Positions 1 through 64,000 of a stretch of DNA of 64,000 nucleotides are shown here, piece after piece. How positions within the stretch are numbered: position 1 is the stretch's first letter; every line of letters starts with the position of its first letter. The position numbers and the translations under genes are program-made. This DNA comes from Qipengyuania vesicularis (GTDB taxonomy: Bacteria > Pseudomonadota > Alphaproteobacteria > Sphingomonadales > Sphingomonadaceae), in NCBI RefSeq assembly GCF_019711415.1, contig NZ_JAIGNJ010000001.1, positions 365,001 to 429,000 on the forward strand, given 5' to 3'. The notes under the pieces were generated by a model. It made no database searches. It worked only from the letters and a program-made list of their open reading frames with translations, and was not told the origin of the DNA.

Positions 1-447
1 CACTTCGGGCTCGGGCAATGCCCGGTCCGACACACCCAGCCGGTCGAGCACGCGTTCCGCCTCCACCGGCAGGTCCCGGCGATGGCGCAGGAAGCCGCGT
101 GCACGGATCGGTAGCTTCGGGATCAGGTCTACCCATTCCTGCCCGGTCAGTTGCGCACGGTAGAGTGCGGCGGCGGCGACATGCGGGTGCGCCTCGCCGA
201 ACCACTTCACCAGTTCGGGATTGCGGAACCGCCAGCCATGTTCTCCCACGATCGAAGCGCGGGTCTTTGGCGGGATCATCTCTCCTAGCGCGATCAGCCG
301 CAGGTAGGCTGCCGCCTTCAGCGCGGGATCGCCTGCCTGTGGGCGCTCGCCGAGCAGGTCGATCAGCTGGCGGAACTGCGTCTTCGCCGCACGCTCGCCA
401 GTTGCGCGGATGCGCAGCACAGTGGCAAGGCGGTCGTCGAAATGCAT
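1..447 (-). CDS. N-terminal part of a conserved sphingomonad protein, possibly a sensor histidine kinase (runs off the window)
   Basis: An open frame reads leftwards from an ATG at 447 to the window edge (149 codons, no stop), so only the amino end is present. It starts MHFDDRLATVLRIRATGERA and is a helical, Arg/Leu/Ala-rich cytoplasmic segment without membrane helices. Around residues 120-130 it contains IPKLPIRARGFLRHRRDLP, a segment I associate with the N-terminus of soluble sensor kinases of sphingomonads; that link is from memory. A GGAG ribosome-binding site lies a few bases before the ATG. No kinase boxes (H, N, G) are visible because they would lie outside the window, so the family name stays tentative. 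Confidence 0.55.
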   Translation of the reverse strand, partial: MHFDDRLATVLRIRATGERAAKTQFRQLIDLLGERPQAGDPALKAAAYLRLIALGEMIPPKTRASIVGEHGWRFRNPELVKWFGEAHPHVAAAALYRAQLTGQEWVDLIPKLPIRARGFLRHRRDLPVEAERVLDRLGVSDRALPEPEV

Positions 448-687
448 TCAGTCTCCGGCAAATAGGCGCAAGATCGGAGGCTCAGCCATCGCACAACCGC
501 CCTCAGGGACGGACAACAGATATGGTTAGCCCCGCGTTTACCACTCGCATGCTTTGCGCCGTTGCAAAGCGGGACAATTGCTGGCAAAGATAATAATGTT
601 AGCCAATCGCGTGGCTGTGCGTTTTCAACATTTCATATACGCAAAGCGATGCTGGGGGCTTGTGGCTCAACCGGGGAACGAAGTGTG

Positions 688-1149
688 ATGGCCAATCTCG
701 ACGATATCGATCGCCGCTTGTTGTCCGAATTGCAGGACGAAGGCCGCATCACCAATGTCGAGCTGGCGCACCGCGTCGGACTGACCGCGCCGCCGTGCCT
801 GCGCCGTGTCCGTGCGCTGGAGGAAGAGGGTGTAATTCGCGGCTACCACGCCGAACTCGATCCCTCGAAATTGGGCTTCTCCATCACCGTTTTCGCCATG
901 GTCAGCCTGAAGAGCCAGGCGGAAGACGCGCTGCGCGAATTCGAAACGGCGATGAAGGATCTGCCCGAGGTGCGCGAGGTGCACATGCTCAATGGCGAGA
1001 TCGACTTCATCATCAAGATCGTTGCGCGCGATTTGCAGGCATTCCAAGAATTCCTCACCAGCAAGCTCACGCCCGCACCAAATGTGGCGAGCGTGAAAAC
1101 CTCGCTGACGATCCGCACCAGCAAGAACGAGCCGGGCGTTCCGCTGTGA
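688..1149 (+). CDS. Lrp/AsnC family transcriptional regulator
   Basis: A 153-aa protein with the standard two-part Lrp layout. Residues 1-60 form the winged helix-turn-helix (LDDIDRRLLSELQDEGR, then LAHRVGLTAPPCLRRVRALE). Residues 65-145 form the RAM/effector domain with the usual LGFSITVFAMVSL strand and the VHMLNGEIDFIIKI region. The frame is open further upstream, but family length and alignment support the ATG at 688. Lrp proteins bind DNA as dimers or octamers and usually respond to amino acids. The target cannot be read here. Its stop overlaps the GTG start of the following GFA-family gene, so the two are probably cotranscribed. The 240 bp upstream (448-687) hold no gene and presumably contain the promoters of this gene and of the leftward gene. 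Confidence 0.92.
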   Translation: MANLDDIDRRLLSELQDEGRITNVELAHRVGLTAPPCLRRVRALEEEGVIRGYHAELDPSKLGFSITVFAMVSLKSQAEDALREFETAMKDLPEVREVHMLNGEIDFIIKIVARDLQAFQEFLTSKLTPAPNVASVKTSLTIRTSKNEPGVPL

Positions 1150-1574
1150 GCGAGAGCATGCACGGACATTGCCTGTGCGGCGCGGTGCAGATCGAACTGG
1201 TCGCGCCCAAGGACGAAATCGAAATCTGCCAGTGCGCCATGTGCCGCCGATGGGGCGGGGCATTCTACCCGGCATTGGCTGGCGAGAGCTTTTCCATCAC
1301 CGGCGAAGAGTCGATCACGGCCTATGCATCGAGCGACTGGGGCGAGCGCGCCTTCTGCTCGACTTGCGGCACGAATATCTGGTGGCGTTTCAAGCCGACC
1401 GGCAATCGGAGCTTCTCTGCGGGATTGTTCGATGACGCGACCGGTCTCGCCATCGAGAAAGAGATATTCGTCGATGAAGGCGCCGAATGGTGCAGTCTCG
1501 AGGGGGAGCACCCGCGTCAGACGGGGGCGGAGGTGATCGCCGAGGCAAAGGCAGCGGGTTTCAGCTTCGACTGA
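1146..1574 (+). CDS. GFA family protein (glutathione-dependent formaldehyde-activating enzyme/CENP-V fold)
   Basis: A protein of about 142 aa with the zinc-binding pattern of the GFA family: HCLCGAV near the N-terminus, CAMCRRWGG about 20 residues later, and CSTCGTNIWW in the middle. Family members bind structural and catalytic zinc through these cysteines; some act on S-hydroxymethylglutathione, most are uncharacterised. The GTG at 1146 overlaps the preceding regulator stop by 4 bases (GTGA), suggesting translational coupling. An ATG at 1158 (MHGHCLCG) is the alternative start. The substrate is unknown. Confidence 0.88.
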   Translation: MSESMHGHCLCGAVQIELVAPKDEIEICQCAMCRRWGGAFYPALAGESFSITGEESITAYASSDWGERAFCSTCGTNIWWRFKPTGNRSFSAGLFDDATGLAIEKEIFVDEGAEWCSLEGEHPRQTGAEVIAEAKAAGFSFD

Positions 1575-1583
1575 CCGCCGACG

Positions 1584-2204
1584 CTAGGGCTCGGACCCTG
1601 CGTGGATGGTCCTGCGCAAGGTTTTCCTGAACAAATACGGCTCCAGAAATCGTCCGACGAGATAGATCAGCGCGAACAATGCGGCGAGGCCGTAGGCATC
1701 GCGCGGGGAGTAGTCGTCGTCCTCCTCGTCCTCTTCTTCGTCCTCGCCCGGATCCTCCGGGGCCGGAGCGCCGAGCATCTGGTCGAACCAGTGCAATTCG
1801 CCCGGCTCCTCGTCTTCCTCGTCCTCTTCCTCGGCTTGCGAGGCTTCCTTGCTCTCCTCCCACTGGCCAAGCATCACGAATCCTTGCGCAAGCGCGAGGA
1901 ACAGGAGCGGGGCGAGGAAGGTCAGCAGCAAGGCCGGGCTTCCGACATCGTAGCGCAGAAGCTGACCTTGGTTGTCTCCGGCCAGTTCAAGCGAGCCATT
2001 GCTGAAGGTCGCCAGCTTGTCCTGCGCGGCGGGATTGGGCTTGCGATAGTCGAGCCGGCGATTGGCCTGGTCTATTTCGAGTTCGCCCTGATCGAAAAGG
2101 CCGGAAAGCCGGTCGAATATCTCCCCCGGGGGCAGCGGCGGGTCGACCGGAACAGCGCCACGCGATCGCCAGATGCGGTCGATGACCGGCCATTTGCGAG
2201 CCAT
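1584..2204 (-). CDS. Membrane protein with an acidic linker, function unknown
   Basis: A 206-aa protein starting at the ATG at 2204, only 2 bp after the stop of the sterol-desaturase gene, so the two form an operon. Residues 1-88 are hydrophilic, with a repeated 'LD-R-L' character. A first membrane helix spans about 90-112 (ALLLTFLAPLLFLALAQGFV). A Glu/Asp-rich linker occupies about 117-165. A second helix spans about 170-190, followed by a basic tail. Two helices joined by a strongly acidic loop suggest an inner-membrane protein with a charged hydrophilic segment. I do not recognise a family. Its coupling to a lipid-modifying hydroxylase suggests an accessory role in membrane lipid metabolism (inference). 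Confidence 0.7.
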   Translation of the reverse strand: MARKWPVIDRIWRSRGAVPVDPPLPPGEIFDRLSGLFDQGELEIDQANRRLDYRKPNPAAQDKLATFSNGSLELAGDNQGQLLRYDVGSPALLLTFLAPLLFLALAQGFVMLGQWEESKEASQAEEEDEEDEEPGELHWFDQMLGAPAPEDPGEDEEEDEEDDDYSPRDAYGLAALFALIYLVGRFLEPYLFRKTLRRTIHAGSEP

Positions 2205-2206
2205 GA

Positions 2207-3202
2207 CTAGCTTTCCAGCCCGGTGATCTGCTTTGCTTCGCGTCGCTGCGCGATCCAATCGCGCCAGGCCTTGCGTCCTTCGGTCCAGGGAAAGACCATG
2301 GTTTCGGAGATTTTCATCCTGCGGCCGCCCTCCATGCCCAGCAGTTCGGCCTCTCCATCGACACATGTGCCGAACATGCGGTCGAAGATGATCCAGATCG
2401 TGCCGTAGTTGCTGCGCGTTCCTTCGTAATCCTGCGAGTGGTGGACGCTGTGGTGGTCGGTGGTGTTGAACAGGAAGCGCCACCAGCGCGGTGAATTGAA
2501 GCGTGTGTTGATGTGCTGGTACGATCCCACCATGAGGCCGATCGCCCCTGCAATCAGGAAGGCGCGCGGGAGGAAGTCGAAGAAGCCACCCACGCCGAGG
2601 CCGATCAGGAACAGCTCGATCGGATGTCCGACCGATCCCTTATACACGTTGAGCTGGGTGATGTAGTGATGCGGTGCGTGGAAGATCCATAGCGGCTGCC
2701 AATTGTGCATGCCCCGATGCATCCAGTACTGGCCGAAGTCGAAGATCAGCGAGATCGCGAGTGCCTGCACCAGCAGCGGCAGGGCCACGAACCAGGCGAA
2801 GCTCTCCCAGTCGAAAGCGCCCTGGACCCATTCGGTGATCGCATCGGCTCCCCAATACAGCTCCATCATGGTTACCACAGTCATGCCCATGCCGAGGTAG
2901 AAGATGTCGGTGGCGAACTCCTTCCAGGTGATATTCCAGCTGCCGTAACGCGGATTGATCCACTCGAGCAGCATCAGGAAAATGCTGAAGCCGATGAATA
3001 TCTTGAAGCCTGTCGAAGCGACCGCGATTTCGTTGGGGGCATAGTACCAGAAGGCAATCGCGGCGAAGAGCATCACTGGCTGGAAATAGGTGAAGAAGGC
3101 CTTCTTGAAGGCGCCTCCCTCGACACGTTCGACATTGTCCCAGCCGACCGTGACGGGCGAATCCGCACCGACGATCCGATTGCCTACACGCACACCTGCC
3201 AT
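2207..3202 (-). CDS. Sterol desaturase / fatty acid hydroxylase family membrane protein
   Basis: A di-iron membrane hydroxylase. The three histidine clusters are visible: HRGMH after the QYW segment, FHAPHH soon after, and DHHSVHH near the C-terminus. Several membrane helices precede and separate them. Family members hydroxylate or desaturate lipids (sterols, carotenoids, fatty acids) using oxygen and an electron donor; the substrate here is unknown. The start is uncertain. The frame is open to 3355, but the ATG at 3202 has a good GGGGA site, gives 331 aa, and leaves room for a divergent promoter before the lipoprotein gene at 3391. A downstream two-helix membrane protein is 2 bp away. Confidence 0.85.
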   Translation of the reverse strand: MAGVRVGNRIVGADSPVTVGWDNVERVEGGAFKKAFFTYFQPVMLFAAIAFWYYAPNEIAVASTGFKIFIGFSIFLMLLEWINPRYGSWNITWKEFATDIFYLGMGMTVVTMMELYWGADAITEWVQGAFDWESFAWFVALPLLVQALAISLIFDFGQYWMHRGMHNWQPLWIFHAPHHYITQLNVYKGSVGHPIELFLIGLGVGGFFDFLPRAFLIAGAIGLMVGSYQHINTRFNSPRWWRFLFNTTDHHSVHHSQDYEGTRSNYGTIWIIFDRMFGTCVDGEAELLGMEGGRRMKISETMVFPWTEGRKAWRDWIAQRREAKQITGLES

Positions 3203-3390
3203 TTTGCTGTCCCCAATTCCCGGGCGCAGGACCAATGCGTCCTCGCCAGTCGCCGCGTCCCCTTCGTAGCGCCCGAAATTGATTGGCGCCGAGACTATAC
3301 CTTCCCGGCTTCCCGTCAAGCGGGGCCCGTGCTCTATTGTGTGCGGGTGTCGCAATTGCCGCGTGTATGGTGCGGCGAGGGAGAGGCCAG

Positions 3391-4320
3391 ATGAGAACTA
3401 TTGCCCTGATTGCGATGCTGTGCGCGGCCTGCGCTCCGACCAGTTCCGAGGAGGTGGAAACGCCCGCCTCAATGGTTGAAGTGAAGATAGCGGCGCCGGG
3501 TTTCGTAGACTTCCTGACTGTCGACCAGGACAATGTCTGGGTCACCAATACGGGAAGGGTGGAACTCTGGGGCGTGTCCGGTAAGCGGGCCGAGGTAGAA
3601 ATTCCGCGTCCTTGCGGCACGATGGCGGCGCTCGATGGCAAGCTCTTTGCAGCCAATTGCGAGGGTGCCAATCTCTACCGCATCGATATGGCAAGCGCCG
3701 AGGTTGAGGCGGTGATCGAGACGGGCGTCGCCAATCCCGACGGTGAAACCAACGTCGTCGCTGGCGCCGGCTCGATCTGGATTCCCAGCAATGCGGATGG
3801 GCGCATTGCGCGCGTCGATCCGTCGACCAATACGGTGATCGCCGAGATCGAAGTTGTCCCCGGAACCTATTTCCTTGCTTTCGGCTTCGACCGACTTTGG
3901 GCCGTCAGCAGCGACCGGCAATTGCTCCAGCGCATCGATCCGGCAAGCGACAGCGTCACCGGGACTGCAGAGCTGGGCAACCAACCGGGGTTCCTCGCAG
4001 CAGGCGAAGGCGGGGTCTGGGTGCAGGAACAGAAAGACGGAACTGTGGCGCGGGTCGATCCCGACAGCATGGCGTTGGTGGGCCGCACCAAGGTCGGCGA
4101 AAGCCTGCTTTGGGGCGATATCGACACCGCCAAAGGAAGCGTCTGGCTCCGCACGACCGAAGACCAGACATTCGTGCAGATCGATGCCGAGACAGGCGAG
4201 ATACTTGAGCGCTTCGGCGAACCGGTCGGCAGCGGCGCAATCCGGGCGACACCATATGGTGTCTGGACCAGCGCCCACGACGTCGAGCGGATATCGTGGT
4301 GGGGCCAGGCGAGGGACTGA
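3391..4320 (+). CDS. Beta-propeller (Vgb/NHL-like) lipoprotein
   Basis: A 309-aa predicted lipoprotein: MRTIALIAMLCAACAP gives a short hydrophobic core ending in the lipobox LCAAC, so Cys-14 is the likely lipidated residue. The rest consists of repeated strands of the type 'G-IWIPSNADGRIARVDPSTN', 'LWAVSSD-QLLQRIDPASD' and 'VWVQEQKDGTVARVDPDS'. This is the streptogramin-lyase (Vgb)-like six- or seven-bladed propeller pattern, each blade about 40-45 residues. Most such lipoproteins have no known enzyme activity. GAGAGG precedes the ATG at 3391. An upstream in-frame extension to 3283 would bury the signal peptide and is rejected. It is divergent from the hydroxylase operon. Confidence 0.85.
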   Translation: MRTIALIAMLCAACAPTSSEEVETPASMVEVKIAAPGFVDFLTVDQDNVWVTNTGRVELWGVSGKRAEVEIPRPCGTMAALDGKLFAANCEGANLYRIDMASAEVEAVIETGVANPDGETNVVAGAGSIWIPSNADGRIARVDPSTNTVIAEIEVVPGTYFLAFGFDRLWAVSSDRQLLQRIDPASDSVTGTAELGNQPGFLAAGEGGVWVQEQKDGTVARVDPDSMALVGRTKVGESLLWGDIDTAKGSVWLRTTEDQTFVQIDAETGEILERFGEPVGSGAIRATPYGVWTSAHDVERISWWGQARD

Positions 4321-4519
4321 GGGGCAACGCCGGGATGTTCTTGGCGAGCAACCACTTGCGCGGCTCCTCTAGCGATCGCGAAAGGTCATGCTATCCAATG
4401 AGAGGTCGATTGTGCTTGTCGACACTGGGGTGAACTGGTCCCGTGAGATAAGGCACTAATCTGCTGCAATGACCCTTTCGACGTGCTAACAATACCTGCG
4501 TCGCATGTTTGGAGGGTCC

Positions 4520-6427
4520 TTGGCCGATATCTTCATATCATACGCACACGGCGACCGCGGCACGATCGAGAAACTTGCCAGCGCACTGGAAACCAGAGGT
4601 TACTCGGTTTGGTGGGATCGAGAGATCGCCGCCGGGTCGGAATTCAGCATGGTGATCGAGCAAGAGTTGAAGGCTGCCGATGCTGTCGTCGTAGCGTGGT
4701 CTGAACGTTCGCTCGGTTCGCACTGGGTTCGGGATGAAGCGGATTTTGCACGCGGACAGGGGAAACTCCTACCCTTGTCGCTCGACGGTTCCCTGCCGCC
4801 GCTGGGGTTTCGGCAAATCCACGCGGTGAACTTTCACGAGTGGGACGGCGATCCTTCACATCGAGTGATGGACGAACTGGATTCATCGATCGGCGGCTCC
4901 CAATCTGTCCTGAACGGCGCAGCTTCTGAGCGGCAGGTTCGTCCGACTTCGGCTTCGATTGCGGTTCTTCCCTTCGCAAATATGTCCTCCGACCCCGAGC
5001 AGGAATATTTCTCCGATGGAATGGCAGAAGAAGTTCTCAATGCTCTTGCCAATGTGCCGAGCCTTCTCGTGGCGGGAAGGACTTCGTCTTTCGCGTTCAA
5101 AGGCAAGAACGTCGATATTCGCGAAATCGGCAGGGTGTTGAATGTCGCCAATGTACTCGAAGGTTCTGTTCGCAAACAAGGCGAGAGGGTCCGCATAACC
5201 GCGCAGCTCATCAGGGCCTCGGACGGCTTTCATCTCTGGTCGGAAAAATATGATGGAACGCTCGATGATGTCTTCGATCTACAGGACAAGATATCGCTGG
5301 CGATAGTCGGAAAGCTGGAGACCCTCCTTTGCCCAAACACGGATCAGCGCCTTGCCGAGAGGTTGACGGAGAACAAGGAAGCCTATGACCTTTTCCTCAG
5401 GGCTCGCGCCTTTCTGAACAAGTACTGGGGTGACGAAACTGTGTCGCGCGCGCTTGAACTTCTGCAAGCTGCGGTGGAGCTCGATCCCGACTTCTTGAAA
5501 GCATGGGAATTGATGGCATTTGCCCAGGCGCAGTTGCCGCAGATCATCACTGTTCCCGATGAATCCGTTTATTACGAAGCTTCAGCAAGGGCAGCCGCTC
5601 GCGCCCTTGAGATCGATCCTCACTCACTGACTGCTAAATACATAATCGCCTACTCCCAGTGGGATGGGACAGATTTCGTCGGCTACTATGAGAAAACGAG
5701 CGAAACGATAGAGAACAATCCCGAGTCGATATTCGCAAAGGCTTACAAGAGCATGGCAATCGGCAGGTTATCTGCTGCCTTGCCGCATATCATGGATGCC
5801 CTCGAACTTGAGCCGCTATCTGGCCGAATCTCCCATTGCGCCGGACAATGCTATCTCGGCCTCTCTGAGTTTGAACTGGCCGAAGCGATGTTCCACCGGT
5901 CGCAAGAGGCGGGCTTTGCCGGTAGTATTTTCTATTTGGCAGAAGCAAAGGCGATGCAGGGTGAGCCAGATGCCGCGCTCGATATGGTCATGCAAAATTA
6001 CGAAGCGGTTGGCGAAAGATTTGCCTCGCAATTGAGGTCAAAGGAACAATGGGAAGTCATCTTTCGCGCCAAGTTTTATGACGATCCGAAAGCCCAGGAC
6101 ATGGTGGAGGCATTCATCCTCAATGCCGCGAGAACCGGGTCCGAACCGATCAACTTTCCAATGCTGTCAGGGTTGGTCTGTGGAAGGAGCGCCGAGAGCT
6201 ATTTCAAGCTTTACCTCGAGCACAGATCACCAAGCAACTGGATCTCCCTCGTAAGCGAAGTCTGGATGCCATCTAAGCGTGCGCGGGGATTTCGCAGGCA
6301 TCCGGGCTTCAAGGCCTTCGCAGAAAAGATCGGCCTGACTGCCGCCTGGCAGAAATACGGCTGGCCGGACCTCGCGCGGCCCGATCCCGGAACAGACGGA
6401 TCCAATGGCGCGTGGAGTATAGATTAG
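4520..6427 (+). CDS. TIR domain - TolB-like - TPR repeat protein
   Basis: Three modules in one 635-aa protein. Residues 2-130 are a TIR domain: ADIFISYAHGD, then YSVWWDREI, then SLGSHWVRDEADFA. Glu-73 in the SxxWxxxE motif sits where bacterial TIR NADases have their catalytic glutamate. Residues about 145-280 are the TolB-like segment often found after adenylate cyclase or winged-helix domains (SIAVLPFANMSSDPEQEYFS, then ANVLEGSVRKQGERVRITAQ). Residues about 285-560 are TPR-like helices (ELLQAAVELDPDFLKAWELM and similar). The likely start is the TTG at 4520, preceded by GGAGGG; an in-frame ATG at 4505 sits before that site. It stands alone. Such proteins are probably signalling or sensing proteins; whether the TIR cleaves NAD is not shown. 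Confidence 0.85.
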   Translation: MADIFISYAHGDRGTIEKLASALETRGYSVWWDREIAAGSEFSMVIEQELKAADAVVVAWSERSLGSHWVRDEADFARGQGKLLPLSLDGSLPPLGFRQIHAVNFHEWDGDPSHRVMDELDSSIGGSQSVLNGAASERQVRPTSASIAVLPFANMSSDPEQEYFSDGMAEEVLNALANVPSLLVAGRTSSFAFKGKNVDIREIGRVLNVANVLEGSVRKQGERVRITAQLIRASDGFHLWSEKYDGTLDDVFDLQDKISLAIVGKLETLLCPNTDQRLAERLTENKEAYDLFLRARAFLNKYWGDETVSRALELLQAAVELDPDFLKAWELMAFAQAQLPQIITVPDESVYYEASARAAARALEIDPHSLTAKYIIAYSQWDGTDFVGYYEKTSETIENNPESIFAKAYKSMAIGRLSAALPHIMDALELEPLSGRISHCAGQCYLGLSEFELAEAMFHRSQEAGFAGSIFYLAEAKAMQGEPDAALDMVMQNYEAVGERFASQLRSKEQWEVIFRAKFYDDPKAQDMVEAFILNAARTGSEPINFPMLSGLVCGRSAESYFKLYLEHRSPSNWISLVSEVWMPSKRARGFRRHPGFKAFAEKIGLTAAWQKYGWPDLARPDPGTDGSNGAWSID

Positions 6428-6486
6428 GCGATTGGTGGCTGTTGCCGACTCACACTAAGTCGTCAGCGACATGAGCCAGACTCAAC

Positions 6487-7836
6487 CTATCCGTCCCGTT
6501 CCTTCAGCCATTCTTCCAGCCATTTGATCGTGTAATCGCCGCTCTTCACGTCGTCCTGCTCGAGCAGTGCCTGGTGCAGCGGGATAGAGGTCTTGACGCC
6601 TTCGACGACCATCTCCTCCAGCGCGCGCTTGAGGCGCATCATGCAGCCTTCGCGGTTGCGGCCATAGACGATCAGCTTGGCGATCATGCTGTCGTAGTAG
6701 GGCGGTATCGAATAGCCGGCGTAAAGCCCGCTATCTACGCGCACATGCATCCCGCCAGCCGGGTGGTAATGGGTGATCTTGCCCGGGCTTGGCGCGAAGG
6801 TGAACGGGTCTTCCGCATTGATGCGGCACTCGATCGCGTGGCCCTTGAACTCGAGCTCTTCCTGCTTGACCGAAAGCGGATGGCCTGCCGCGATGCGGAT
6901 CTGTTCGCGCACAAGGTCGACGCCGGTGATAGCCTCGGTGACCGGGTGTTCGACCTGCAGGCGCGTGTTCATCTCGATGAAGTAGAACTCGCCGTTCTCC
7001 CACAAGAATTCGATCGTGCCTGCACCGCGATAAGCCATGTCGCGCATCGCCTTGGAACAGACTTCGCCCATGCGCATGCGTTCTTCATGCGTGATGACGG
7101 GGGAGGGCGCTTCCTCGAGCACCTTCTGGTGGCGGCGCTGCAGCGAGCAGTCGCGCTCGCCAAGGTGGATCGCATTGCCTTCGCCATCGCCGAAAACCTG
7201 GAATTCGATGTGGCGCGGATTGCCGAGATACTTCTCGATATAGACAGTCGCGTCGCCGAATGCGGCCTTCGCCTCGCTGCCAGCCTGCTGCATCAGCGTT
7301 TCGAGCTGGTCTTCGCTTTCGCAGACCTTCATCCCGCGACCACCGCCGCCCGACGCAGCCTTGATGATGACCGGATAGCCGATCTCCGCTGCGATCTTGC
7401 GCGCCTCGGACACTTCCGACACCGCCCCATCGCTGCCCGGAACCAGCGGCAGGCCGAGCTTGCCCGCAGTGCGCTTGGCTTCGACCTTGTCGCCCATGGT
7501 GCGGATATGCTCGGGCTTGGGGCCAATCCACTTGATGTCATGCGCTTCGACGATCTCGGCGAACTTGGCGTTTTCCGAAAGGAAGCCATAACCCGGGTGG
7601 ATCGCGTCAGCGTGGCTCACCTCTGCTGCAGAGATGATGTTGGCGATGTTGAGATAACTGTCAGCAGCGGCCGGCGGGCCGATGCACACGGCGTGATCGG
7701 CCAGGCGCACATGCATGGCATCGGCATCGGCGGTGGAGTGCACCGCGACCGTCTCGATGCCCATTTCATGCGCCGCACGGTGGATACGCAGCGCGATTTC
7801 GCCGCGATTGGCGATAAGAATGCGAGTGATAGTCAT
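6487..7836 (-). CDS. accC: Acetyl-CoA carboxylase, biotin carboxylase subunit
   Basis: A 449-aa ATP-grasp enzyme of full family length, starting [20 protein letters not shown]. It carboxylates the biotin of AccB with ATP and bicarbonate, the first half-reaction of malonyl-CoA formation for fatty acid synthesis in the cytoplasm. Visible motifs are the glycine-rich ATP loop ([13 protein letters not shown]), the [18 protein letters not shown] active-site strand with the catalytic Glu/Asn/Arg set, and the C-terminal ECRINAEDP segment. It lies 3 bp after accB on the same strand, the usual accBC operon. About 60 bp of non-coding DNA separate it from the convergent TIR gene. Confidence 0.98.
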
Positions 7837-7839
7837 GGC

Positions 7840-8337
7840 TTACCCAATGACGACGAGCGGCTGATCGAACTCGACCGGCTGGGCGTTCTCGACCAGGATC
7901 GACTTCACCGTGCCGGCCTTGTCGGCGGTGATCGGGTTCATGACCTTCATGGCTTCGACGATCAGGACAGTCTGGCCTTCCTTCACGCTGTCGCCGACCT
8001 TTACGAAGTCCGCCGCGCCCGGTTCGGGAGCGAGATAGACCGTGCCGACCATGGGCGACTTGATCGCGCCTGCCGTGTCGGCCTCTGCAGGGGCGCTATC
8101 GGTTGCGGGGGCTGCTGCTGCGGGTGCCGGAGCTGCCGGGGCGGGTGCTGCCACCGGGGCGGGGGCTGCCGCTGCCATTGCAACGCCGCCGCCGCGGGAT
8201 ACGCGGATCTTGCGGTCGCCATCCTCGACTTCGATCTCGGTGAGCCCGGTGTCGCCCAGCATCTCGGCGAGTTCGCGCACGAGCGAGGTGTCGACGTTCA
8301 TGCCGGATTTCCCGGCGCTACCTTTGCGTTCGGCCAT
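7840..8337 (-). CDS. accB: Acetyl-CoA carboxylase, biotin carboxyl carrier protein
   Basis: A 165-aa carrier protein. The C-terminal biotinyl domain has the canonical EAMKVMNPI motif, whose Lys is biotinylated, about 35 residues before the end. An Ala/Pro-rich flexible linker of about 45 residues precedes it, and the N-terminal helix ([18 protein letters not shown]) is typical. It shuttles carboxybiotin between AccC and the carboxyltransferase. A second in-frame ATG (residue 13, MNVDTSLV) may be the true start, since [12 protein letters not shown] is not conserved in my recollection. It is followed directly by accC and preceded by aroQ on the same strand. Confidence 0.97.
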
Positions 8338-8412
8338 GAATGGTCCCTTGTTTGGTGTTGCACGCGCCTATGCTCCGGCTGGCGCGGCAAGACAAGGGGT
8401 AGGGGGCGGAAT

Positions 8413-8847
8413 TTACAGCGCTGCCGCCTTCTCCAACGCTACGGAATAGCTGCGCGCGCCGAGGCCCTGCACACAGTCCGCCGCTGCCATCCCGACATAG
8501 GAAATGTGGCGGAAATCCTCGCGAGTGGTGGGGTCTGACAGGTGCACCTCGATGACCGGCACCTCGATCGCCTTGATGGCATCGAGCAGCGCGATGGAGG
8601 TGTGCGTATAGGCCGCCGCATTGAGCAACACGGCCTTGGCCCCCTGCCGGTTGGCCTCGTGCAACCAATCGACCAGTTGGCCTTCGTGGTTGGTCTGGTG
8701 GAAGCTGATCTCCAGGCCCAGCGGCCCAGCCTGTTCGCGCAACCTCTTCTCGATGTTGGCAAGCGTATCGGAGCCGTAAATCTCCGGCTCGCGCGTGCCG
8801 AGCAGGTTGAGGTTGGGGCCGTTGAGGACGAAGACGGTGTTGGTCAT
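8413..8847 (-). CDS. aroQ: 3-dehydroquinate dehydratase, type II
   Basis: A 144-aa protein of the small dodecameric type II dehydroquinase family. Visible landmarks are NGPNLNLLGTREPEIYG with the catalytic Tyr in IYG and the flexible-lid Arg, the HEGQLVDWLHEA segment, NAAAYTHTS, and the catalytic-site IEVHLSDPTTREDFRH. It removes water from 3-dehydroquinate in the third step of the shikimate pathway. The order aroQ-accB-accC on one strand is common in alphaproteobacteria and is likely an operon; the gap to accB is 75 bp. Confidence 0.97.
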   Translation of the reverse strand: MTNTVFVLNGPNLNLLGTREPEIYGSDTLANIEKRLREQAGPLGLEISFHQTNHEGQLVDWLHEANRQGAKAVLLNAAAYTHTSIALLDAIKAIEVPVIEVHLSDPTTREDFRHISYVGMAAADCVQGLGARSYSVALEKAAAL

Positions 8848-8942
8848 GGACGCTGCGTTAGCGGCAGTTCGCCGGGCTGAGAAGCGGTGTGTCTTCTACC
8901 GGCCCGAAAGCGGACGCGCCTCCCGCTTCCGCTTACCCGTTC

Positions 8943-10190
8943 TCAACCTGCCTTCAGCGCGAAGAACATTGCGGCCATTCCGAACATGATGACGATTCCC
9001 GTCACGCTAAGCAGCCGAATGTAAGCGTTCGGTCGATGCTCTTCGGGCATGTCACAACGCGTAATGACGAGATGATTGAGCAGCGCGATGACTGGCCCGA
9101 CAACAAAATAGATCGACGTTACGAGATCGATGAAAACACTGAAGCTTTCCATCATCATTGCAAGAATGAACAAGCACAAAGCCGCCAGGGCTAACAGGAA
9201 GAATGCATACCCACTTTCGCTCGCGCGGCCTCCTGTGTTGCCACGATACTCTTCGTAAACGGCGCCAAACCCGCGTGCTGCACCGTCGAACGAGGCGATC
9301 ATGGTTGTCGCCATCACACAAAGGGCAGCGATTGCAGCAAGATAGGCCGGGATTGTGCCCAGTGTTTCCCGGTAGAGACCGATTATCTGGGATGCGAGAT
9401 CGGCCGCTCCGCTTTCTGGGGCGATCCCTCCCGAGTGCATCACGCCGGCCCCCATTACGCAGAAGCAAACAGCAAGTATGCCGGTAAGCATGTAGGCGGC
9501 GAAAAAGCCTTTGCGCATGGCTCCCATCGACATCCGCTCGCCCTCCGCTTCATCCTCCTGCGCCTTAAGGGTCCACAGGGAGACTTGCACCGATTGGCCG
9601 ATAGGGCTTGGCATGAACCCTGCCAGAGCAACAACGAAGAGCAGCGCCATCGGATCAAGGCTCCATTCGACATTTGCCATGCTCTGCCAATCCACGCGCG
9701 GCAGAGCCAAGGCCGAAGCGGTGATGGTCGCTACCGTCAGAAAGGCGATCAAGATCTTGTTGAGACCATCCAGCCAACCGAAACCGCCTACAAGCAGAAG
9801 CAGTATGGTTGCAGCGATTGCCGATGCGGCCAACGCGAGGATGGGAAGCTGAACACCTGTGAGGGCCGCCAATATCGCGGCTGTCGTGACCGTAACGGCG
9901 GCGAGACCTATCGGCGCAATCGTCAACGAGGAGAGCGCATAAAGCGGCACGGCCCAAGGGCCCAATTCCCGATAACCACCGATGATCGTCCTGCGGGTTG
10001 CGTGAGCGTAATCCATGCCGAACCGGAAGGCCGGATATTTAAGGGCATTGATGAGGACGATAATGACGATCAACGCCAACCCGAACATCGCGCCTGCGCG
10101 GGTCGATTGAACGAGGTGCGATACGCCGATTGCCGAACCGGAAAAAATCAAACCCGGAGCCGCAGCTCGTTGCCATGCGCGAAAATCCAT
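8943..10190 (-). CDS. Nramp-related membrane transporter lacking the canonical metal-binding motif
   Basis: A 415-aa polytopic membrane protein with about 11 hydrophobic helices and the overall Nramp/SLC11 pattern. In helix 1, where Nramp metal transporters carry DPGN, it reads GSAIGVSHLVQSTRAGA. In helix 6, where they carry MPH, it reads FMPSPIGQSVQVSLW. The Asp, Asn and His metal ligands are therefore missing. This matches a bacterial Nramp-related subfamily with the SHLVQSTRAGA signature that is usually annotated as a divalent metal transporter although its substrate is not established. It starts at the ATG at 10190. It stands alone, 88 bp from the holin gene and 95 bp from aroQ. Confidence 0.88.
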   Translation of the reverse strand: MDFRAWQRAAAPGLIFSGSAIGVSHLVQSTRAGAMFGLALIVIIVLINALKYPAFRFGMDYAHATRRTIIGGYRELGPWAVPLYALSSLTIAPIGLAAVTVTTAAILAALTGVQLPILALAASAIAATILLLLVGGFGWLDGLNKILIAFLTVATITASALALPRVDWQSMANVEWSLDPMALLFVVALAGFMPSPIGQSVQVSLWTLKAQEDEAEGERMSMGAMRKGFFAAYMLTGILAVCFCVMGAGVMHSGGIAPESGAADLASQIIGLYRETLGTIPAYLAAIAALCVMATTMIASFDGAARGFGAVYEEYRGNTGGRASESGYAFFLLALAALCLFILAMMMESFSVFIDLVTSIYFVVGPVIALLNHLVITRCDMPEEHRPNAYIRLLSVTGIVIMFGMAAMFFALKAG

Positions 10191-10278
10191 TCATCCCCCT
10201 GAAGCCCAAATGCTTCTCGCGCCCATCGGACAGCTTACAGGGTATTCAATCAATGGCAATTGTAGCCGCCGATTGTCG

Positions 10279-10692
10279 CTATCGTTCGACCCCCTTGACC
10301 TTCCCCCATTGCCGCGCGGCGGTGTAGCCTAGGTAGCCGGTACCGAAGAGGGCGTAGAGTTCCTCCGGCAGGGCGCGCAGATAGCTGGTCATGCCGTGAC
10401 CGATGTCCTGTGCCGTCTGGGCGGAGAAGGCCGCGAGAACGCCCATCGGCAGGGCGAACAGGATCATGGCGTACATGACGTAGAGGAAGCTGGGACGGGC
10501 GCGGCTGGTCCAGGGGTCTTTCGAATTGGCCTCGGCAACAATCGCGGACAGGCGTGCCTCGATCTGTTTGAGCTCGTGGCTGCCTTCGAGCGCGAGCAGT
10601 TCGAGCTTGGCCCTGGCGCGGGCTTCCTTGTCGGGAATGATCTTGTCGATGATCGAGGCGATCGGGCCGATGAGCGAATCGATAAGTGCCAT
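10279..10692 (-). CDS. Holin of the 3TM (gene transfer agent) family
   Basis: A 137-aa protein starting at the ATG at 10692 after a strong AAAGGAGA site. The N-terminus ALIDSLIGPIASIIDKIIPD is amphipathic. It is followed by a charged helical stretch (EARARAKLELLALEG), then two or three hydrophobic helices between about residues 75 and 125 (FLYVMYAMILFALPMGVLAA and YALFGTGYLGYTAA). This is the pattern of the '3TM holin' family that releases gene transfer agent particles in alphaproteobacteria. No capsid or tail gene is in the window, so it would be one of the unlinked lysis genes, or a domesticated phage holin. Confidence 0.78.
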   Translation of the reverse strand: MALIDSLIGPIASIIDKIIPDKEARARAKLELLALEGSHELKQIEARLSAIVAEANSKDPWTSRARPSFLYVMYAMILFALPMGVLAAFSAQTAQDIGHGMTSYLRALPEELYALFGTGYLGYTAARQWGKVKGVER

Positions 10693-10845
10693 AACGCGTC
10701 TCCTTTCCAAATAGACTGAACCGATATGGTTCGTGTAGGAAAGGGGGATCACTTATTTCTCGCCTTGCTTCGGCACGGGCGCTAAGCAAAAATTCATATC
10801 TGCTGGGCAATAAGTCGATACGTAAAATACCGGGTAACCTTCAGG

Positions 10846-11316
10846 ATGCGCAGAATTCTCCCGATAGTGATGATCGCCGTGGCGAGCTCGCTCGCCGTGA
10901 ACGGCGCACTTGCGCAGCCGCGTCAGGATGACACGGCTCCGGTCTTCTCCCGCGAGAAGGGAGACCTGCTGCCGCCCGAAGAATGGGACTGCGGCATCTA
11001 CGTCGAAGAGTATCGCGAATTCCTCAAGGCGGGCAACGCCCCGGAAGCCTGGCGCTATCACGATAAGCGCTACAAGTCCGAGAACACCGGAGAGGTGTAT
11101 GACTGGGACCTGTGGCTCCAGTGGGAAAGCAGCGCGCGTTGCGGAGGCGGTGCCTATCTCGACCAGTCGAGCGGTCCGGGTGGCCATCAGAGCGGTCCGG
11201 GAGGCGGTTCCTTCGACGGCATGACTGCCGTTGGTATCGTTGCCGGCCTGCTTACGGTTGGCGCGATCGCCGCCGGTGGTGGTGGCGGCGACGGGAACAG
11301 CAAGAGCCCCGGCTGA
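10846..11316 (+). CDS. Small secreted protein with a glycine-rich tail, function unknown
   Basis: A 156-aa protein with a clear Sec signal peptide (MRRILPIVMIAVASSLAVNG, cleavage expected after ALA at about residue 23). The middle (residues 40-100) is hydrophilic, Trp/Tyr-rich and contains two cysteines (EWDCGIYVEE, SARCGGG) that could form a disulfide. The C-terminal part has a hydrophobic stretch (MTAVGIVAGLLTVGAIAAGG) followed by GGGGGDGN. That layout suggests periplasmic export and possibly C-terminal membrane anchoring. I do not recognise a family. It is divergent from the holin gene, with 153 bp between the starts, and convergent with the RTX protease. Confidence 0.7.
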   Translation: MRRILPIVMIAVASSLAVNGALAQPRQDDTAPVFSREKGDLLPPEEWDCGIYVEEYREFLKAGNAPEAWRYHDKRYKSENTGEVYDWDLWLQWESSARCGGGAYLDQSSGPGGHQSGPGGGSFDGMTAVGIVAGLLTVGAIAAGGGGGDGNSKSPG

Positions 11317-11480
11317 TAGACTTGGGTGCGCGGCGCGGTTGCGCTTCCCCGCCTACAATCTAGTTTCACGGTTCCATCCCGCAGCAAGCGGATCCATCCC
11401 TTTGCCTGGTGCACGGGCAGGGAGGTGCGGACCTACCTAATCCGGTGTGAGACGGACTTACCGCGTCACCGGCAAGAGAA

Positions 11481-11509
11481 AACCCCGGAGGCGCCAGGCC
11501 CCCGGGGTT
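11481..11509 (-). terminator. Rho-independent terminator of the RTX protease gene
   Basis: On the minus strand the sequence reads AACCCCGG ... CCGGGGTT followed directly by TTCTC, a GC-rich stem with a T-rich tail 28 bp after the protease stop. It has the classic intrinsic terminator layout. The rest of the 220 bp between 11317 and 11536 holds no gene that I can see. Confidence 0.85.
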
Positions 11510-11536
11510 CAATCTCATGTCGAAATGATCGTTGGA

Positions 11537-13930
11537 TCAGACGACGTGGTAGGTGAACAGGTCCGCGGTCGCGAAGGAGTTCGCGAAGCCGATGACTTCC
11601 GAACCGGCCCATTCGCTGGCCATGACGCCTGCCGACTGGCCCTGGAACACTGCCGTGGCCACGCCATCGACATACAGCACTGCGCCATTGTCGCCCTGCG
11701 CCCACTGGACCGAGCCGTCGCTGTCGATCTGGATGCTGTCGTTCCGGGCATCGTAACCGACCACCGTGTCGACCGCGCCATCGAAGTTGTCGAAGACGAA
11801 CAGGTCGGGGCCACGGCCGCCATTGAGGATGTCCGCACCGGCACCGCCGTTGAGGATGTCGGCGCCATTGCCACCGTACAGCATGTCATCGCCTTCGTCG
11901 CCAGAGAGGAAGTCGCTGGCATTGCCACCCTGCAGGATGTCGTCACCCATGCCGCCGAACAGCGAGTCTTCGCCATTGCCACCGCTGACGAAGTCGTCAC
12001 CGCCATCGCCGTAGAGTTCGTCATTGTCGTTGCCGCCGAAGATGTCATCAGCGCCGTCGCGGCCCATGATGATATCGTCGCCGTCATTGCCCGACAGGAC
12101 GTTGGCGTATTCGTTGCCGAGGATGACGTCGTTGCCTTCGCCGCCGCTGGCATTCTCGATCACGACCGAGTTGGCAATCGTGTAGCCACCGAACACACCA
12201 TCGACGAAGGAGACGACGCCGCCGCCGGTCGGGGTGTAGTCGAGCGTGGCAGCAAGCAGGTCGATGCGGACATCGACTTCGCCGTCGTAACGGATCTCGT
12301 CCGTGCCGCCCGAATCCCAGATCGTGAGATAGCTGGCTTCTTCCTGGTTGTCGGTCAGCATGTAGACGTCATCGCCGGTGTTGTAGTCGTGCACGCCGTA
12401 ACGGGCCTGCAAAACCGCGATGTCGAACGCGCCGAGCGATTCGCTCCAGCCATCGCCCAGGGTCGCGCCGGTGAATGCGCGCTCTCCGTCCGGATGGGTA
12501 ATCCAGCCGTCGTTGTAGGACATGACCGTGTAGACGCCCTGGTTGAGGTCGTAGACGCCAAGCGAGGCCGAGCTGGTGACGCCGAGCATGACGTCCGAAC
12601 CGCCACCCGTGTCGTGCGGGTGGGCGATGCCGTGGGCATGGCCGAACTCGTGCAGGACGACGGCCCAGGAGAATCCGCCCGGATCGAGGCTCTCGGGGAA
12701 GGCACCGAAGCCGCCGCTGAGCAGGTTGAAGATGCCGATGCCGACATCGTCGCCATAGGCAGCAGCGTCCTGCGGGAAGAAGCGGGCACCATAGGCCAGA
12801 TTCTCGGTCGTCAGCAGGCGGAAGGTCGCCTCATCGACGTCAGTGGTGATGACGTAATCGATGCCCGTGATCGGCGTGTAATAGGTGTTCAGCGAATCCA
12901 TGATCGCGTCGATCTGGTATTGCTGCCAGCCGAAGGTCGCCATCGGAGTCACGCCGTCGGGTTCGAACTGGCCGAAGTTCTCGCCAGCCGGTGCGAAGTA
13001 AACATAGGCGGTCGGCACTCCGTCGACCAAGACCGTCGGAATATTCGCAGCCGAATCCCAGTTGAGCGAATCCAGCGGATCGAAATCTGCCGGGTCGAGC
13101 TGTTCGACGTCGATCGTGTAGCCGCCCGAGAAATCGAGGCCGAACTGCGCGCCGAAGTCGACGGTGCGAACATAGACCGTTCCACCCGTTGCCGCGAAGT
13201 AGCTGAGGCTGCTTTCGTAGTTGAGGTTGGTCCCGATCAGTTCGCCGGCTTCGTTATAAAGCTCGAGCGTGACGACTGCCTCACCCGGCTCGAAGTCGAA
13301 ATCGCCCTGGCCCGAAACGCCGCCCGAGAAGCTGAAGTTGTAGACATAGCCCTGCTCGACCGTGATCGAGTACATGTCGTTGTCGCCTGGGACATCGACA
13401 TAGCCGTAGTTCGTGCCGACCGAGAGGGTCTCGGTGGTGGCGAAGCTGTCCGGCGCGTCATGCGCGGGATCCGGGCTCCACTGCACGAGCGTGTAGTCGC
13501 CGGTGTCGAAGTCGGACAGCCCGACGAGTTCGTACCAGGAGGTCAGGTAAAGGAAGTAGGTCCCGTCCGCCGGTGCAGTGAACGTGATCTGCGACGTACG
13601 GCCGAAACCGCCGTCATCATCCGTGGTGATGATCGAGAAATCCGTGCCGAGGAGGAACATGAACGGGTCTTCGATCCCGTCTTCCGTGCCGCGGAACGAC
13701 CAGGTGTAGGTCTGGCCTGCGACCAGGTTGAGGGCGATGATGTCCCCACCTTCGCCCATTTCCAGAGTGCCGCCCAGCGAGAGGTCGGGGTGAGTAGAAA
13801 TCTCTCCGCCGCGAACGGCGGCCTCGACCGCAGACGAAATTGCCGCAGCCCGCGCATCGAAGTTCAGGGGACGCGTAATCTCGTCTCCGAAAAAGCTATC
13901 CCAACCGGAATTCAGAAAAGTCTCAGCCAT
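11537..13930 (-). CDS. M10/serralysin-like metalloprotease with RTX repeats
   Basis: A 797-aa protein without an N-terminal signal peptide, as expected for a type I secretion substrate. Residues about 60-300 contain two pre-peptidase-like beta-sandwich segments (GQTYTWSFRGTEDG, FATTETLSVGTNYGYVDVPG). The catalytic zinc motif HEFGHAHGIAH is at about residue 427, with the Met-turn VMSYNDG about 55 residues later: the metzincin/serralysin signature. Residues about 592-708 are glycine/aspartate nonapeptide RTX repeats (GGNGADILNGG type) that bind calcium. The C-terminal 90 residues form the secretion-signal region. The start is the ATG at 13930 after TGGAGGGG. No ABC exporter or outer-membrane partner is in the window. 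Confidence 0.93.
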   Translation of the reverse strand: MAETFLNSGWDSFFGDEITRPLNFDARAAAISSAVEAAVRGGEISTHPDLSLGGTLEMGEGGDIIALNLVAGQTYTWSFRGTEDGIEDPFMFLLGTDFSIITTDDDGGFGRTSQITFTAPADGTYFLYLTSWYELVGLSDFDTGDYTLVQWSPDPAHDAPDSFATTETLSVGTNYGYVDVPGDNDMYSITVEQGYVYNFSFSGGVSGQGDFDFEPGEAVVTLELYNEAGELIGTNLNYESSLSYFAATGGTVYVRTVDFGAQFGLDFSGGYTIDVEQLDPADFDPLDSLNWDSAANIPTVLVDGVPTAYVYFAPAGENFGQFEPDGVTPMATFGWQQYQIDAIMDSLNTYYTPITGIDYVITTDVDEATFRLLTTENLAYGARFFPQDAAAYGDDVGIGIFNLLSGGFGAFPESLDPGGFSWAVVLHEFGHAHGIAHPHDTGGGSDVMLGVTSSASLGVYDLNQGVYTVMSYNDGWITHPDGERAFTGATLGDGWSESLGAFDIAVLQARYGVHDYNTGDDVYMLTDNQEEASYLTIWDSGGTDEIRYDGEVDVRIDLLAATLDYTPTGGGVVSFVDGVFGGYTIANSVVIENASGGEGNDVILGNEYANVLSGNDGDDIIMGRDGADDIFGGNDNDELYGDGGDDFVSGGNGEDSLFGGMGDDILQGGNASDFLSGDEGDDMLYGGNGADILNGGAGADILNGGRGPDLFVFDNFDGAVDTVVGYDARNDSIQIDSDGSVQWAQGDNGAVLYVDGVATAVFQGQSAGVMASEWAGSEVIGFANSFATADLFTYHVV
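11806..12157 (-). repeat. RTX nonapeptide repeats of the M10 protease
   Basis: About a dozen tandem units of the type GGxGxDxLx (for example GGNGADILN, GGMGDDILQ) are encoded here as degenerate 27-bp repeats. They form calcium-binding parallel beta-rolls after export. Confidence 0.9.
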
Positions 13931-13951
13931 TGTAAGTTAACCCCTCCAGGA

Positions 13952-13968
13952 CCGCGAATCATTCGCGG
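13952..13968 (-). promoter_or_regulatory. Perfect hairpin in the leader of the M10 protease gene
   Basis: CCGCGAA-TCA-TTCGCGG is a 7-bp perfect inverted repeat with a 3-base loop, 22 bp upstream of the protease ATG and just before its Shine-Dalgarno. It could stabilise the mRNA or influence translation. Confidence 0.5.
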
Positions 13969-14088
13969 ACAACTTGTCCACTCGAACACGGAATATTAAC
14001 TATCGCAAGGTCGTTAGGTATATTGTCCAAAATTTGGCCATCAGATGAATGATGGCCCTGCCCTGCGAGCAAATCGGGAACATTCTCA

Positions 14089-14466
14089 ATGCGTTCGAAT
14101 CTGTCGATCCTTGCCATGGCTCTTGCTCTCCCGCAGTCGGCTTGCGCGGCAGCAGAGGGGGAAGGGCTGCCGGCGGATGATGCCCAGGAGATCGATAAGG
14201 TGCAGCAAGAACCGGGTGACGACATGACCGCGGACAAACCGAAAGGAGTGGCCAGCCTGCCCTTTGCCAGAGGCAGGACATTCGCGACGCTCGATGCCTA
14301 TCTGCTCTATCTCGAGCAATACAACGGCCCGGTCGACATGCCCTGGTGGCGTGAAATCGCTCCCGGTGTCTATCGCCAGGAAATCCGCATGGCTGGAGGG
14401 CCGGAGCCCGAGGTCGCAACGCGCGCTGAATTGCTCGAGCGGTTCGGCTTCCCCGCCGAGGAATGA
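14089..14466 (+). CDS. Small exported protein, function unknown
   Basis: A 125-aa protein with a probable signal sequence (MRSNLSILAMALALPQSACA, cleavage near ACA-AA). Its mature part is acidic and hydrophilic. It carries a conserved-looking segment FARGRTFATLDAYLLYLEQY followed by DMPWWREIAPGVYR, then a Pro/Glu-rich tail ending in LLERFGFPAEE. I have seen comparable 'RTF-LD-YL-YLE--G--D-PWYR-I-PGVYE' proteins in sphingomonads but know no function. It is divergent from the RTX protease (158 bp between starts) and convergent with tRNA-Pro. Confidence 0.7.
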   Translation: MRSNLSILAMALALPQSACAAAEGEGLPADDAQEIDKVQQEPGDDMTADKPKGVASLPFARGRTFATLDAYLLYLEQYNGPVDMPWWREIAPGVYRQEIRMAGGPEPEVATRAELLERFGFPAEE

Positions 14467-14516
14467 CCCAAGCAGGCCGACCGCTTGTGATGGCGGCGAT
14501 TGGGAAGGAAAACCAC

Positions 14517-14593
14517 TGGTCGGGATGACTGGATTCGAACCAGCGACCCCCACACCCCCAGTATGGTGCGCTACCAGGCTGCGCTACATCCCG
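14517..14593 (-). tRNA. tRNA-Pro (anticodon GGG)
   Basis: The minus strand gives a full cloverleaf: acceptor CGGGATG/CATCCCG, D-arm GTAGCGCAGCCTGGTAGCGC, anticodon stem CCATA/TGTGG around CTGGGGG (GGG at positions 34-36), T-arm GCTGGTTCGAATCCAGT, and an encoded CCA end. It would read CCC and CCU codons. Confidence 0.97.
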
Positions 14594-14794
14594 AAACCAG
14601 TGGAGGCGGCCCTATAGGCGGGGCCATTCGACATGGCAACACCTCTTCACGCCCAATTCGTTGCCAGCCAACCGCATTGCTGCTAACCGCGCGCCACCAA
14701 TCGGCGGGAGGGGTTACAGGCAGGCTTGAACCTTGCCCAACACGCCCCAACTCACCGTAACCAGACACACCTATTTACGACAGGCTCTCCTTCG

Positions 14795-15118
14795 ATGATC
14801 ACCCTTCTTGCCGCCGCCGGTACCGCCGCAGCCCAGCCGCCCATCTGGCTGCAGATCCTGCCCTGGGTCGCTATCTTTGCGGTCTTCTGGTTCCTGATGA
14901 TCCGCCCGCAGCTGCGTCAGCAGAAGGCACACCAGGAAAAGGTCGCAGGGCTGAAGAAGGGTGACGAGGTGGTCACTGCCGGCGGTCTCGTCGGCAAGAT
15001 CACCAAGGTCGAAGACCAGTTCGTCGAGCTCGAACTTGCCAAGGGCATGAAGGTCCGCGCGGTCAAGAACACCATCGGCGAAGTGCTCAGCGGCAAGGCC
15101 GCTGCGGCCAACGACTGA
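14795..15118 (+). CDS. yajC: Preprotein translocase subunit YajC
   Basis: A 107-aa single-span inner-membrane protein, part of the SecDF-YajC accessory complex of the Sec translocon. One membrane helix spans about residues 17-37 (IWLQILPWVAIFAVFWFLMI). It is followed by the family motif RPQLRQQKAHQE and the small beta domain (LKKGDEVVTAGGLVGKITKVE). The ATG at 14795 is chosen; the in-frame extension upstream is not family-like. secD starts 26 bp downstream and secF follows, the standard operon. Confidence 0.96.
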   Translation: MITLLAAAGTAAAQPPIWLQILPWVAIFAVFWFLMIRPQLRQQKAHQEKVAGLKKGDEVVTAGGLVGKITKVEDQFVELELAKGMKVRAVKNTIGEVLSGKAAAAND

Positions 15119-15144
15119 TCCGCGCGAAAGGATAAGGCGCAGCC

Positions 15145-16728
15145 ATGCTGGAATTCCCGACCTGGAAGAAGGTCATGCTCTGGGGCATCGCCATATTGGG
15201 CGTGCTTGCAGCACTCCCCTCGATCGCCTCGCTGACCAATAACGACTGGCCCGAGCAACTTCCCAACCCGACGGTCAACCTCGGTCTCGACCTTGCCGGC
15301 GGCAGTCATATCCTGCTCGAAGCAGAGGCTTCGCAGGTCGCGGCCAAGCGGCTGGAAGACATGGAAGAAGGCGTGCGCAGTGCTCTACGCCGCGCCGAAC
15401 CGCGTATTCGCATTGGCGATGTATCGACCGAGAATGGCCAGCTCAGCTTCTTCCTCGACGAAGCGTCCGAGGTGGATCGCGCCCGCGCCGAAATCGAAGG
15501 CCTGATGAACGGCACCGGCCCGGTCCGCGAATGGGACTTGCAGGTGGTCGATGGCCAGCGCTTCGTCCTCACACCGACACAGGCGGGTCTCGACAATGCC
15601 GTCGATGGGGCGATGGAAGGGGCGCTGCGCACCATCGGCATCCGCGTCGACGAACTCGGCACGCGCGAACCGACCATCCTGCGCCAGGGCGATACCCGTA
15701 TTGTGGTCCAGGTGCCTGGCCTGCAGGATCCGGAACAGCTCAAGGAATTGCTCGGTAAGACCGCCAAGCTCGAATTCAAGCTGGTCGAACGCGGTGCCAC
15801 GCAGGAAGAGGTCGATCGCGGCTTCGTATCCGGCGGTGAAGTCGTTCCCTATGCCGACGGGCCGGGTGGGGTCGTGGTCCGGCGTCTGGGCGGTATCGAC
15901 GGCGATACGCTCACAGGAGCCGTGCAGACTTTCGACAGCCAGACCAACGAGCCGGTTGTCTCGATCACCTTCAATCCCGACGGCGGCCGGCGTTTCCGCG
16001 TGATGACGACCAGATACACGGGTCGCCAGTTCGCGATCATCCTCGATGGCGAGGTCATATCCGCGCCAGTCATGCAGGAGCCGATTGTGAACGGTCAGTC
16101 CCAGATTTCGGGCACATTCACGGTCGAAAGCGCCAACGAACTCGCCATCCAGCTGCGCTCGGGTGCGCTGCCGGTTGACCTGTCGGTGGTCGAGGAACGC
16201 ACGGTCGGGCCCGATCTCGGTGCCGACTCGATCAAGCAGGGCCTGCTCGCCATGGGCATCGGCACGCTGCTCGTGATGGTGCTGATGATCGTTTCCTACG
16301 GGCGGTTCGGTATCTATGCGACGGTGGCACTGTTCATCAACGTGATGATGTTGCTCGGCATCATGGCGGCGCTCAACGCCACACTGACATTGCCAGGTAT
16401 TGCGGGCTTCGTGCTGACGATTGGCGCTGCGGTCGATGCTAACGTGCTGATCAACGAGCGTATCCGCGAGGAGCGAAAGCGAGGCCGCCGTGTGATTGCC
16501 GCGGTCGAGAATGGCTACAAGGAAGCCAGCCGCGCGATTTACGACGCCAACGTCACCAACTTCATTGCCGGCGTACTGCTTTTCAACTTCGGCTCGGGAC
16601 CCATCAAGGGCTTTGCCGTGGTTCTGGTGGTCGGCCTGTTTACCTCGGTCTTCACTGCCCTGCCGCTGACGCGGATGTGGGTTGCGGGCTGGCTGCGCAA
16701 GGCGCGGCCGGCGGATCTGAATCTTTAA
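15145..16728 (+). CDS. secD: Protein translocase subunit SecD
   Basis: A 527-aa RND-type inner-membrane protein that uses the proton-motive force to pull preproteins through SecYEG. An N-terminal helix is followed by the first periplasmic motif (NLGLDLAGGSHILLE), the large periplasmic domain with the GTREPTILRQGDTRIVVQVPG segment, and five membrane helices from about residue 365 (GLLAMGIGTLLVMVLMIVSY onwards). The last contain the conserved GAAVDANVLINERIREE motif with the functionally important Asp. It lies 12 bp before secF. Confidence 0.97.
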   Translation: MLEFPTWKKVMLWGIAILGVLAALPSIASLTNNDWPEQLPNPTVNLGLDLAGGSHILLEAEASQVAAKRLEDMEEGVRSALRRAEPRIRIGDVSTENGQLSFFLDEASEVDRARAEIEGLMNGTGPVREWDLQVVDGQRFVLTPTQAGLDNAVDGAMEGALRTIGIRVDELGTREPTILRQGDTRIVVQVPGLQDPEQLKELLGKTAKLEFKLVERGATQEEVDRGFVSGGEVVPYADGPGGVVVRRLGGIDGDTLTGAVQTFDSQTNEPVVSITFNPDGGRRFRVMTTRYTGRQFAIILDGEVISAPVMQEPIVNGQSQISGTFTVESANELAIQLRSGALPVDLSVVEERTVGPDLGADSIKQGLLAMGIGTLLVMVLMIVSYGRFGIYATVALFINVMMLLGIMAALNATLTLPGIAGFVLTIGAAVDANVLINERIREERKRGRRVIAAVENGYKEASRAIYDANVTNFIAGVLLFNFGSGPIKGFAVVLVVGLFTSVFTALPLTRMWVAGWLRKARPADLNL

Positions 16729-16740
16729 GGAGGGCGGACG

Positions 16741-17718
16741 ATGAAACTTCTCAAGCTCGTCCCCGACGACACTAATATCAAATTCCTCAAGTGGCGTGTG
16801 CCCTTCTTCGTCGTCAGCATCCTGCTGATCGCGGCAAGCTGGGCGCTGGTCTATTCCAAGGGCCTAAACTACGGTGTCGACTTCGCCGGCGGCCTCGAAG
16901 TTCGCGCGACCTTTACCGAGAGCACGGATGCGCCGATCGCGCAGCTGCGCACCGATATCGAAGGGCTGGGCTATGGCAGCCCTGTCGTCCAGCGCTTCGG
17001 GGAGGATAATCAGGTCTCGATCCGCGTGCGCCTTCCTGACGAGGTTTCGGCCGACAAGGACGCCGCGCAGGCGGCAGCCGATGCGGTGATCGATGAGCTC
17101 CGGACCAACTATTCCGATATCCGCATCGACGGGAACGACAACGTCTCGGGCAAGGTGTCCGGCGAATTCCGCGAGGATGCGGTCTTCGCGCTTGTCGCGG
17201 CGATGCTGGCGGTGGCGCTCTACATCTGGATCCGCTTCGAATGGCAGTTCGGCGTGGGCGCACTGTTCGCTCTGTTCCACGACGTCTCGTTGACGCTTGG
17301 CATGTTCGCGCTGTTCCAGCTCGAATTCAGCCTGCAGATCATCGCCGCAATCCTGGCCATCATCGGCTATTCGCTGAACGATACGATCGTCGTCTACGAC
17401 CGCATCCGCGAGAACCTGAAGAAGTACCGCAAGATGCCCTTGCCCGAGCTGCTCGACCTGTCGGTCAACGAGACGCTGGCGCGTACCGTGATGACTTCGT
17501 TGACGCTGCTGGTGGCGCTCTTGCCGCTGCTGTTCTTCGGTCCGGCCAGCCTCTTCGGCCTCACTGCGGCGATCGTGCTTGGCCTGTTCGTCGGCACCTA
17601 TTCCTCGGTCTACATGGCGGCGCCGCTGCTGATCTGGATGGGCGTGAATTCGAACAGCTTCGTGCCCGAAGAGACCGTAGCCGACCGGCAGGAAAAGAAG
17701 CTGCGCGGCGAGGTCTAG
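16741..17718 (+). CDS. secF: Protein translocase subunit SecF
   Basis: A 325-aa partner of SecD. One N-terminal helix leads into YGVDFAGGLEVRA, the family signature of the first periplasmic loop. Five helices follow from about residue 145, including FALFHDVSLTLGMFALF and the D4-type motif GYSLNDTIVVYDRIREN. Together with SecD and YajC it assists late steps of Sec export. The preceding Shine-Dalgarno (AAGGAGGG) lies between secD and this start. Confidence 0.97.
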   Translation: MKLLKLVPDDTNIKFLKWRVPFFVVSILLIAASWALVYSKGLNYGVDFAGGLEVRATFTESTDAPIAQLRTDIEGLGYGSPVVQRFGEDNQVSIRVRLPDEVSADKDAAQAAADAVIDELRTNYSDIRIDGNDNVSGKVSGEFREDAVFALVAAMLAVALYIWIRFEWQFGVGALFALFHDVSLTLGMFALFQLEFSLQIIAAILAIIGYSLNDTIVVYDRIRENLKKYRKMPLPELLDLSVNETLARTVMTSLTLLVALLPLLFFGPASLFGLTAAIVLGLFVGTYSSVYMAAPLLIWMGVNSNSFVPEETVADRQEKKLRGEV

Positions 17719-17725
17719 TAGATCG

Positions 17726-17751
17726 GTCCGCCGTCGCTAGAGGCGGCGGAC
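17726..17751. terminator. Palindrome between convergent secF and XRE-type genes
   Basis: GTCCGCCG and CGGCGGAC form a perfect 8-bp inverted repeat with a 10-base loop. It starts 8 bp after the secF stop and overlaps the 3' end of the convergent regulator gene. It is plausibly a shared terminator or transcript-end stabiliser, although no T-run follows on either strand. Confidence 0.45.
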
Positions 17752-18324
17752 AAGCATTTCCGCAACACCGATCCAGGCAGGGCTGTCCACGACCTGCTGC
17801 TTCTCACCGTGACCAGGGGGCAGGATGCCGACGAGGCTGCCCTGGCGATCTATCAGACGTCCAAAGGCGAAGCGTCCGCCGGGGCGGGGTATAAGCACAT
17901 CGCGATTGACCGCACGTCCCGCATCCTCGGGATCGATCTGGCGCAGCCAAAGCTGGTCGCCAGGTCGGTATTCGCCGTGGGGGTAGTCGACGGTGAGAAC
18001 CACCAGCGTTCCTTCGCTGCCGAGGTCGGTGGCAAGGATCGCGTCGCGCGTCTTGCCGAGCGCTTCGGGGCCCGCCTGCCCGAGGCTGGCGATTACCTGC
18101 GGATGCCCTACGTCTTCGGAGCGCACAAGTACTTCGGGCTCGACACCAAGCGCCGCGCCGATCCGCTCCATCCATTTGAGCGACAAGTTCCGCATGCCCG
18201 TTTCTAGCCGCCCGACGGTCTGCGGCGTGGTGGGAGGAGTGCAGGCGGCTGCCAGGTCGGCAAGCGTCATGCCCATTTCCTTGCGAATATCGCGGATGCG
18301 GTTGATCACGGTTCCGGCCCTCAT
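17737..18324 (-). CDS. XRE-family regulator with a C-terminal LexA/S24-like domain
   Basis: A 195-aa protein. Residues 5-65 are a Cro/CI-type helix-turn-helix (INRIRDIRKEMGMTLADLAA, then TVGRLETGMRNLSLKWMERI). After a linker, residues about 105-195 look like the beta-rich S24/LexA fold (GDQLWLRQIDPEDAGRAVNR, then RFAFGRLIDR). Without an alignment I cannot identify a Ser-Lys dyad, so self-cleavage is uncertain. The start is the ATG at 18324; a TTG at 18330 is also possible. The gene is divergent from the DUF6456 gene, with 75 bp between starts, so it may regulate that gene and itself. Confidence 0.8.
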   Translation of the reverse strand: MRAGTVINRIRDIRKEMGMTLADLAAACTPPTTPQTVGRLETGMRNLSLKWMERIGAALGVEPEVLVRSEDVGHPQVIASLGQAGPEALGKTRDAILATDLGSEGTLVVLTVDYPHGEYRPGDQLWLRQIDPEDAGRAVNRDVLIPRPGGRFAFGRLIDRQGSLVGILPPGHGEKQQVVDSPAWIGVAEMLVRRL

Positions 18325-18399
18325 AACCAAAATGGTGTTTTCTCTTTCCTACATGAACCGCAAGATTGCAAGTCCGCTATCCACAACAAGGAGGCTGGC

Positions 18400-18876
18400 A
18401 TGCAGAGGGAATTGGTCGAACGCGAACTGACGGAAGTAGGACCTAAGCGTGATGGTTCTGCAAAGGGCAGGCAGCGAACCGTAACGGTGAATGTCGGAGA
18501 GTCGCCTTTGACGTGGCTGCATTCGCGCGGACATCTCGACGACCGGCAGTTCGATGCGGGCGAGCGGCTGCGTGCAGACTACGAGCGTACACAACTATCG
18601 CCTTCTGTCACCATGCGGTGGGACCCGGTGCGCGTGGATGGGGGCGGGGCCGGTGACGGATTGACGCCATCCGAACGCCAGCTTGCGGCGAAGGCTCGCT
18701 TCGACGGCGCGATGACCGAGGCAGGAGCGGGGCTGAAGGACATCCTGTGGCGTGTCGCATGCGGTTGCGAGGCACTGCCTGATGCAGAGAAGGGGCTGGG
18801 GTGGCCTACACGCAGCGGCAAGCTGGTGCTCAAGCTGGCGCTCGACCGGGTGGCCGATTTCTACCGGATCAGGTGA
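18400..18876 (+). CDS. DUF6456 domain protein
   Basis: A 158-aa cytoplasmic protein matching the alphaproteobacterial DUF6456 family as I know it. The family core is clear: ESPLTWLHSRGHLDDRQFDAGERLR, then YERTQLSPSVTMRWDPV, and the C-terminal LKDILWRVACGCEALPDAEK followed by KLVLKLALDRVADFYRI. This resembles a helix-turn-helix fold and may bind DNA, but no member has a well-defined function known to me. AAGGAGG precedes the ATG at 18400. It is divergent from an XRE/S24-like gene, an arrangement I recall from other sphingomonads. Confidence 0.85.
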   Translation: MQRELVERELTEVGPKRDGSAKGRQRTVTVNVGESPLTWLHSRGHLDDRQFDAGERLRADYERTQLSPSVTMRWDPVRVDGGGAGDGLTPSERQLAAKARFDGAMTEAGAGLKDILWRVACGCEALPDAEKGLGWPTRSGKLVLKLALDRVADFYRIR

Positions 18877-18887
18877 ATTGCCCTTGG

Positions 18888-18911
18888 ACCGTGTTCCATG
18901 TGTTCCATCCT
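18888..18911 (+). repeat. Intergenic 24-bp motif, copy 1 (upstream of the SRPBCC-like gene)
   Basis: A 24-bp motif containing two GTGTTCCA units 9 bp apart. A second copy with 23 of 24 bases identical lies at 36093-36116 upstream of lon. It sits 111 bp before the next start codon. Confidence 0.6.
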
Positions 18912-19021
18912 GTTGGATTGCAGGCAGGGGTATCCGCCCGGCCTCATCTTCAAAGACGCGCGACATTTACCGATTGCTAGATGCTTCCTGCTATTGGATC
19001 GATGGCAATAGGGGGCTTTTC

Positions 19022-19534
19022 ATGTTCGGATGGTTCAAGAAGAAGATGGCGCCGCAGGAGCCGATCCAACTGGCAGCTGTCACACCCGTCAATGCGACGC
19101 CCGAGCGTTTCTTCGCGCTTGCGGATTTCTCCGATCCCGCGAATGCGAAGCGCCAGCTCGGCCACGAAGTGCGAGAAACGGGCGACGGCGAGTTTGTTCT
19201 CGTAATGAATTTCATGCCGGATCTCGAATTTCCGATCACCGTGCAGAAATCCGAACCGCCCGGCCGCTATGCCTACTCTATCGTCATGCCCGAGGGAGTG
19301 GGCAATCTGGTCCGCAGCGAGGAATCCTATCAGATCGAGCCAGACGAGAACGGTGGCTGTATCGTCGCCATGACCATGTCCGCGGAACTGAGGCCGGGGC
19401 TCACGATGCGCGAATATGATCGCGAGATCGAATTACTGACCTTGTCGTTGCAAAACGCGATAGGGAAAATGAAACTGCATGCCGAAGGCAGTATCGAAGA
19501 AGTCCTCGATTACGAGCGCCAGCAGGCCGGCTAA
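19022..19534 (+). CDS. SRPBCC/START-like fold protein, function unknown
   Basis: A 170-aa protein starting MFGWFKKKMAPQEPIQLAAV. The N-terminal FGWFKKK is short and basic-aromatic, perhaps membrane-contacting, but there is no signal peptide. From about residue 15 the pattern of a polyketide-cyclase/SRPBCC fold appears: a first strand (AAVTPVNATPERFFALAD with the helix after it), alternating strands (EFVLVMNFMPDLEFPITVQK; RYAYSIVMPEG) and a long C-terminal helix (MREYDREIELLTLSLQNAIG). Such proteins bind hydrophobic ligands. The ligand is unknown. The gene ends 4 bp from the convergent glycosylase gene. Confidence 0.65.
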   Translation: MFGWFKKKMAPQEPIQLAAVTPVNATPERFFALADFSDPANAKRQLGHEVRETGDGEFVLVMNFMPDLEFPITVQKSEPPGRYAYSIVMPEGVGNLVRSEESYQIEPDENGGCIVAMTMSAELRPGLTMREYDREIELLTLSLQNAIGKMKLHAEGSIEEVLDYERQQAG

Positions 19535-19538
19535 CCGG

Positions 19539-20117
19539 TTAGGCGACGCGCGCTCTCACACACTCGCGCAGTTCGGGTAGTACTTCGGCCTCGAACCAGG
19601 GGTTCTGTTTCATCCAGATCGCGCTGCGCCATGCGGGGTGGGGCAGCGGCAGGAAGTGCGGCAGGAAATCGCGAAAATGTCGTACGCGCTCGGTCATCGA
19701 GAGCTTGCGGGCATGGGGGAGGTAGTGGGCCTGCGCATAGGTTCCGACGAGCAGCGTGAGCCGGTCCTTAGGCAGCATTTCCAACACCCGGTCATGCCAT
19801 TGCGGGGCGCATTCGGGACGTGGCGGCTTGTCGCCTCCGCTGGCCTTGCCGGGATAGCAGAAGCCCATCGGGACCAATGCGACGCGGGCTGGGTCGTACA
19901 TCTGGTACTTGGCGAGGCCCGTCCATTCGCGCAGGCGGTCGCCGCTCGCATCGTCCCAGGGTATGCCTGTCTCGTGGACCTTCGATCCGGGTGCCTGTCC
20001 GATGATGAGCAGCCGCGCGGTGGGGGAGAAACTCGTCACGGGCCGCACGCCGTGGGGCAGGTGGGCCGCGCAGATGCGGCAGCCCGCGATTTCACTGGCG
20101 AGCGCTTCGTGGCTCAA
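19539..20117 (-). CDS. Uracil-DNA glycosylase superfamily protein (Fe-S type)
   Basis: A 192-aa protein of the family 4/5-like UDG group (COG1573 relatives). Motif A reads IIGQAPGSKVHETGIPWDD and the C-terminal motif reads LPLPHPAWR, a variant of the usual HPS. Four cysteines at residues 13, 16, 87 and 103, spaced C-x2-C ... C-x15-C, fit a 4Fe-4S cluster. Members excise uracil from DNA; some homologues in this subgroup have no proven activity, and HPAWR instead of HPS is worth noting. The ATG overlaps the stop of the upstream ABC-F gene by 4 bp, so they are translationally coupled. Confidence 0.83.
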   Translation of the reverse strand: MSHEALASEIAGCRICAAHLPHGVRPVTSFSPTARLLIIGQAPGSKVHETGIPWDDASGDRLREWTGLAKYQMYDPARVALVPMGFCYPGKASGGDKPPRPECAPQWHDRVLEMLPKDRLTLLVGTYAQAHYLPHARKLSMTERVRHFRDFLPHFLPLPHPAWRSAIWMKQNPWFEAEVLPELRECVRARVA

Positions 20118-21919
20118 AGCGCCTCGACCTGCTCGGCGAGCTCCAGCCAGCGCTCCTCGGCCGCGTCCTTTTCGGAGCGCGCATTCTCGATGCCCTTGGA
20201 GACGTTGGCGAAGCGCTGTGGGTCGGCGGTGTAGAGGTCGGGGTCGGCGAGAATTTCCTCGCCGCGCGCGATGGCCGCTTCCAGTTCCTCGATCCGCGCA
20301 GGCAGCAGCTCGTAATCGCGCTGGTCCTTGTAGGAGAGCTTGGTCGGCCTCGACGGCGGAGGAGGGGGGGCGGGCTTCTCGCCGGGCTTCTCGGTTCTGG
20401 TCTTGCCAACGACGGGCTTCTGCCGCTTCTTCTCCCAGTCCTCGTAGCCGCCTGCCACGACGTCGACCTTGCCCGTACCGTCGAGGCCGAGCGTGATCGT
20501 CACCGTCCGGTCGAGGAAGTCGCGGTCGTGGCTTACGATCAGGACCGTGCCTTCGTAGTCAGCGATCACTTCCTGCAGCAGGTCGAGCGTTTCAAGGTCG
20601 AGATCGTTGGTCGGCTCGTCGAGCACGAGGAGGTTGGAGGCCTTGGCAAATTCGCGCGCCAGCAGGAGCCGCGAGCGTTCGCCGCCCGACAGCACGGCGA
20701 CCTTCATGTCGACGATCTTCGGATCGAAGAGGAAGTCCTTGAGATAGGCCTGCACGTGCTTCCGGTTGCCGCGCACGTCGAGCCAGTCGCCGCCCTCGGC
20801 CAATACCTGCCGCACGGTCTTGTCGGCGGTGAGGAGCTGGCGCTGCTGGTCGATCATCACGCCGGTCAGCGTCTTGGCGATGTCCACCGTGCCGCTGTCA
20901 GGTTCAAGCTCGCCGGTGAGCATCTTGAGCAGCGTCGTCTTGCCCGCACCATTCGCGCCGACGATGCCGATCCGGTCGCCGCGCTGGATGCGCAGCGAAA
21001 AGGGCTTGATGATCGTGCGGTCGCCGTAGCCCTTGGTGATCTTGTCGGCGACGATGACGGACTTGGACTTGAAGTCCTCCTCGGTCGCAAGCTTCAGCTT
21101 GGCCGTTCCGCCTGCCGAAATCATCGAGGCCCGCTGGGCGCGCATCTGCCAGAGCTTTTCGAGGCGCCCCTGGTTGCGCTTGCGCCGTGCGGTCACGCCG
21201 CGTTCGAGCCAGTGCGCCTCGATCTTCAGCTTCGCGTCGAGCTTCTCCGCCGCGCGCGCTTCCTCGGCATAGACCTGTTCTTCCCACGCCTCGTAGCCGC
21301 CAAAGCCGACTTCCTTGCGGCGCAGGTTTCCGCGGTCGAGCCAGATGGTCGCGCGGGTCAGGCGCTTGAGGAAAGTCCGGTCGTGGCTGATGACGACGAA
21401 GGCGCCCTTGTACCGCTCGAGCCAGCCCTCCAGCCAGTCGATCGCGCCAAGGTCGAGGTGGTTGGTCGGCTCGTCCATAAGCAGGAGGTCGGGTTCCTGC
21501 GCCAGCGCGCGGGCGATGGCTGCGCGCCGCCTCTCGCCCCCACTGGCGCCCTTTGTCTCGCGGCTCAGATCGATGCCGAGCTGACCGGCAATCGCTTCAA
21601 TTTCGTGCTCCTGCGGGGCGTGTTCGCCTGCCAGCGCCCAGTCCATGAGGGTTGCAAACCCGGAAAGGTCAGGGTCCTGTTCGAGCAGGACGATCTTGGC
21701 GTGCGGCTTGACCTTGCGCGTGCCCGCGTCGGTTTCGATCTGCCCGTCGATCATGCGGAAAAGCGTGGTCTTGCCGACGCCATTGCGGCCGATCAGCGCG
21801 AGCCTGTCGCGCTGGCCGATATGCAGGTTGAGCGGTTCGTGGTCCGGCCCGCCGAACAGCCACTTGCCGCCCTGCTGCAGGGCCATGCCTTCGAGGCTGA
21901 GGATGGGGGGCTGTGCCAT
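20114..21919 (-). CDS. ABC-F family ATPase, Uup-like
   Basis: A 601-aa soluble protein with two ABC ATPase domains and no membrane helices. Domain 1 has Walker A GRNGVGKTT (about residue 43), signature SGGERRRAAIARAL and Walker B LLLMDEPTNHLD. Domain 2 has GANGAGKTT, LSGGERSRLLLAREF and LLVLDEPTNDLD. The linker between them is the charged ABC-F interdomain segment, and the C-terminal about 80 residues form a coiled coil (RDYELLPARIEELEAAIARG) as in Uup. ABC-F proteins act on the ribosome; Uup is also linked to DNA transactions and transposon excision. Coupling to the glycosylase gene fits either role. Confidence 0.93.
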   Translation of the reverse strand: MAQPPILSLEGMALQQGGKWLFGGPDHEPLNLHIGQRDRLALIGRNGVGKTTLFRMIDGQIETDAGTRKVKPHAKIVLLEQDPDLSGFATLMDWALAGEHAPQEHEIEAIAGQLGIDLSRETKGASGGERRRAAIARALAQEPDLLLMDEPTNHLDLGAIDWLEGWLERYKGAFVVISHDRTFLKRLTRATIWLDRGNLRRKEVGFGGYEAWEEQVYAEEARAAEKLDAKLKIEAHWLERGVTARRKRNQGRLEKLWQMRAQRASMISAGGTAKLKLATEEDFKSKSVIVADKITKGYGDRTIIKPFSLRIQRGDRIGIVGANGAGKTTLLKMLTGELEPDSGTVDIAKTLTGVMIDQQRQLLTADKTVRQVLAEGGDWLDVRGNRKHVQAYLKDFLFDPKIVDMKVAVLSGGERSRLLLAREFAKASNLLVLDEPTNDLDLETLDLLQEVIADYEGTVLIVSHDRDFLDRTVTITLGLDGTGKVDVVAGGYEDWEKKRQKPVVGKTRTEKPGEKPAPPPPPSRPTKLSYKDQRDYELLPARIEELEAAIARGEEILADPDLYTADPQRFANVSKGIENARSEKDAAEERWLELAEQVEAL

Positions 21920-21961
21920 AGGCCGCGCGAGGTAGTCGCGCCGCCCCGTTCTCGCAAGCGC

Positions 21962-23521
21962 TTAGCGCGCTGCTTTTTGTGCCTCGACCATGCGTGCGAC
22001 ATCCTCAAGCAGCGCAGGCGCGTCGTAGACGATGCCGTCCTTGATGGTCCAGCGCACGCCGCCGACCTGTTCGATTGCGCCGGTCTCGTAGTTCAGCCGG
22101 GTATGGCCAGTGCCGTAGAGCAGCTTCAGGTTGTCGAGCGGATTGCCCGGCACGATGACGAGATCGGCAAGTTTGCCGACCTGGATCGTGCCCATCGGCG
22201 CGATTTCGCCTCGCGCCTCGTAAATCTCCTCGGCCCCGGCAATCGTGGCGGCTCGGATCACCTCGAGCGGTTCCAGTCCCGCTTCGCGAAGCATCTCCAA
22301 CTCTCCGACATAGGCGAAGCCCCAGGTCTGGTAGATATAGCCCGGATCGCTGCCCGCCGTAACGCGGCCGCCGCGCCGGTGAAATTCCTTCGTCAGGTCG
22401 AACCAGTAACGGTAGAATTTGCGCCAGGCGACTTCGTCCTCCGTCGACCAGTCCTTGTAGTAGCTGCCGTGATTGGTCGCGCTGGGGGCGTAGAAATCCA
22501 TGAGGCTCGGCAGGGTATATCGCTCGTGCCAGTCACGGGTCTTGGCCGCCATCACATCGCGGCTGGCGGAATAGATATTGAAGGTGGGGCTGAGCGTCAC
22601 GCCGCTTTCGACGAGATGATCGATATACTCGTCCCATTCTTCGCTGCCCGGCTCGACCACCTGGTCAGCAAGCCGTGCAACCCAGCCGAAACGCGATTGC
22701 TCGTCGAAATAATTGTAGCCCTGCGGATATTTCGGCAACGCGGCCGCTTCGAGCAGGCTTTCGAAATGGCCGTAGAAATGGGTGATCCCGTCCATGCCAA
22801 GCTCTACCGCCTTGGCCGCATTTACCCGTTGCACCCCGGGCTGTGCGAGGTGGGCGACCGTGCCGAGGCCCTGCTTCTCCGCCTCGTCGAGCGCGGCTTC
22901 GAGTATGGCCGGTTCGAGAGAATTGAAGAACTTGATGCCCCAGAAACCCTGCGCCTTCGCCCAGCGGACCCATGCGCGTGCCTTGGCCTCGCTGTCGATT
23001 GCGCCGCCATCCCATTTGTCGCCCATCGCTGCGTAAGGAAACAGTCGGGGCGCGGTGATCGTGTTGTCCGCGCTGCGCTGCGTGTCGGTGAGGTCCGGCT
23101 GGCCGGGTCCCCAGTAGAATGCAACGCCGCGAACGCTGGTCACACCATGAGCGAGCCACAGCTTGTAGCCATAGGATGGCTGTGCTGCCTTCATCGGATC
23201 GCCATTGTGGCCGTGGGTATCGACGAAGCCGGGCATCACGGTCATTCCGGTCGCATCGATGATCCGCGCGGCTCTTGCGCGCATTTCGTCAGGTGCGCGA
23301 CCCCCGTGGATCGCCGCGATGCGGTTACCTTCGACGACGATATCGACCGGGCCCATCGGCGGTGCGCCCGATCCTTCCACCATCGTCGCGCCGGAGATGA
23401 TCAGCGTCTCATATGGACCTTCGCCCTCGCTTCGAGCGGGGACGGGTTGCATCTGCGCCGAGACAGCGGCGGCTGCGAAAGTGACCAAGGCGACCAATCC
23501 GATTGTGAGTGTCCTGATCAT
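21962..23521 (-). CDS. Secreted amidohydrolase-family metal-dependent hydrolase
   Basis: A 519-aa protein with a Sec signal peptide (MIRTLTIGLVALVTFAAAAV, cleavage after VSA). The mature enzyme has the amidohydrolase layout: an N-terminal beta-sandwich piece (LIISGATMVEGSGAPPMGPVD), the metal-binding HxH in VMPGFVDTHGHNGD, a TIM barrel with later His residues (VAHLAQPGVQ, THFYGHFES) and the conserved Asp in AGSDPGYIYQ. A C-terminal segment (GTIQVGKLADLVIVPGNPLD) closes the sandwich. Imidazolonepropionase/prolidase-like members cleave small cyclic amides or peptides. The substrate is unknown. It is divergent from the SIMPL-domain gene. Confidence 0.88.
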   Translation of the reverse strand: MIRTLTIGLVALVTFAAAAVSAQMQPVPARSEGEGPYETLIISGATMVEGSGAPPMGPVDIVVEGNRIAAIHGGRAPDEMRARAARIIDATGMTVMPGFVDTHGHNGDPMKAAQPSYGYKLWLAHGVTSVRGVAFYWGPGQPDLTDTQRSADNTITAPRLFPYAAMGDKWDGGAIDSEAKARAWVRWAKAQGFWGIKFFNSLEPAILEAALDEAEKQGLGTVAHLAQPGVQRVNAAKAVELGMDGITHFYGHFESLLEAAALPKYPQGYNYFDEQSRFGWVARLADQVVEPGSEEWDEYIDHLVESGVTLSPTFNIYSASRDVMAAKTRDWHERYTLPSLMDFYAPSATNHGSYYKDWSTEDEVAWRKFYRYWFDLTKEFHRRGGRVTAGSDPGYIYQTWGFAYVGELEMLREAGLEPLEVIRAATIAGAEEIYEARGEIAPMGTIQVGKLADLVIVPGNPLDNLKLLYGTGHTRLNYETGAIEQVGGVRWTIKDGIVYDAPALLEDVARMVEAQKAAR

Positions 23522-23650
23522 TCCGCCCCTCCGTTTGGGTCCGTGCTAACGCGCAAATGCTTGCGACGAAAGCGCAATCCGGGACCCATTCGTTCAGCGA
23601 GGCGTAAAGCGAGCGGTCGGAAACTGTCTCCGATCAGAGGAGAATCGCCC

Positions 23651-24370
23651 ATGTTCCGTTTTGCCGTTCCCGCCCTGCTGCTGACTGTTGCCATGCCGAT
23701 GAGCGTACAGGCGGCCGAGGTCCAGATTGCTGCCGAAGGTCCGGTAGTGGAGCTGAATGTCCAGGAAATCGTGCATTCCGCTCCCGACGTCGCACAAATC
23801 GGCGCAGGTGTGATCACGCGCGCACCGACTGCGCAGGCAGCAGTTCAGCAGAACGCGCAGGCAATGGAGCGGTTGGTCGAACGGATGCGGGCGCTAGGCA
23901 TCGACCGGCGCGATATCCAGACGTCGAACTTCAACCTCAATCCCGATTACCGTCACAATCCGCAAACGGGCGAACAGACGTTCTCGGGTTACACCGTGCA
24001 CAACCAGGTCAATGTGAAACTACGCGACCTCAAGCGAGCGGGCGAAGTGCTCGATGCCCTTGTAGCAGCGGGAGCGAACAATATTCACGGCCCCAATTTC
24101 ATGCTGGAGGATGACCAATCCGCCAAGGCGGAAGCGCGTAGCGCCGCCTTTGCCAGCGGCAAGGCCATGGCCGAGAACTACGCCCGCATGGCTGGCTATT
24201 CCGGCGTGCGGCTGCTCGAAGTATCGGAAAGCTTCCAATCCTACGGGCCGCGCCCGATCATGGTCACCGCCTCGCGGATGGAATCGGCCATGGACGCCGC
24301 GACGCCGATCGAGCCGGGCGAGGTGGGCACCGGAGTCATGATTACGGTCAAATACGAGATGGTTCGCTGA
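23651..24370 (+). CDS. SIMPL (DUF541) domain periplasmic protein
   Basis: A 239-aa exported protein: signal peptide MFRFAVPALLLTVAMPMSVQA, then a single SIMPL/DUF541 domain. Family landmarks are AQIGAGVITRAPTAQAAVQQNAQ, the IDRRDIQTSNFNLNPDY segment, the YTVHNQVNVKLRDL strand, and AKAEARSAAFASGKAMAENY near the C-terminus. The family includes outer-surface and periplasmic proteins such as BP26 of Brucella; the biochemical role is not established. The ATG at 23651 is chosen because the signal peptide starts there; the same frame stays open far upstream as a shadow of the opposite-strand genes. Confidence 0.9.
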   Translation: MFRFAVPALLLTVAMPMSVQAAEVQIAAEGPVVELNVQEIVHSAPDVAQIGAGVITRAPTAQAAVQQNAQAMERLVERMRALGIDRRDIQTSNFNLNPDYRHNPQTGEQTFSGYTVHNQVNVKLRDLKRAGEVLDALVAAGANNIHGPNFMLEDDQSAKAEARSAAFASGKAMAENYARMAGYSGVRLLEVSESFQSYGPRPIMVTASRMESAMDAATPIEPGEVGTGVMITVKYEMVR

Positions 24371-24373
24371 ACG

Positions 24374-24397
24374 GGTGTGAACGTCCACATTCACACC
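24374..24397. promoter_or_regulatory. Inverted repeat between the SIMPL and PepSY genes
   Basis: GGTGTGAA and TTCACACC are a perfect 8-bp inverted repeat with an 8-base spacer. It begins 4 bp after the SIMPL stop and ends 36 bp before the PepSY start. It may act as a weak terminator (followed by TTGTTC) or as an operator for the regulatory genes downstream. Confidence 0.5.
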
Positions 24398-24432
24398 TTG
24401 TTCAATGCTCCATGCCTAGTAAGACGGGCACT

Positions 24433-24750
24433 ATGAAACAGGTTCTCGCCTCCCTGCTTGCCTTCGGCCTGATCGCCGGGCCGATTGCCGCGACCATTGG
24501 TGCGGCCTCGGCAGAAGCGCAGCGTCGCTCCGACCAGGGCGAGGCGCGCAAGGAGATGCGTGCCGGCAATATCCTGCGCGCCCGCGATATCGAGAACCGC
24601 GTGCTCCCGATGATGGGCGATGCCGAATATCTCGGCTTCGACTATGATTCGACCGCGATGGCTTACCGCTTGAAGTTCATCAAGAACGGCAAGGTCCTAT
24701 ATGTCGATGTCGACGCGCGCACCGGCCGCATCCTGCGCCGGAGCCGCTGA
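24433..24750 (+). CDS. PepSY-like exported protein
   Basis: A 105-aa protein starting MKQVLASLLAFGLIAGPIAA, a signal peptide with cleavage near AEA. The mature part is short and basic, with the PepSY-like pattern: LRARDIENRVLPMMGDAEYLG, then AYRLKFIKNGKVLYVDVDARTGRILRRS. PepSY domains often accompany two-component systems and are proposed to modulate proteases or sensors in the periplasm. It is directly upstream of a response regulator and its histidine kinase, so it is likely part of the same signalling unit. An in-frame ATG at 24412 is less likely. Confidence 0.85.
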   Translation: MKQVLASLLAFGLIAGPIAATIGAASAEAQRRSDQGEARKEMRAGNILRARDIENRVLPMMGDAEYLGFDYDSTAMAYRLKFIKNGKVLYVDVDARTGRILRRSR

Positions 24751-24783
24751 TTTCCGCCATTAGAAACCTCGGCAAACTTGACG

Positions 24784-24801
24784 CGTTCATGTACATGAAC
24801 G
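24784..24801. promoter_or_regulatory. Perfect 18-bp palindrome upstream of the response regulator
   Basis: CGTTCATGTACATGAACG reads identically on both strands and lies 34 bp before the ATG of the response regulator, just after TTGA. The symmetry and position fit an operator, possibly for autoregulation; OmpR/PhoP-type regulators more often use direct repeats. Confidence 0.6.
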
Positions 24802-24835
24802 AAACGCGCAAGAATATTAGCGAGGATGGAAATTC

Positions 24836-25516
24836 ATGAGGATCCTGATCGTCGAGGACGAGCCGACGCTCGGCCAGCAGCTGAAGAATACGCTCGAACA
24901 GAACGGCTATGCAGTCGATCTTTCGACCGATGGCGAGGACGGGCATTTCCTCGGCTCCACCGAAGATTACGACGCGGTGATCCTCGACCTCGGCCTGCCT
25001 GAGATTGATGGGCTGACCGTGCTCGGCATGTGGCGCAAGGAGGGGCGCAAGTTCCCCGTCCTCGTCCTCACCGCGCGCGACAGCTGGTCCGACAAGGTCG
25101 CCGGCCTCGATGCGGGCGCGGACGATTACCTCGCCAAGCCATTCCAGACCGAAGAACTGATCGCCCGCCTGCGCGCGCTCATCCGCCGTGCTTCGGGCAA
25201 TACCTCAAGCGAGCTGACGGCTGGCGACGTGCGTCTCGACACGCGTTCGGGCCGCGTCACGCTGAAGGGCGAGCCGGTCAAGCTGACCGCGCAGGAATAC
25301 AAGCTGCTGAGCTACCTCATGCACCACAAGGGCAAGGTGGTCAGCCGCACCGAACTGATCGAACACATTTACGATCAGGATTTCGACCGCGATTCGAATA
25401 CGATCGAGGTCTTCGTTACGCGCATCCGCAAGAAGCTGGGTGCAGAGGTAATCACAACGATCCGTGGACTCGGTTACAGCCTCGACGACCCCGCCGACCA
25501 GCCTCGCGCATCCTGA
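24836..25516 (+). CDS. OmpR/PhoP-family response regulator
   Basis: A 226-aa protein. Residues 1-115 are the receiver domain, with acidic residues in ILIVEDEPT, the phospho-acceptor Asp in AVILDLGLPEIDG (about residue 51) and the Lys in DDYLAKPFQ. Residues about 125-222 form the winged-helix DNA-binding domain (VKLTAQEYKLLSYLMHHKG, then RDSNTIEVFVTRIRKKLG, ending TIRGLGYSL). It is phosphorylated by the kinase encoded next, whose frame overlaps the end of this gene. A perfect palindrome at 24784-24801 lies in its promoter region. The PepSY, regulator and kinase order is typical of PhoPQ-like systems in sphingomonads. Confidence 0.94.
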   Translation: MRILIVEDEPTLGQQLKNTLEQNGYAVDLSTDGEDGHFLGSTEDYDAVILDLGLPEIDGLTVLGMWRKEGRKFPVLVLTARDSWSDKVAGLDAGADDYLAKPFQTEELIARLRALIRRASGNTSSELTAGDVRLDTRSGRVTLKGEPVKLTAQEYKLLSYLMHHKGKVVSRTELIEHIYDQDFDRDSNTIEVFVTRIRKKLGAEVITTIRGLGYSLDDPADQPRAS

Positions 25517-26954
25517 AGAGGGTGCGACCGGGGCGCGGACGGCGGCGGGTTCTTCCCTCGCGGAAACTTCTGCGCCTGCCGCCGATCCCGTAACGCTGCA
25601 GACACCGCCCGCGCCACAGCGCAGCCTTGCCAAGCGCATGATGGCGATTGCCGCCATCTGGATAACGCTGCTGTTGCTCGGCGGTGGTTTCGCTCTCGAA
25701 CGCGCGCTCACCCGGCAGGTGCAAAGCAATTTCGACGACCAGCTCGAATATGTGCTGACCGCGCTGATCGCCTCGGCCGAGGTCGACGACTGGGGCGATG
25801 TGCGTTTCTACCGCTCGCTCGGCGACCAGCGGTTTCTCGAGGTCAACAGCGGCGTCTATTGGCAGATCAGCGGGCCTGGCAGGGATCCCTATCCTAGCCG
25901 CAGCCTGTGGGACCGCACGCTCGAAGTCGAAGGCGATCACCAGGATGACGAGCCGCATTTCTACGATAGCGAGCAGTTTGCCGACGAGCCGCTGAGAATT
26001 GTCGAGCGGGACATAATCCTCCCGGACAGCGATACGCGTTGGACGTTCGTGGTTGCCTCCGCGCGCGAGGAGCTCGATTTCCAGATCGCCCGCATTCGCT
26101 CGATCCTTGTCTGGAGTTTCGTGGCGCTGGGCCTCGGCCTGCTGATCATGGCGGCGCTGCAAAGCTATTACGGTCTTTCGCCGCTGCGGCGTGTCCGGGC
26201 GGCGATCCAGTCGATGCGCTCCGAGGGTGCAAACCGGATCGAGGAGCCTTTGCCGCTCGAGGTGGAGCCGCTGGTTGACGAGATCAATGCGCTGCTCGCA
26301 CATAGCGAGAAACAGGCCGAAGAGGCGCGCACCCATGCCGGCAACCTTGCTCATGCTCTGAAGACCCCGCTAACCGTGTTGACCAATGCGGCAACGGCGC
26401 ATGATCCCAAGCTGTCGGACCTCGTCTGCCGTGAAACCAAGACGATGCAGCGCCATGTCGAGCACCACCTCGCGCGGGCGAGGGCGGTCGGCCGGCGCGC
26501 CACGGGCCATGCCCGCGCCGAAGTCTGGCCAAGCGCCCAGAGCGTGCTGCGCGCCGTCACCCGGATCTACGAGAACACGCGCTTCGATGTGGATGGAAAC
26601 CAGCAGGCCGCTGTCGCTATCGAACGGCAGGACCTCGACGAAATCCTCGGCAATCTGATCGAGAACGCGGCCAAATATGGCGGGGGAAGTGTCTTCGTAA
26701 CGGTCGATGCCGAACCCGACAGCGAATTCTGCACCATCTGGGTGGAAGATGACGGTGCAGGCATCCCCGAGGCCGAGCGCATCCGGATATTCGATCGCGG
26801 TGCGCGGCTCGACACCGGAAAGCCCGGGACGGGCCTCGGCCTGGCAATCGTTCGAGACGTCGCCGAAATCTACTCCGGCGAGGTCGAACTGGGTGAAAGC
26901 GAGGACCTCGGCGGCCTGCAAGTGACCCTAAGATTACCGAGACCCGGCAATTAA
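25464..26954 (+). CDS. Sensor histidine kinase, PhoQ-like
   Basis: A membrane sensor kinase of up to 496 aa. After a Ala/Pro/Thr-rich N-terminal stretch, helix 1 spans about residues 58-78 (MMAIAAIWITLLLLGGGFAL). A periplasmic sensor of about 130 residues follows, then helix 2 (SILVWSFVALGLGLLIMAAL), a HAMP-like segment, the phospho-acceptor His in NLAHALKTPL, the N box (EILGNLIENAAKYGGG) and the G boxes (DDGAGIPEAE, KPGTGLGLAI). The start is uncertain: GTG at 25464 overlaps the regulator gene by 53 bp, while starts near the first helix (about 25640) would drop the low-complexity leader. Confidence 0.9.
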   Translation: MDSVTASTTPPTSLAHPEEGATGARTAAGSSLAETSAPAADPVTLQTPPAPQRSLAKRMMAIAAIWITLLLLGGGFALERALTRQVQSNFDDQLEYVLTALIASAEVDDWGDVRFYRSLGDQRFLEVNSGVYWQISGPGRDPYPSRSLWDRTLEVEGDHQDDEPHFYDSEQFADEPLRIVERDIILPDSDTRWTFVVASAREELDFQIARIRSILVWSFVALGLGLLIMAALQSYYGLSPLRRVRAAIQSMRSEGANRIEEPLPLEVEPLVDEINALLAHSEKQAEEARTHAGNLAHALKTPLTVLTNAATAHDPKLSDLVCRETKTMQRHVEHHLARARAVGRRATGHARAEVWPSAQSVLRAVTRIYENTRFDVDGNQQAAVAIERQDLDEILGNLIENAAKYGGGSVFVTVDAEPDSEFCTIWVEDDGAGIPEAERIRIFDRGARLDTGKPGTGLGLAIVRDVAEIYSGEVELGESEDLGGLQVTLRLPRPGN

Positions 26955-26995
26955 ATTCACTAATCGTTCAATTCGTCGCTGATACAGCACGATAC

Positions 26996-27883
26996 ATGGA
27001 CGAGAAAAACATCAAGGGGCGCCTGGCGCCATTCGCTATCCGGACCGGCGTGATCGCTCTTGCGGGTCTCGGGCTCGCCGGGTGTACTATCGTGAACGAC
27101 CCCTATGCCCATTCGGGCGTCTCGGTCGGCGTCGGCTATTACGACGACGACTATTACGACCCCTATTACGATGACTACTACTACGGCTGGTATGACGGGT
27201 ATTATTATCCCGGCACCGGCTATTACGTCTACGACCGGCGCGGTCATCGTCATCGCTGGCACGACCATCACCGTCGCTACTGGATCGAACGCCGCAGCGG
27301 CCTGCGCGAACTGCGCGACAACTGGGCCGGCTACAGCCGTGGCCATGACGGCTACTACCGCGACGAGCGGCGCGGAGCGCGTCGTGACGATCGTCGCGAC
27401 CGCCGGACGGAACGCCGCGATCGGCGCGAAGAATCCTTCGGAGACAATGTAGTGCGCGAGGCGGCACGCCGTGCTGCCCGCGAGGAACGCCGCGCGACCG
27501 ACGAGGTTCGCCGCGATGCACGTGAGCAGCGCCGCGATACCCGTGAGGAACGCCGCACCGCACGCGACCAGCGCCGCGACGCTCGCACGTCCGAACAACC
27601 TCGTCGTGGGAACGGCCTTGGAAATGCCGCCGTGCGCGAGGCCGCAGCCCGCGCAGCAGAGCAGCGAGCCGCAGCAGCGGATGCGCGCCGCGACCGCCGG
27701 ACCGAACGTGCCACCGCTCCTGCACCTGTGTCGCGTCCTGCCGCCACGCCCGCACCGAGCCAGCAGCGCCAGGAACGTCGCCAGCAAAGCCAGCAGCGCC
27801 GCGAACGGCCGCAGGCAAGCCAGCGCCGCCAGCAGGCACGCGATCAACTGCGCTCGCGCAGCAAGCCCGACAAGGACAATTGA
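26996..27883 (+). CDS. Arg-rich, Tyr/Asp-rich lipoprotein
   Basis: A 295-aa protein of strongly biased composition. A hydrophobic segment ends in the lipobox GLAGC (Cys-30), so it is probably a lipoprotein with an unusually long hydrophilic N-region (DEKNIKGRLAPFAIRTG). Residues about 45-80 are extremely rich in Tyr and Asp (GVGYYDDDYYDPYYDDYYYG). The rest is dominated by Arg with regular 'DRR', 'EERR', 'REQRRDTREERR' units and, at the end, Gln/Arg repeats; this part is predicted helical and highly basic. A surface-exposed polycation could bind nucleic acid or lipopolysaccharide. I know no function. It follows the kinase by 41 bp and may be cotranscribed. Confidence 0.75.
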   Translation: MDEKNIKGRLAPFAIRTGVIALAGLGLAGCTIVNDPYAHSGVSVGVGYYDDDYYDPYYDDYYYGWYDGYYYPGTGYYVYDRRGHRHRWHDHHRRYWIERRSGLRELRDNWAGYSRGHDGYYRDERRGARRDDRRDRRTERRDRREESFGDNVVREAARRAAREERRATDEVRRDAREQRRDTREERRTARDQRRDARTSEQPRRGNGLGNAAVREAAARAAEQRAAAADARRDRRTERATAPAPVSRPAATPAPSQQRQERRQQSQQRRERPQASQRRQQARDQLRSRSKPDKDN

Positions 27884-27893
27884 CAGGCCCGGC

Positions 27894-28208
27894 CTAGCCG
27901 CCGGTCGATTGCGCCTGTTCGTGGTGGCGAATGACCTCGTCGATGATGAAGCGCAGGAATTTCTCGCTGAACTCGGGGTCTAGCTCGCTTTCCTCTGCCA
28001 GCCGCCGCAGCCGGGCAATCTGCTCGGCCTCGCGGGCCGGATCGGCGGGGGGAAGCGTGACCTTCGCCTTGTAGGCGCCGACCGCCTGGGTGATCCGGAA
28101 ACGCTCCGCCAGCATATGGACCAGCGCGGCATCGATATTGTCGATACTCTTGCGAAAGCCAGCCAGGACGGCGTCATCGCCCGCGGTTTGTTGCACCTCT
28201 TGCGTCAT
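27894..28208 (-). CDS. Chorismate mutase, AroQ class
   Basis: A 104-aa all-helical chorismate mutase. Landmarks are the N-terminal FRKSIDNIDAALVHMLAERF with the catalytic Arg, the second-helix YKAKVTLPPADPAREAEQI with catalytic Lys and Arg, and the C-terminal FLRFIIDEVIRHHEQ. It converts chorismate to prephenate for phenylalanine and tyrosine synthesis in the cytoplasm. The ATG at 28208 is chosen; a TTG at 28244 lies upstream in frame. It is convergent with the lipoprotein gene (11-bp gap) and divergent from the polyprenyl synthase gene. Confidence 0.93.
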   Translation of the reverse strand: MTQEVQQTAGDDAVLAGFRKSIDNIDAALVHMLAERFRITQAVGAYKAKVTLPPADPAREAEQIARLRRLAEESELDPEFSEKFLRFIIDEVIRHHEQAQSTGG

Positions 28209-28275
28209 CGCTTGCCAGATTAGCGGCAATTGCTCCCTTGCCAAGAAAGCTTAGGCAGGACATGGCCAAGCTGCA

Positions 28276-29292
28276 ATGACAGCAGACGTCGTCCCCCTGC
28301 CGCGCAAGGCACCCGAAGCCTCGATCGAGCCCATGCTCGCGTTGACGGCGCAAGGAATGAATGCGGTCAACCAGGTCATTCTGGACCGGATGCAGAGCGA
28401 AGTGCCGCTCATTCCGGCGCTTGCAGGCCATCTGATATCGGGTGGCGGCAAGCGGCTACGCCCGATGCTAACTCTCGCGGGGGCAGAACTGGTCGGATAC
28501 AGCGGGACGCGCCACCACAAGCTGGCCGCCGCGGTCGAGTTCATCCACACCGCTACGCTGCTGCATGATGATGTCGTCGATGGCAGCGACCTGCGGCGCG
28601 GCAAGACTGCGGCCAATATCATCTTCGGCAATCCCGCCACGGTGCTGGTCGGCGATTTCCTGTTCAGCCGCAGCTTCGAACTGATGACCGAGGATGGCAG
28701 CCTCAAGGTCCTCAAGATCCTTTCGGGCGCCAGTGCGATCATTGCCGAGGGCGAGGTCGACCAGCTCACCGCCCAGCGCAAGATCGACACCAGCGAGGAA
28801 CGCTACCTCCACATCATCCGTGCCAAGACGGCGGCGCTGTTCGCTGCGGCCAGCCGGATTGCGGCGGTTGTTGCCGAATGCAGCGAGGATGAGGAGCGAG
28901 CGCTCGACGAGTATGGCCGCAACCTCGGCGTCGCCTTCCAGCTGGTCGACGACGCGCTCGACTACGATTCCAATGCCGCCGAGATGGGCAAGGACCGCGG
29001 CGACGATTTCCGCGAAGGCAAGATGACCCTGCCGGTCATTCTCGCCTATGCGCGCGGTGACGAGAAGGAACGCGAATTCTGGAAGGCTGCCATCGCGGGG
29101 TTCAGGACTTCGGACGAGGATCTCGAAGAGGCGATCAGCCTGATCGATAGCCACAATGCCGTTGCCGACACCAAGGCGCGCGCACGTCACTTTGCGCAGC
29201 GGGCGATCGATGCGCTGTCGATGTTCCCTGATGGCAAGGCGCGACAGGCCATGACGCAGGCAGCGCTGTTCGCGGTTTCGCGGGGCTACTGA
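28276..29292 (+). CDS. Polyprenyl (octaprenyl/decaprenyl-type) diphosphate synthase
   Basis: A 338-aa trans-prenyltransferase. Both aspartate-rich motifs are present: HDDVVDGSDLRRG (first DDxxD) and FQLVDDALDYDS (second DDxxD). Upstream is GGGKRLRPMLTLAGAEL, the substrate-binding KxxRP-type motif. The enzyme lengthens farnesyl or geranylgeranyl diphosphate with isopentenyl units; in alphaproteobacteria the product normally forms the ubiquinone-10 side chain, so IspB/DdsA-type activity is likely. Chain length cannot be read with certainty from sequence. The ATG at 28276 is immediately divergent from the chorismate mutase gene. Confidence 0.95.
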   Translation: MTADVVPLPRKAPEASIEPMLALTAQGMNAVNQVILDRMQSEVPLIPALAGHLISGGGKRLRPMLTLAGAELVGYSGTRHHKLAAAVEFIHTATLLHDDVVDGSDLRRGKTAANIIFGNPATVLVGDFLFSRSFELMTEDGSLKVLKILSGASAIIAEGEVDQLTAQRKIDTSEERYLHIIRAKTAALFAAASRIAAVVAECSEDEERALDEYGRNLGVAFQLVDDALDYDSNAAEMGKDRGDDFREGKMTLPVILAYARGDEKEREFWKAAIAGFRTSDEDLEEAISLIDSHNAVADTKARARHFAQRAIDALSMFPDGKARQAMTQAALFAVSRGY

Positions 29293-29305
29293 GCGCCGCT
29301 CAGCC

Positions 29306-30112
29306 TTAGCGGCGCTTCGCAACCCATTCGACACGGCTTCCGCTACGCGGATCGATGGTCGTCCCGATCAGCGAGTCGCCATTCACGACCAGTTCGTTGA
29401 TGACCGTCGTTTCGCCGTTGAGCATGTAGGTTTCGCGGACTCCGCCATCGCCATAGGGCTCGACCTTCACCATCGTGCCATCGTCGAGGCCTTCTACCTC
29501 GACCGCATCACCACCCATCGTGGCGGTATAGCCGACGACATTGCGCTTGTTGGTCACTTCGTCGCCGTCGAGCTTGAAGCTGAACTGCAATGCCTCGTCA
29601 TTCACATCGCCGACGCCGGAGGTGATCCATTTGCCCGAAACGGCATGCGCGCCTTCGGGCCCCGCAGCGGCGCGTGTGTAGCTGGTAGTGCCCTCGTTGC
29701 GCTGGTCGCCGCGGATCGTGGTCCAGCTTGCTTCCATCGCTTCGCCATCGGGGCTGACGGTCCAAGTGGTCGAACCAACATCTTCGTCTTCGCGGCGCAT
29801 CGAGGTGGTGACGCTCCTGTCGCCGGATACGTCGACCTTGGTGCTCATCCCGTTCGACCCGGCGATTTCGTGCCATGCGCCGTCCGCCGGAATTTCGATC
29901 GGGGTCGGGCAAGTCGGGCAGGCATAGGTGCCGTCCGCAAGGGAAAATTCCTGGGTGGTCTCGTCAAAATGGGTGTTGCCGACATCGACCATCCAGTCCC
30001 CGGCAATGGTCGTCTCGCCGCTGCTGGCCGTGGCTTCCGTCGCATTGTCGCTGCATGCGGTTGTAGCCACTGCGAGACCCAAAACGGCCCATGCTGCCAA
30101 TACACCTCTCAT
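29306..30112 (-). CDS. Lipoprotein of unknown function
   Basis: A 268-aa protein starting MRGVLAAWAVLGLAVATTAC with the lipobox ATTAC (Cys-20). The mature part is beta-rich and acidic, without membrane helices. Features are a CPTC pair early on (YACPTCPTPIEIP), which could be redox-active or metal-binding but may be incidental, and a pattern of repeated strands such as TTWTVSPDGEAMEASWTTI and ETTVINELVVNGDSLIGTT. The start is the ATG at 30112, not the upstream in-frame codons, because the signal peptide begins there. It is convergent with the polyprenyl synthase and divergent from hrpB. Confidence 0.75.
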   Translation of the reverse strand: MRGVLAAWAVLGLAVATTACSDNATEATASSGETTIAGDWMVDVGNTHFDETTQEFSLADGTYACPTCPTPIEIPADGAWHEIAGSNGMSTKVDVSGDRSVTTSMRREDEDVGSTTWTVSPDGEAMEASWTTIRGDQRNEGTTSYTRAAAGPEGAHAVSGKWITSGVGDVNDEALQFSFKLDGDEVTNKRNVVGYTATMGGDAVEVEGLDDGTMVKVEPYGDGGVRETYMLNGETTVINELVVNGDSLIGTTIDPRSGSRVEWVAKRR

Positions 30113-30255
30113 GAATTCCTCCCCGCCATTTCCATCGGCACCCGGGACTTTCACGCATTACAGGCCTATATTCAAGCGTTGCTCTTCCCGTGTCCCGATG
30201 CGGTATGCGTAGGTGACCCGCCAATTGATGGGTGTCTTGCGCAGTGCATTGTGCA

Positions 30256-32772
30256 ATGAGCGCTCCAGTGTCCGACTTGCCCATCGATACCGTCCTGCCA
30301 GACCTGCTCGCGGCCTTGCGAGACAAGAGCGGTGCAGTGCTGGTCGCGCCGCCGGGTGCGGGCAAGACGACGGCTGTCGCGCCCGCTCTGCTCGGTGAGG
30401 ATTGGTGCAGCGGCACGATCATACTGACCTCGCCACGCCGTGTGGCCGCACGCGCTGCAGCAGAACGCATGGCGCACATACTTGGCGAAAAGCCCGGGGA
30501 GACAATCGGTTACCTCACGCGCCTCGACAGCAAGCGAAGTGCAAAGACCCGCGTTTTGGTGGTGACCGAAGCGATCTTCGTGAACACGATCCTCGACGAT
30601 CCCGAGCTTGCGGGCGTTTCCGCGGTGCTGTTCGACGAGGCGCATGAGCGGCACCTCGACAGCGATCTCGGCCTCGCCCTCGCGCTGGAAACGCAGAGCG
30701 TGCTGCGCGAGGACCTGCGCGTGCTGGTCATGTCTGCGACCATCGACGGGGCGCGGTTCGCCTCGCTCATGGGTGACGGTATCCCGGTGATCGAGAGTGA
30801 GGGACGCGCCCATCCGCTTGATATCCGCTGGCTCGGGTCATCGCCGCAGGCGCGTGTCGAAGATGCGATGACCGCCGCGATTGTCACCGCCTGGCGCGAC
30901 GAAGAGGGAGACATCCTCGCCTTCCTCCCGGGTGTCGCAGAGATCGAACGGACACGCGAGCGGCTGGCGGAGCGGCTGCCCAAGGCGCTCGTCCTGCCGC
31001 TCCATGGCCAAGTCCAGCCAGCTGAGCAGCGTGCAGCCATCCGGCGTAATCCCGAGGGGCACCGCCGGATCGTACTTGCTACTGCCATTGCCGAGACATC
31101 GCTCACGCTCGATGGTGTATCGGTGGTGGTCGACGCCGGACTTTCGCGGCGGGCGGAGTTCGACCGTGCGGCTGGCACGACGCATCTCGTAACCCATCGG
31201 GCAAGCCAGGCAGCCGCCGCCCAGCGCGCCGGGCGTGCGGCGCGTCAGGGACCGGGCGTCGCATACCGGCTGTGGGAAGAGGGCGGACATGCCGGACGCC
31301 GGCAGTTCGATCCTCCCGAAATGGAAACAGCCGACCTCGCGCCGCTGGTGCTCGACCTTGCAAAATGGGGGACGAGCGATCCGGCAAGCCTCCAATGGCT
31401 CGATACTCCGCCCGAAGCTTCGGTATCGGCGGCACGGCGCATGCTGGAAGGTCTCGGCGCGCTCGACGGAGACGGGCAGATTACCGGCCGCGGAAGGCAG
31501 TTGGCGAGATTGCCGCTCGACCCGGCATCGGCAGCCATGGTGCTGTTCGGGACAGAGCATGGTGCGATGGAAACGGCGGCGCGACTGGCGCTGCTCCTGC
31601 AGGAACGCGGGCTCGGAGGGCGGGGCGAGGACCTCGAAGCAAGACTTTTGCGGTGGAACTCCGACCGCGGGGCAAGGGCAGAGGCGAGCCGCAAGCTGGC
31701 GGGTCGCTGGGCAGCTTTGGCTAAACATCAGCTTTCCGTTCGCCCTGAGCTTGTCGAAGGGCCGCACTTCACTTCACACGCGGTACCTGAAGAAAAGTAC
31801 AGGGCTTCGACAAGCTCAGCCCGAACGGCTTTAGAGGTTCCCCCAGCCGTCCTGCTCGCTGCGGGACGCCCAGATTTCGTTGCCAAACGTCGCGATGCTT
31901 CGGGAGAGAACTGGATTGCTGCCGGTGGACGCGGATTCGTGCTCGATCCTGCATCGCCGCTGGCTCGGGCTGAGTTCCTCGTGATCGGTGATGCGCAGGG
32001 GCAGGCGAAAGGCGCCAGGATCACCTCGGCCATCGCGCTCGAGGAGGCGGAGATCGAGCGCTGTCTGGGCGACCGGATAGAGAAGCGCTCTGTGCTGCGC
32101 TGGAAAGACGATCGAGTTGAGGCGCGGCTTGAACGCCGGCTCGGTTCAATCACGCTCGCGAGCGGTCCCGACCCCTCTCCCGATCCGCAGGCGGTTGTGG
32201 ATATCCTTGTGGAGAAGGCTCTGGAAAATTCGGGAAAACTCCTTCCCGAAGAGCTGCTTGCCCGCGCTTCCTTCGTCGGAATTGAGGCATTCGAGTCCGA
32301 CCGGCTGGCCGAAACCGCAGCGCTGTGGCTTGCCCCGCTGCTCGAGGGCAGGCGCGATCTGGACATTCCCAAGGGCAGGCTGGTCGACGCACTTCTCGGT
32401 ACACTCGAATGGACTGACCGCCAGCGGCTCGACACCGAAGCGCCGCGCGAATTCACCTCGCCTGCCGGGACGACGCACCGGATCGACTACACGGGCGACG
32501 ATGCGCCGAGCGTGGAGGTCCGCGTGCAGGCGCTGTTCGGGCTCGAGCGGCATCCGATGGTGGGCAGGACCCCGCTCCTGCTCAAGCTGACCAGCCCCGC
32601 CGGCCGACCGATCCAGTCGACTCGCGACCTGCCCGGCTTCTGGCGGGGTAGCTGGGCCGATGTGCGCAAGGACATGAAGGGCCGCTACCCCAAGCACCGC
32701 TGGCCCGAGGAACCTTGGACGGAACAGCCCAGTTTGAAGACCAAGAACGCCTTCCAAAATTCGGGAGGGTGA
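30256..32772 (+). CDS. hrpB: ATP-dependent helicase HrpB
   Basis: An 838-aa DEAH-box helicase. Motif I is APPGAGKTT, motif II is LFDEAHERH, motif III is MSATIDG, and the C-terminal helicase lobe has ATAIAETSLTLDGV and AAAQRAGRAARQGPG (motif VI). The HrpB-specific C-terminal domains follow (FTSPAGTTHRIDYTGDDAPS, and YPKHRWPEEPW at the end). HrpB homologues are RNA/DNA-remodelling enzymes of uncertain physiological role. Unusually, a 93-bp palindromic element (31736-31828) is embedded in the reading frame and contributes 31 residues (about 494-524). The ATG at 30256 is used; the frame is also open to 30232. Confidence 0.95.
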   Translation: MSAPVSDLPIDTVLPDLLAALRDKSGAVLVAPPGAGKTTAVAPALLGEDWCSGTIILTSPRRVAARAAAERMAHILGEKPGETIGYLTRLDSKRSAKTRVLVVTEAIFVNTILDDPELAGVSAVLFDEAHERHLDSDLGLALALETQSVLREDLRVLVMSATIDGARFASLMGDGIPVIESEGRAHPLDIRWLGSSPQARVEDAMTAAIVTAWRDEEGDILAFLPGVAEIERTRERLAERLPKALVLPLHGQVQPAEQRAAIRRNPEGHRRIVLATAIAETSLTLDGVSVVVDAGLSRRAEFDRAAGTTHLVTHRASQAAAAQRAGRAARQGPGVAYRLWEEGGHAGRRQFDPPEMETADLAPLVLDLAKWGTSDPASLQWLDTPPEASVSAARRMLEGLGALDGDGQITGRGRQLARLPLDPASAAMVLFGTEHGAMETAARLALLLQERGLGGRGEDLEARLLRWNSDRGARAEASRKLAGRWAALAKHQLSVRPELVEGPHFTSHAVPEEKYRASTSSARTALEVPPAVLLAAGRPDFVAKRRDASGENWIAAGGRGFVLDPASPLARAEFLVIGDAQGQAKGARITSAIALEEAEIERCLGDRIEKRSVLRWKDDRVEARLERRLGSITLASGPDPSPDPQAVVDILVEKALENSGKLLPEELLARASFVGIEAFESDRLAETAALWLAPLLEGRRDLDIPKGRLVDALLGTLEWTDRQRLDTEAPREFTSPAGTTHRIDYTGDDAPSVEVRVQALFGLERHPMVGRTPLLLKLTSPAGRPIQSTRDLPGFWRGSWADVRKDMKGRYPKHRWPEEPWTEQPSLKTKNAFQNSGG
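31736..31828. repeat. REP-like palindromic element inside the hrpB coding sequence
   Basis: Inverted arms of about 26 bases, beginning CCGTTCG and containing CTGAGCTTGTCGAAG, flank a 40-base centre. The arms differ only at the two bases after CCGTTCG and at their inner ends. This CTGAGCTTGTCGAAG palindrome is the type of dispersed repeat widespread between genes of sphingomonads. Here it is 93 bp long, a multiple of three, and leaves the helicase frame open. Confidence 0.9.
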
Positions 32773-32789
32773 ATTACAGGGCGCCCACT

Positions 32790-33068
32790 ATGGCTGCACG
32801 AATCTATCAACGTCCGCAAAACGCGATGCAATCGGGCAAGGCCCGCACTGACGAGTGGGTGCTTGAGTTCGAGCAGACCGAGGCGCGCCGCGCCGACCCG
32901 CTGATGGGTTGGACCGGCAGCGGCGACACGCAGGCGCAGGTGCAGCTTACCTTCCCGAGCAAGGACGAGGCAAAGGCCTATGCCGAGAAATACGGGATTG
33001 CCGCCCGCGTCCACGCAACGCCGCCGCACAGCCTGAAGCTGCAGGCCTACGCCGACAATTTCCGGTAA
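32790..33068 (+). CDS. NADH dehydrogenase accessory subunit, NDUFS4-like (ETC complex I subunit)
   Basis: A 92-aa protein of the alphaproteobacterial homologue of mitochondrial NDUFS4. Landmarks are ARIYQRPQNAMQSGK at the start, WVLEFEQ, ADPLMGWTGSGDTQAQVQLTF with the family motif PLMGWT-S-D, and FPSKDEAKAYAEKYG. It is a peripheral supernumerary subunit of respiratory complex I in alphaproteobacteria. The ATG at 32790 is used; an in-frame upstream extension runs inside hrpB. It follows hrpB by 17 bp and is far from any nuo operon in this window. Confidence 0.93.
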   Translation: MAARIYQRPQNAMQSGKARTDEWVLEFEQTEARRADPLMGWTGSGDTQAQVQLTFPSKDEAKAYAEKYGIAARVHATPPHSLKLQAYADNFR

Positions 33069-33080
33069 GGCGCCTCGCGG

Positions 33081-33560
33081 TCAGTCGCCGACCGTAAGCC
33101 CCATCTCGATCTCGGCCGCATTGGCCTGCCAGGTCAGTTCGCCCGCTTCCACGCCCTCGCGACAGTCGCTCGCATCGTGGCCGATGTCCTCGGCAAGATA
33201 GAGCGTTTCGGGCGAGTGCGGCCCGACGAAGCGGATATCGTCGCAAATCCCGTCATAGGCGAAGCTCGAGGTGTTATCGCCAAAGTCGTAGACCCCATTT
33301 GTGGCGGGATCGGCGAACAGGGGGTTGCGCTCGATCGAGCCAGCCTTGAACGCCGCGCTGCAATCGGTGGCATCCTTGCCGATATTGTCCGTCAGCAGCG
33401 CCTCGGCCATTCCCTCGCCCACGAAGCGCACATCGTCGCATTCGCCGTCGCGGGCGTATTCGGAGCTGTCGTCGCCGAAATCGGGCGAGTCTTCCGCCAC
33501 TGCCGGCACCGACGCGGCAGCATGCAGCGCAAGCGCCGCCATGGTCGTGTGAAATTTCAT
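33081..33560 (-). CDS. Secreted protein with an internal duplication, function unknown
   Basis: A 159-aa protein with a signal peptide (MKFHTTMAALALHAAASVPAVA). The mature protein consists of two similar halves of about 65 residues: FGDDSSEYARDGECDDVRFVG followed later by IGKDATDC, and FGDNTSSFAYDGICDDIRFVG followed by IGHDASDC. Each half has one Cys in the DGxCDD motif and one in the DAxDC motif, so two intramolecular disulfides are plausible, with Asp-rich loops that might bind calcium. I know the YARDGECDDPRF type of repeat from other alphaproteobacterial secreted proteins but not its function. Confidence 0.75.
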   Translation of the reverse strand: MKFHTTMAALALHAAASVPAVAEDSPDFGDDSSEYARDGECDDVRFVGEGMAEALLTDNIGKDATDCSAAFKAGSIERNPLFADPATNGVYDFGDNTSSFAYDGICDDIRFVGPHSPETLYLAEDIGHDASDCREGVEAGELTWQANAAEIEMGLTVGD

Positions 33561-33634
33561 GCAGTCCCTCCCACGGCGCATGATAGCCGCTTCGCAGGAC
33601 TTGCCAAGCGGGGGCCTCGTCGCCATATGGCGCG

Positions 33635-33728
33635 CCGGGAGTCGGGTGGACGTTTGCGTTCGCTCACCGGGTCAGGTCCGGAAGGAAGCAGCCCAGGTGA
33701 ATTGCGGCGGGTCGCTCGGCTCCTTTTT
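33635..33728 (+). ncRNA. ffs: Signal recognition particle RNA, small bacterial type
   Basis: The invariant SRP RNA apical sequence GGTCAGGTCCGGAAGGAAGC, followed by AGCCC, is present at 33670-33695, flanked by complementary arms (GCCGGGAG ... CTCGGCTCC) and followed by TTTTT. Size about 90 nt fits the 4.5S type. The exact 5' end is estimated. It pairs with Ffh for cotranslational membrane targeting. It sits just upstream of dnaX, a conserved position in many bacteria. Confidence 0.92.
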
Positions 33729-33802
33729 ACCCACAATTCGTTCCCACAATTCCTGGGCGTCACCATGTGACAACCGGCGCGTCTGCGCCTACCTAATCCT
33801 GC

Positions 33803-35617
33803 ATGGGTGATTCACCGGATAATTCTGACGGCCTTCCGTGGGAGAGCGACGTCGAGGACGACGCACCGAGCGCTGCCGAGCTGGAGGCGGCGGGGCAGAA
33901 TTCGATGTTCGGCGATGCGCCCGAGCCCTCTCCAGCACCTGCGCCGGTCGAAGCGCCACCGAAACCTGAACCGGTCGCTGCCGAAGAGCCTGCCAAGGCC
34001 GCACAGCCCTACCGCGTGCTCGCCCGGAAATACCGTCCGCAGACTTTTGCCGAACTGATCGGACAGGATGCGATGGTGCGCACGCTGGCCAATGCCATCG
34101 CGCGTGATCGGCTGGCCCATGCCTTTCTGATGACCGGCGTACGCGGGGTGGGCAAGACCTCGACCGCGCGCCTGATTGCCAAGGCCCTGAACTGCATCGG
34201 TCCGGATGGACAGGGCGGCCCCACGATAAGCCCTTGCGGGCAATGCGAACCCTGTACGGCCATCGCCGAGGGCCGCCATATCGACGTGATCGAGATGGAC
34301 GCCGCGTCGCATACGGGTGTCGACGACGTACGCGAGATCATCGAGGCGGTGCGCTACGCGGCCGTATCGGCGCGCTACAAGATTTACATCATCGACGAGG
34401 TCCACATGCTCTCGCGCAATGCCTTCAATGCGTTGCTCAAGACGCTGGAAGAACCGCCCGCGCATGTGAAGTTCCTCTTCGCCACGACCGAGGTCGACAA
34501 GCTTCCCGTCACCGTGCTCAGCCGGACACAGCGTTTCGACCTGCGCCGCATCCCGGTCGAACTGCTCGAGGCGCATTTTGCCGAGATTTGCCGCAAGGAA
34601 GGCGTCGAGGCCGAGGACGAAGCACTCCACATCATCGCCAATGCCGCCGAAGGTTCGGTACGTGACGGGCTTTCCATCCTCGACCAGGCCATCGCTCATG
34701 CCGACATGGACACGGGCGGCAAGGTCACTGCCGAGCGCGTGCGCGACATGCTCGGCCTCGCCGATCGCGGTGCGCAAAGGCGGCTCTTTGCGCATATCCT
34801 CGATGGCGATGCCAAGGCAGCGCTGGCTGCGGTCGATGACCAATACGCACTCGGTGTGGAACCGCTGGCGCTGATGCGCAGCCTAATGGACCTCACCCAC
34901 CGGATCGCGCTGGCACAGGTCGCGGGCGGCGAAGCCGATGCACCAACAGCCGAGGAACGCGAACAGCTGAGCGAATGGGCCGGGCGGCTCGAAGTCGGGC
35001 AAGTGCACCGGCTGTGGCAATTGCTGCTCAAGGGGCATGACGAAGTCCGACAGGCGCCCGATCCGCTAGTATCCGCCCGCATGGCGCTGCTGCGCGTGCT
35101 CCACGCCAGCACCATGCCCGATCCCGGAAAGCTGGCGAAGAAGCTGGAAGAGCTTGCCTCGCGCGCTCCGGCAGCTTCGCCGTCGGGCGGCGAGGGCGGG
35201 GTAAGTGCCCCCACCGCAACGCTCGATTGGGAAGAGCTGGTCGAGAAGGTCTCAGCCGCCGGCAAGCTGCAGGCCGAAAGCATCATGCGCCTGCAGATCC
35301 GCCCGATAAGCGTGGAGATGGGCAAGCTCGTCTATGCGCGCGATGCGAAGTATTCGGACGCGATCGAGCCGGTGCTCAAGGACGCGCTCTATGCGATTAC
35401 CGAAACGCGCTGGCAGCTCGAAACGGGCGATCCCGCGCTGGCTGCGCCCTCGATGGAGGAGCAGCGCGTGGCCAAGGCCAAAGCGGCCAGAGCCGCCATG
35501 CTCGAACATCCGATGGTGAAAGCGGTTGAAGCCGCCTTCCCCGATGCCGAAATGATAGAAGACGGCGCCGATCTCCCCCCGATGCGGCGCGAGGTTCCCT
35601 GGAACCGCAGAGCATGA
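33803..35617 (+). CDS. dnaX: DNA polymerase III subunit gamma/tau
   Basis: A 604-aa clamp-loader ATPase. A variable acidic N-terminal extension of about 65 residues precedes the canonical core: YRVLARKYRPQTFAELIGQD, Walker A TGVRGVGKTSTAR, the zinc-binding cysteines (CIG...PCGQCEPC), Walker B IYIIDEVHMLS and sensor motif FATTEVDKLP. The C-terminal third carries tau-type domains for DnaE and DnaB binding. The clamp loader opens and closes the beta clamp at the replication fork. I see no typical slippery A-run for programmed frameshifting. ybaB follows 10 bp downstream in the usual dnaX-ybaB unit. Confidence 0.97.
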   Translation: MGDSPDNSDGLPWESDVEDDAPSAAELEAAGQNSMFGDAPEPSPAPAPVEAPPKPEPVAAEEPAKAAQPYRVLARKYRPQTFAELIGQDAMVRTLANAIARDRLAHAFLMTGVRGVGKTSTARLIAKALNCIGPDGQGGPTISPCGQCEPCTAIAEGRHIDVIEMDAASHTGVDDVREIIEAVRYAAVSARYKIYIIDEVHMLSRNAFNALLKTLEEPPAHVKFLFATTEVDKLPVTVLSRTQRFDLRRIPVELLEAHFAEICRKEGVEAEDEALHIIANAAEGSVRDGLSILDQAIAHADMDTGGKVTAERVRDMLGLADRGAQRRLFAHILDGDAKAALAAVDDQYALGVEPLALMRSLMDLTHRIALAQVAGGEADAPTAEEREQLSEWAGRLEVGQVHRLWQLLLKGHDEVRQAPDPLVSARMALLRVLHASTMPDPGKLAKKLEELASRAPAASPSGGEGGVSAPTATLDWEELVEKVSAAGKLQAESIMRLQIRPISVEMGKLVYARDAKYSDAIEPVLKDALYAITETRWQLETGDPALAAPSMEEQRVAKAKAARAAMLEHPMVKAVEAAFPDAEMIEDGADLPPMRREVPWNRRA

Positions 35618-35627
35618 GGAAATCCCT

Positions 35628-35969
35628 ATGAAGTCCATGGAAGAAATGATCGCTGCCGCTCAGAAGGCTGCCGAAACGATCCAGACCCAGATGAACGAGG
35701 CGCAGGCCAAGCTCGACAACATCGAGGTCGAGGGCACGGCTGGTGGCGGGCTCGTGAAGGTCCGTGCCACGGCGCGCGGCCGCATCATCGGTGTCGAGAT
35801 CGATGAGAGCCTGATGAAGCCGGAAGAAAAGCAGATTGTTGAAGACCTTGTCGCAGCGGCCTTCAACGATGCGCGCGACAAGGCGGACCGCAAGTCGGCC
35901 GAACAGATGGAAGCGATCCAGGGCAGCATGGGTCTGCCGCCGGGTATGAATATTCCGGGCTTCGGCTGA
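35628..35969 (+). CDS. Nucleoid-associated protein, YbaB/EbfC family
   Basis: A 113-aa protein with the family layout: N-terminal helix (MIAAAQKAAETIQTQMNEAQAKL), a central beta sheet (VEGTAGGGLVKVRATARGRII), and a C-terminal helix (EEKQIVEDLVAAAFNDARDKA) with a Met/Gly/Pro-rich tail (GLPPGMNIPGFG). It binds DNA as a dimer. It follows dnaX with an AGGA site and is probably cotranscribed. recR, which often follows, is absent here. Confidence 0.96.
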   Translation: MKSMEEMIAAAQKAAETIQTQMNEAQAKLDNIEVEGTAGGGLVKVRATARGRIIGVEIDESLMKPEEKQIVEDLVAAAFNDARDKADRKSAEQMEAIQGSMGLPPGMNIPGFG

Positions 35970-36031
35970 TCTGTCCTACAGCAGCTGCCGCGTGATAGGT
36001 TGCGGCCGTGTCGAAATCATCGAGTTCCATG

Positions 36032-36064
36032 AAGGTGCCGCGCGAGCGATCGTTGCGGCACTTT
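36032..36064 (+). terminator. Likely terminator of the dnaX-ybaB operon
   Basis: AAGGTGCCGC and GCGGCACTTT form a 10-bp stem (one G-T pair) with a 13-base loop, 62 bp after the ybaB stop and ending in TTTGCATTT. The rest of 35970-36258, about 290 bp in all, has no gene but contains the 24-bp motif copy and the lon promoter region. Confidence 0.55.
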
Positions 36065-36092
36065 GCATTTCCGGCCGGGTTTTCCTTCCAAT

Positions 36093-36116
36093 ACCGTGTT
36101 CCAAGTGTTCCATCCT
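36093..36116 (+). repeat. Intergenic 24-bp motif, copy 2 (upstream of lon)
   Basis: Identical in 23 of 24 bases to the motif at 18888-18911, with two GTGTTCCA-type units 9 bp apart. It lies about 140 bp before the lon start, in a position suitable for transcriptional control. Confidence 0.6.
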
Positions 36117-36258
36117 TCAGCTTGGCTTGCCTGAAGCTGAACGGAAAGCGCTGTGCACAGCTTAGCTGGAAGCGGACGTTGCACGAGGGCGGGGGGCTAC
36201 CCATATTCGGTCCCAACGCGATGGCCCCGCTCGCGGGCCTCAGATGGACAGAATGCAT

Positions 36259-38652
36259 ATGACCGAGACCTTCCCCCTCCTTCCCCTGCGCGACATCGTC
36301 GTTTTCCCCGGCATGGTCGTCCCGCTTTTCGTTGGGCGAGACAAGTCGGTGGCGGCGCTGGAAGTCGCGATGGAAGGCTCGAAGGACATCTTCCTCCTCT
36401 CGCAGCTCGATCCGGGTTGTGACGATCCGGAGGGAACCGATCTCTATGACACCGGCGTAGTGGCGCAGGTGCTCCAGCTGCTGAAGCTGCCCGATGGCAC
36501 GGTACGCGTGCTGGTCGAGGGGCAAGAGCGAGCCAAGCTCGTCGGGCTGCACAACGCCAGCGGCCATGTGAACGCCGAGGTTTCGATCATCGAGGAACCG
36601 ACCGCTTCGGGCACTGAGATCAGCGCCATGATGCGCCAGGTGGTCGAACAGTTCGGCGAATACGCCAAGCTTAACAAGAAGATCGGCGAAGACGCCGCCG
36701 AACAGCTCGGCGAGATCGACGATGCAGGTGAACTGGCCGACACTATCGCGGCCGCGATCAACGCCAAGGTTTCCGACAAGCAGTCGCTGCTGGTCGAACC
36801 CGATCCGCTAAAGCGTCTCGAAATGGTCATGTCCTTCATGGAAGGCGAACTGTCGGTGCTGCAGGTGGAACGCCGCATCCGTGGCCGCGTGAAGCGGCAG
36901 ATGGAAAAGACGCAGCGCGAATATTATCTCAACGAGCAGTTGAAGGCGATCCAGAACGAGCTTGGCGACGGCGACGAGGACGGCGGCAACGAGATTGCCG
37001 AGCTGACCGAGAAGATCGGCAAGACCAAGCTTTCGAAGGAAGCGCGCGCCAAGGCTGAAAGCGAGCTCAAAAAGCTCAAGGCGATGCAGCCGATGAGCGC
37101 CGAGGCGACCGTCATCCGCAACTATCTCGACGTGCTGCTCGGCCTGCCGTGGGGCAAGAAGAGCAAGGTCAAGAAGGACATCGGCAAGGCGCAGGAGATC
37201 CTCGATGCGGATCACTATGCGCTGGAAAAGGTCAAGGACCGGATCATCGAATATCTCGCCGTGCAGGCGCGCACCAACAAGCTTAAGGGGCCGATCCTGT
37301 GCCTCGTCGGCCCTCCGGGTGTCGGCAAGACCTCCCTGGGCAAGTCGATTGCCAAGGCGACCGGGCGCGAGTTCATTCGTCAGTCGCTGGGCGGCGTGCG
37401 CGACGAGGCCGAAATCCGCGGCCATCGCCGCACCTATATCGGCTCGCTGCCGGGCAAGATCGTCACCAACCTCAAGAAGGCCGGCAAGAGCAATCCGCTC
37501 TTCTTGCTCGACGAGATCGACAAGCTGGGACAGGACTTCCGCGGCGATCCAGCCTCGGCGCTGCTCGAAGTGCTCGACCCCGAACAGAACAACAAGTTCC
37601 AGGACCATTACCTGGAGCTCGACCTCGACCTGTCGGACATCATGTTCGTCACCACGGCCAACAGCCTCAACCTGCCGCAGCCGCTGCTCGACCGCATGGA
37701 GATCATCCGGCTCGAAGGCTATACCGAGGATGAAAAGGTCGAAATCGCCCAGCGCCACCTCCTGCGCAAGCAGGTCAAGGACCATGGCCTGAAGGATGGC
37801 GAATTCGAGCTGACCGAGGACGCGTTGCGCGATATCATCCGCTATTACACGCGCGAGGCGGGTGTCCGCACTCTCGAGCGCGAGCTGGCGCGGCTGGCCC
37901 GCAAGAGCTTGCGCAAGATCCTCGAAGGCAAGGCCGAGAGCGTTTCGATCACGCCGGAAAACCTCAGCGAGTTCGCTGGCGTACGCAAGTTCAAGCACGG
38001 AATGAGCGAGGAGGAGGCGCAGGTTGGCGCCGTCACCGGTCTCGCATGGACTGAAGTCGGCGGCGAGCTGCTGACTATCGAAAGCGTCACCACGCCGGGC
38101 AAGGGCGAGATCAAAACCACCGGCAAGCTGGGCGAGGTGATGAACGAAAGCGTCGCCGCGGCCTTCAGTTTCGTGAAGGCCCGCGCGCCGCATTACGGCA
38201 TCAAGCCGAGCATCTTCCAGCGCAAGAACATCCACATCCACCTTCCAGAAGGTGCGGTGCCCAAGGATGGTCCGTCGGCTGGAATCGGCATGGTCACCTC
38301 GATCGTCTCGACCCTGTCGGGTCTGGCGGTGCGGCCCGATGTGGCGATGACCGGAGAAGTCACGCTGCGCGGCCGCGTGCTGCCTATCGGCGGGCTCAAG
38401 GAAAAGCTGCTCGCGGCGCTTCGCGGCGGGATCAAGAAGGTCCTTATCCCAGAGGAGAATGTGAAGGACCTCGCCGAGATTCCCGACAATGTGAAGGAAG
38501 GCCTGGAAATTGTTCCGGTCAGCCATGTCGACGAAGTGCTCGAACACGCGCTCACGTCGCTGCCGAATCCCATTGAGTGGACCGAAGCAGATGACCTCGC
38601 CAGCCAACCAGAAAAGGCCCACGGCGGGACGCCTTCGCCCACTGCGCATTAA
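36259..38652 (+). CDS. lon: ATP-dependent protease Lon
   Basis: A full-length Lon protease (797 aa from the ATG at 36259). The N-terminal substrate-binding domain begins TFPLLPLRDIVVFPGM. The AAA domain has Walker A GPPGVGKTSLGKS and Walker B LFLLDEIDK. The C-terminal protease domain has the catalytic Ser in PKDGPSAGIG and, about 40 residues later, the catalytic Lys in GGLKEKLLAA. It degrades misfolded and regulatory proteins in the cytoplasm. In-frame ATGs at 36244 and 36253 could also be the start; a GGA lies before 36253. It lies upstream of hupB, the common lon-hup order. Confidence 0.97.
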   Translation: MTETFPLLPLRDIVVFPGMVVPLFVGRDKSVAALEVAMEGSKDIFLLSQLDPGCDDPEGTDLYDTGVVAQVLQLLKLPDGTVRVLVEGQERAKLVGLHNASGHVNAEVSIIEEPTASGTEISAMMRQVVEQFGEYAKLNKKIGEDAAEQLGEIDDAGELADTIAAAINAKVSDKQSLLVEPDPLKRLEMVMSFMEGELSVLQVERRIRGRVKRQMEKTQREYYLNEQLKAIQNELGDGDEDGGNEIAELTEKIGKTKLSKEARAKAESELKKLKAMQPMSAEATVIRNYLDVLLGLPWGKKSKVKKDIGKAQEILDADHYALEKVKDRIIEYLAVQARTNKLKGPILCLVGPPGVGKTSLGKSIAKATGREFIRQSLGGVRDEAEIRGHRRTYIGSLPGKIVTNLKKAGKSNPLFLLDEIDKLGQDFRGDPASALLEVLDPEQNNKFQDHYLELDLDLSDIMFVTTANSLNLPQPLLDRMEIIRLEGYTEDEKVEIAQRHLLRKQVKDHGLKDGEFELTEDALRDIIRYYTREAGVRTLERELARLARKSLRKILEGKAESVSITPENLSEFAGVRKFKHGMSEEEAQVGAVTGLAWTEVGGELLTIESVTTPGKGEIKTTGKLGEVMNESVAAAFSFVKARAPHYGIKPSIFQRKNIHIHLPEGAVPKDGPSAGIGMVTSIVSTLSGLAVRPDVAMTGEVTLRGRVLPIGGLKEKLLAALRGGIKKVLIPEENVKDLAEIPDNVKEGLEIVPVSHVDEVLEHALTSLPNPIEWTEADDLASQPEKAHGGTPSPTAH

Positions 38653-38743
38653 CAATTGCTATGATGCGCCGCAGCGATTTGTCTCGCTGCGGCACAGCAT
38701 ATTACCGTTTTACCGCGCAAATAACTGCACCGGCCTAAAAACC

Positions 38744-38755
38744 GCGAAATTTCGC
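38744..38755. promoter_or_regulatory. Perfect 12-bp palindrome between lon and hupB
   Basis: GCGAAATTTCGC is perfectly symmetric and lies 111 bp upstream of hupB in the 214-bp gap after lon. It could be part of a regulator site; it may also be chance. Confidence 0.3.
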
Positions 38756-38866
38756 CGATTTTGCCTTTGACAGGCGGCGGAAAATTCTTTCAATTCGCTG
38801 CCTCCACCGGGGGAGTCGATTCACCGGACAACAAATCAAAACTCGAATGAGGGGGTTCTACCTAGA

Positions 38867-39139
38867 ATGAACAAGAACGATCTGATTGGTGCTGTCGCAG
38901 AATCGAGCGGCCTGTCGAAGAGCGACGCTTCGAGCGCCGTCGAAGGCGTGTTCGACGCGATCACCAAGTCGCTGTCGAAGGGCGACGAAGTGCGCCTGGT
39001 CGGTTTCGGCACCTTCTCGGTCGCAAAGCGCAAGGCCTCGACCGGCCGTAACCCGCGCACCGGCGAGCCGATGAACATCCCCGCTTCGAACCAGCCCAAG
39101 TTCAAGGCTGGCAAGGGTCTGAAGGACGCCGTCAACTAA
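38867..39139 (+). CDS. hupB: DNA-binding protein HU
   Basis: A 90-aa HU protein of standard length. It has the helical N-terminus (MNKNDLIGAVAESSGLSKSD), the dimer core VEGVFDAITKSLSKGDEVRL, and the beta-arm with the family signature GFGTFSVAKRKASTGRNPRT followed by GEPMNIPAS. It bends and compacts DNA. A strong bidirectional terminator follows. It is preceded by lon, the usual arrangement in proteobacteria. Confidence 0.97.
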   Translation: MNKNDLIGAVAESSGLSKSDASSAVEGVFDAITKSLSKGDEVRLVGFGTFSVAKRKASTGRNPRTGEPMNIPASNQPKFKAGKGLKDAVN

Positions 39140-39158
39140 GACGCGCCGACTACATAAG

Positions 39159-39197
39159 AAAAACGCCGCGGCTACGACGGGTAGCTGCGGCGTTTTT
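39159..39197. terminator. Bidirectional intrinsic terminator after hupB
   Basis: AAAAACGCCGC and GCGGCGTTTTT are a perfect 11-bp inverted repeat; inside, GCTAC/GTAGC extends the stem. The A-run and T-run make it functional on both strands, serving hupB and the convergent lipoprotein gene. Confidence 0.92.
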
Positions 39198-39214
39198 GTT
39201 TGACGGCAGCCAAC

Positions 39215-40054
39215 CTATTCGAAAGCGATCAAGGCCGTCGGCGCCTGCTCGGTACGCGGGCTGATCTCCCAGACGAGCGCCTGTCCGCGCGCATTGGCGA
39301 CCGGCCCTTCGTCCGTGTTGTTGGCTAGGATCCGGCCATCGGTCACGATGGTGAAAGTCCCTTCCGGCACCACCATTTTGCCGATATCTTCCCCGTCGCC
39401 CTTTTCCGACATCTGGGCGAGACCGGCCATGCCGGCCATCATCCCCTGCATCGGGTTGCCGCCGCCCTGCGCGGCAAATCCGGGTGCATCGACGCGAACC
39501 TGCGCTTGGTCGCGCAGCACCACGGTGACGAACATATTGCCCATCGGCATCTTCTCGATGACCGGGAAGGCGAAATCATGCGTCATCCGACCCGATATGC
39601 GGAAGTCGACATCGAACAGACCGTCACCCTTGTAGGTGACCTCGTCCCAACCACGCTGGCGCGACAGCTTGGCGGCCAGTTCCTGGGCGGCTTCGGGGTT
39701 CGAGGGATCGATGCCGCCGAGAAAGGCTTTCATCTGCTCGGCTTCTTCGCGCTCCTCCGCGGCGCGGGCGCTTGCATTGGCATCCCATTCGGCGCGCTGT
39801 TCGTTGACCTCGGCCAGCGTGCATTCGCGCTCTTCGAAATTGTCGTCGTAGCATTCGGCTTCGAATTCTTCCGCCTTATTGCCCATCTCGGCGAGCTTGG
39901 AGAGCGCGAGCATCTGGATCTCGCCGTCATAACTGTAGGAGAAGCTGCCGTCTTGCATCAGCTGCAATTCGCTGGTGAAGGCACCCGGCGACAGCAGGCA
40001 GCCAGAAAGCGCCAGCGAACTTGCTGCTGCAAGACCGGCAGCGCGGATCTTCAT
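39215..40054 (-). CDS. Lipoprotein of unknown function
   Basis: A 279-aa protein starting MKIRAAGLAAASSLALSGCL, with the lipobox LSGC (Cys-19). The mature part starts with a beta-type segment (LQLMQDGSFSYSYDGEIQML). It continues with a highly charged helical region (NEQRAEWDANASARAAEERE with two nearby Cys, AECYDDN and ERECTLA) and ends in beta strands (GTFTIVTDGRILANNTDEG). I associate the pattern with conserved sphingomonad lipoproteins of unknown role. Upstream in-frame starts (GTG 40069, TTG 40075) sit closer to a GGGGGA site, so the start may be up to 7 codons earlier. Confidence 0.75.
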   Translation of the reverse strand: MKIRAAGLAAASSLALSGCLLSPGAFTSELQLMQDGSFSYSYDGEIQMLALSKLAEMGNKAEEFEAECYDDNFEERECTLAEVNEQRAEWDANASARAAEEREEAEQMKAFLGGIDPSNPEAAQELAAKLSRQRGWDEVTYKGDGLFDVDFRISGRMTHDFAFPVIEKMPMGNMFVTVVLRDQAQVRVDAPGFAAQGGGNPMQGMMAGMAGLAQMSEKGDGEDIGKMVVPEGTFTIVTDGRILANNTDEGPVANARGQALVWEISPRTEQAPTALIAFE

Positions 40055-40093
40055 CGAAATCTTGGTCACGTCCAAATCCCCCTGAAACGGATA

Positions 40094-40885
40094 TCAGCCT
40101 CGTGTAGCCACTGCATATAGCGCAATGGCAGCTGCGTTGGACACGTTCAGGCTTTCGATTTCGTTAGAGATCGGCAATTTCGCCAGAGCATCGCAATGCG
40201 TCTCGATATTGTGGCGCATGCCTTCGCCCTCGGCACCGAGCACGATAGCGACCGGACCTGCGGGCAGGGCTTCGGCGAAAGTGGTTTCGGTGTGGCCGGT
40301 GAGCCCGATCCGCCAGTATCCGGCCTCTGCCATCTCTTCCATCGCCCGGGCGAGGTTGACGACGCGTATCCATGGCAGCGTTTCGAGCGCGCCCGAGGCA
40401 GACTTGGCAATCACGCCGCCCTCGGGCGGGGCATGGCGGTCCTGGGTAACCAGCGCCGCCGCATTGAAGGCTACAGCCGATCGCATGATAGCGCCGACGT
40501 TGTGCGGGTCTGTCACTTGGTCAAGCACGACAATGGGGCGCGCCGGATCGCCGTCCAGGACATCGGAAAGGAACTGGTCTTCAAGCGCCGCGCATTCGAG
40601 CACAAGCCCCTGATGCGGTGCGTCCTTGGCGACGAGCCGAGCGAGGTCCTGCACATCGGCATACTCAACGGGGAAATCGGGCGGCAGCTCGCCGTCGAGC
40701 GAGGCGACCCCCTCGCGGGTGGCCCATAGCTTGCGGTGCTGGCGCTCGGGGTTCTTCAACGCTGCCTCGACCGCGTGGCGACCCCACAGGCGCACATGGC
40801 CTGCACTGGCGCGGCCGCTGCCGCGCCCGCCTTTCATGCGGCCCGCCCGGCCCCTCAATGCGCGTTTGCGTTCACCCTTTGCCAT
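40094..40885 (-). CDS. rlmB: SPOUT-family RNA 2'-O-methyltransferase, RlmB/TrmH type
   Basis: A 263-aa methyltransferase. A basic N-terminal tail (GERKRALRGRAGRMKGGRGS) and the small substrate-binding domain (HVRLWGRHAVEAALKNPERQ) precede the SPOUT fold. Its three motifs are visible: VVLDQVTDPHNVGAIMRSA, AIVLGAEGEGM, and IPISNEIESLNVSNAAAIALY recognised as LPISNEIESLNVS here. RlmB methylates G2251 of 23S rRNA; closely related enzymes act on tRNA or other rRNA sites, so the target is likely but not certain. The ATG at 40885 is used. The gene is divergent from tRNA-Tyr. Confidence 0.92.
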   Translation of the reverse strand: MAKGERKRALRGRAGRMKGGRGSGRASAGHVRLWGRHAVEAALKNPERQHRKLWATREGVASLDGELPPDFPVEYADVQDLARLVAKDAPHQGLVLECAALEDQFLSDVLDGDPARPIVVLDQVTDPHNVGAIMRSAVAFNAAALVTQDRHAPPEGGVIAKSASGALETLPWIRVVNLARAMEEMAEAGYWRIGLTGHTETTFAEALPAGPVAIVLGAEGEGMRHNIETHCDALAKLPISNEIESLNVSNAAAIALYAVATRG

Positions 40886-41040
40886 GCTTGAAGTCCTGTA
40901 ATCGTGTTTGCGTCGCGCTCCTGCCAGCGAGGGCATTGACAGGCAAGCGCCGCTTCGCCAAAGGGGCGCCTCTCGGCAGGGGATGCCAATGCGAATCCCC
41001 GCAAATTTCTCTTCGAACAAGAGAATTGGCGAACCGGTGT

Positions 41041-41126
41041 GGACAGGTGGCCGAGTGGTTAAAGGCAGCAGACTGTAAATCTGCCCGCGCAAGCGTACGC
41101 TGGTTCGAATCCAGCCCTGTCCACCA
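41041..41126 (+). tRNA. tRNA-Tyr (anticodon GTA), with encoded CCA
   Basis: Acceptor GGACAGG/CCTGTCC, class II long variable arm, anticodon stem CAGA/TCTG around CTGTAAA (GTA at 34-36), T-arm GCTGGTTCGAATCCAGC, and ACCA at 41123-41126. Its 3' part is the attachment site of the island that follows; the gene itself is intact. Confidence 0.97.
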
Positions 41127-41130
41127 CCCG
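41071..41130 (+). repeat. attL-like direct repeat (within tRNA-Tyr)
   Basis: The left copy of the 60-bp repeat covers the anticodon loop to 4 bp past the CCA end of tRNA-Tyr. Confidence 0.88.
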
Positions 41131-41223
41131 CCAAACCCGCAGAAAACCTTGATTTTACGGCCCCGCGAGGGGCCGTTTTGCGTTGCGCGTTAAGGTCGTC
41201 GAAGGGGCTGAAGAGATGTGCAA

Positions 41224-41246
41224 GTCCCCCCAAAGTTCCCCCAAAA
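41224..41246 (+). repeat. Tandem GTTCCCCCAAAA-type repeats, left end of the island
   Basis: Two adjacent 11-12 bp units (GTCCCCCCAAA, GTTCCCCCAAAA). The same tandem unit in the same orientation occurs at 43901-43923 near the right end. Their position about 100 bp inside attL and 60 bp inside attR resembles arm-type integrase sites (inference). Confidence 0.7.
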
Positions 41247-41355
41247 TGTGAAGTCGGATATCGCATCCTAAACCTTCCTCCAGTCCACGCTTGGCCTGAC
41301 TGAGGTGCTGCAAATAGGTAGAGTCGAGGTGCTGAGGCGCTTTCCGGAGAGACAC

Positions 41356-42267
41356 TCAGATCCTTTTTCGCCGCGATGGAAAGTGGCGCACCATGATGAG
41401 CTTCCTCCGGCCATGGTGCTCCCTGCGATCTGACCTACCGGACCGTGCGGTACCCTTGGTCATTCCGACGACCTTCCAGTTCGAGGCCAGATAGCAGGTT
41501 CCTTTGAACAGCTTTGGATCCACGAATGTTTCAGCCCATCGCAGTTCTACGCGGTAGTGCTTCCTCCAATGATTCATCGCATGCTTTGTCGCGACAGAAA
41601 GGATCCTTGACGCCAAGTTTGGCACTTGAACCCAGGGGAGAATTAGAAACCGGGTGTTGTTGACGCCCGCATGATGATCTGAGCCGCCCACAACATTTTC
41701 GTCGAGATAATTATCGCGTGGCTGAATTCGGAGACACGGATCCGCCCATGCGAGACAAGCGACCGGGCGCTCCCCGCAAAACACTATCTGCCTCAAATTT
41801 CTCCCGACAAGTGGCTTTCGGCCCAAATAATGGAATTGCTCGATTAGGCCGTTCCACAGGCGTGCTTCACATGGAGCGCCGACACCTTGAACCTTCAAGT
41901 CTTGGACGGGAGTGGCAATCGCTCTTTGGTCTAGATCTGCTATCTGTGCAGTCGCAAAGCCATTGTTGCGCTCAAGAGGTACTAACGGTGGCGGTAGCTT
42001 TACAAGGCCGATGTCCTCCAGTCTGCGCAGAACGTCGCGCATGGCGGACTCCTTCAGCTTGCCGTTTGGCTGGCGATAGGAGAGTTCCCGACAAAGAATC
42101 TGGCTGGCTTGTGTGCGTCCGCGACTACCTTCGAGAACTTTTCGTACTCGCTCCAATTTTTCGGGATCAAAAGTGAGACCTCGAATATGGACTTCATGGG
42201 AAGTGTCGGGATCATTCGGTATAGGCTCGCCGAGTTGTCTTTCATTGCGCTTTGCGTCGACTGACAT
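41356..42267 (-). CDS. DruA-like protein (DUF4338)
   Basis: A 303-aa protein of the DUF4338 family, which includes DruA of the Druantia anti-phage systems. Recognised conserved segments are LIEQFHYLGRKPLVGRNLRQ, ACLAWADPCLRIQPRDNYL, NNTRFLILPWVQVPNLASRI and ETFVDPKLFKGTCYLASNWK, with a basic C-terminus (SDRREHHGRRKLIMVRHFPS). The N-terminal 100 residues contain a helix-turn-helix-like region (RTQASQILCRELSYRQ). The frame is intact, with an AAGGATAGAG site before the ATG. In Druantia, DruA works with DruE and other proteins, none of which is here. Stand-alone DUF4338 proteins are also found on mobile DNA, and the biochemical activity is unknown to me. Confidence 0.82.
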   Translation of the reverse strand: MSVDAKRNERQLGEPIPNDPDTSHEVHIRGLTFDPEKLERVRKVLEGSRGRTQASQILCRELSYRQPNGKLKESAMRDVLRRLEDIGLVKLPPPLVPLERNNGFATAQIADLDQRAIATPVQDLKVQGVGAPCEARLWNGLIEQFHYLGRKPLVGRNLRQIVFCGERPVACLAWADPCLRIQPRDNYLDENVVGGSDHHAGVNNTRFLILPWVQVPNLASRILSVATKHAMNHWRKHYRVELRWAETFVDPKLFKGTCYLASNWKVVGMTKGTARSGRSDRREHHGRRKLIMVRHFPSRRKRI

Positions 42268-42408
42268 CTCTATCCTTGGCTGAAGAGAGGAACGAGTAAT
42301 ACCACTGCAAACCTATGTTCTTTCTTTTGGAATGCGAACCGCAAATCAGCAATTGCCCACGCCTTCGTTAGGGGTGTAGGTAGGATTCGATCAATCCCAC
42401 GGAGTTGC

Positions 42409-42663
42409 ATGTCTAGCGCGGTGCCAGTCGAATTTCGCAATGAGAGTGCGTTAAGGTTCTCCGACATTTCCAGCGAGGAATGGCGTGAGTATCATTTTGA
42501 GTCTGGGACGGTGGTTAGAATTCTAAACCCCCTCCGCCTTAACGTGAGTGCAAGCGGTGGCCATCGAATCTTCGATGCAAATGGGGAGTCACACTACATT
42601 CCGTCAGGATGGATACATCTCAAGTGGCAAGCGAAGCCCAATGCGCCACATTTTGTAAGATAG
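42409..42663 (+). CDS. 84-aa protein of unknown function in the island
   Basis: A small cytoplasmic protein starting SSAVPVEFRNESALRFSDIS, predicted mostly beta (TVVRILNPLRLNVSASGGHRI, then ESHYIPSGWIHLKWQA). It has no signal peptide or membrane helix. GGAG lies 4 bases before the ATG at 42409. Its stop is 18 bp before the 363-aa membrane-anchored protein, so they are probably one transcript, divergent from the DruA-like gene (141 bp between starts). I recognise no family; it may be an adaptor or sensor (inference). Confidence 0.65.
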   Translation: MSSAVPVEFRNESALRFSDISSEEWREYHFESGTVVRILNPLRLNVSASGGHRIFDANGESHYIPSGWIHLKWQAKPNAPHFVR

Positions 42664-42681
42664 ACATCAGGGGCACTTTAT

Positions 42682-43773
42682 TTGATCGTTCTGCTTTCTT
42701 CGGCACCACCGAACAGACCACGTTACTCTGATGACATCATTCGCGTCTTGGCTCAGCCTTTAGGCGGACAGATGCAATTCCGATATGATCGGCGTTGGAT
42801 GACCGATGAGCTTTGGGGGCGGATCGATCATGAGGGTCTCGCGGGTGAGTGGGGGGTTGCCTGCTTTCTTGCCCAGAATCCTCGGAGTGACCCGGACCAA
42901 GCAACGCCAGTAATCATCCCGCTCCGGTATGTGAGGACTATCCGAGCAGAGAAAATTGGCTCGTCCTGCTTGATCGTCTTTGAAGCCGGTCAATTCGCTG
43001 CAAATCTGACCGATTCCGACGTGCGTTCGCATGCTGCTCCTAGCGATCAAGCGAGCCTACCTGGTGTGGCTGCAAGAGATGATACGAAATACGCCTTTCA
43101 AGCGTGTCTGGCGCGCCCTCGAATATCGACAGACCTAGATTTGCGTGCCTTTGAGATAATTGTTGAACGGCTCAGCGATTGTTCCCCATTCGATAGCGAT
43201 GACACTGTCTTTTATGTGTTGTTTCGAGTCTCCAGAAAGCCAGCCCGGAGCTGGTTCGGCACGTGGCCTAAGGCGGAGAAGGTGGCGAGCGCCTCCTTTG
43301 GCGCCTTCGCGTTATCAAGCGGCCTCAACTATGAGTTTGAGGTCTATACCCTCAGCAATGCATCGGGCAGCTCATCGACGTCCGCGCCGGAAATCTCGCT
43401 GCAGATACTTCCGTTCGGGGATGATCTCAATTTCATCAGCTCCACCGAGAACACGATTGACTCACGATATGACGTAAAACGCTTTGTTTGCAGCTCAGAG
43501 CATTCGTTGGTTGGCCGCGTGAGCAGTTGCAATCTAGCCCTAGCTGGTCCGTCAGGCGTGCGAGCACGAGACATCACTGTCCCAATCATTCTCTCCAGGA
43601 ATGTTCTACTCGGCTGGACAAAATGGGCATTCTTAACGGCGGGTACGGCCCTCGCGGCTATCTCCGCGCTCATAGCGTCAGAGAAGGACTCTCCAGAGGC
43701 TATCATATCGATCGTTATCGGCGCGGCTCTCGCTGCTATCGCTGCTCTATTCCCGTCCATCAAAAAGTACTGA
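42682..43773 (+). CDS. 363-aa protein with two C-terminal membrane helices, function unknown
   Basis: No family recognised. Residues 1-300 are soluble and mixed alpha/beta (PRYSDDIIRVLAQPLGGQMQ, then RWMTDELWGRIDHEGLAGEW, later FVCSSEHSLVGRVSSCNLAL). The last 50 residues hold two hydrophobic helices (about 315-333, WAFLTAGTALAAISALIAS, and about 340-360, IISIVIGAALAAIAALFPSI) ending in KKY. A large cytoplasmic domain tied to the membrane by a helical hairpin is an effector-like layout in defence systems (inference). The start is a TTG at 42682 after AGGGG; the next in-frame ATG is at 42771. Codon use is unlike the chromosome around it. Confidence 0.7.
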   Translation: MIVLLSSAPPNRPRYSDDIIRVLAQPLGGQMQFRYDRRWMTDELWGRIDHEGLAGEWGVACFLAQNPRSDPDQATPVIIPLRYVRTIRAEKIGSSCLIVFEAGQFAANLTDSDVRSHAAPSDQASLPGVAARDDTKYAFQACLARPRISTDLDLRAFEIIVERLSDCSPFDSDDTVFYVLFRVSRKPARSWFGTWPKAEKVASASFGAFALSSGLNYEFEVYTLSNASGSSSTSAPEISLQILPFGDDLNFISSTENTIDSRYDVKRFVCSSEHSLVGRVSSCNLALAGPSGVRARDITVPIILSRNVLLGWTKWAFLTAGTALAAISALIASEKDSPEAIISIVIGAALAAIAALFPSIKKY

Positions 43774-43900
43774 ACGCTAACTTGTCATGCCGCTGACGAA
43801 CCGTTCAGAACCATCAGTCTAGGGGCGGGAGATCCAAAGTCTGCTACCCTTGGGATATTTAAGATACTGAAATATGGAAACAAAATCGCTTCGAATTCGA

Positions 43901-43923
43901 GTTCCCCCAAAAGTTCCCCCAAA
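43901..43923 (+). repeat. Tandem GTTCCCCCAAAA repeats, right end of the island
   Basis: Two adjacent units (GTTCCCCCAAAA, GTTCCCCCAAA), same sequence and orientation as at 41224-41246. The remaining non-coding DNA between the 363-aa gene and the attR copy holds nothing else that I recognise. Confidence 0.7.
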
Positions 43924-43980
43924 CTGAAATCGTGCAGAGATTGTGTCTGCATTTCAGTCCCTTAGGGCAGCAGATTAGGG

Positions 43981-44040
43981 GACTGTAAATCTGCCCGCGC
44001 AAGCGTACGCCGGTTCGAATCCAGCCCTGTCCACCACCCG
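43981..44040 (+). repeat. attR-like direct repeat (tRNA-Tyr 3' fragment)
   Basis: Matches 41071-41130 in 59 of 60 bases. Immediately upstream GGCAGCAGA also matches the tRNA, but an 8-bp insertion (TTAGGGGA) separates it from CTGTAAAT, so this copy cannot form a tRNA. Confidence 0.88.
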
Positions 44041-44110
44041 GCTCCTTCCGACATGAATGTTTCCGGTCGCTGGCAATCCTGGCAGCTTGGACCTATGATC
44101 GAGGCATGAA

Positions 44111-44140
44111 CGGTCACCCCTGCGGACAGGATGGTGACCG
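44111..44140 (+). promoter_or_regulatory. Perfect 8-bp inverted repeat upstream of the CadC-like gene
   Basis: CGGTCACC and GGTGACCG with a 14-base spacer, ending 21 bp before the ATG at 44162. It could be an operator for autoregulation or a leader hairpin. Confidence 0.5.
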
Positions 44141-44161
44141 CCTTCTTCAGCTTCGGGTTTC

Positions 44162-45733
44162 ATGACTAAGTTTACTTTCCTGGATTTCGACTTCGATAGC
44201 CTGTCGAACGAATTGCGCCGCGAAAACCAGCCGGTTCCGCTTCGACGCAAGGCATCACTCCTGCTGCGCGTATTCGTGAACAATCCCGGCCGGATCGTCA
44301 GCAAGGAGGTGATGGTCGAGGAGGTCTGGAACGGGCGGGTGGTCTCGGATGACGCCATCTACTCCCAGATCATGGCGCTTCGCCGGTTGCTCGATCAGCC
44401 AGGGGGCGGGCCATCGGTCATCACGACTGTTCACGGCCAGGGTTTCCGCTTCATGCCAAGCGTTACACGCCTGGCAAGTGCAGAATTGCGCGCTCAGGAT
44501 TTATCGCTTCAAGCAGCGGCCGAAACCGCTGAGATCGATGGCCCGCCGATCGTCGCGGTACTGCCTCTAAAGTGGCTGGGGCCTACCAGCGAACGCTCGA
44601 ACCTCGCGCTGGCAATCCCCGACGAGATCATCACGGGGCTGCAGAAGACACGCTACATCAGGATCATTGATCGCGGTTCGGCCTTCCGGTTCCTCTCGCA
44701 CGATGCGGCAAGCCATGAATTGCGCGAACGGCTTGCTGCCGACTACGCCCTGTCAGGTTCTCTCGAAGTGTGGGACGATAGGTGCAGCATCTCGATGGAA
44801 CTCGCAGACCTGCGCAGCGGGCGAGTAGTCTGGACCGACCGGTTCGAAGGGTCGGTCGCGGAAATCCACGCGGTCCGCGCCGAGGCGGTTCGGGGCGTGC
44901 TCCAGAACATCGACACGGTGGTACCCGAGAACGAAGCGCGGCGCGCGAGCAAGATTGCCGAAGACCAGCTATCGGCCTGGGAGCTCTACCATTTGGGACG
45001 GTCGAATGTTTTTGCAGTGACCAACAAGGACCTGCGCACGGGGCTCAGCCGGTTCGAAAGAGCTATGCAGCTGGATCCCGAATTCGCGCGCGCGCAGGCA
45101 GGCATCACCTTCTGCCTGTGGTCGATATCGATGGTCAATCTGGGAGACGATGACCGTCCCGGCCTCATCCGGAAGATGGAAGAAGCGACGCGGCACGCCC
45201 TGCGCCTCGACCCGAATGACCCGTTCGTGGCCGTAGCAACCGGGCGGGCGATGAGCGCATTGGGACATACCGACACCTCGATGGAACTCCTTACGCGCTC
45301 GGTGAAGATTGCACCGGCGAGCGCTTTTGCACACCTCTCGCTTGCATCAGTGCAAGCTCAGATCGGCCTTTTCGAAGAGGCGCTGGACCATTCGCAACTG
45401 GCGCTCGAGTTGAGCCCGCTCGATCCGAACTATCACCATATCTGCGCGTTAAGGTCGCTTTCGATGCTCGGGTTGGGTCGTTTCGAGGAAGCGGCAACTT
45501 GGGGAAGGCGCGGGATCGCGTTCGATAGTGCGCCGATCGCCCTGCTTGCAATAACGCTGACGAGCATGGTGAAGAGCGGGAACGATGAAGGGCTACAGAA
45601 GATAGTCGAGGAAATCGCGAGGGAGTATCCAGGCCTCACGCGCGAAGGGCTGAAAGAGCGTTTCCCGATCGCACGTCCGGATATGCTCGAGCTGATGACC
45701 GGCGCCTTTGAGAGGCAGGGACTCCTGTCCTGA
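44162..45733 (+). CDS. CadC-like regulator: winged helix + TolB-like + TPR
   Basis: A 523-aa soluble protein. Residues 1-100 form an OmpR/CadC-type winged helix (RRKASLLLRVFVNNPGRIVS, then SDDAIYSQIMALRRLLDQPG, ending TVHGQGFRFM). Residues about 125-260 are a TolB-like segment (IVAVLPLKWLGPTSERSN, DYALSGSLEVWDDRCSISME). The rest is TPR-like (RFERAMQLDPEFARAQAGIT, HALRLDPNDPFVAVATGRAM). No membrane helix separates the modules, unlike CadC. It lies 244 bp upstream of the giant RTX gene on the same strand and is a candidate regulator of it. It shares the TolB-TPR architecture with the TIR protein at 4520-6427. Confidence 0.87.
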   Translation: MTKFTFLDFDFDSLSNELRRENQPVPLRRKASLLLRVFVNNPGRIVSKEVMVEEVWNGRVVSDDAIYSQIMALRRLLDQPGGGPSVITTVHGQGFRFMPSVTRLASAELRAQDLSLQAAAETAEIDGPPIVAVLPLKWLGPTSERSNLALAIPDEIITGLQKTRYIRIIDRGSAFRFLSHDAASHELRERLAADYALSGSLEVWDDRCSISMELADLRSGRVVWTDRFEGSVAEIHAVRAEAVRGVLQNIDTVVPENEARRASKIAEDQLSAWELYHLGRSNVFAVTNKDLRTGLSRFERAMQLDPEFARAQAGITFCLWSISMVNLGDDDRPGLIRKMEEATRHALRLDPNDPFVAVATGRAMSALGHTDTSMELLTRSVKIAPASAFAHLSLASVQAQIGLFEEALDHSQLALELSPLDPNYHHICALRSLSMLGLGRFEEAATWGRRGIAFDSAPIALLAITLTSMVKSGNDEGLQKIVEEIAREYPGLTREGLKERFPIARPDMLELMTGAFERQGLLS

Positions 45734-45806
45734 GAGATTGCCAGAAGCTCGGAGCGCTTGACGAGAATCCAGAAATTTTCCGGATTTGGTTCACCTTTCG
45801 AAAAAC

Positions 45807-45847
45807 CGATCCCGCTAATCCGAAATCCTGATTGCGGATCGGGATCG
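45807..45847 (+). promoter_or_regulatory. Strong hairpin in the leader of the giant RTX gene
   Basis: CGATCCCG pairs with CGGGATCG and, inside, ATCCG pairs with CGGAT: 13 base pairs interrupted by a 3-base bulge, with a 12-base loop. It begins 74 bp after the CadC-like stop. No T-run follows, so a regulatory or stability role is as likely as termination. Confidence 0.6.
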
Positions 45848-45875
45848 CTGGAACGGACAAGCTGTTGGGGGTTCA

Positions 45876-45902
45876 CCGGGCAGGGCATTCGCCTCTGCCC
45901 GG
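45876..45902 (+). promoter_or_regulatory. Second hairpin in the leader of the giant RTX gene
   Basis: CCGGGCAG and CTGCCCGG, a perfect 8-bp stem with an 11-base loop, 75 bp before the RTX start codon. Confidence 0.55.
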
Positions 45903-45977
45903 CGTCACAAACACGCATGGAAGCCGGCAGGTCCCCTTCTTCTCCGCACGGGATGGAACAGGGACGGAAGCAAGACC

Positions 45978-48900
45978 ATGGCTGTGGCACGAAATTTTGA
46001 CGAAACGGACATTACCAACGAGTACGTCCGCACGCTCATCTACGGCACATACTACACGGGGACAATCAGCTTCTATCTGTCGGATGACGACACTGCCCTC
46101 GATGACTATGGCAATCCCACTGTAGGCGGCTGGGCAGCTAACAATTCCGACGACATGTTCCGACACGCGATAAACGCGTGGAGCGCGGTTGCCGATATTA
46201 CTTTCCAGGAAGTGACGGACCCGGCCGACGATCCGACGTGGACCGAGTATCTCGTGTCGGGCCAGAACTATGGTTACGGTGCCTATCATTGGACGCCGAA
46301 CAACAATGGCGACGGCGGCGCATACAACTCTTATTACGTAAACGCCTCGACCAACGTCGAGGGCGGCTACGGCCTCTACACCTTCCTGCACGAAATCGGC
46401 CACGCCCTCGGCCTCAACCACACTTTCGAGACCGATGGAGACGGCCCCTTCGCAGGTGTCGACGGTCAGAACGATGCGGGCGACAATAATCTGGGGTCGG
46501 GCCTCTATTCGGTCATGGCCTATGTCTTCCAGCATCCCGATCTCGACAGCGGAACGACCAGGGCCGGTTATGCCGCAACCCCGATGGCGTTCGACATCGC
46601 GGCGATCCAGGCGATCTACGGTGCGAACATGTCGACTGCTACCGGCGACGATGTCTACTATCTCCCCTCCAGTTCCGGCACTGAAAGCTGGATATGCATC
46701 TGGGATGTCAGCGGGACTGACGAGCTCAGCGCAGCCCTGTGCGATGGCGGCGTAACCCTCGATCTTCGCGCTGCGACCCTGCTCAACGAAGAGGGCGGTG
46801 GCGGCTGGGCGAGCTACCAGGATGGCAGCAGCGGCGCCGGTATCGTCTATGGCGGCTATACCATCGCAAATGGCGTCGTAATCGAGAATGCTACCGGCAG
46901 TTCCTATGCCGACAGCATTACGGGCAATGACGAAGACAACGTCCTCGATGGCGGCAATGGTGACGACACCATCAACGCCATGGGTGGCAACGACACCATC
47001 GATGGCGGTGCCGGTGCCGACACGATGATCGGCGGCACTGGCGACGACAGGTACTATGTCGACAATGCCGGCGATGTGGTCACCGAGAGTGCCGACGAGG
47101 GCACCGACCGGGTCTATACCTCGCTCGCGACCTATGTCCTGCCCGACAATGTCGAACAGCTCCGGACGACAGGAAACACCGCTGCGCGCGACTTTACCGG
47201 GAATGACCTAGACAACGTCATCGTCGGCTCGAGCTCGGACGACACGCTTCGCGGCGGCCTCGGCAACGATACGCTGAACGGCGATGGCGGATCCGACACA
47301 ATGATCGGCGGCGCCGGCGACGATACCTACCATGTGAATGCTGAGGGCGATGTCGTTACCGAACTGGCCGATGAAGGCACGGACACGGTCATCACGTCGC
47401 TTTCGACCTACACGCTCGGCGACAATGTCGAGAATCTTCAGTCGACCGGCTCCAGAGCACGAACTTTCACGGGCAATGCGCTAGATAACACTATCACAAG
47501 CGGCACCTATTCCGACACGCTGGACGGTGGTGCCGGAAACGATGTGCTCGATGGCGATGGCGGCGATGATACGATGATCGGCGGCGCGGGCGATGACACC
47601 TTCTACGTCGATACCGCGGGCGATGTCGTTACCGAACTGGCCGGCGAAGGCACGGACTCGGTCATCACATCGCTCTTGGCCTACACGCTGGGCGACAATG
47701 TCGAGAACCTGTCAGCCGCCGACAGCACCGGCAGCAGGACATTCACCGGCAATGACCTGGATAACACGATCTCCGGCACCGAGGACGACGACGTTCTCGA
47801 CGGTGGTGCGGGCGACGACGCGCTGGTCGGCGGCCTTGGCGACGACACCTACTACACCGACAGCGAAAACGACGTCGTCACCGAAGAATATGGCGAAGGC
47901 ACCGACACGGTCATCACGACGGCAAGCCGCTACGTTCTTGGCAACAATGTCGAAAACCTGACAGCTGGCAACAACCTCATCGCATACACCCTGGTCGGTA
48001 ATGACCTCGACAACACGATCACTGGCAGCACCAACGATGACACGCTGAACGGCGATGGCGGCGACGACACTATGGTCGGCGGGCAAGGCGATGACTTGTA
48101 TCACGTCAACTCCACCGGCGATGTGGTGACCGAACTGGAAGGGGAAGGCACCGACACTATCACGACCGCGCTGACCAGCTTTTCGCTGCAGGATCACGCC
48201 AACGTAGAGAACCTCACTTCGGTGCACACCAGCCGGAGCAGCGAATTCGAAGGCAACGCGCTCGACAATTTCATCTCGGGCAACGATGCCGACGACATCC
48301 TGCGCGGCCTCGATGGCAATGACATCCTCGACGGCGGCGCGGGTGCCGACCGCATGACCGGCGGGCTTGGCGACGACATCTTCTATGTCGACAATAACGG
48401 CGACACCGTCATCGAAAACGATGGTGAGGGCACCGATGAAGTCATCACCACCCTGACGACCTACACGCTCGTGGACCACGTCGAGAACCTTACCGCCGGC
48501 GATACCGTTTCGGACAATACGCTGACCGGCAACGCTCTCGACAACACCATCACCGGCGGCGATGGCGACGACGAGCTGGACGGCGGTGCGGGCGCGGACA
48601 CGCTGATCGGCGGCCTCGGCCACGACATCTATTACGTCGACAACATCGGCGACGTCGTAATCGAAAACGACGACGAAGGTGTCGACCATGTGATCACCTC
48701 GCTGACGACCTACACGCTCGGCGATAATGTCGATTACCTGACCGCTGGCGACACGGTTTCTGACAACACGCTCACCGGCAACGATCTCGACAACCTCATT
48801 ACCGGTGGTGACCGCAACGACATCATCGATGGTGGCGCGGGGACCGACTTCATGGTCGGCGGACTCGGGGACGATACCTATTACGTCGATGATGCGAGCG

Positions 48901-51900
48901 ACCTTGTCTCGGAAAACTTCGGCGAGGGCTTCGACCGCATCATTGCCTCGCTGGGGACCTATGCGCTGTCCGCCAACACCGAGGCATTGACCATCAATGC
49001 CAGCACTGCGGTGACCGCGACTGGCAATGCGGATGACAACGACATCGTGGTCAACCAGACCGGTTCTTCGGACTCGGTCTACGCCTATGGCCTGGAAGGC
49101 GCGGATACCATCACCATCGATGCCAGCGGCGACAACATCTACGCCTATGGCGGCGACGGCGACGACACGATCACCGTGACGGGGCTCGATGAAATCACCA
49201 TCGACGGCGGCACCGGTGCGGACGTGATGGACGCGACCGCCAGCGTCGGCGCGGAAATCACATTCTATGTCGATGACGAGAACGACACGATCCTGTTCGA
49301 CACGGCGACGGGCGCTTCGGTCTTCCTGACCGCGTCGAACTATGCGCTCGTGGAGGGCGTCGACTATGTCTATCTGGGCGGTTCTGGCGGCCAGACCGTC
49401 GTCGGCAGCGACACCGCGGCCGCATATTTCAATATCAATGCGTTCGACAGCGTGACTGGCGGCGCAGGAGACGACCGCTACTACATCACCGATGCCTCGG
49501 CGATCATCGTGGAAGCCGCAGACGGCGGCTATGACTACGTCCAGATCACCGGCGATATCGACTATACGGTCGCGGACAATATCGAGGAAGCGTACCTCAA
49601 CGGCGTCGGCACGCTGACGGGCAATGACGGCGCGAACATCCTGCGCGCAGACGCAGGCTCGACCATGGTCGGCGGGCTCGGCGATGACAGCTATTACGTC
49701 GTCGGCTCCGTGACCATTACCGAGAATGCCGGTGAAGGTACCGATACGGTCTATGTCCAGAACGACTATACGCTCGGGGCCAACCTCGAAAATATCGTTG
49801 CCGCAGCTGCCTACACCGGCAACCGCCTGATCCTGACGGGCAACGAGCTCGACAACCACTTCAGCTGGGAGACCTCGCAGGAACTGTCCTTCGCCTATGG
49901 CGGCGAAGGCAACGATACTTTCGATGCCTCGAATTTCGATGCGGACAGCTTTGTCGAACTCAACGGCGAGGATGGCGACGATATCATGATCGGCGGCGCG
50001 GGCTGGAACCAGTTCTTCGATGGCGCCGGAGCCGACACAATAATCGGCGGCTCGGGCACCAACCTGTTCTTCCTGTCCGATAATCTCAACACGATCACCA
50101 TCGACGAAAGCGGCTACAACGAGCTGACCCTCCTTACAGGGGTCACCCATTACGAGCTGCAGAACACCTACGACGAAGTCTGGATCCAGGATGAGGATGC
50201 CCATGTCATCGGATCGGATGGCGACGACAATTTTGTTTTTCTGAATGACAACCAGATCGTCGAAGGCGGTGCGGGTAACGACACTTACCATGTGTCAGAC
50301 GCGAATGTGACGGTTATCGAAACTGCCGATGGCGGCGATGCCGACTATGTCTGGACCAGCATGACCTCGTACGTCCTGCCCGATTTTGTCGAGGATGGTT
50401 ATTCCTCGGTCAGGAATTCGACCATCACCGGCAACGATCTCGATAACATACTCGAGATTTCATATTCCAGCTCAGCTTACGGCCTTGCCGGCGACGATTT
50501 CTTCATCACCAACTACGGGTCGGGTTCGGACGACACGATCGATGGCGGCGAGGGCAATGACACCATGTCCTATGCCGGCGCCTTTTCGGCGGTAACCGTT
50601 TCGCTCGCCCTGCAGGGCTCGGTGCAGGACACCGGTTCGGCTGGCATGGACACGCTTGTGAGCATCGAGAACCTGATCGGCGGCGACTATGACGACACGC
50701 TGACCGGCGACGACAACGCCAATTTCCTCGATGGCGGCGCAGGCGACGATACACTGGCAGGCGGCCTCGGCGATGACGTCTATTACGTTGAAGGATCGAG
50801 CGACACCGTTGTCGAGAATGCAGGCGAAGGGACCGATACCGTCTACGTACGAGGCGGCTATCACGCCATGTCGGACAATGTCGAAAATGCTGTCGGGGCT
50901 GATGAATACGACGGTTATGTGAGCATTGACGGCAACGAACTGGACAACTCGATGACTTTGTCGGGTCACCATTCGATCGCCTACATGGACGGAGGTGCGG
51001 GCAACGACACCCTCGACGGCTCCAACATCGAGGACGGCGGCGACGCCTATTTCAATGGCGGGGCCGGCGACGATATTCTTATCGGCGGGAGCGGCAACAA
51101 CGAGCTCGATGGAGGCGAAGGTGCCGACACGCTCTATGGCGGCCTGGGCGAAAACTACTTCTACGTGGACAGCAATGACGATGTCGTCGTCCTGATGGAC
51201 GGTGCAGAAGAGAACAACCTGGAAGTCACCGCTGCGTATTACGAAGTACAGGCGAGCTTCGATACGATTTCGACGCAAGCCACAGCCCAGCACATCATCG
51301 GCTCCGATAGCGATGACTACTTCAACGCCTTTGGAACAGATCACACCCTCGAAGGCGGAGCTGGAAACGACACATATGTCGTCTGGAGCGATACGACGAC
51401 GATCGTCGAGGCGGCGGATGGCGGCGATAGCGATACGGTGCAGGTCCGCTTCTCGGGCTATGTCTTGCCGGAATACGTCGAGAACGGCGAAGCCTTGGGT
51501 TCCGGAAACGGGATGACAGGCAACTCGCTCGATAACGATATCTATCTCTTCAGCGGCGGTTCGGCTTACGGCATGGATGGCGACGACACGCTTCACGGGT
51601 TCTCAGGCAATTACGACCTCTATGGCGGAACCGGCGACGACACGCTGCTTGCCAACACCGGCGACAATACGCTGGACGGCGGCGAAGACACTGACACGGC
51701 GAGCTACGAGAATGCCATTTCGGGTGTCGTCGTCTCGCTCGCGCTTCAGGGCGCCGCGCAAATCACCGGCTCAGGCAGCGATATGCTGATCGATATCGAG
51801 AACCTGACCGGCTCCGACTATGCCGACACGCTGACGGGTGACGATAACGCCAATGTGCTGAGCGGCGGTTTGAGCGGCGATGCGCTGAATGGCGAAGGCG

Positions 51901-52967
51901 GGAACGACATCATCTATGGCGGTGACGATGCCGACGTCCTAATGGGCGGCTCGGGCTGGGACACGCTTGACGGCGGCGACGGCGACGATCTGCTCGACGG
52001 CGGGAACGGTACCGATACCGCGAGCTACGGCTCGGCCTCGGCAGGCGTCACCGTTAGCCTCGCCGTGACCGATCCGCAGGACACGATCGGCGCGGGTATC
52101 GATGTCCTTGCCAACATCGAAAACCTTACCGGCTCCGACCATGCCGATACGCTTAGCGGTGATGACAACGTGAACACCATTCTCGGTGGACTCGTTGCCG
52201 ACATGATCGCTGGCGGCGGCGGATCGGATTATCTTTATGGCGAGGACGGCGATGATGCTCTCGAGGGCGGGGCCGGCTTCGACCGCCTGCTGGGCGGTGA
52301 CGGCGACGATGTGCTCACCGGTGGCAATGGCGGCGATTATCTGCGCGGCGGCAGCGGTGCCGATCTCGCCTATGGCGATGCTGGCAACGACACCGCCTAT
52401 CTCGACGACGGCGATGACATCGCCTGGGGCGGGGAGGGCGACGACCTTCTGAACGGCCTTGGCGACCACGACACGCTCTATGGCGAGGCGGGCGACGACC
52501 AGCTATATGGAACGAGTGGCCGCGATGAGCTCCACGGTGGCGATTACAACGACACGCTCGACGGCGGCGCGCATAGCGATACGCTCTATGGCGATGCGGG
52601 CGATGACATCATCATCGGTGGTTCGAGCTACGACCAGCTTCATGGCGGCACGGGCGCGGACATTTTCTGGTTCGCCGAGGGCGATACGGGCCGCTGGAAG
52701 GGCAATGCCGATGTCATCCACGACTTCAGCCAGAGCGAGGGCGACCTCATCGACCTGTCAGCAATCGACGCGATCGCGGGTGGCGGGGATGACGCCTTCA
52801 CCTTCGTAGGCGAGGCGGAATTCTCCGGCACGGCGGGCGAACTGCGTTTCTTCACCGAGAACGGCGATACCTTCGCCGCCGCCGATACCGATGGGGATGG
52901 TTTCGCCGACCTGCAGGTCAGGCTCGAAGGCCTCTACGACCTCACCAGCGCTGACTTCGTGCTGTAG
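45978..52967 (+). CDS. Giant RTX protein with an N-terminal M10 metalloprotease domain
   Basis: A 2329-aa, very Asp/Gly-rich protein without a signal peptide. The catalytic zinc motif HEIGHALGLNH is at residue 138, followed by the Met-turn SVMAYVFQHPD, so the N-terminal about 250 residues form a serralysin-like domain. From about residue 310 to 1000 there are about eight units of 83-93 aa, each with RTX nonapeptides (GGAGDDTYYVD) and a spacer ending in YTLGDNVENL. Further divergent units follow. The C-terminus (about 1940-2230) has dense RTX repeats and a terminal region (DVIHDFSQSEGDLIDLSAID) typical of type I secretion signals. A GGAAG site precedes the ATG. No exporter genes are in the window. 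Confidence 0.93.
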   Translation: MAVARNFDETDITNEYVRTLIYGTYYTGTISFYLSDDDTALDDYGNPTVGGWAANNSDDMFRHAINAWSAVADITFQEVTDPADDPTWTEYLVSGQNYGYGAYHWTPNNNGDGGAYNSYYVNASTNVEGGYGLYTFLHEIGHALGLNHTFETDGDGPFAGVDGQNDAGDNNLGSGLYSVMAYVFQHPDLDSGTTRAGYAATPMAFDIAAIQAIYGANMSTATGDDVYYLPSSSGTESWICIWDVSGTDELSAALCDGGVTLDLRAATLLNEEGGGGWASYQDGSSGAGIVYGGYTIANGVVIENATGSSYADSITGNDEDNVLDGGNGDDTINAMGGNDTIDGGAGADTMIGGTGDDRYYVDNAGDVVTESADEGTDRVYTSLATYVLPDNVEQLRTTGNTAARDFTGNDLDNVIVGSSSDDTLRGGLGNDTLNGDGGSDTMIGGAGDDTYHVNAEGDVVTELADEGTDTVITSLSTYTLGDNVENLQSTGSRARTFTGNALDNTITSGTYSDTLDGGAGNDVLDGDGGDDTMIGGAGDDTFYVDTAGDVVTELAGEGTDSVITSLLAYTLGDNVENLSAADSTGSRTFTGNDLDNTISGTEDDDVLDGGAGDDALVGGLGDDTYYTDSENDVVTEEYGEGTDTVITTASRYVLGNNVENLTAGNNLIAYTLVGNDLDNTITGSTNDDTLNGDGGDDTMVGGQGDDLYHVNSTGDVVTELEGEGTDTITTALTSFSLQDHANVENLTSVHTSRSSEFEGNALDNFISGNDADDILRGLDGNDILDGGAGADRMTGGLGDDIFYVDNNGDTVIENDGEGTDEVITTLTTYTLVDHVENLTAGDTVSDNTLTGNALDNTITGGDGDDELDGGAGADTLIGGLGHDIYYVDNIGDVVIENDDEGVDHVITSLTTYTLGDNVDYLTAGDTVSDNTLTGNDLDNLITGGDRNDIIDGGAGTDFMVGGLGDDTYYVDDASDLVSENFGEGFDRIIASLGTYALSANTEALTINASTAVTATGNADDNDIVVNQTGSSDSVYAYGLEGADTITIDASGDNIYAYGGDGDDTITVTGLDEITIDGGTGADVMDATASVGAEITFYVDDENDTILFDTATGASVFLTASNYALVEGVDYVYLGGSGGQTVVGSDTAAAYFNINAFDSVTGGAGDDRYYITDASAIIVEAADGGYDYVQITGDIDYTVADNIEEAYLNGVGTLTGNDGANILRADAGSTMVGGLGDDSYYVVGSVTITENAGEGTDTVYVQNDYTLGANLENIVAAAAYTGNRLILTGNELDNHFSWETSQELSFAYGGEGNDTFDASNFDADSFVELNGEDGDDIMIGGAGWNQFFDGAGADTIIGGSGTNLFFLSDNLNTITIDESGYNELTLLTGVTHYELQNTYDEVWIQDEDAHVIGSDGDDNFVFLNDNQIVEGGAGNDTYHVSDANVTVIETADGGDADYVWTSMTSYVLPDFVEDGYSSVRNSTITGNDLDNILEISYSSSAYGLAGDDFFITNYGSGSDDTIDGGEGNDTMSYAGAFSAVTVSLALQGSVQDTGSAGMDTLVSIENLIGGDYDDTLTGDDNANFLDGGAGDDTLAGGLGDDVYYVEGSSDTVVENAGEGTDTVYVRGGYHAMSDNVENAVGADEYDGYVSIDGNELDNSMTLSGHHSIAYMDGGAGNDTLDGSNIEDGGDAYFNGGAGDDILIGGSGNNELDGGEGADTLYGGLGENYFYVDSNDDVVVLMDGAEENNLEVTAAYYEVQASFDTISTQATAQHIIGSDSDDYFNAFGTDHTLEGGAGNDTYVVWSDTTTIVEAADGGDSDTVQVRFSGYVLPEYVENGEALGSGNGMTGNSLDNDIYLFSGGSAYGMDGDDTLHGFSGNYDLYGGTGDDTLLANTGDNTLDGGEDTDTASYENAISGVVVSLALQGAAQITGSGSDMLIDIENLTGSDYADTLTGDDNANVLSGGLSGDALNGEGGNDIIYGGDDADVLMGGSGWDTLDGGDGDDLLDGGNGTDTASYGSASAGVTVSLAVTDPQDTIGAGIDVLANIENLTGSDHADTLSGDDNVNTILGGLVADMIAGGGGSDYLYGEDGDDALEGGAGFDRLLGGDGDDVLTGGNGGDYLRGGSGADLAYGDAGNDTAYLDDGDDIAWGGEGDDLLNGLGDHDTLYGEAGDDQLYGTSGRDELHGGDYNDTLDGGAHSDTLYGDAGDDIIIGGSSYDQLHGGTGADIFWFAEGDTGRWKGNADVIHDFSQSEGDLIDLSAIDAIAGGGDDAFTFVGEAEFSGTAGELRFFTENGDTFAAADTDGDGFADLQVRLEGLYDLTSADFVL
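46905..48990 (+). repeat. Tandem RTX plus spacer units of about 83-93 aa in the giant protein
   Basis: Recurring spacer ends (DNVENL-type) fall near 47141, 47420, 47690, 47941, 48196, 48472, 48720 and 48970, intervals of about 250-280 bp. Each unit also carries a GGxGDDT-x-GG RTX block. Confidence 0.85.
51790..52660 (+). repeat. C-terminal RTX nonapeptide block of the giant protein
   Basis: Dense degenerate GGxGxDxLx repeats (for example GGDGDDVLT, GGNGGDYLR, GEAGDDQLY) lead into the secretion-signal region. They bind calcium in the family. Confidence 0.88.
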
Positions 52968-52991
52968 GCTGATCGCAGGAGAGGAATAGAA

Positions 52992-53067
52992 TGGTGCCGG
53001 TTAGAGGATTCGAACCCCTGGCCTGATGATTACAAATCAACTGCTCTACCAACTGAGCTAAACCGGC
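52992..53067 (-). tRNA. tRNA-Thr (anticodon TGT), with encoded CCA
   Basis: Minus strand cloverleaf: acceptor GCCGGTT/AACCGGC, D-arm AGCTCAGTTGGTAGAGC, anticodon loop TTTGTAA (TGT at 34-36), T-arm CAGGGGTTCGAATCCTCT, ACCA. The anticodon stem GTTGA/TCATC has a T-T mismatch at the second pair. Confidence 0.96.
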
Positions 53068-53124
53068 ACATGATCGGGCAGGGCGCGCCTCTGGCGGAAA
53101 AAGTTCCTCGCGTCCAGCCCGATA

Positions 53125-54000
53125 TCACAATGCTCCGAAGGTCCAACCCTCCGTGCGGGCAATCTCGGGCGTGAGGTCGGCTGGCGCCCAGCGATGGGGC
53201 TCGTGAGCGACCTTGCGGAGCCATGCCGCTGTCAACAAGGCGTCGGTCGCGTGATCGTCGATCTTGCCGATGCCCTCTACTGGCGGCGAGCCCAAGGCAG
53301 ATAGCGCGTTGTTGAGCTCCCCCAGGCTTCGCATCTTGGCCTTGGCCGAGCTTCTACCGGCCTCGATGGCCGCCAGGCTGGTGTAGATCTCGACCACGAC
53401 AGATCCGCGGTCGGGCAAGAAATCTACCGGCCAGACGGGCAGGTGGCCCCGCAGTCGATGGAGCATTCGCATTCCCGTGAGGCTGGACTTGCCAACCTGC
53501 GCTGCGCCAACCAGATTGAAGTTCGAATAGGGTTTGCAGCCCATTGCTGCCTGAGCCTGCTCGGTGACACGGAAGCGGCCCCGGCCATGATTCGCTCCAT
53601 CGCACCCGAAGTGCACACCGGTCTCCGACCCGTCGCGGAAGTAGGTTCGCAGCTCAGGGTGGGCAATGAAGCTGTTGGCTCCAAGGTTTGGATCGCCCGA
53701 GGCAAGCCGGTCGATCAACTCCCAAAGCGAAGGAGCGTCTTGCGGAGTGTCGTCCCAACCCGGAAAGAAAGCGCCGCAATCGGCGTGGGGCAGTGCCATT
53801 CCCAGGTCGAGACCAACCAGCGTATCGGCTGGCAAGTCGTCGCGGAGCACCGCCATAACCTCCTCGCGCGACCAGACATGACGCACAAGGACAGGCGGAC
53901 CGCCTACTGCATCGGCTAGGGCGAGGGCGATCCCTTTCTGCCTGGCACCTTTCGCCCCCGACCAGTCAATCGCGAGGAAATGACGGAACCTATCCTTCAC
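53125..54000 (-). CDS. DUF429-like protein (RNase H-type fold), function unknown
   Basis: A 291-aa protein starting at a GTG (54000), overlapping the end of rarA by 11 bp. The N-terminal FLAIDWSGAKGARQKGIALA looks like the first strand of an RNase H/actin-like fold. The conserved Asp and the TLVGLDLGMALPHADCGAFF segment follow, and near the C-terminus IDDHATDALLTAAWLRKVAH resembles the D-x-x-DA catalytic-type motif of DUF429 and other nuclease-like families. The middle has GAAQVGKSSLTGMRMLHRLR. I infer a DUF429-like protein. The overlap with rarA suggests cotranscription, and a nucleic-acid-related role is possible. Confidence 0.65.
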   Translation of the reverse strand: MKDRFRHFLAIDWSGAKGARQKGIALALADAVGGPPVLVRHVWSREEVMAVLRDDLPADTLVGLDLGMALPHADCGAFFPGWDDTPQDAPSLWELIDRLASGDPNLGANSFIAHPELRTYFRDGSETGVHFGCDGANHGRGRFRVTEQAQAAMGCKPYSNFNLVGAAQVGKSSLTGMRMLHRLRGHLPVWPVDFLPDRGSVVVEIYTSLAAIEAGRSSAKAKMRSLGELNNALSALGSPPVEGIGKIDDHATDALLTAAWLRKVAHEPHRWAPADLTPEIARTEGWTFGAL

Positions 54001-55309
54001 GTTCGCGCCTGAGCTTGTCCCAATAGTCGAGCCGCTTCTTCACCTCCCGCTCGAAGCCTCGTTCGACCGGCTCGTAATAGTTTTGCGGCTCCATCTCCTC
54101 GGGCCAGTAATTGTCGCCCGAAAATCCGTCATCGGCATCGTGATCGTAGCTGTAGCCCGAGCCATAACCGATATCCTTCATCAGCTTGGTCGGCGCGTTG
54201 AGGATGTTCTGCGGCGGCATCAGGCTGCCGGTTTCCTTCGCCGATTTGAAGGAAGCTTTTTGCGCCTTGTAGACCGCGTTCGATTTTGGCGCGGTGGCGA
54301 GGTAGGTGCAGGCCTGCACCAGTGCAAGCTCGCCTTCCGGACTGCCTAGAAACTCATATGCGTCTTTCGCCGCCATGCACTGCACCAGCGCCTGGGGGTC
54401 TGCCATGCCGATGTCCTCCACCGCCATGCGGACGAGACGGCGGGCGAGAAAGCGTGGCTCTTCGCCCGCGATGAGCATGCGCGCCAGGTAATAGAGGCTC
54501 GCCTGCACGTCGCTACCGCGCACTGCCTTGTGGAGCGCAGAGATGAGGTTGTAGTGGCCCTCGCGGTCCTTGTCATAGACGGCGACGCGGCGTTGCAGGA
54601 ACTTGCCGAGCGCGGCCGGGTCGAGTTCGCCATCGATCTTCGCATTGTAGAGCGTTTCGGCCTGGTTGAGCAGGAAACGCCCGTCGCCATCGGCGCTGGC
54701 GATCAGCGCCTCGCGCGCATTCTCGGTGAGTGGAAGCGGGCCTTCGAGCGTCTCGGCCCGGTCGAGCAATTGCCCCAAGGCTTCATGGTCGAGCCGCTGG
54801 AGGATTAGTACCTGCGCGCGGCTAAGCAATGCGGCGTTGAGCGCAAAGCTGGGGTTTTCTGTCGTCGCACCCACGAGCGTCACCGTCCCGCGCTCGACGA
54901 AGGGGAGGAAGCCATCCTGCTGGGCGCGGTTGAAGCGGTGGATTTCGTCCACGAAGAGCAGTGTGCGCTGCCCCGCTTCGGCAGCCTTGTCTGCAGCGGC
55001 GAACGCCTTCTTGAGGTCGGCCACGCCGCTGAAGACGGCGCTCACACTCTCGAAACGCATTCCTACGCTGTCCGCCAGCAAGCGCGCGGTGGTGGTCTTG
55101 CCCGTTCCCGGTGGCCCCCACAGGATCATGCTCGATAGGCGTCCGGCGGCAACCATCCGGCCGATGGCGCCTTCGGGACCGGTGAGGTGGTCTTGCCCGA
55201 TGACTTCATCGAGGGTTCTGGGGCGCAGACGGTCGGCGAGCGGCGCGTCCTCGCGCGGCGCTTCGCGGCTGGGTGCCTGTGGCATTTCGTCGGGAAAGAG
55301 ATCGGCCAT
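53990..55309 (-). CDS. rarA: Replication-associated recombination protein A (RarA/MgsA), AAA+ ATPase
   Basis: A 439-aa clamp-loader-like AAA+ protein. It starts MADLFPDEMP, followed by PLADRLRPRTLDEVIGQDHL, Walker A WGPPGTGKTTTAR, Walker B LLFVDEIHRFNRAQQD and sensor 1 VGATTENPSF. The C-terminal tetramerisation domain has ALHKAVRGSDVQASLYYLAR and MPPQNILNAPTKLMKDIG. It acts at stalled replication forks. The ATG at 55309 is chosen because the 40 upstream in-frame residues are not family-like. It is divergent from the PadR gene. Confidence 0.96.
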   Translation of the reverse strand: MADLFPDEMPQAPSREAPREDAPLADRLRPRTLDEVIGQDHLTGPEGAIGRMVAAGRLSSMILWGPPGTGKTTTARLLADSVGMRFESVSAVFSGVADLKKAFAAADKAAEAGQRTLLFVDEIHRFNRAQQDGFLPFVERGTVTLVGATTENPSFALNAALLSRAQVLILQRLDHEALGQLLDRAETLEGPLPLTENAREALIASADGDGRFLLNQAETLYNAKIDGELDPAALGKFLQRRVAVYDKDREGHYNLISALHKAVRGSDVQASLYYLARMLIAGEEPRFLARRLVRMAVEDIGMADPQALVQCMAAKDAYEFLGSPEGELALVQACTYLATAPKSNAVYKAQKASFKSAKETGSLMPPQNILNAPTKLMKDIGYGSGYSYDHDADDGFSGDNYWPEEMEPQNYYEPVERGFEREVKKRLDYWDKLRREREG

Positions 55310-55369
55310 TGGTCGGCTGACATAGGGTGTTCGCAGAGGATTTGCATGGGGCTCTTGCATGCTGCAATG

Positions 55370-55402
55370 TAAGATATATCGTAGAGCTATCGAAGATGCA
55401 TT
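55370..55402. promoter_or_regulatory. Candidate operator/promoter between rarA and the PadR gene
   Basis: The 105-bp divergent gap contains the AT-rich stretch TAAGATATATCGTAGAGCTA followed by TCGAAGATG, with TATCG-tAG and TATCG-aAG as an 11-bp spaced repeat. AT-rich ATAT-type sites are common for PadR proteins; this is a weak visual call. Confidence 0.3.
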
Positions 55403-55414
55403 GAGGAATTTGAC

Positions 55415-56011
55415 ATGTACAAGGCTCACAAACTCAGGAAACTGCGCAAGCTCCGCAAACTGGGCATGCTGTCACGCATGGAGATGATGGGCGGTTGGGA
55501 AGAAGCATTCGGACCGGGCGGACCTTTTGCAGGTCGCAGTGGCGGGCGCCGTCGGAGGATGTTCGGCTCGGGCGAACTGCGCCTCGTGCTGCTGAAGCTG
55601 CTCGGCGACGAGCCGCGCCACGGCTACGAGCTTATCAAGGCAATCGAGGATCTGACCGGCGGTAGCTATGCGCCCAGTCCGGGCACGGTCTATCCGACGC
55701 TGTCACTGCTCGAGGATGAGGGCGCAATCACGCCCGCCAAGGGCGATGAAACGCGCAAGGCCTACGAAGCCACGGAGGAGGGGCAGAAGGAACTCGAAGA
55801 CCGGGCCGAGGAAGTCGAGCGGATCATGGAGCGCCTTTCGGGTCACGGCGAACACCGCCGCGCCTATGCGACACCGGAGATGTTCCGCGCGGTTGGCAAT
55901 CTTGCGACAGTCCTCAAGAACCGCGCCCGCACCGGCAAGCTAGACGAAGATACGGTCCGAGAGATCGTGGACCTAGTCGACGAGCTGGCGAAGAAGATCG
56001 AGCGCCTTTGA
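55415..56011 (+). CDS. PadR family transcriptional regulator
   Basis: A 198-aa protein. The N-terminal 45 residues are unusual: MYKAHKLRKLRKLRKLGMLS (a short repeated basic LRK motif) and a Gly-rich linker. Residues about 50-125 are the PadR winged helix (GELRLVLLKLLGDEPRHGYE, then SYAPSPGTVYPTLSLLEDEG, ending KAYEATEEGQKELE). A C-terminal helical dimerisation part follows to the end (VREIVDLVDELAKKIERL). PadR proteins are usually repressors responding to small molecules and often autoregulate. The target is not evident; the following membrane-protein gene is 71 bp away. Confidence 0.92.
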   Translation: MYKAHKLRKLRKLRKLGMLSRMEMMGGWEEAFGPGGPFAGRSGGRRRRMFGSGELRLVLLKLLGDEPRHGYELIKAIEDLTGGSYAPSPGTVYPTLSLLEDEGAITPAKGDETRKAYEATEEGQKELEDRAEEVERIMERLSGHGEHRRAYATPEMFRAVGNLATVLKNRARTGKLDEDTVREIVDLVDELAKKIERL

Positions 56012-56082
56012 CCGACTCCCGCTTGCGTCCCTTGCAGCCCGCGTTAGGCTGTGTTTGAGGGACGTGAGAGGGGAGAAGAGAG

Positions 56083-56505
56083 ATGGAAACGCAAGCTAAA
56101 GCGCCCTGGCACCTGTGGGTCGTCGGAATTCTCACACTGCTGTGGAACGCGGTGGGGGCTTGGAGCTACACCAGCACCCAACTTGGCAAACTCGATGGCT
56201 TCGGGATGAGTCATGAGGCAATCGATTACGTCTCCAACTTCCCTGCCTGGGCCGATGCGCTCTGGGCGCTCGGCGTCTGGGGTGCGACGCTTGGATCGGT
56301 GCTCCTGCTCCTGCGGTCACGCTGGGCGGTCACGGCATTTCTGGTTTCGGTGATCGGGCTGGTCGGCACTACGATCTACCAGCGGGTGCTCAACGAGTTG
56401 CCGGCGGATATGCAGGGTTGGGGGATCGCGCTGACCATATGGGCGGTCACGCTATTCCTGGTCTGGTATTCGATCCGGATGCGCGCACAAGGCGTGCTGC
56501 GATAG
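56083..56505 (+). CDS. Small membrane protein with four helices, function unknown
   Basis: A 140-aa protein with four hydrophobic helices: about 11-29 (LWVVGILTLLWNAVGAWSY), 58-78 (ADALWALGVWGATLGSVLLL), 85-104 (WAVTAFLVSVIGLVGTTIYQ) and 115-133 (GIALTIWAVTLFLVWYSIR). Between helices 1 and 2 lies a conserved-looking loop (TQLGKLDGFGMSHEAIDYVS). I have seen such proteins in alphaproteobacteria without a known function. GAGGGGAGAAG precedes the ATG. The gene ends 1 bp from the convergent glycosyltransferase gene. Confidence 0.8.
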   Translation: METQAKAPWHLWVVGILTLLWNAVGAWSYTSTQLGKLDGFGMSHEAIDYVSNFPAWADALWALGVWGATLGSVLLLLRSRWAVTAFLVSVIGLVGTTIYQRVLNELPADMQGWGIALTIWAVTLFLVWYSIRMRAQGVLR

Positions 56506-56506
56506 C

Positions 56507-57679
56507 CTATCGAGCGGCCGCACGAGAGGCTTGCAATCGGAGGTAGGTATCGACCACGGCCTGGTTGATTGCATCCCAGCTGTAGGCACGTGCGGCCTTT
56601 TCCCCGGCAGAGCCATGCGCCAGTCGCAGCGTGTCGTTCGTACAGTAGGGAGCGAGCGCTTCGGCGCAGCCCTTGGAAAATGCTTCGGGCTTGCCGGGTG
56701 GGACCAATTGTCCTGTCTCACCCGGTGTGACCAGGCTGGCCGCACCGGTCGCTCCGGCTGCGACTACCGGCAGGCCGCAAGCCATGGCTTCCAGCGTCAC
56801 ATTGCCGAAGGTTTCGGTGATCGACGGGTTGAAGAAAATGTCTCCGCTCGCCAGCGCACGGCCCAGATCCTTCCCGGTCTGGAAACCCACGAAGGTTCCG
56901 CCCGGCAGCGCCTTTTCGAACCACCCGCGAGCCGGGCCATCTCCGATCACCAGAACCTTGTGCGGCACCTGCCGTTTGCGCAGTTCGACGATGGTATCGG
57001 CGAACACGTCGAGACCTTTCTCCATCACCAGCCTGCCAAGGAAAACGATCGCGACATCGTCATCGGCCAGGCCGTTGGCGCGCCGCCACTCCAGGTCTCG
57101 GCGCGAGGGGTCGAAAGTCTCGCGATCGACTCCGCGTGACCAGATCGAGATGTCCTCGTGCATGCCTTGCGCCCGGAGTTCGTCGATCTGGCTTTGGGAA
57201 GGCGCCACTAGCGCATCGCAGCGGTTGTAGAACCGGCGCAAGATACCTTCGACCACCGGTTCGAGGAAGCCGAGGCCGTAGTAGCGTGGATAGGTCTCGA
57301 ACCTGGTGTGAACGCTGGCGAGAACCGGCACATCCTTACTCCGCGCCCATTTCAGTGCGGCATGTCCCGTGGGATCGGGTGAAGATACATGCACCGTGTT
57401 CGGAGCGAAGTCCTCAAGATCGCGCTTTGCCTCATCGTTGAGACCGAGTGGCAGTCGGTATTCGCCCCTTCCCTTGACCGGCATGCGGACGTTGGGGACA
57501 TTCACCAGATCGCCGGTGGGCTCAAAGTCGGGATTGTCGACCACGGGTGCAAATACACGCAGCGACGCGCCCTGCCGCAGCAGGTATTCCGCCAGCCGGT
57601 TGAGCGCTTGGTTCGCACCATCGCGGGTATAGTTGTAATTCCCGCTGAACAGCGCGATGCGAAGATCGGTCACATCCAT
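56507..57679 (-). CDS. Glycosyltransferase, GT4 family (GT-B fold)
   Basis: A 390-aa cytoplasmic or membrane-associated glycosyltransferase. The N-terminal lobe has RIALFSGNYNYTRDGANQAL and the HVSSPDPTGHAALKWAR segment. The C-terminal nucleotide-sugar lobe has AIVFLGRLVMEKGLDVFADT, KVLVIGDGPARGWFE, and the E-x7-E motif ETFGNVTLE in NPSITETFGNVTLEAMACG. It resembles the mannosyltransferases that act on glycolipids. Donor and acceptor are unknown. The ATG at 57679 is used; the frame stays open upstream into the serC leader, which is not coding on this strand. Confidence 0.92.
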   Translation of the reverse strand: MDVTDLRIALFSGNYNYTRDGANQALNRLAEYLLRQGASLRVFAPVVDNPDFEPTGDLVNVPNVRMPVKGRGEYRLPLGLNDEAKRDLEDFAPNTVHVSSPDPTGHAALKWARSKDVPVLASVHTRFETYPRYYGLGFLEPVVEGILRRFYNRCDALVAPSQSQIDELRAQGMHEDISIWSRGVDRETFDPSRRDLEWRRANGLADDDVAIVFLGRLVMEKGLDVFADTIVELRKRQVPHKVLVIGDGPARGWFEKALPGGTFVGFQTGKDLGRALASGDIFFNPSITETFGNVTLEAMACGLPVVAAGATGAASLVTPGETGQLVPPGKPEAFSKGCAEALAPYCTNDTLRLAHGSAGEKAARAYSWDAINQAVVDTYLRLQASRAAAR

Positions 57680-57794
57680 CGCGAAGCGCCTTAGGGAAGC
57701 GGAACCACTTTGGCGAGAGGGTGGTTGGTGCAGCGAAGCCGGAGTTTCGACAGGCGCATACCTATTTCGCGTTGACTCCCTGAAAAGCAACTTT

Positions 57795-57855
57795 ATTGCC
57801 GCCGGCGGGCCACGCGGTCCCAACGCCGCGCGTGCTCTCTGCAAGGAGAGAATAC
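57795..57855 (+). promoter_or_regulatory. serC leader RNA with Shine-Dalgarno sequestering hairpin (serC motif candidate)
   Basis: Just before serC, CTCTC (57835-57839) and GAGAG (57846-57850) form a hairpin with a 6-base loop that contains the AGGAG Shine-Dalgarno. Upstream GGGCC ... GGTCCC and neighbouring GCCGC/GCGGC segments allow a second stem. The position and layout resemble the alphaproteobacterial serC RNA motif described upstream of serC; I could not align it to the published consensus. Confidence 0.6.
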
Positions 57856-59013
57856 ATGACTGAACCGACGCTCAAGCCTGAGCGCCCCTTCTTTTCGTCG
57901 GGGCCGACCGCCAAACACAAGGGCTGGTCCGCTTCCAATCTGAAAACCGAATCGCTCGGACGCTCGCATCGCAGCGCCCTTGGCAAGTCGCGGCTGAAAT
58001 ACGCCATCGACCTGTCGAAGGAGATGCTCGGCGTGCCCGAGGATTACCTCGTCGGCATCATGCCCGCCTCGGACACGGGCGCGCTTGAATGCGCAATGTG
58101 GACGATGCTGCGCCCTGACCGTCCGGCCACCGTGGCGGCGTGGGAAAGCTTCGGTAACGTCTGGATCCAGGACGCGGTCAGGCAGCTCAAGCTGCCCAAG
58201 CTGACCACGCTCGACGCCGATTACGGCGAAATCCCCGACCTTGCCTCGATCCCGCAAGACAATGACGTCGTCTTCACCTGGAACGGCACTACGTCGGGCG
58301 CCAAGATCCCGAACACCGACTGGCTCGCCCCGGGCCGTGAAGGTGTGACCATCAACGACGCCACCAGTGCCGTCTTTGCGATGGAAATGGACTGGGCCAA
58401 GCTCGATGCCACGACCTACAGCTGGCAGAAGGTGATGGGCTCGGAAGCGCAGCACGGCATGCTGGTGCTATCGCCCAAGGCCGTGCAGCGGATTGAGGAA
58501 TATGATCCGGAATGGCCGCTGCCCAAGCTCTTCCGCCTGAAGAAGGGCGGCAAGATCAATCGCGGCATTTTCGAAGGCGCGACCATCAATACGCCCTCGA
58601 TGCTGGCCACCGAAGATTACATCGATGCGCTCGAATGGGCGCAGGCGATGGGCGGCCGCAAGGCGATGTTCGAACGCGCCGATGCCAACGCCAAGATCGT
58701 CAAGGACTGGATCGAAGCGACCCTTTGGCTGCGCAACATGGTCTCCGACCCGGCCAAGCAGACCAACACCGGCGTGTGCTTCGTCTTCCAGGGTGACTGG
58801 TACGACAACCTCTCCGACGAGGATAAGGCAGGTGTGCCGAAGAAGATCGTCAAGCTGCTCGAAGAGCGCGACGTCGGCTACGACTTCAACGGCTATCGCG
58901 ACGCTCCGCCGTCCTTGCGCATCTGGTGCGGCGGCACGGTCGAGCAGGAAGACCTGAAGCGTCTCCTGCCGTGGATCGAGTGGGCCTACGAGCAGGTAAA
59001 GGCTGGCGCCTGA
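57856..59013 (+). CDS. serC: Phosphoserine aminotransferase
   Basis: A 385-aa PLP-dependent aminotransferase of the alphaproteobacterial type. It starts TLKPERPFFSSGPTAKHKGW with the FSSGPTAK phosphate-binding start and GRSHRSALGKSRL. It has the SDTGALECAMW nucleotide-like turn, and TYSWQKVMGSEAQHG, in which the Lys of SWQK is the PLP Schiff-base residue. It converts 3-phosphohydroxypyruvate to phosphoserine with glutamate, the second step of serine synthesis. serA follows. The ATG at 57856 directly follows the leader hairpin. Confidence 0.96.
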   Translation: MTEPTLKPERPFFSSGPTAKHKGWSASNLKTESLGRSHRSALGKSRLKYAIDLSKEMLGVPEDYLVGIMPASDTGALECAMWTMLRPDRPATVAAWESFGNVWIQDAVRQLKLPKLTTLDADYGEIPDLASIPQDNDVVFTWNGTTSGAKIPNTDWLAPGREGVTINDATSAVFAMEMDWAKLDATTYSWQKVMGSEAQHGMLVLSPKAVQRIEEYDPEWPLPKLFRLKKGGKINRGIFEGATINTPSMLATEDYIDALEWAQAMGGRKAMFERADANAKIVKDWIEATLWLRNMVSDPAKQTNTGVCFVFQGDWYDNLSDEDKAGVPKKIVKLLEERDVGYDFNGYRDAPPSLRIWCGGTVEQEDLKRLLPWIEWAYEQVKAGA

Positions 59014-59020
59014 CCTATCG

Positions 59021-59106
59021 CGTCACCCCGGCCTTGAGCCGGGGTCCCACTTCCCTTTTCTCCCGCCTTCAAGAAAGCGGGACCCCGGATCAGGTCCGGG
59101 GTGACG
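59021..59106. repeat. REP-like palindrome between serC and serA
   Basis: Two 28-base arms starting CGTCACCCCGG and ending CCGGGGTGACG are reverse-complementary apart from about four positions, with a 30-base centre. Each arm also contains its own CCCCGG/CCGGGG stem. GTCACCCCGG palindromes of this sort are common intergenic repeats in alphaproteobacteria. It can act as an mRNA stabiliser or attenuator within the serCA operon. Confidence 0.85.
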
Positions 59107-59125
59107 ATTTCAAGGAATTCAAGAC

Positions 59126-60709
59126 ATGAGCAAACCCAAAGTCCTCATCAGCGACAAGATGGACCCGAACGCCGCGAAAATATTCGAAGAGCGCGGCTGC
59201 GACGTCGATGTCATCACCGGCGAAACGCCCGAAGAACTGAAAGCCCGCATCGGCGAATACGATGGCCTCGCCATCCGTTCGTCGACCAAGGTGACGCCCG
59301 AAATCCTCGACGCGGCGACCAATCTCAAGGTCATCGGCCGCGCAGGTATCGGTGTCGACAATGTCGACATCCCTTATGCCAGCGGCAAGGGCGTAGTGGT
59401 GATGAATACCCCCTTCGGTAACTCGATCACGACCGCCGAACACGCGATCGCGATGATCATGGCGCTCGCCCGCCAGATTCCCGCCGCCGACCGCCGCACG
59501 CAGGCGGGTGAATGGCCCAAGAATGATTTCATGGGCGTGGAAGTGACCGGCAAGACGCTCGGCCTGATCGGAGCTGGCAACATCGGTTCGATCGTCGCCA
59601 GTCGCGCCCAAGGTCTCAAGATGAAGGTCATCGCCTTCGACCCATTCCTCACCGAGGAGCGCGCGCTGGAGATCGGCGTCGAGAAGGTCACGCTGGACAC
59701 GCTTCTAGCCCGCGCCGACTTCATCACGCTTCACACTCCGCTGACCGATGAGACCCGCAATATCCTTAGCCGCGAAAACCTTGCCAAGACCAAGAAGGGT
59801 GTTCGCATCGTCAACTGCGCGCGCGGTGGCCTGATCGACGAGGCGGCGCTTGCGGAGGCGCTCGAGACCGGACAGGTCGCAGGCGCTGCGCTCGACGTAT
59901 TCCAGACAGAACCTGCCAAGGACAGCCCCTTGTTCGGCATGCCCAACTTCATTTGCACGCCGCACCTCGGCGCCAGCACCACCGAAGCGCAGGTCAATGT
60001 CGCGTTGCAGGTGGCAGAGCAGATGGCCGACTACCTCGTCAACGGCGGCGTGACCAACGCGCTGAACATGCCTTCGCTGAGCGCAGAGGAAGCGCCCAAG
60101 TTGCGCCCCTACATGGGCCTCGCGGAAAACCTCGGCAGCCTTGTCGGTCAGCTTGCGCACGGCAACCTCACCAAGATCAGTATCGAGCGTGAAGGCGCCG
60201 CGGCCGAACTGTCGGGCAAGCCGATCGAGGGCGCTGTCCTTGCCGGCCTCATGCGCCAGTATTCGGACACGGTGAACATGGTCAACGCGCCCTTCCTGGC
60301 GAAGGAACGCGGCCTCGACATCCGTTCGATCCGCCACGAGAAAGAGGGTGCCTACAACACTCTGCTCCGCGTGACCGTTGGGACGGAAGACGGCGATCGG
60401 TCGGTTGCCGGAACTCTCTTCGGCGCAGAAGCGCCGCGTCTCACGGAGATATTCGGCGTCCGTATCGAGGCCGAACTCGACGGGCACATGCTCTACATCG
60501 TGAACCAGGACGCGCCCGGTTTCATCGGTCGTATCGGTTCGCTGCTGGGCGAAAACGGCATCAACATCGGTACCTTCAACCTCGGCCGCCGTGCGGCTGG
60601 CGGAGAAGCGGTGCTGCTGCTCAGTGTCGACCAGCCAATCCCGGAAGAGGTCGTCAAGAAGGCTTGCGCGCTCGAAGGCGTGAAGACGGTAATGCCACTG
60701 GCATTCTGA
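59126..60709 (+). CDS. serA: D-3-phosphoglycerate dehydrogenase
   Basis: A 527-aa long-form enzyme. The substrate-binding domain begins KPKVLISDKMDPNAAKIFEE. The NAD domain has the Rossmann motif GLIGAGNIGS, the catalytic Arg in INCARGGLIDE (VNCARGG here), Glu in FQTEPAKDSPL and His in CTPHLGAST. An intervening domain (about 320-450) is followed by a C-terminal ACT domain (HMLYIVNQDAPGFIGRIGSL), which usually allows serine feedback control. It performs the first step of serine synthesis. It is in an operon with serC, followed by hisZ. Confidence 0.97.
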   Translation: MSKPKVLISDKMDPNAAKIFEERGCDVDVITGETPEELKARIGEYDGLAIRSSTKVTPEILDAATNLKVIGRAGIGVDNVDIPYASGKGVVVMNTPFGNSITTAEHAIAMIMALARQIPAADRRTQAGEWPKNDFMGVEVTGKTLGLIGAGNIGSIVASRAQGLKMKVIAFDPFLTEERALEIGVEKVTLDTLLARADFITLHTPLTDETRNILSRENLAKTKKGVRIVNCARGGLIDEAALAEALETGQVAGAALDVFQTEPAKDSPLFGMPNFICTPHLGASTTEAQVNVALQVAEQMADYLVNGGVTNALNMPSLSAEEAPKLRPYMGLAENLGSLVGQLAHGNLTKISIEREGAAAELSGKPIEGAVLAGLMRQYSDTVNMVNAPFLAKERGLDIRSIRHEKEGAYNTLLRVTVGTEDGDRSVAGTLFGAEAPRLTEIFGVRIEAELDGHMLYIVNQDAPGFIGRIGSLLGENGINIGTFNLGRRAAGGEAVLLLSVDQPIPEEVVKKACALEGVKTVMPLAF

Positions 60710-60737
60710 TGCGTGATAGGGCAGGGGCGCTGGCCGT

Positions 60738-61850
60738 ATGACACAGCCTGACGATCTCCTGCCCATCGGCCTCGAAGACGCGCTGCCTGCGCGCGCGGCC
60801 GCGATTACCCGCGCCATGCGCCAGGTCCTCGATGCGATGGACACGCATGGCTATGATCGCGTCCGTCCTCCGCTGGTGGAGTTCGAGAGATCTCTGGCTG
60901 GCCGGATGGAAGGCGTGGCGACCCGCCGGATGGTGCGATTCACCGATCCCGAAAGCCTGCGGACGCTTGCGCTACGGAGCGACATTACGGTGCAGGTCGG
61001 CCGGATTGCAGCGACCAGCCTTGCTCAGGCGCCGCGCCCCTTGCGGCTCGCCTATGCCGGCGAAGTCGCCACTCTCAAGGCCGACCAGCTCGATCCGGCC
61101 CGCCAGCGTTTGCAGATGGGCGCTGAACTCATCGGCAGTGACAGTGTCGCGGCTGCCATCGAAGCGGTGACCGTTGCACTCGACGCTCTCGAGGCTGCCG
61201 GTATCTCCGGCCTCTCGGTGGATTTCACGCTCCCCGATCTCGTGGATACGCTGGCCGAGAAGGCCCTGCCGCTCGCCTCGGGGCAGCGTGATGCGGTGCG
61301 GCGCGAGCTGGATATGAAGGATGCGGGCGGTTTGAAAGCTGCTGGCGGCGAGGACTATCTCCCGCTGCTCTATGCAACCGGACCGTTCGAAGAAGCCATC
61401 GACAAACTTGCGTCGATCGATGCCGGCGGCGTGCTCGCCACCCGGATTGCAGCGTTGCGCGAGATTGCGGCGGCGCTGGGTGATCGCGCACGGCTGACGC
61501 TCGATCCGTCCGAACGGCATGGTTTCGAATACCAGAGCTGGTTCGGCTTCACGATCCATGCAGCCGGTGCTCGTGGAGCACTTGGTCGCGGCGGAACCTA
61601 TGCGATCAAGGGCAGCGAAGAGGCCGCCACTGGGTTCTCGCTCTACATGGAGCCACTGCTAGAGGCGCTCGGCAATTCCGACCTTCCCGATCGTAAGTCA
61701 CTGTTCCTCCCTCTAGACCACGACCGCGAGGTTGCTGCACGCCTGCGTGGTGAAGGATGGCGCACGGTGGCGGCAATCGGAGAGGGTGATGATGCGTCGG
61801 CTCTGGGCTGCACGCATATCCTTGAGCAGGGTCAGCCAAAGGCGCTTTAG
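60738..61850 (+). CDS. hisZ: ATP phosphoribosyltransferase regulatory subunit HisZ
   Basis: A 370-aa histidyl-tRNA-synthetase-like protein without a full synthetase active site. It starts LPIGLEDALPARAAAITRAM. The class II-type segment VRPPLVEFERSLAGR is followed by TDPESLRTLALRSDITVQVG (motif 2-like), and a later glycine-rich loop reads ARGALGRGGTYAIKG. HisZ binds the short HisG and makes it sensitive to histidine. hisG itself is not in the window. It follows serA by 28 bp. Its stop overlaps the stop of the convergent GST-like gene. Confidence 0.95.
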   Translation: MTQPDDLLPIGLEDALPARAAAITRAMRQVLDAMDTHGYDRVRPPLVEFERSLAGRMEGVATRRMVRFTDPESLRTLALRSDITVQVGRIAATSLAQAPRPLRLAYAGEVATLKADQLDPARQRLQMGAELIGSDSVAAAIEAVTVALDALEAAGISGLSVDFTLPDLVDTLAEKALPLASGQRDAVRRELDMKDAGGLKAAGGEDYLPLLYATGPFEEAIDKLASIDAGGVLATRIAALREIAAALGDRARLTLDPSERHGFEYQSWFGFTIHAAGARGALGRGGTYAIKGSEEAATGFSLYMEPLLEALGNSDLPDRKSLFLPLDHDREVAARLRGEGWRTVAAIGEGDDASALGCTHILEQGQPKAL

Positions 61851-62449
61851 GAGCCCTTCCACTGGTCGTGCTTTGCCATGACCCCCTCGTAGAGTTCCGA
61901 GTTCACCAGACCATCGAGCCAGCGCTGCACATTTGGCAAGTCCTGCGCTTCGAACCAATCGCGGTCGGCATTGGCGAACTGGCGCACGAAGGGAAAAATG
62001 GCGATATCCGCGAAGCCCCTTTCTTCTCCGCACAAATAGGGTGAAGCGGAGAGGCGATCGTCCAAGGCGCACAGATGGACGAGAGCGGCTTGCCGGTGCT
62101 CTTCCGGATCAACATCGTTGTAGCGGGTCGAATACTTGTAGCGATCGAGGTGGTGTTTGAACGGGCCGTCATTGGCGGCGAGCAATTCTGGTGCCTCGCG
62201 TTCCAGCCAGCCCTCAGGATCGTTCCGCACCAAGGCCCAGCGCATGATGTCGAGGCTCTCTTCGAGCACCCCTTCGTCGGTTACGAGCACGGGGACCGTT
62301 CCTTTGGGCGAGACCTTGAGCATCTGTGGTGGCTTGTCGCGCAGCACGACTTCGCGGTGTTCGTGGGCGACCCCGCTCACGTGCAATGCCATCCGGGCGC
62401 GCATGGCATAGGGGCAGCGGCGGAAGCTGTAGAGGATCGGTTCAGCCAT
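61847..62449 (-). CDS. Glutathione S-transferase-like protein
   Basis: A 200-aa protein with the GST fold. The N-terminal thioredoxin-like domain begins [20 protein letters not shown], with the CPYA motif (a single N-terminal Cys, as in omega/beta-type or GrxA-like enzymes), and has [20 protein letters not shown], where the cis-Pro and the SNAIL/TRAIL-like ES residues bind glutathione. The C-terminal half is helical. The ATG at 62449 is chosen; the much longer in-frame extension overlaps trhO. The gene overlaps the end of trhO by 8 bp. The substrate is unknown. Confidence 0.9.
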
Positions 62450-63383
62450 CGGCGTCCTTGCGCCCGATGTGCTCTTCATCGCGCTTGGTTGCGAGTTTGG
62501 CCTGGCGGTGCCTTTCACGGTAGCGGGCGCGCTGTTCGTCGGAGCGCTCACCGAAACACTGGTGGCAGGAGATGCCTTCCTCATAGCGTTCGTGGGCGAG
62601 ATCACGATCGCTCAAGGGGCGGCGGCAGGCGCGGCACAGGCTGTGCGTGCCGACATCGAGGCCATGCGTGACGCTGACCCGCTCGTCGAAGACGAAACAT
62701 TCGCCCTGCCAGCGGCTTTCTTCCGCGGGTACATCCTCCAGGTATTTGAGGATGCCGCCTTTGAGGTGATAGACCTCTTCCAGCCCTTCTGATTTCACGA
62801 ATGCGGTCGATTTCTCGCAGCGGATACCGCCAGTGCAGAACATCGCAATCTTCGGCGTCCTGCCTTCCGCTTCGAACTCCGCGCGGCGTGAACGAAACCA
62901 TTCGGGAAATTCGCGGAAGCTCCTGGTTCCAGGATCGATCGCGCCCTCGAATGTGCCAATAGCCACTTCATAGTCGTTACGGGTATCGATCAGGATGGTG
63001 TCGGGATCGGAGATCAGCGCGTTCCATTCCTGCGGATCGACATAGATGCCCACACCACCGACCGGATTGAGGTCGGGCTGGCCCATGGTCACGATCTCCT
63101 TCTTGAGGCGGACCTTGGTGCGGTGGAAGGGCATTTCGGCCGCGCGCGATTCCTTCCATTCGAGGTTCGAGCAACCGGGCAGGGCGCGGATGTAGCCGAG
63201 CAGCGCCTCGATGCCCGCGTCGGTCCCCGCAACGGTGCCGTTGATCCCTTCGTTCGCCAGCAGCAATGTCCCGCGAACGCCATGGTCTTCGGCGCAGGCC
63301 AGCAGACCGGGCTTGAGTCCGGCAGGATCGTCGAACCGCGTGAAATGATAGAGGGCGGCAATACGGATAGGCAGGTCTGACAT
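62442..63383 (-). CDS. trhO: tRNA U34 hydroxylase TrhO (YceA-like rhodanese)
   Basis: A 313-aa protein with the YceA layout. The N-terminal domain ([20 protein letters not shown], then [16 protein letters not shown]) precedes a rhodanese domain ([20 protein letters not shown]) with the catalytic Cys in [13 protein letters not shown]. The C-terminal part carries a zinc-type cysteine cluster ([20 protein letters not shown]) and a basic tail. TrhO forms 5-hydroxyuridine at the wobble position of some tRNAs using O2. It shares an operon with the GST-like gene. Confidence 0.94.
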
Positions 63384-63418
63384 GTCGGCGGGCCCTTAGC
63401 AGCCCCGCGCCAGCGATG

Positions 63419-63916
63419 CTATTGGCGCGATCGCAGGTTGTCTGCCATCCATTCAGCGGCCTGCCCGACCTTCGCGGGGCCCAGCTGCGCTGCCACGCTG
63501 CGGCTGAGGGTTACCAGATCGACGCGCGCAAGGCTTTCCCGATAGGCCGCCTCCGCCTGCGCAAAGCCGGCAGCAATGTTGCAGGGCAGCTTGCAGTCCT
63601 GGGGCTTGCTGGCGCAGGGCCCGTTCTGGCGGATTTCCGTGCAGCGAAACATGGGTTCCTCGCCATCGACGGCAAGCAGGATGTCGAGAAGCGTGACCTC
63701 CGCCGGTGGTCGCGCCATGCTGTAGAACCCGCTTCGTCCGCGACCGCCATTCACGATACCGGCGCGGGCGAGCGCCTGCATCTGCTTGGCCATGTAGGGT
63801 TCGGGGACGCCGTGGAACTCCGCCAGTGCGGAAAGCGAAAGCCCGCGATCCGGCCACAGGGGAGCCAGCAGCGCGCAGGCATGCGCAGCCCATTCGACAC
63901 CCTTGTTGATCCTCAT
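63419..63916 (-). CDS. Rrf2 family transcriptional regulator
   Basis: A 165-aa Rrf2 protein. The N-terminal winged helix reads MRINKGVEWAAHACALLAPL, then LSALAEFHGVPEPYMAKQMQ and ALARAGIVNGGRGRSGFYSM. The C-terminal sensor region has four cysteines, C92, C101, C108 and C112 (FRCTEIRQNGPC, QDCKLPCN), consistent with Fe-S or redox sensing as in IscR and NsrR. It is divergent from a gene that starts at 63985. A perfect inverted repeat at 63951-63965 between them is the likely operator. Confidence 0.92.
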   Translation of the reverse strand: MRINKGVEWAAHACALLAPLWPDRGLSLSALAEFHGVPEPYMAKQMQALARAGIVNGGRGRSGFYSMARPPAEVTLLDILLAVDGEEPMFRCTEIRQNGPCASKPQDCKLPCNIAAGFAQAEAAYRESLARVDLVTLSRSVAAQLGPAKVGQAAEWMADNLRSRQ

Positions 63917-63950
63917 CCGAAATATCCTTCTTGCGCGCCCTCTAAAATAT

Positions 63951-63965
63951 GGATATCAAATATCC
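63951..63965. promoter_or_regulatory. Probable Rrf2 operator
   Basis: GGATAT-CAA-ATATCC is a perfect inverted repeat, set in the AT-rich stretch AAATATGGATATCAAATATC followed by CGAATATA. It lies 35 bp before the Rrf2 start and 20 bp before the divergent start. Rrf2 proteins bind such AT-rich dyads. A related half-site, CGAAATATCC, is at 63918-63927. Confidence 0.75.
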
Positions 63966-63984
63966 GAATATAAGGAGATGCGCG

Positions 63985-64000
63985 ATGTTGGGCAAACCTG
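63985..64000 (+). CDS. Start of a gene truncated by the window end
   Basis: AAGGAG at 63973-63978 precedes an ATG at 63985 that opens MLGKP before the window ends. Position opposite the Rrf2 gene and behind its likely operator supports a real, Rrf2-controlled gene. The function cannot be read. Confidence 0.6.

Follow-up and report, generated by a model that had tools for sequence, protein, structure and literature searches.

A three-gene island without an integrase at tRNA-Tyr in Qipengyuania vesicularis, with a short DruA-family gene and a possible defence role

How does a cassette of only three genes come to lie between two attachment ends at a tRNA-Tyr gene without an integrase of its own, and what might its genes do? 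The question is raised by a locus in Qipengyuania vesicularis, within a stretch of 64,000 nucleotides that was analysed as a whole (the window). The cassette consists of a druA-like gene, orf2 and orf3, and it occupies a site that is often used by the genus. The best explanation, with a probability of roughly one half, is that the locus is a horizontally gained, CIME-like tRNA-Tyr island whose cargo is a compact, DruE-free, Druantia-related defence cassette. Its features are these:

41041..41126, forward strand: intact tRNA-Tyr(gta), the target gene, called by ARAGORN; its 3′ end lies inside attL
41071..41130, forward strand: attL copy of the 60-bp direct repeat (repeat search)
41225..41248, forward strand: left inner repeats, one degenerate and one intact GTTCCCCCAAA unit; candidate integrase arm sites
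41356..42267, reverse strand: short DruA-family protein, 303 aa, PF14236 (Pfam E 1.8e-20, above the cut-off)
42268..42408, no strand: divergent intergenic region of 141 bp, equal in length in Parerythrobacter
42409..42663, forward strand: orf2, 84 aa, a predicted small beta-barrel with phage relatives
42682..43773, forward strand: orf3, 363 aa, with a hydrophobic C-terminus and two predicted helices; a recurrent druA/druE neighbour
43903..43926, forward strand: right inner repeats, two GTTCCCCCAAA units in tandem; candidate arm sites
43981..44040, forward strand: attR, a 3′ tRNA-Tyr copy, 59/60 (repeat search)

The outer ends are a direct repeat (41071-41130 and 43981-44040) of 60 nt with 98% identity, one differing base and a spacing of 2910, which agrees with the tRNA-Tyr 3′ duplication reported in a preliminary description of this DNA. 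Elsewhere in the window the 60-mer matches at most 17 nt, within a tRNA-Pro gene. No tRNA is called at the right copy, which is a 3′ fragment, and the repeat is therefore not an ordinary tandem tRNA duplication; such a duplication would have refuted the reading of the preliminary description. GC content is 0.49–0.56 within the insert compared to 0.56–0.67 in most flanking windows, so the lower GC noted earlier is real. Profile searches of the three genes matched no recombinase, relaxase or conjugation gene, and the att repeat together with this gene content upholds the earlier view of integration at a tRNA 3′ end with no integrase inside.

The inner repeats had been described as tandem at both ends. 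This holds on the right, where two units adjoin, and is slightly generous on the left, where one unit is intact and the other degenerate. In the genome, 2.71 Mb in size, the GTTCCCCCAAA 11-mer is found 4 times, always on the forward strand, and three of these copies are in the island (a control pattern gave 0 forward and 1 reverse). By analogy with the repeats ahead of congeners' integrases, the inner repeats may be integrase arm sites. A search of viral contigs for the double-repeat pattern found none.

Integrases in the genus commonly use the tRNA-Tyr site. Within 2.5 kb of the tRNA-Tyr end, tblastn located an arm-binding tyrosine integrase in 15 of 55 stretches from congeners, a DUF6538-type recombinase match in 3 and a FabH-like gene in 21, while 16 had none of these; one example of each kind of occupant was checked by Pfam. 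Movement in trans, which the preliminary description proposed as one option, finds no support in the genome of the island, where nothing close to the congeners' tRNA-Tyr integrase turned up. The single P4-like integrase of this genome adjoins tRNA-Thr and is 27.5% identical to that enzyme. None of the 53 congeners' tRNA-Tyr loci that were read contains the insert, so that the three genes do not sit at this place in those relatives, which would have counted against the preliminary reading. Among 396 genomes of the order, the DruA-like protein was found in its own alone. Both findings support the horizontal gain proposed earlier; no clean empty site with both flanks was found.

Typical CIMEs are larger than this island. 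As defined in part of PMC5704250, CIMEs keep attL and attR and are missing integration and transfer genes. The island likewise keeps both ends, one of them in an intact tRNA, and is without genes of either kind. Positions 41131-43980 are thus best explained, as part of the main reading, as a horizontally gained, integrase-less insert at the tRNA-Tyr 3′ end with both att ends kept. The absent integrase, the surviving ends and the single base that differs between them would also be expected if a larger prophage or ICE had decayed to this remnant, with the three genes as chance survivors that have no joint role, and such decay is described for CIMEs in part of PMC5704250.

A related cassette in Parerythrobacter makes this remnant quite improbable. 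The same three genes occur there in the same divergent layout at another site. The 17-kb stretch that contains them also includes a ThiF/JAB gene, a serine recombinase and a cytosine methylase. DNA identity to the window is 72.6% over 41366-43779, and the rest of 40001-45000 is unmatched. The dN/dS ratios are low for all three genes, at 0.10 for druA, 0.09 for orf2 and 0.07 for orf3, those for druA and orf3 being rough because dS is high (1.8 and 2.6, respectively). This comparison of sequences indicates that the cassette genes are probably under purifying selection. The linkage of orf3 to druA, moreover, extends to a distant phylum (see below). The deletion remnant suggested earlier may therefore hold for the vehicle and hardly for the cargo.

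What, then, is the cargo? DruA is known mainly as a single part of a large multi-gene system. The island shares with Druantia type I a DruA-family gene (DUF4338/PF14236), yet it has no other Druantia gene, and no DruB, DruC or DruD model was matched among its three genes. The short DruA proteins of the window and of Parerythrobacter also fall outside the DruA models of PADLOC. No mechanism of Druantia type I was met in those parts of the literature that were searched, nor was any work on “anti-Druantia” found.

DUF4338 is termed a GNAT domain in part of PMC10853773, and a literature search on DruA with GNAT gave nothing relevant, judging by titles. The short DruA weakly resembles Mom-like DNA modification proteins and their GNAT fold: it matches phrog_1384 (Mom-like) at E 1.2e-5 and Pfam Mom at E 0.0066, although the latter score of 16.6 bits is below the curated cut-off of 27.1. 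It has no match in phage records and one weak relative on a viral contig (27%, L152). Such likeness suggests another role, in which a Mom-like short DruA would modify the DNA of the element with the help of a captured phage gene, orf2, so that mobile DNA is protected rather than phages stopped. Phages do hold relatives of orf2. On one viral contig (L115), a relative overlaps an ORF judged Mom-like by eye, but the family match of this ORF is phrog_24928, of unknown function, and no ORF like it was seen elsewhere among the regions tested. A phage-derived unit for anti-restriction or DNA marking leaves unexplained the membrane protein orf3 and its place beside DruE and DruD (G768) or DruE (Novosphingobium), and the orf2 tree shows no phage-to-bacterium direction. 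It is considered unlikely.

Other relatives of the short DruA are associated with transposition. One on a Thiodictyon plasmid is fused to DDE_Tnp_1, and another is carried by a second plasmid, upstream of a site-specific integrase gene and an IS91 transposase gene, as annotated. A DruA domain fused to an ISAs1-type transposase has 40% identity to the window protein over query residues 131-292, while the window druA is free-standing and without a DDE domain match; no literature on ISAs1 together with DruA was found. The short DruA might accordingly be a transposon accessory protein in a transposon-derived cassette. This is very unlikely, as Pfam, PADLOC and NCBIfam searches matched no transposase in the island, the inverted repeats that were found do not bound it as the att repeats do, and no transposase was noticed by eye next to the unit at six orf3 loci.

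These loci bear on the case for a defence cassette. Five relatives of orf3 were accepted, giving six loci with the window, the full set available here. Two candidates were left out, one matching at E 4.4e-4 over residues 233-355 only, in an alanine-rich frame (G102), and one at E 9.4e-4 over 57 positions of the membrane part (G753). In five of the six loci, the window included, a DruA gene is found no more than about 0.5 kb away; the sixth adjoins a DruE gene. The defence-type cargo proposed earlier is thus favoured by gene neighbourhood. The orf3 and DruA1 genes overlap by 4 nt in G254 (PADLOC 1.6e-119) and are 20 nt apart in a Zixibacteria MAG (PADLOC 3.6e-87). In G768, orf2 and orf3 adjoin DruA1, DruD1 and DruE1, and in Novosphingobium the order is orf2-orf3-DruE1. 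At two further DruA1 loci (L105 and L106), orf3 was not seen in the short surroundings read. PADLOC does not match the 954-aa gene that lies between DruA1 and DruD1 in G768, and DruB and DruC are thus not recognised there. The idea that orf3 is itself DruD was rejected because of the separate DruD1 downstream in G768 and the lack of PADLOC matches to orf3 proteins.

No DruE1 match at E<=1e-10 was found in four of the six genomes with orf3 loci, that of the window among them. The search matched G768 and G259 as well as 5 of 14 control genomes, and is therefore a loose test. The four genomes without a match suggest that a DruE-free DruA-orf3 unit recurs, also in the Zixibacteria MAG. If real, such a unit would offer a small handle on the role of DruA.

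Neither orf2 nor orf3 has a Pfam or PADLOC match above chance, and the window copies have none in NCBIfam either, so that in the libraries searched they are two gene families without a name, a further difference from Druantia type I. Foldseek gave no match to either predicted fold at E<=0.001; that of orf3 is poor (mean pLDDT 59.8). A hydrophobic C-terminal region with at least 2 peaks is found in all six orf3 proteins. The two genes share a reading frame with a single TAG between them. They are unlike one broken gene, since Parerythrobacter and Novosphingobium split them likewise, orf2 being followed by a stop at the corresponding position.

Relatives of orf2 occur in 42 phage records, and its conservation is higher than that of its partners where compared. 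Searches of bacterial genomes (289 of the class and 49 of the family) returned only the island's own gene, so orf2-orf3 adjacency in bacteria rests on four loci, a biased sample because all were found via orf3; at the other two of the six orf3 loci (L094 and L098) orf2 was not found. Variovorax plasmids are an exception in carrying an orf2-like gene. The gene ahead of it is not orf3 (hhalign probability 0.8%). In the orf2 tree the bacterial rows need 3 changes, which is compatible with a single origin and indicates no direction between phage and bacterium.

As part of the preferred explanation, the cargo of the CIME-like island combines a DruA-family GNAT-type protein, a predicted small beta-barrel (orf2) and a predicted membrane-anchored protein (orf3). 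The three genes stay together as a set, and they do so at different sites in two genera. In the working proposed for it, DruA would sense or mark invading DNA or its replication, and orf3, with a soluble N-terminal part and two membrane helices, would be the effector at the membrane. Orf2 might then bind orf3 or DruA, either keeping the system in check or coupling both, and the phage relatives of orf2 might be mimics that hold the system off. In its full form the proposal is tentative and somewhat improbable: a DruE-free unit of a DruA-family protein and a two-helix membrane effector, checked by orf2, would serve both as a stand-alone system and as an add-on to Druantia type I, and unrelated phages, mostly of Alphaproteobacteria, would carry orf2 look-alikes as silencing mimics. 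The phage relatives of orf2 are already in public records and, if such a unit is real, would provide a route to a direct test of counter-defence.

For orf3 and its relatives, tblastn found no match in plasmids or phages and none that was confirmed in viral contigs. Over residues 5-98, the Zixibacteria orf3 matches phrog_30351, a family of unknown function, with an E-value of 8.7e-6 (0.14 for the window orf3), and distant phage relatives of the N-terminal part of orf3 may therefore exist.

The 60-nucleotide duplication of the tRNA-Tyr 3′ end claimed in the preliminary description is confirmed: the two copies, attL (41071–41130) and attR (43981–44040), are identical at 59 of 60 positions and lie 2910 nucleotides apart, start to start. 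ARAGORN places tRNA-Tyr at 41041–41126 and calls no further tRNA gene at the right island end. The lower GC content reported inside the island also holds, with values of 0.49–0.56 within compared to 0.56–0.67 in most flanking windows. GC3 is 0.53–0.57 in the three island genes; it is 0.82 in lon, 0.72 in the wHTH-TPR gene and 0.75 in the RTX gene. Of the four copies of GTTCCCCCAAA in the genome, three are at the island ends. The three genes are as follows.

41356–42267, minus strand, druA-like gene
42409–42663, plus strand, orf2
42682–43773, plus strand, orf3

The tRNA-Tyr place was compared in 55 stretches at or downstream of it, from 54 of 59 congeners (G006, G013, G024, G029 and G042 were left out). 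The tRNA 3′ end is present in 53 of these stretches; it is absent from L045, and L058 covers the distant end of the G038 region. Contig ends shorten five of the 53 to 1.8–5.2 kb (L048, L060, L073, L079 and L081), and in two others (L091 and L092, from G001 and G053) the tRNA is inverted, its orientation relative to the spoU-type gene being unlike that in most congeners. Neither the island DNA nor, by tblastn, any of the three island proteins has a match in the 55 stretches, and no empty site flanked on both sides as here was found in a congener. Downstream of the tRNA in G025, within about 100 bp, comes a wHTH-TPR gene that is 34% identical to the right-hand neighbour of the island, and in G047 the tRNA-Thr region, which in Q. 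vesicularis begins near 52990, follows tRNA-Tyr within about 90 bp. In the genus search, the right flank is matched in congeners only at the tRNA repeat, at part of the RTX gene start (two congeners, G033 and G025, the match lying apart from the tRNA) and by a few short, weak segments. The repeat-rich 2329-aa reading frame on the right side of the island (45978–52967), RTX-like by eye, has tRNA-Thr after it; the searches made gave good matches only for its start, in two congeners.

Within 2.5 kb of the stretch start, arm-binding-type integrases are matched in 15 of the 55 stretches, DUF6538-type recombinases in three (one at only 25% identity) and a FabH-like protein in 21, while 16 have none of these. 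Each kind was confirmed with Pfam in a single example (Arm-DNA-bind_3 with Phage_integrase; DUF6538 with Phage_integrase; ACP_syn_III). Two tandem TGTGGGGAAGG-type units precede the integrase in four of six congener stretches inspected and, by analogy, the short repeats at both inner island ends are candidate arm sites. In G038, a DUF6538 recombinase adjoins tRNA-Tyr and a second att-like copy (31–33 bp, about 90%) lies about 20 kb away (L058 and L059); a larger island is probably inserted there, in the same site.

The Q. vesicularis genome itself has four Phage_integrase matches. Two of them, by size and sequence, we take to resemble XerC/XerD, and one is a short 231-aa frame. The fourth, which is P4-like and shares 27.5% identity with the tRNA-Tyr integrase, adjoins tRNA-Thr(cgt) and tRNA-Cys(gca) near 23 kb of contig C3 (L131). 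A tRNA pair of this type is likewise found within about 8 kb of the Parerythrobacter cassette.

The minus-strand gene matches DruA (PF14236, E 1.8e-20) and, weakly, Mom-like proteins, with no PADLOC match; its Parerythrobacter counterpart is 74% identical. PMC10853773 describes DUF4338 as a GNAT domain. A Thiodictyon plasmid carries a DruA domain in fusion with a DDE transposase (L111, 3926–5260).

Searches for orf3 gave matches in four of 396 genomes of the order and three of 398 of the phylum, both counts including its own genome and one match later dropped from each; seed patterns in a species-level contig collection gave three loci, including the Novosphingobium locus a second time. Six loci were accepted.

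Q. vesicularis island, 42682–43773, plus strand
Parerythrobacter, L096
Novosphingobium, L093/L097
G254, L094
Zixibacteria MAG, L098
G768, L103

A DruA gene lies within about 0.5 kb of orf3 at five of the six. At the sixth, in Novosphingobium, the neighbour is DruE1, and a NERD-helicase gene and a weak match to DruD (1.2e-4) come after it; no DruA was noticed there, judged by eye only. In G768, a 954-aa gene between DruA1 and DruD1 has no PADLOC match, and DruB and DruC are therefore not recognised; a 1733-aa gene lies upstream of this locus (L103, 3576–8777). At E ≤ 1e-10, DruE1 has no match in the Q. vesicularis, Parerythrobacter, G254 and Zixibacteria genomes, two of these four assemblies having no completeness figure; the search was also positive in five of 14 control genomes. 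A separate DruA1 search was positive in five of 299 genomes of the phylum, and orf3 was not found in the short surroundings of the two of these five that were inspected (L105 and L106). No description of an orf3-DruA unit was found in the accessible portions of the open-licence literature searched, PMC12458937, PMC10853773, PMC13192584 and PMC5704250 among it.

The Q. vesicularis orf3 protein has no above-chance match in the family models searched, and the N-terminal part of the Zixibacteria protein (L098, 8001–9062) matches, at 8.7e-6, the phage family phrog_30351 of unknown function. Identity to the island protein is 71% in Parerythrobacter, 39% in Novosphingobium and 22% in G768; for orf2 it is 87%, 65% and 64%, respectively. 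All six orf3 proteins have a hydrophobic C-terminus, with an additional peak near residue 55 in Novosphingobium. Together with the gene layout and the high conservation of orf2, this feature suggests that orf3 may be an effector and orf2 its small control partner.

orf2 matches phrog_27874 (unknown function, 3.7e-9), and its relatives occur in 41 of 50,697 phage records with the island protein as query and in 42 with the G768 protein, duplicate records counted. The phages include Pootjesviridae, Emdodecavirus, an Autographiviridae phage of Caulobacter, Erythrobacter phage XM05 and a Vibrio phage. In the ten regions inspected (nine phage, one plasmid), the relative is a small gene, and neither annotation nor ORF search revealed orf3 or DruA beside it. 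The presence of orf2 copies in phages suggests a possible role in counter-defence. Alternatively, orf2 may be a captured phage protein with another use, a view compatible with the orf2 tree. An orf2-like gene is also carried by large Variovorax plasmids (L123, 5914–6126), without orf3 immediately before it. Among five viral-contig loci holding orf2 relatives, L113 and L114 resemble copies of one region, and in L115 (6651–7324) the relative overlaps an ORF that seems Mom-like by eye and matches phrog_24928, a family of unknown function.
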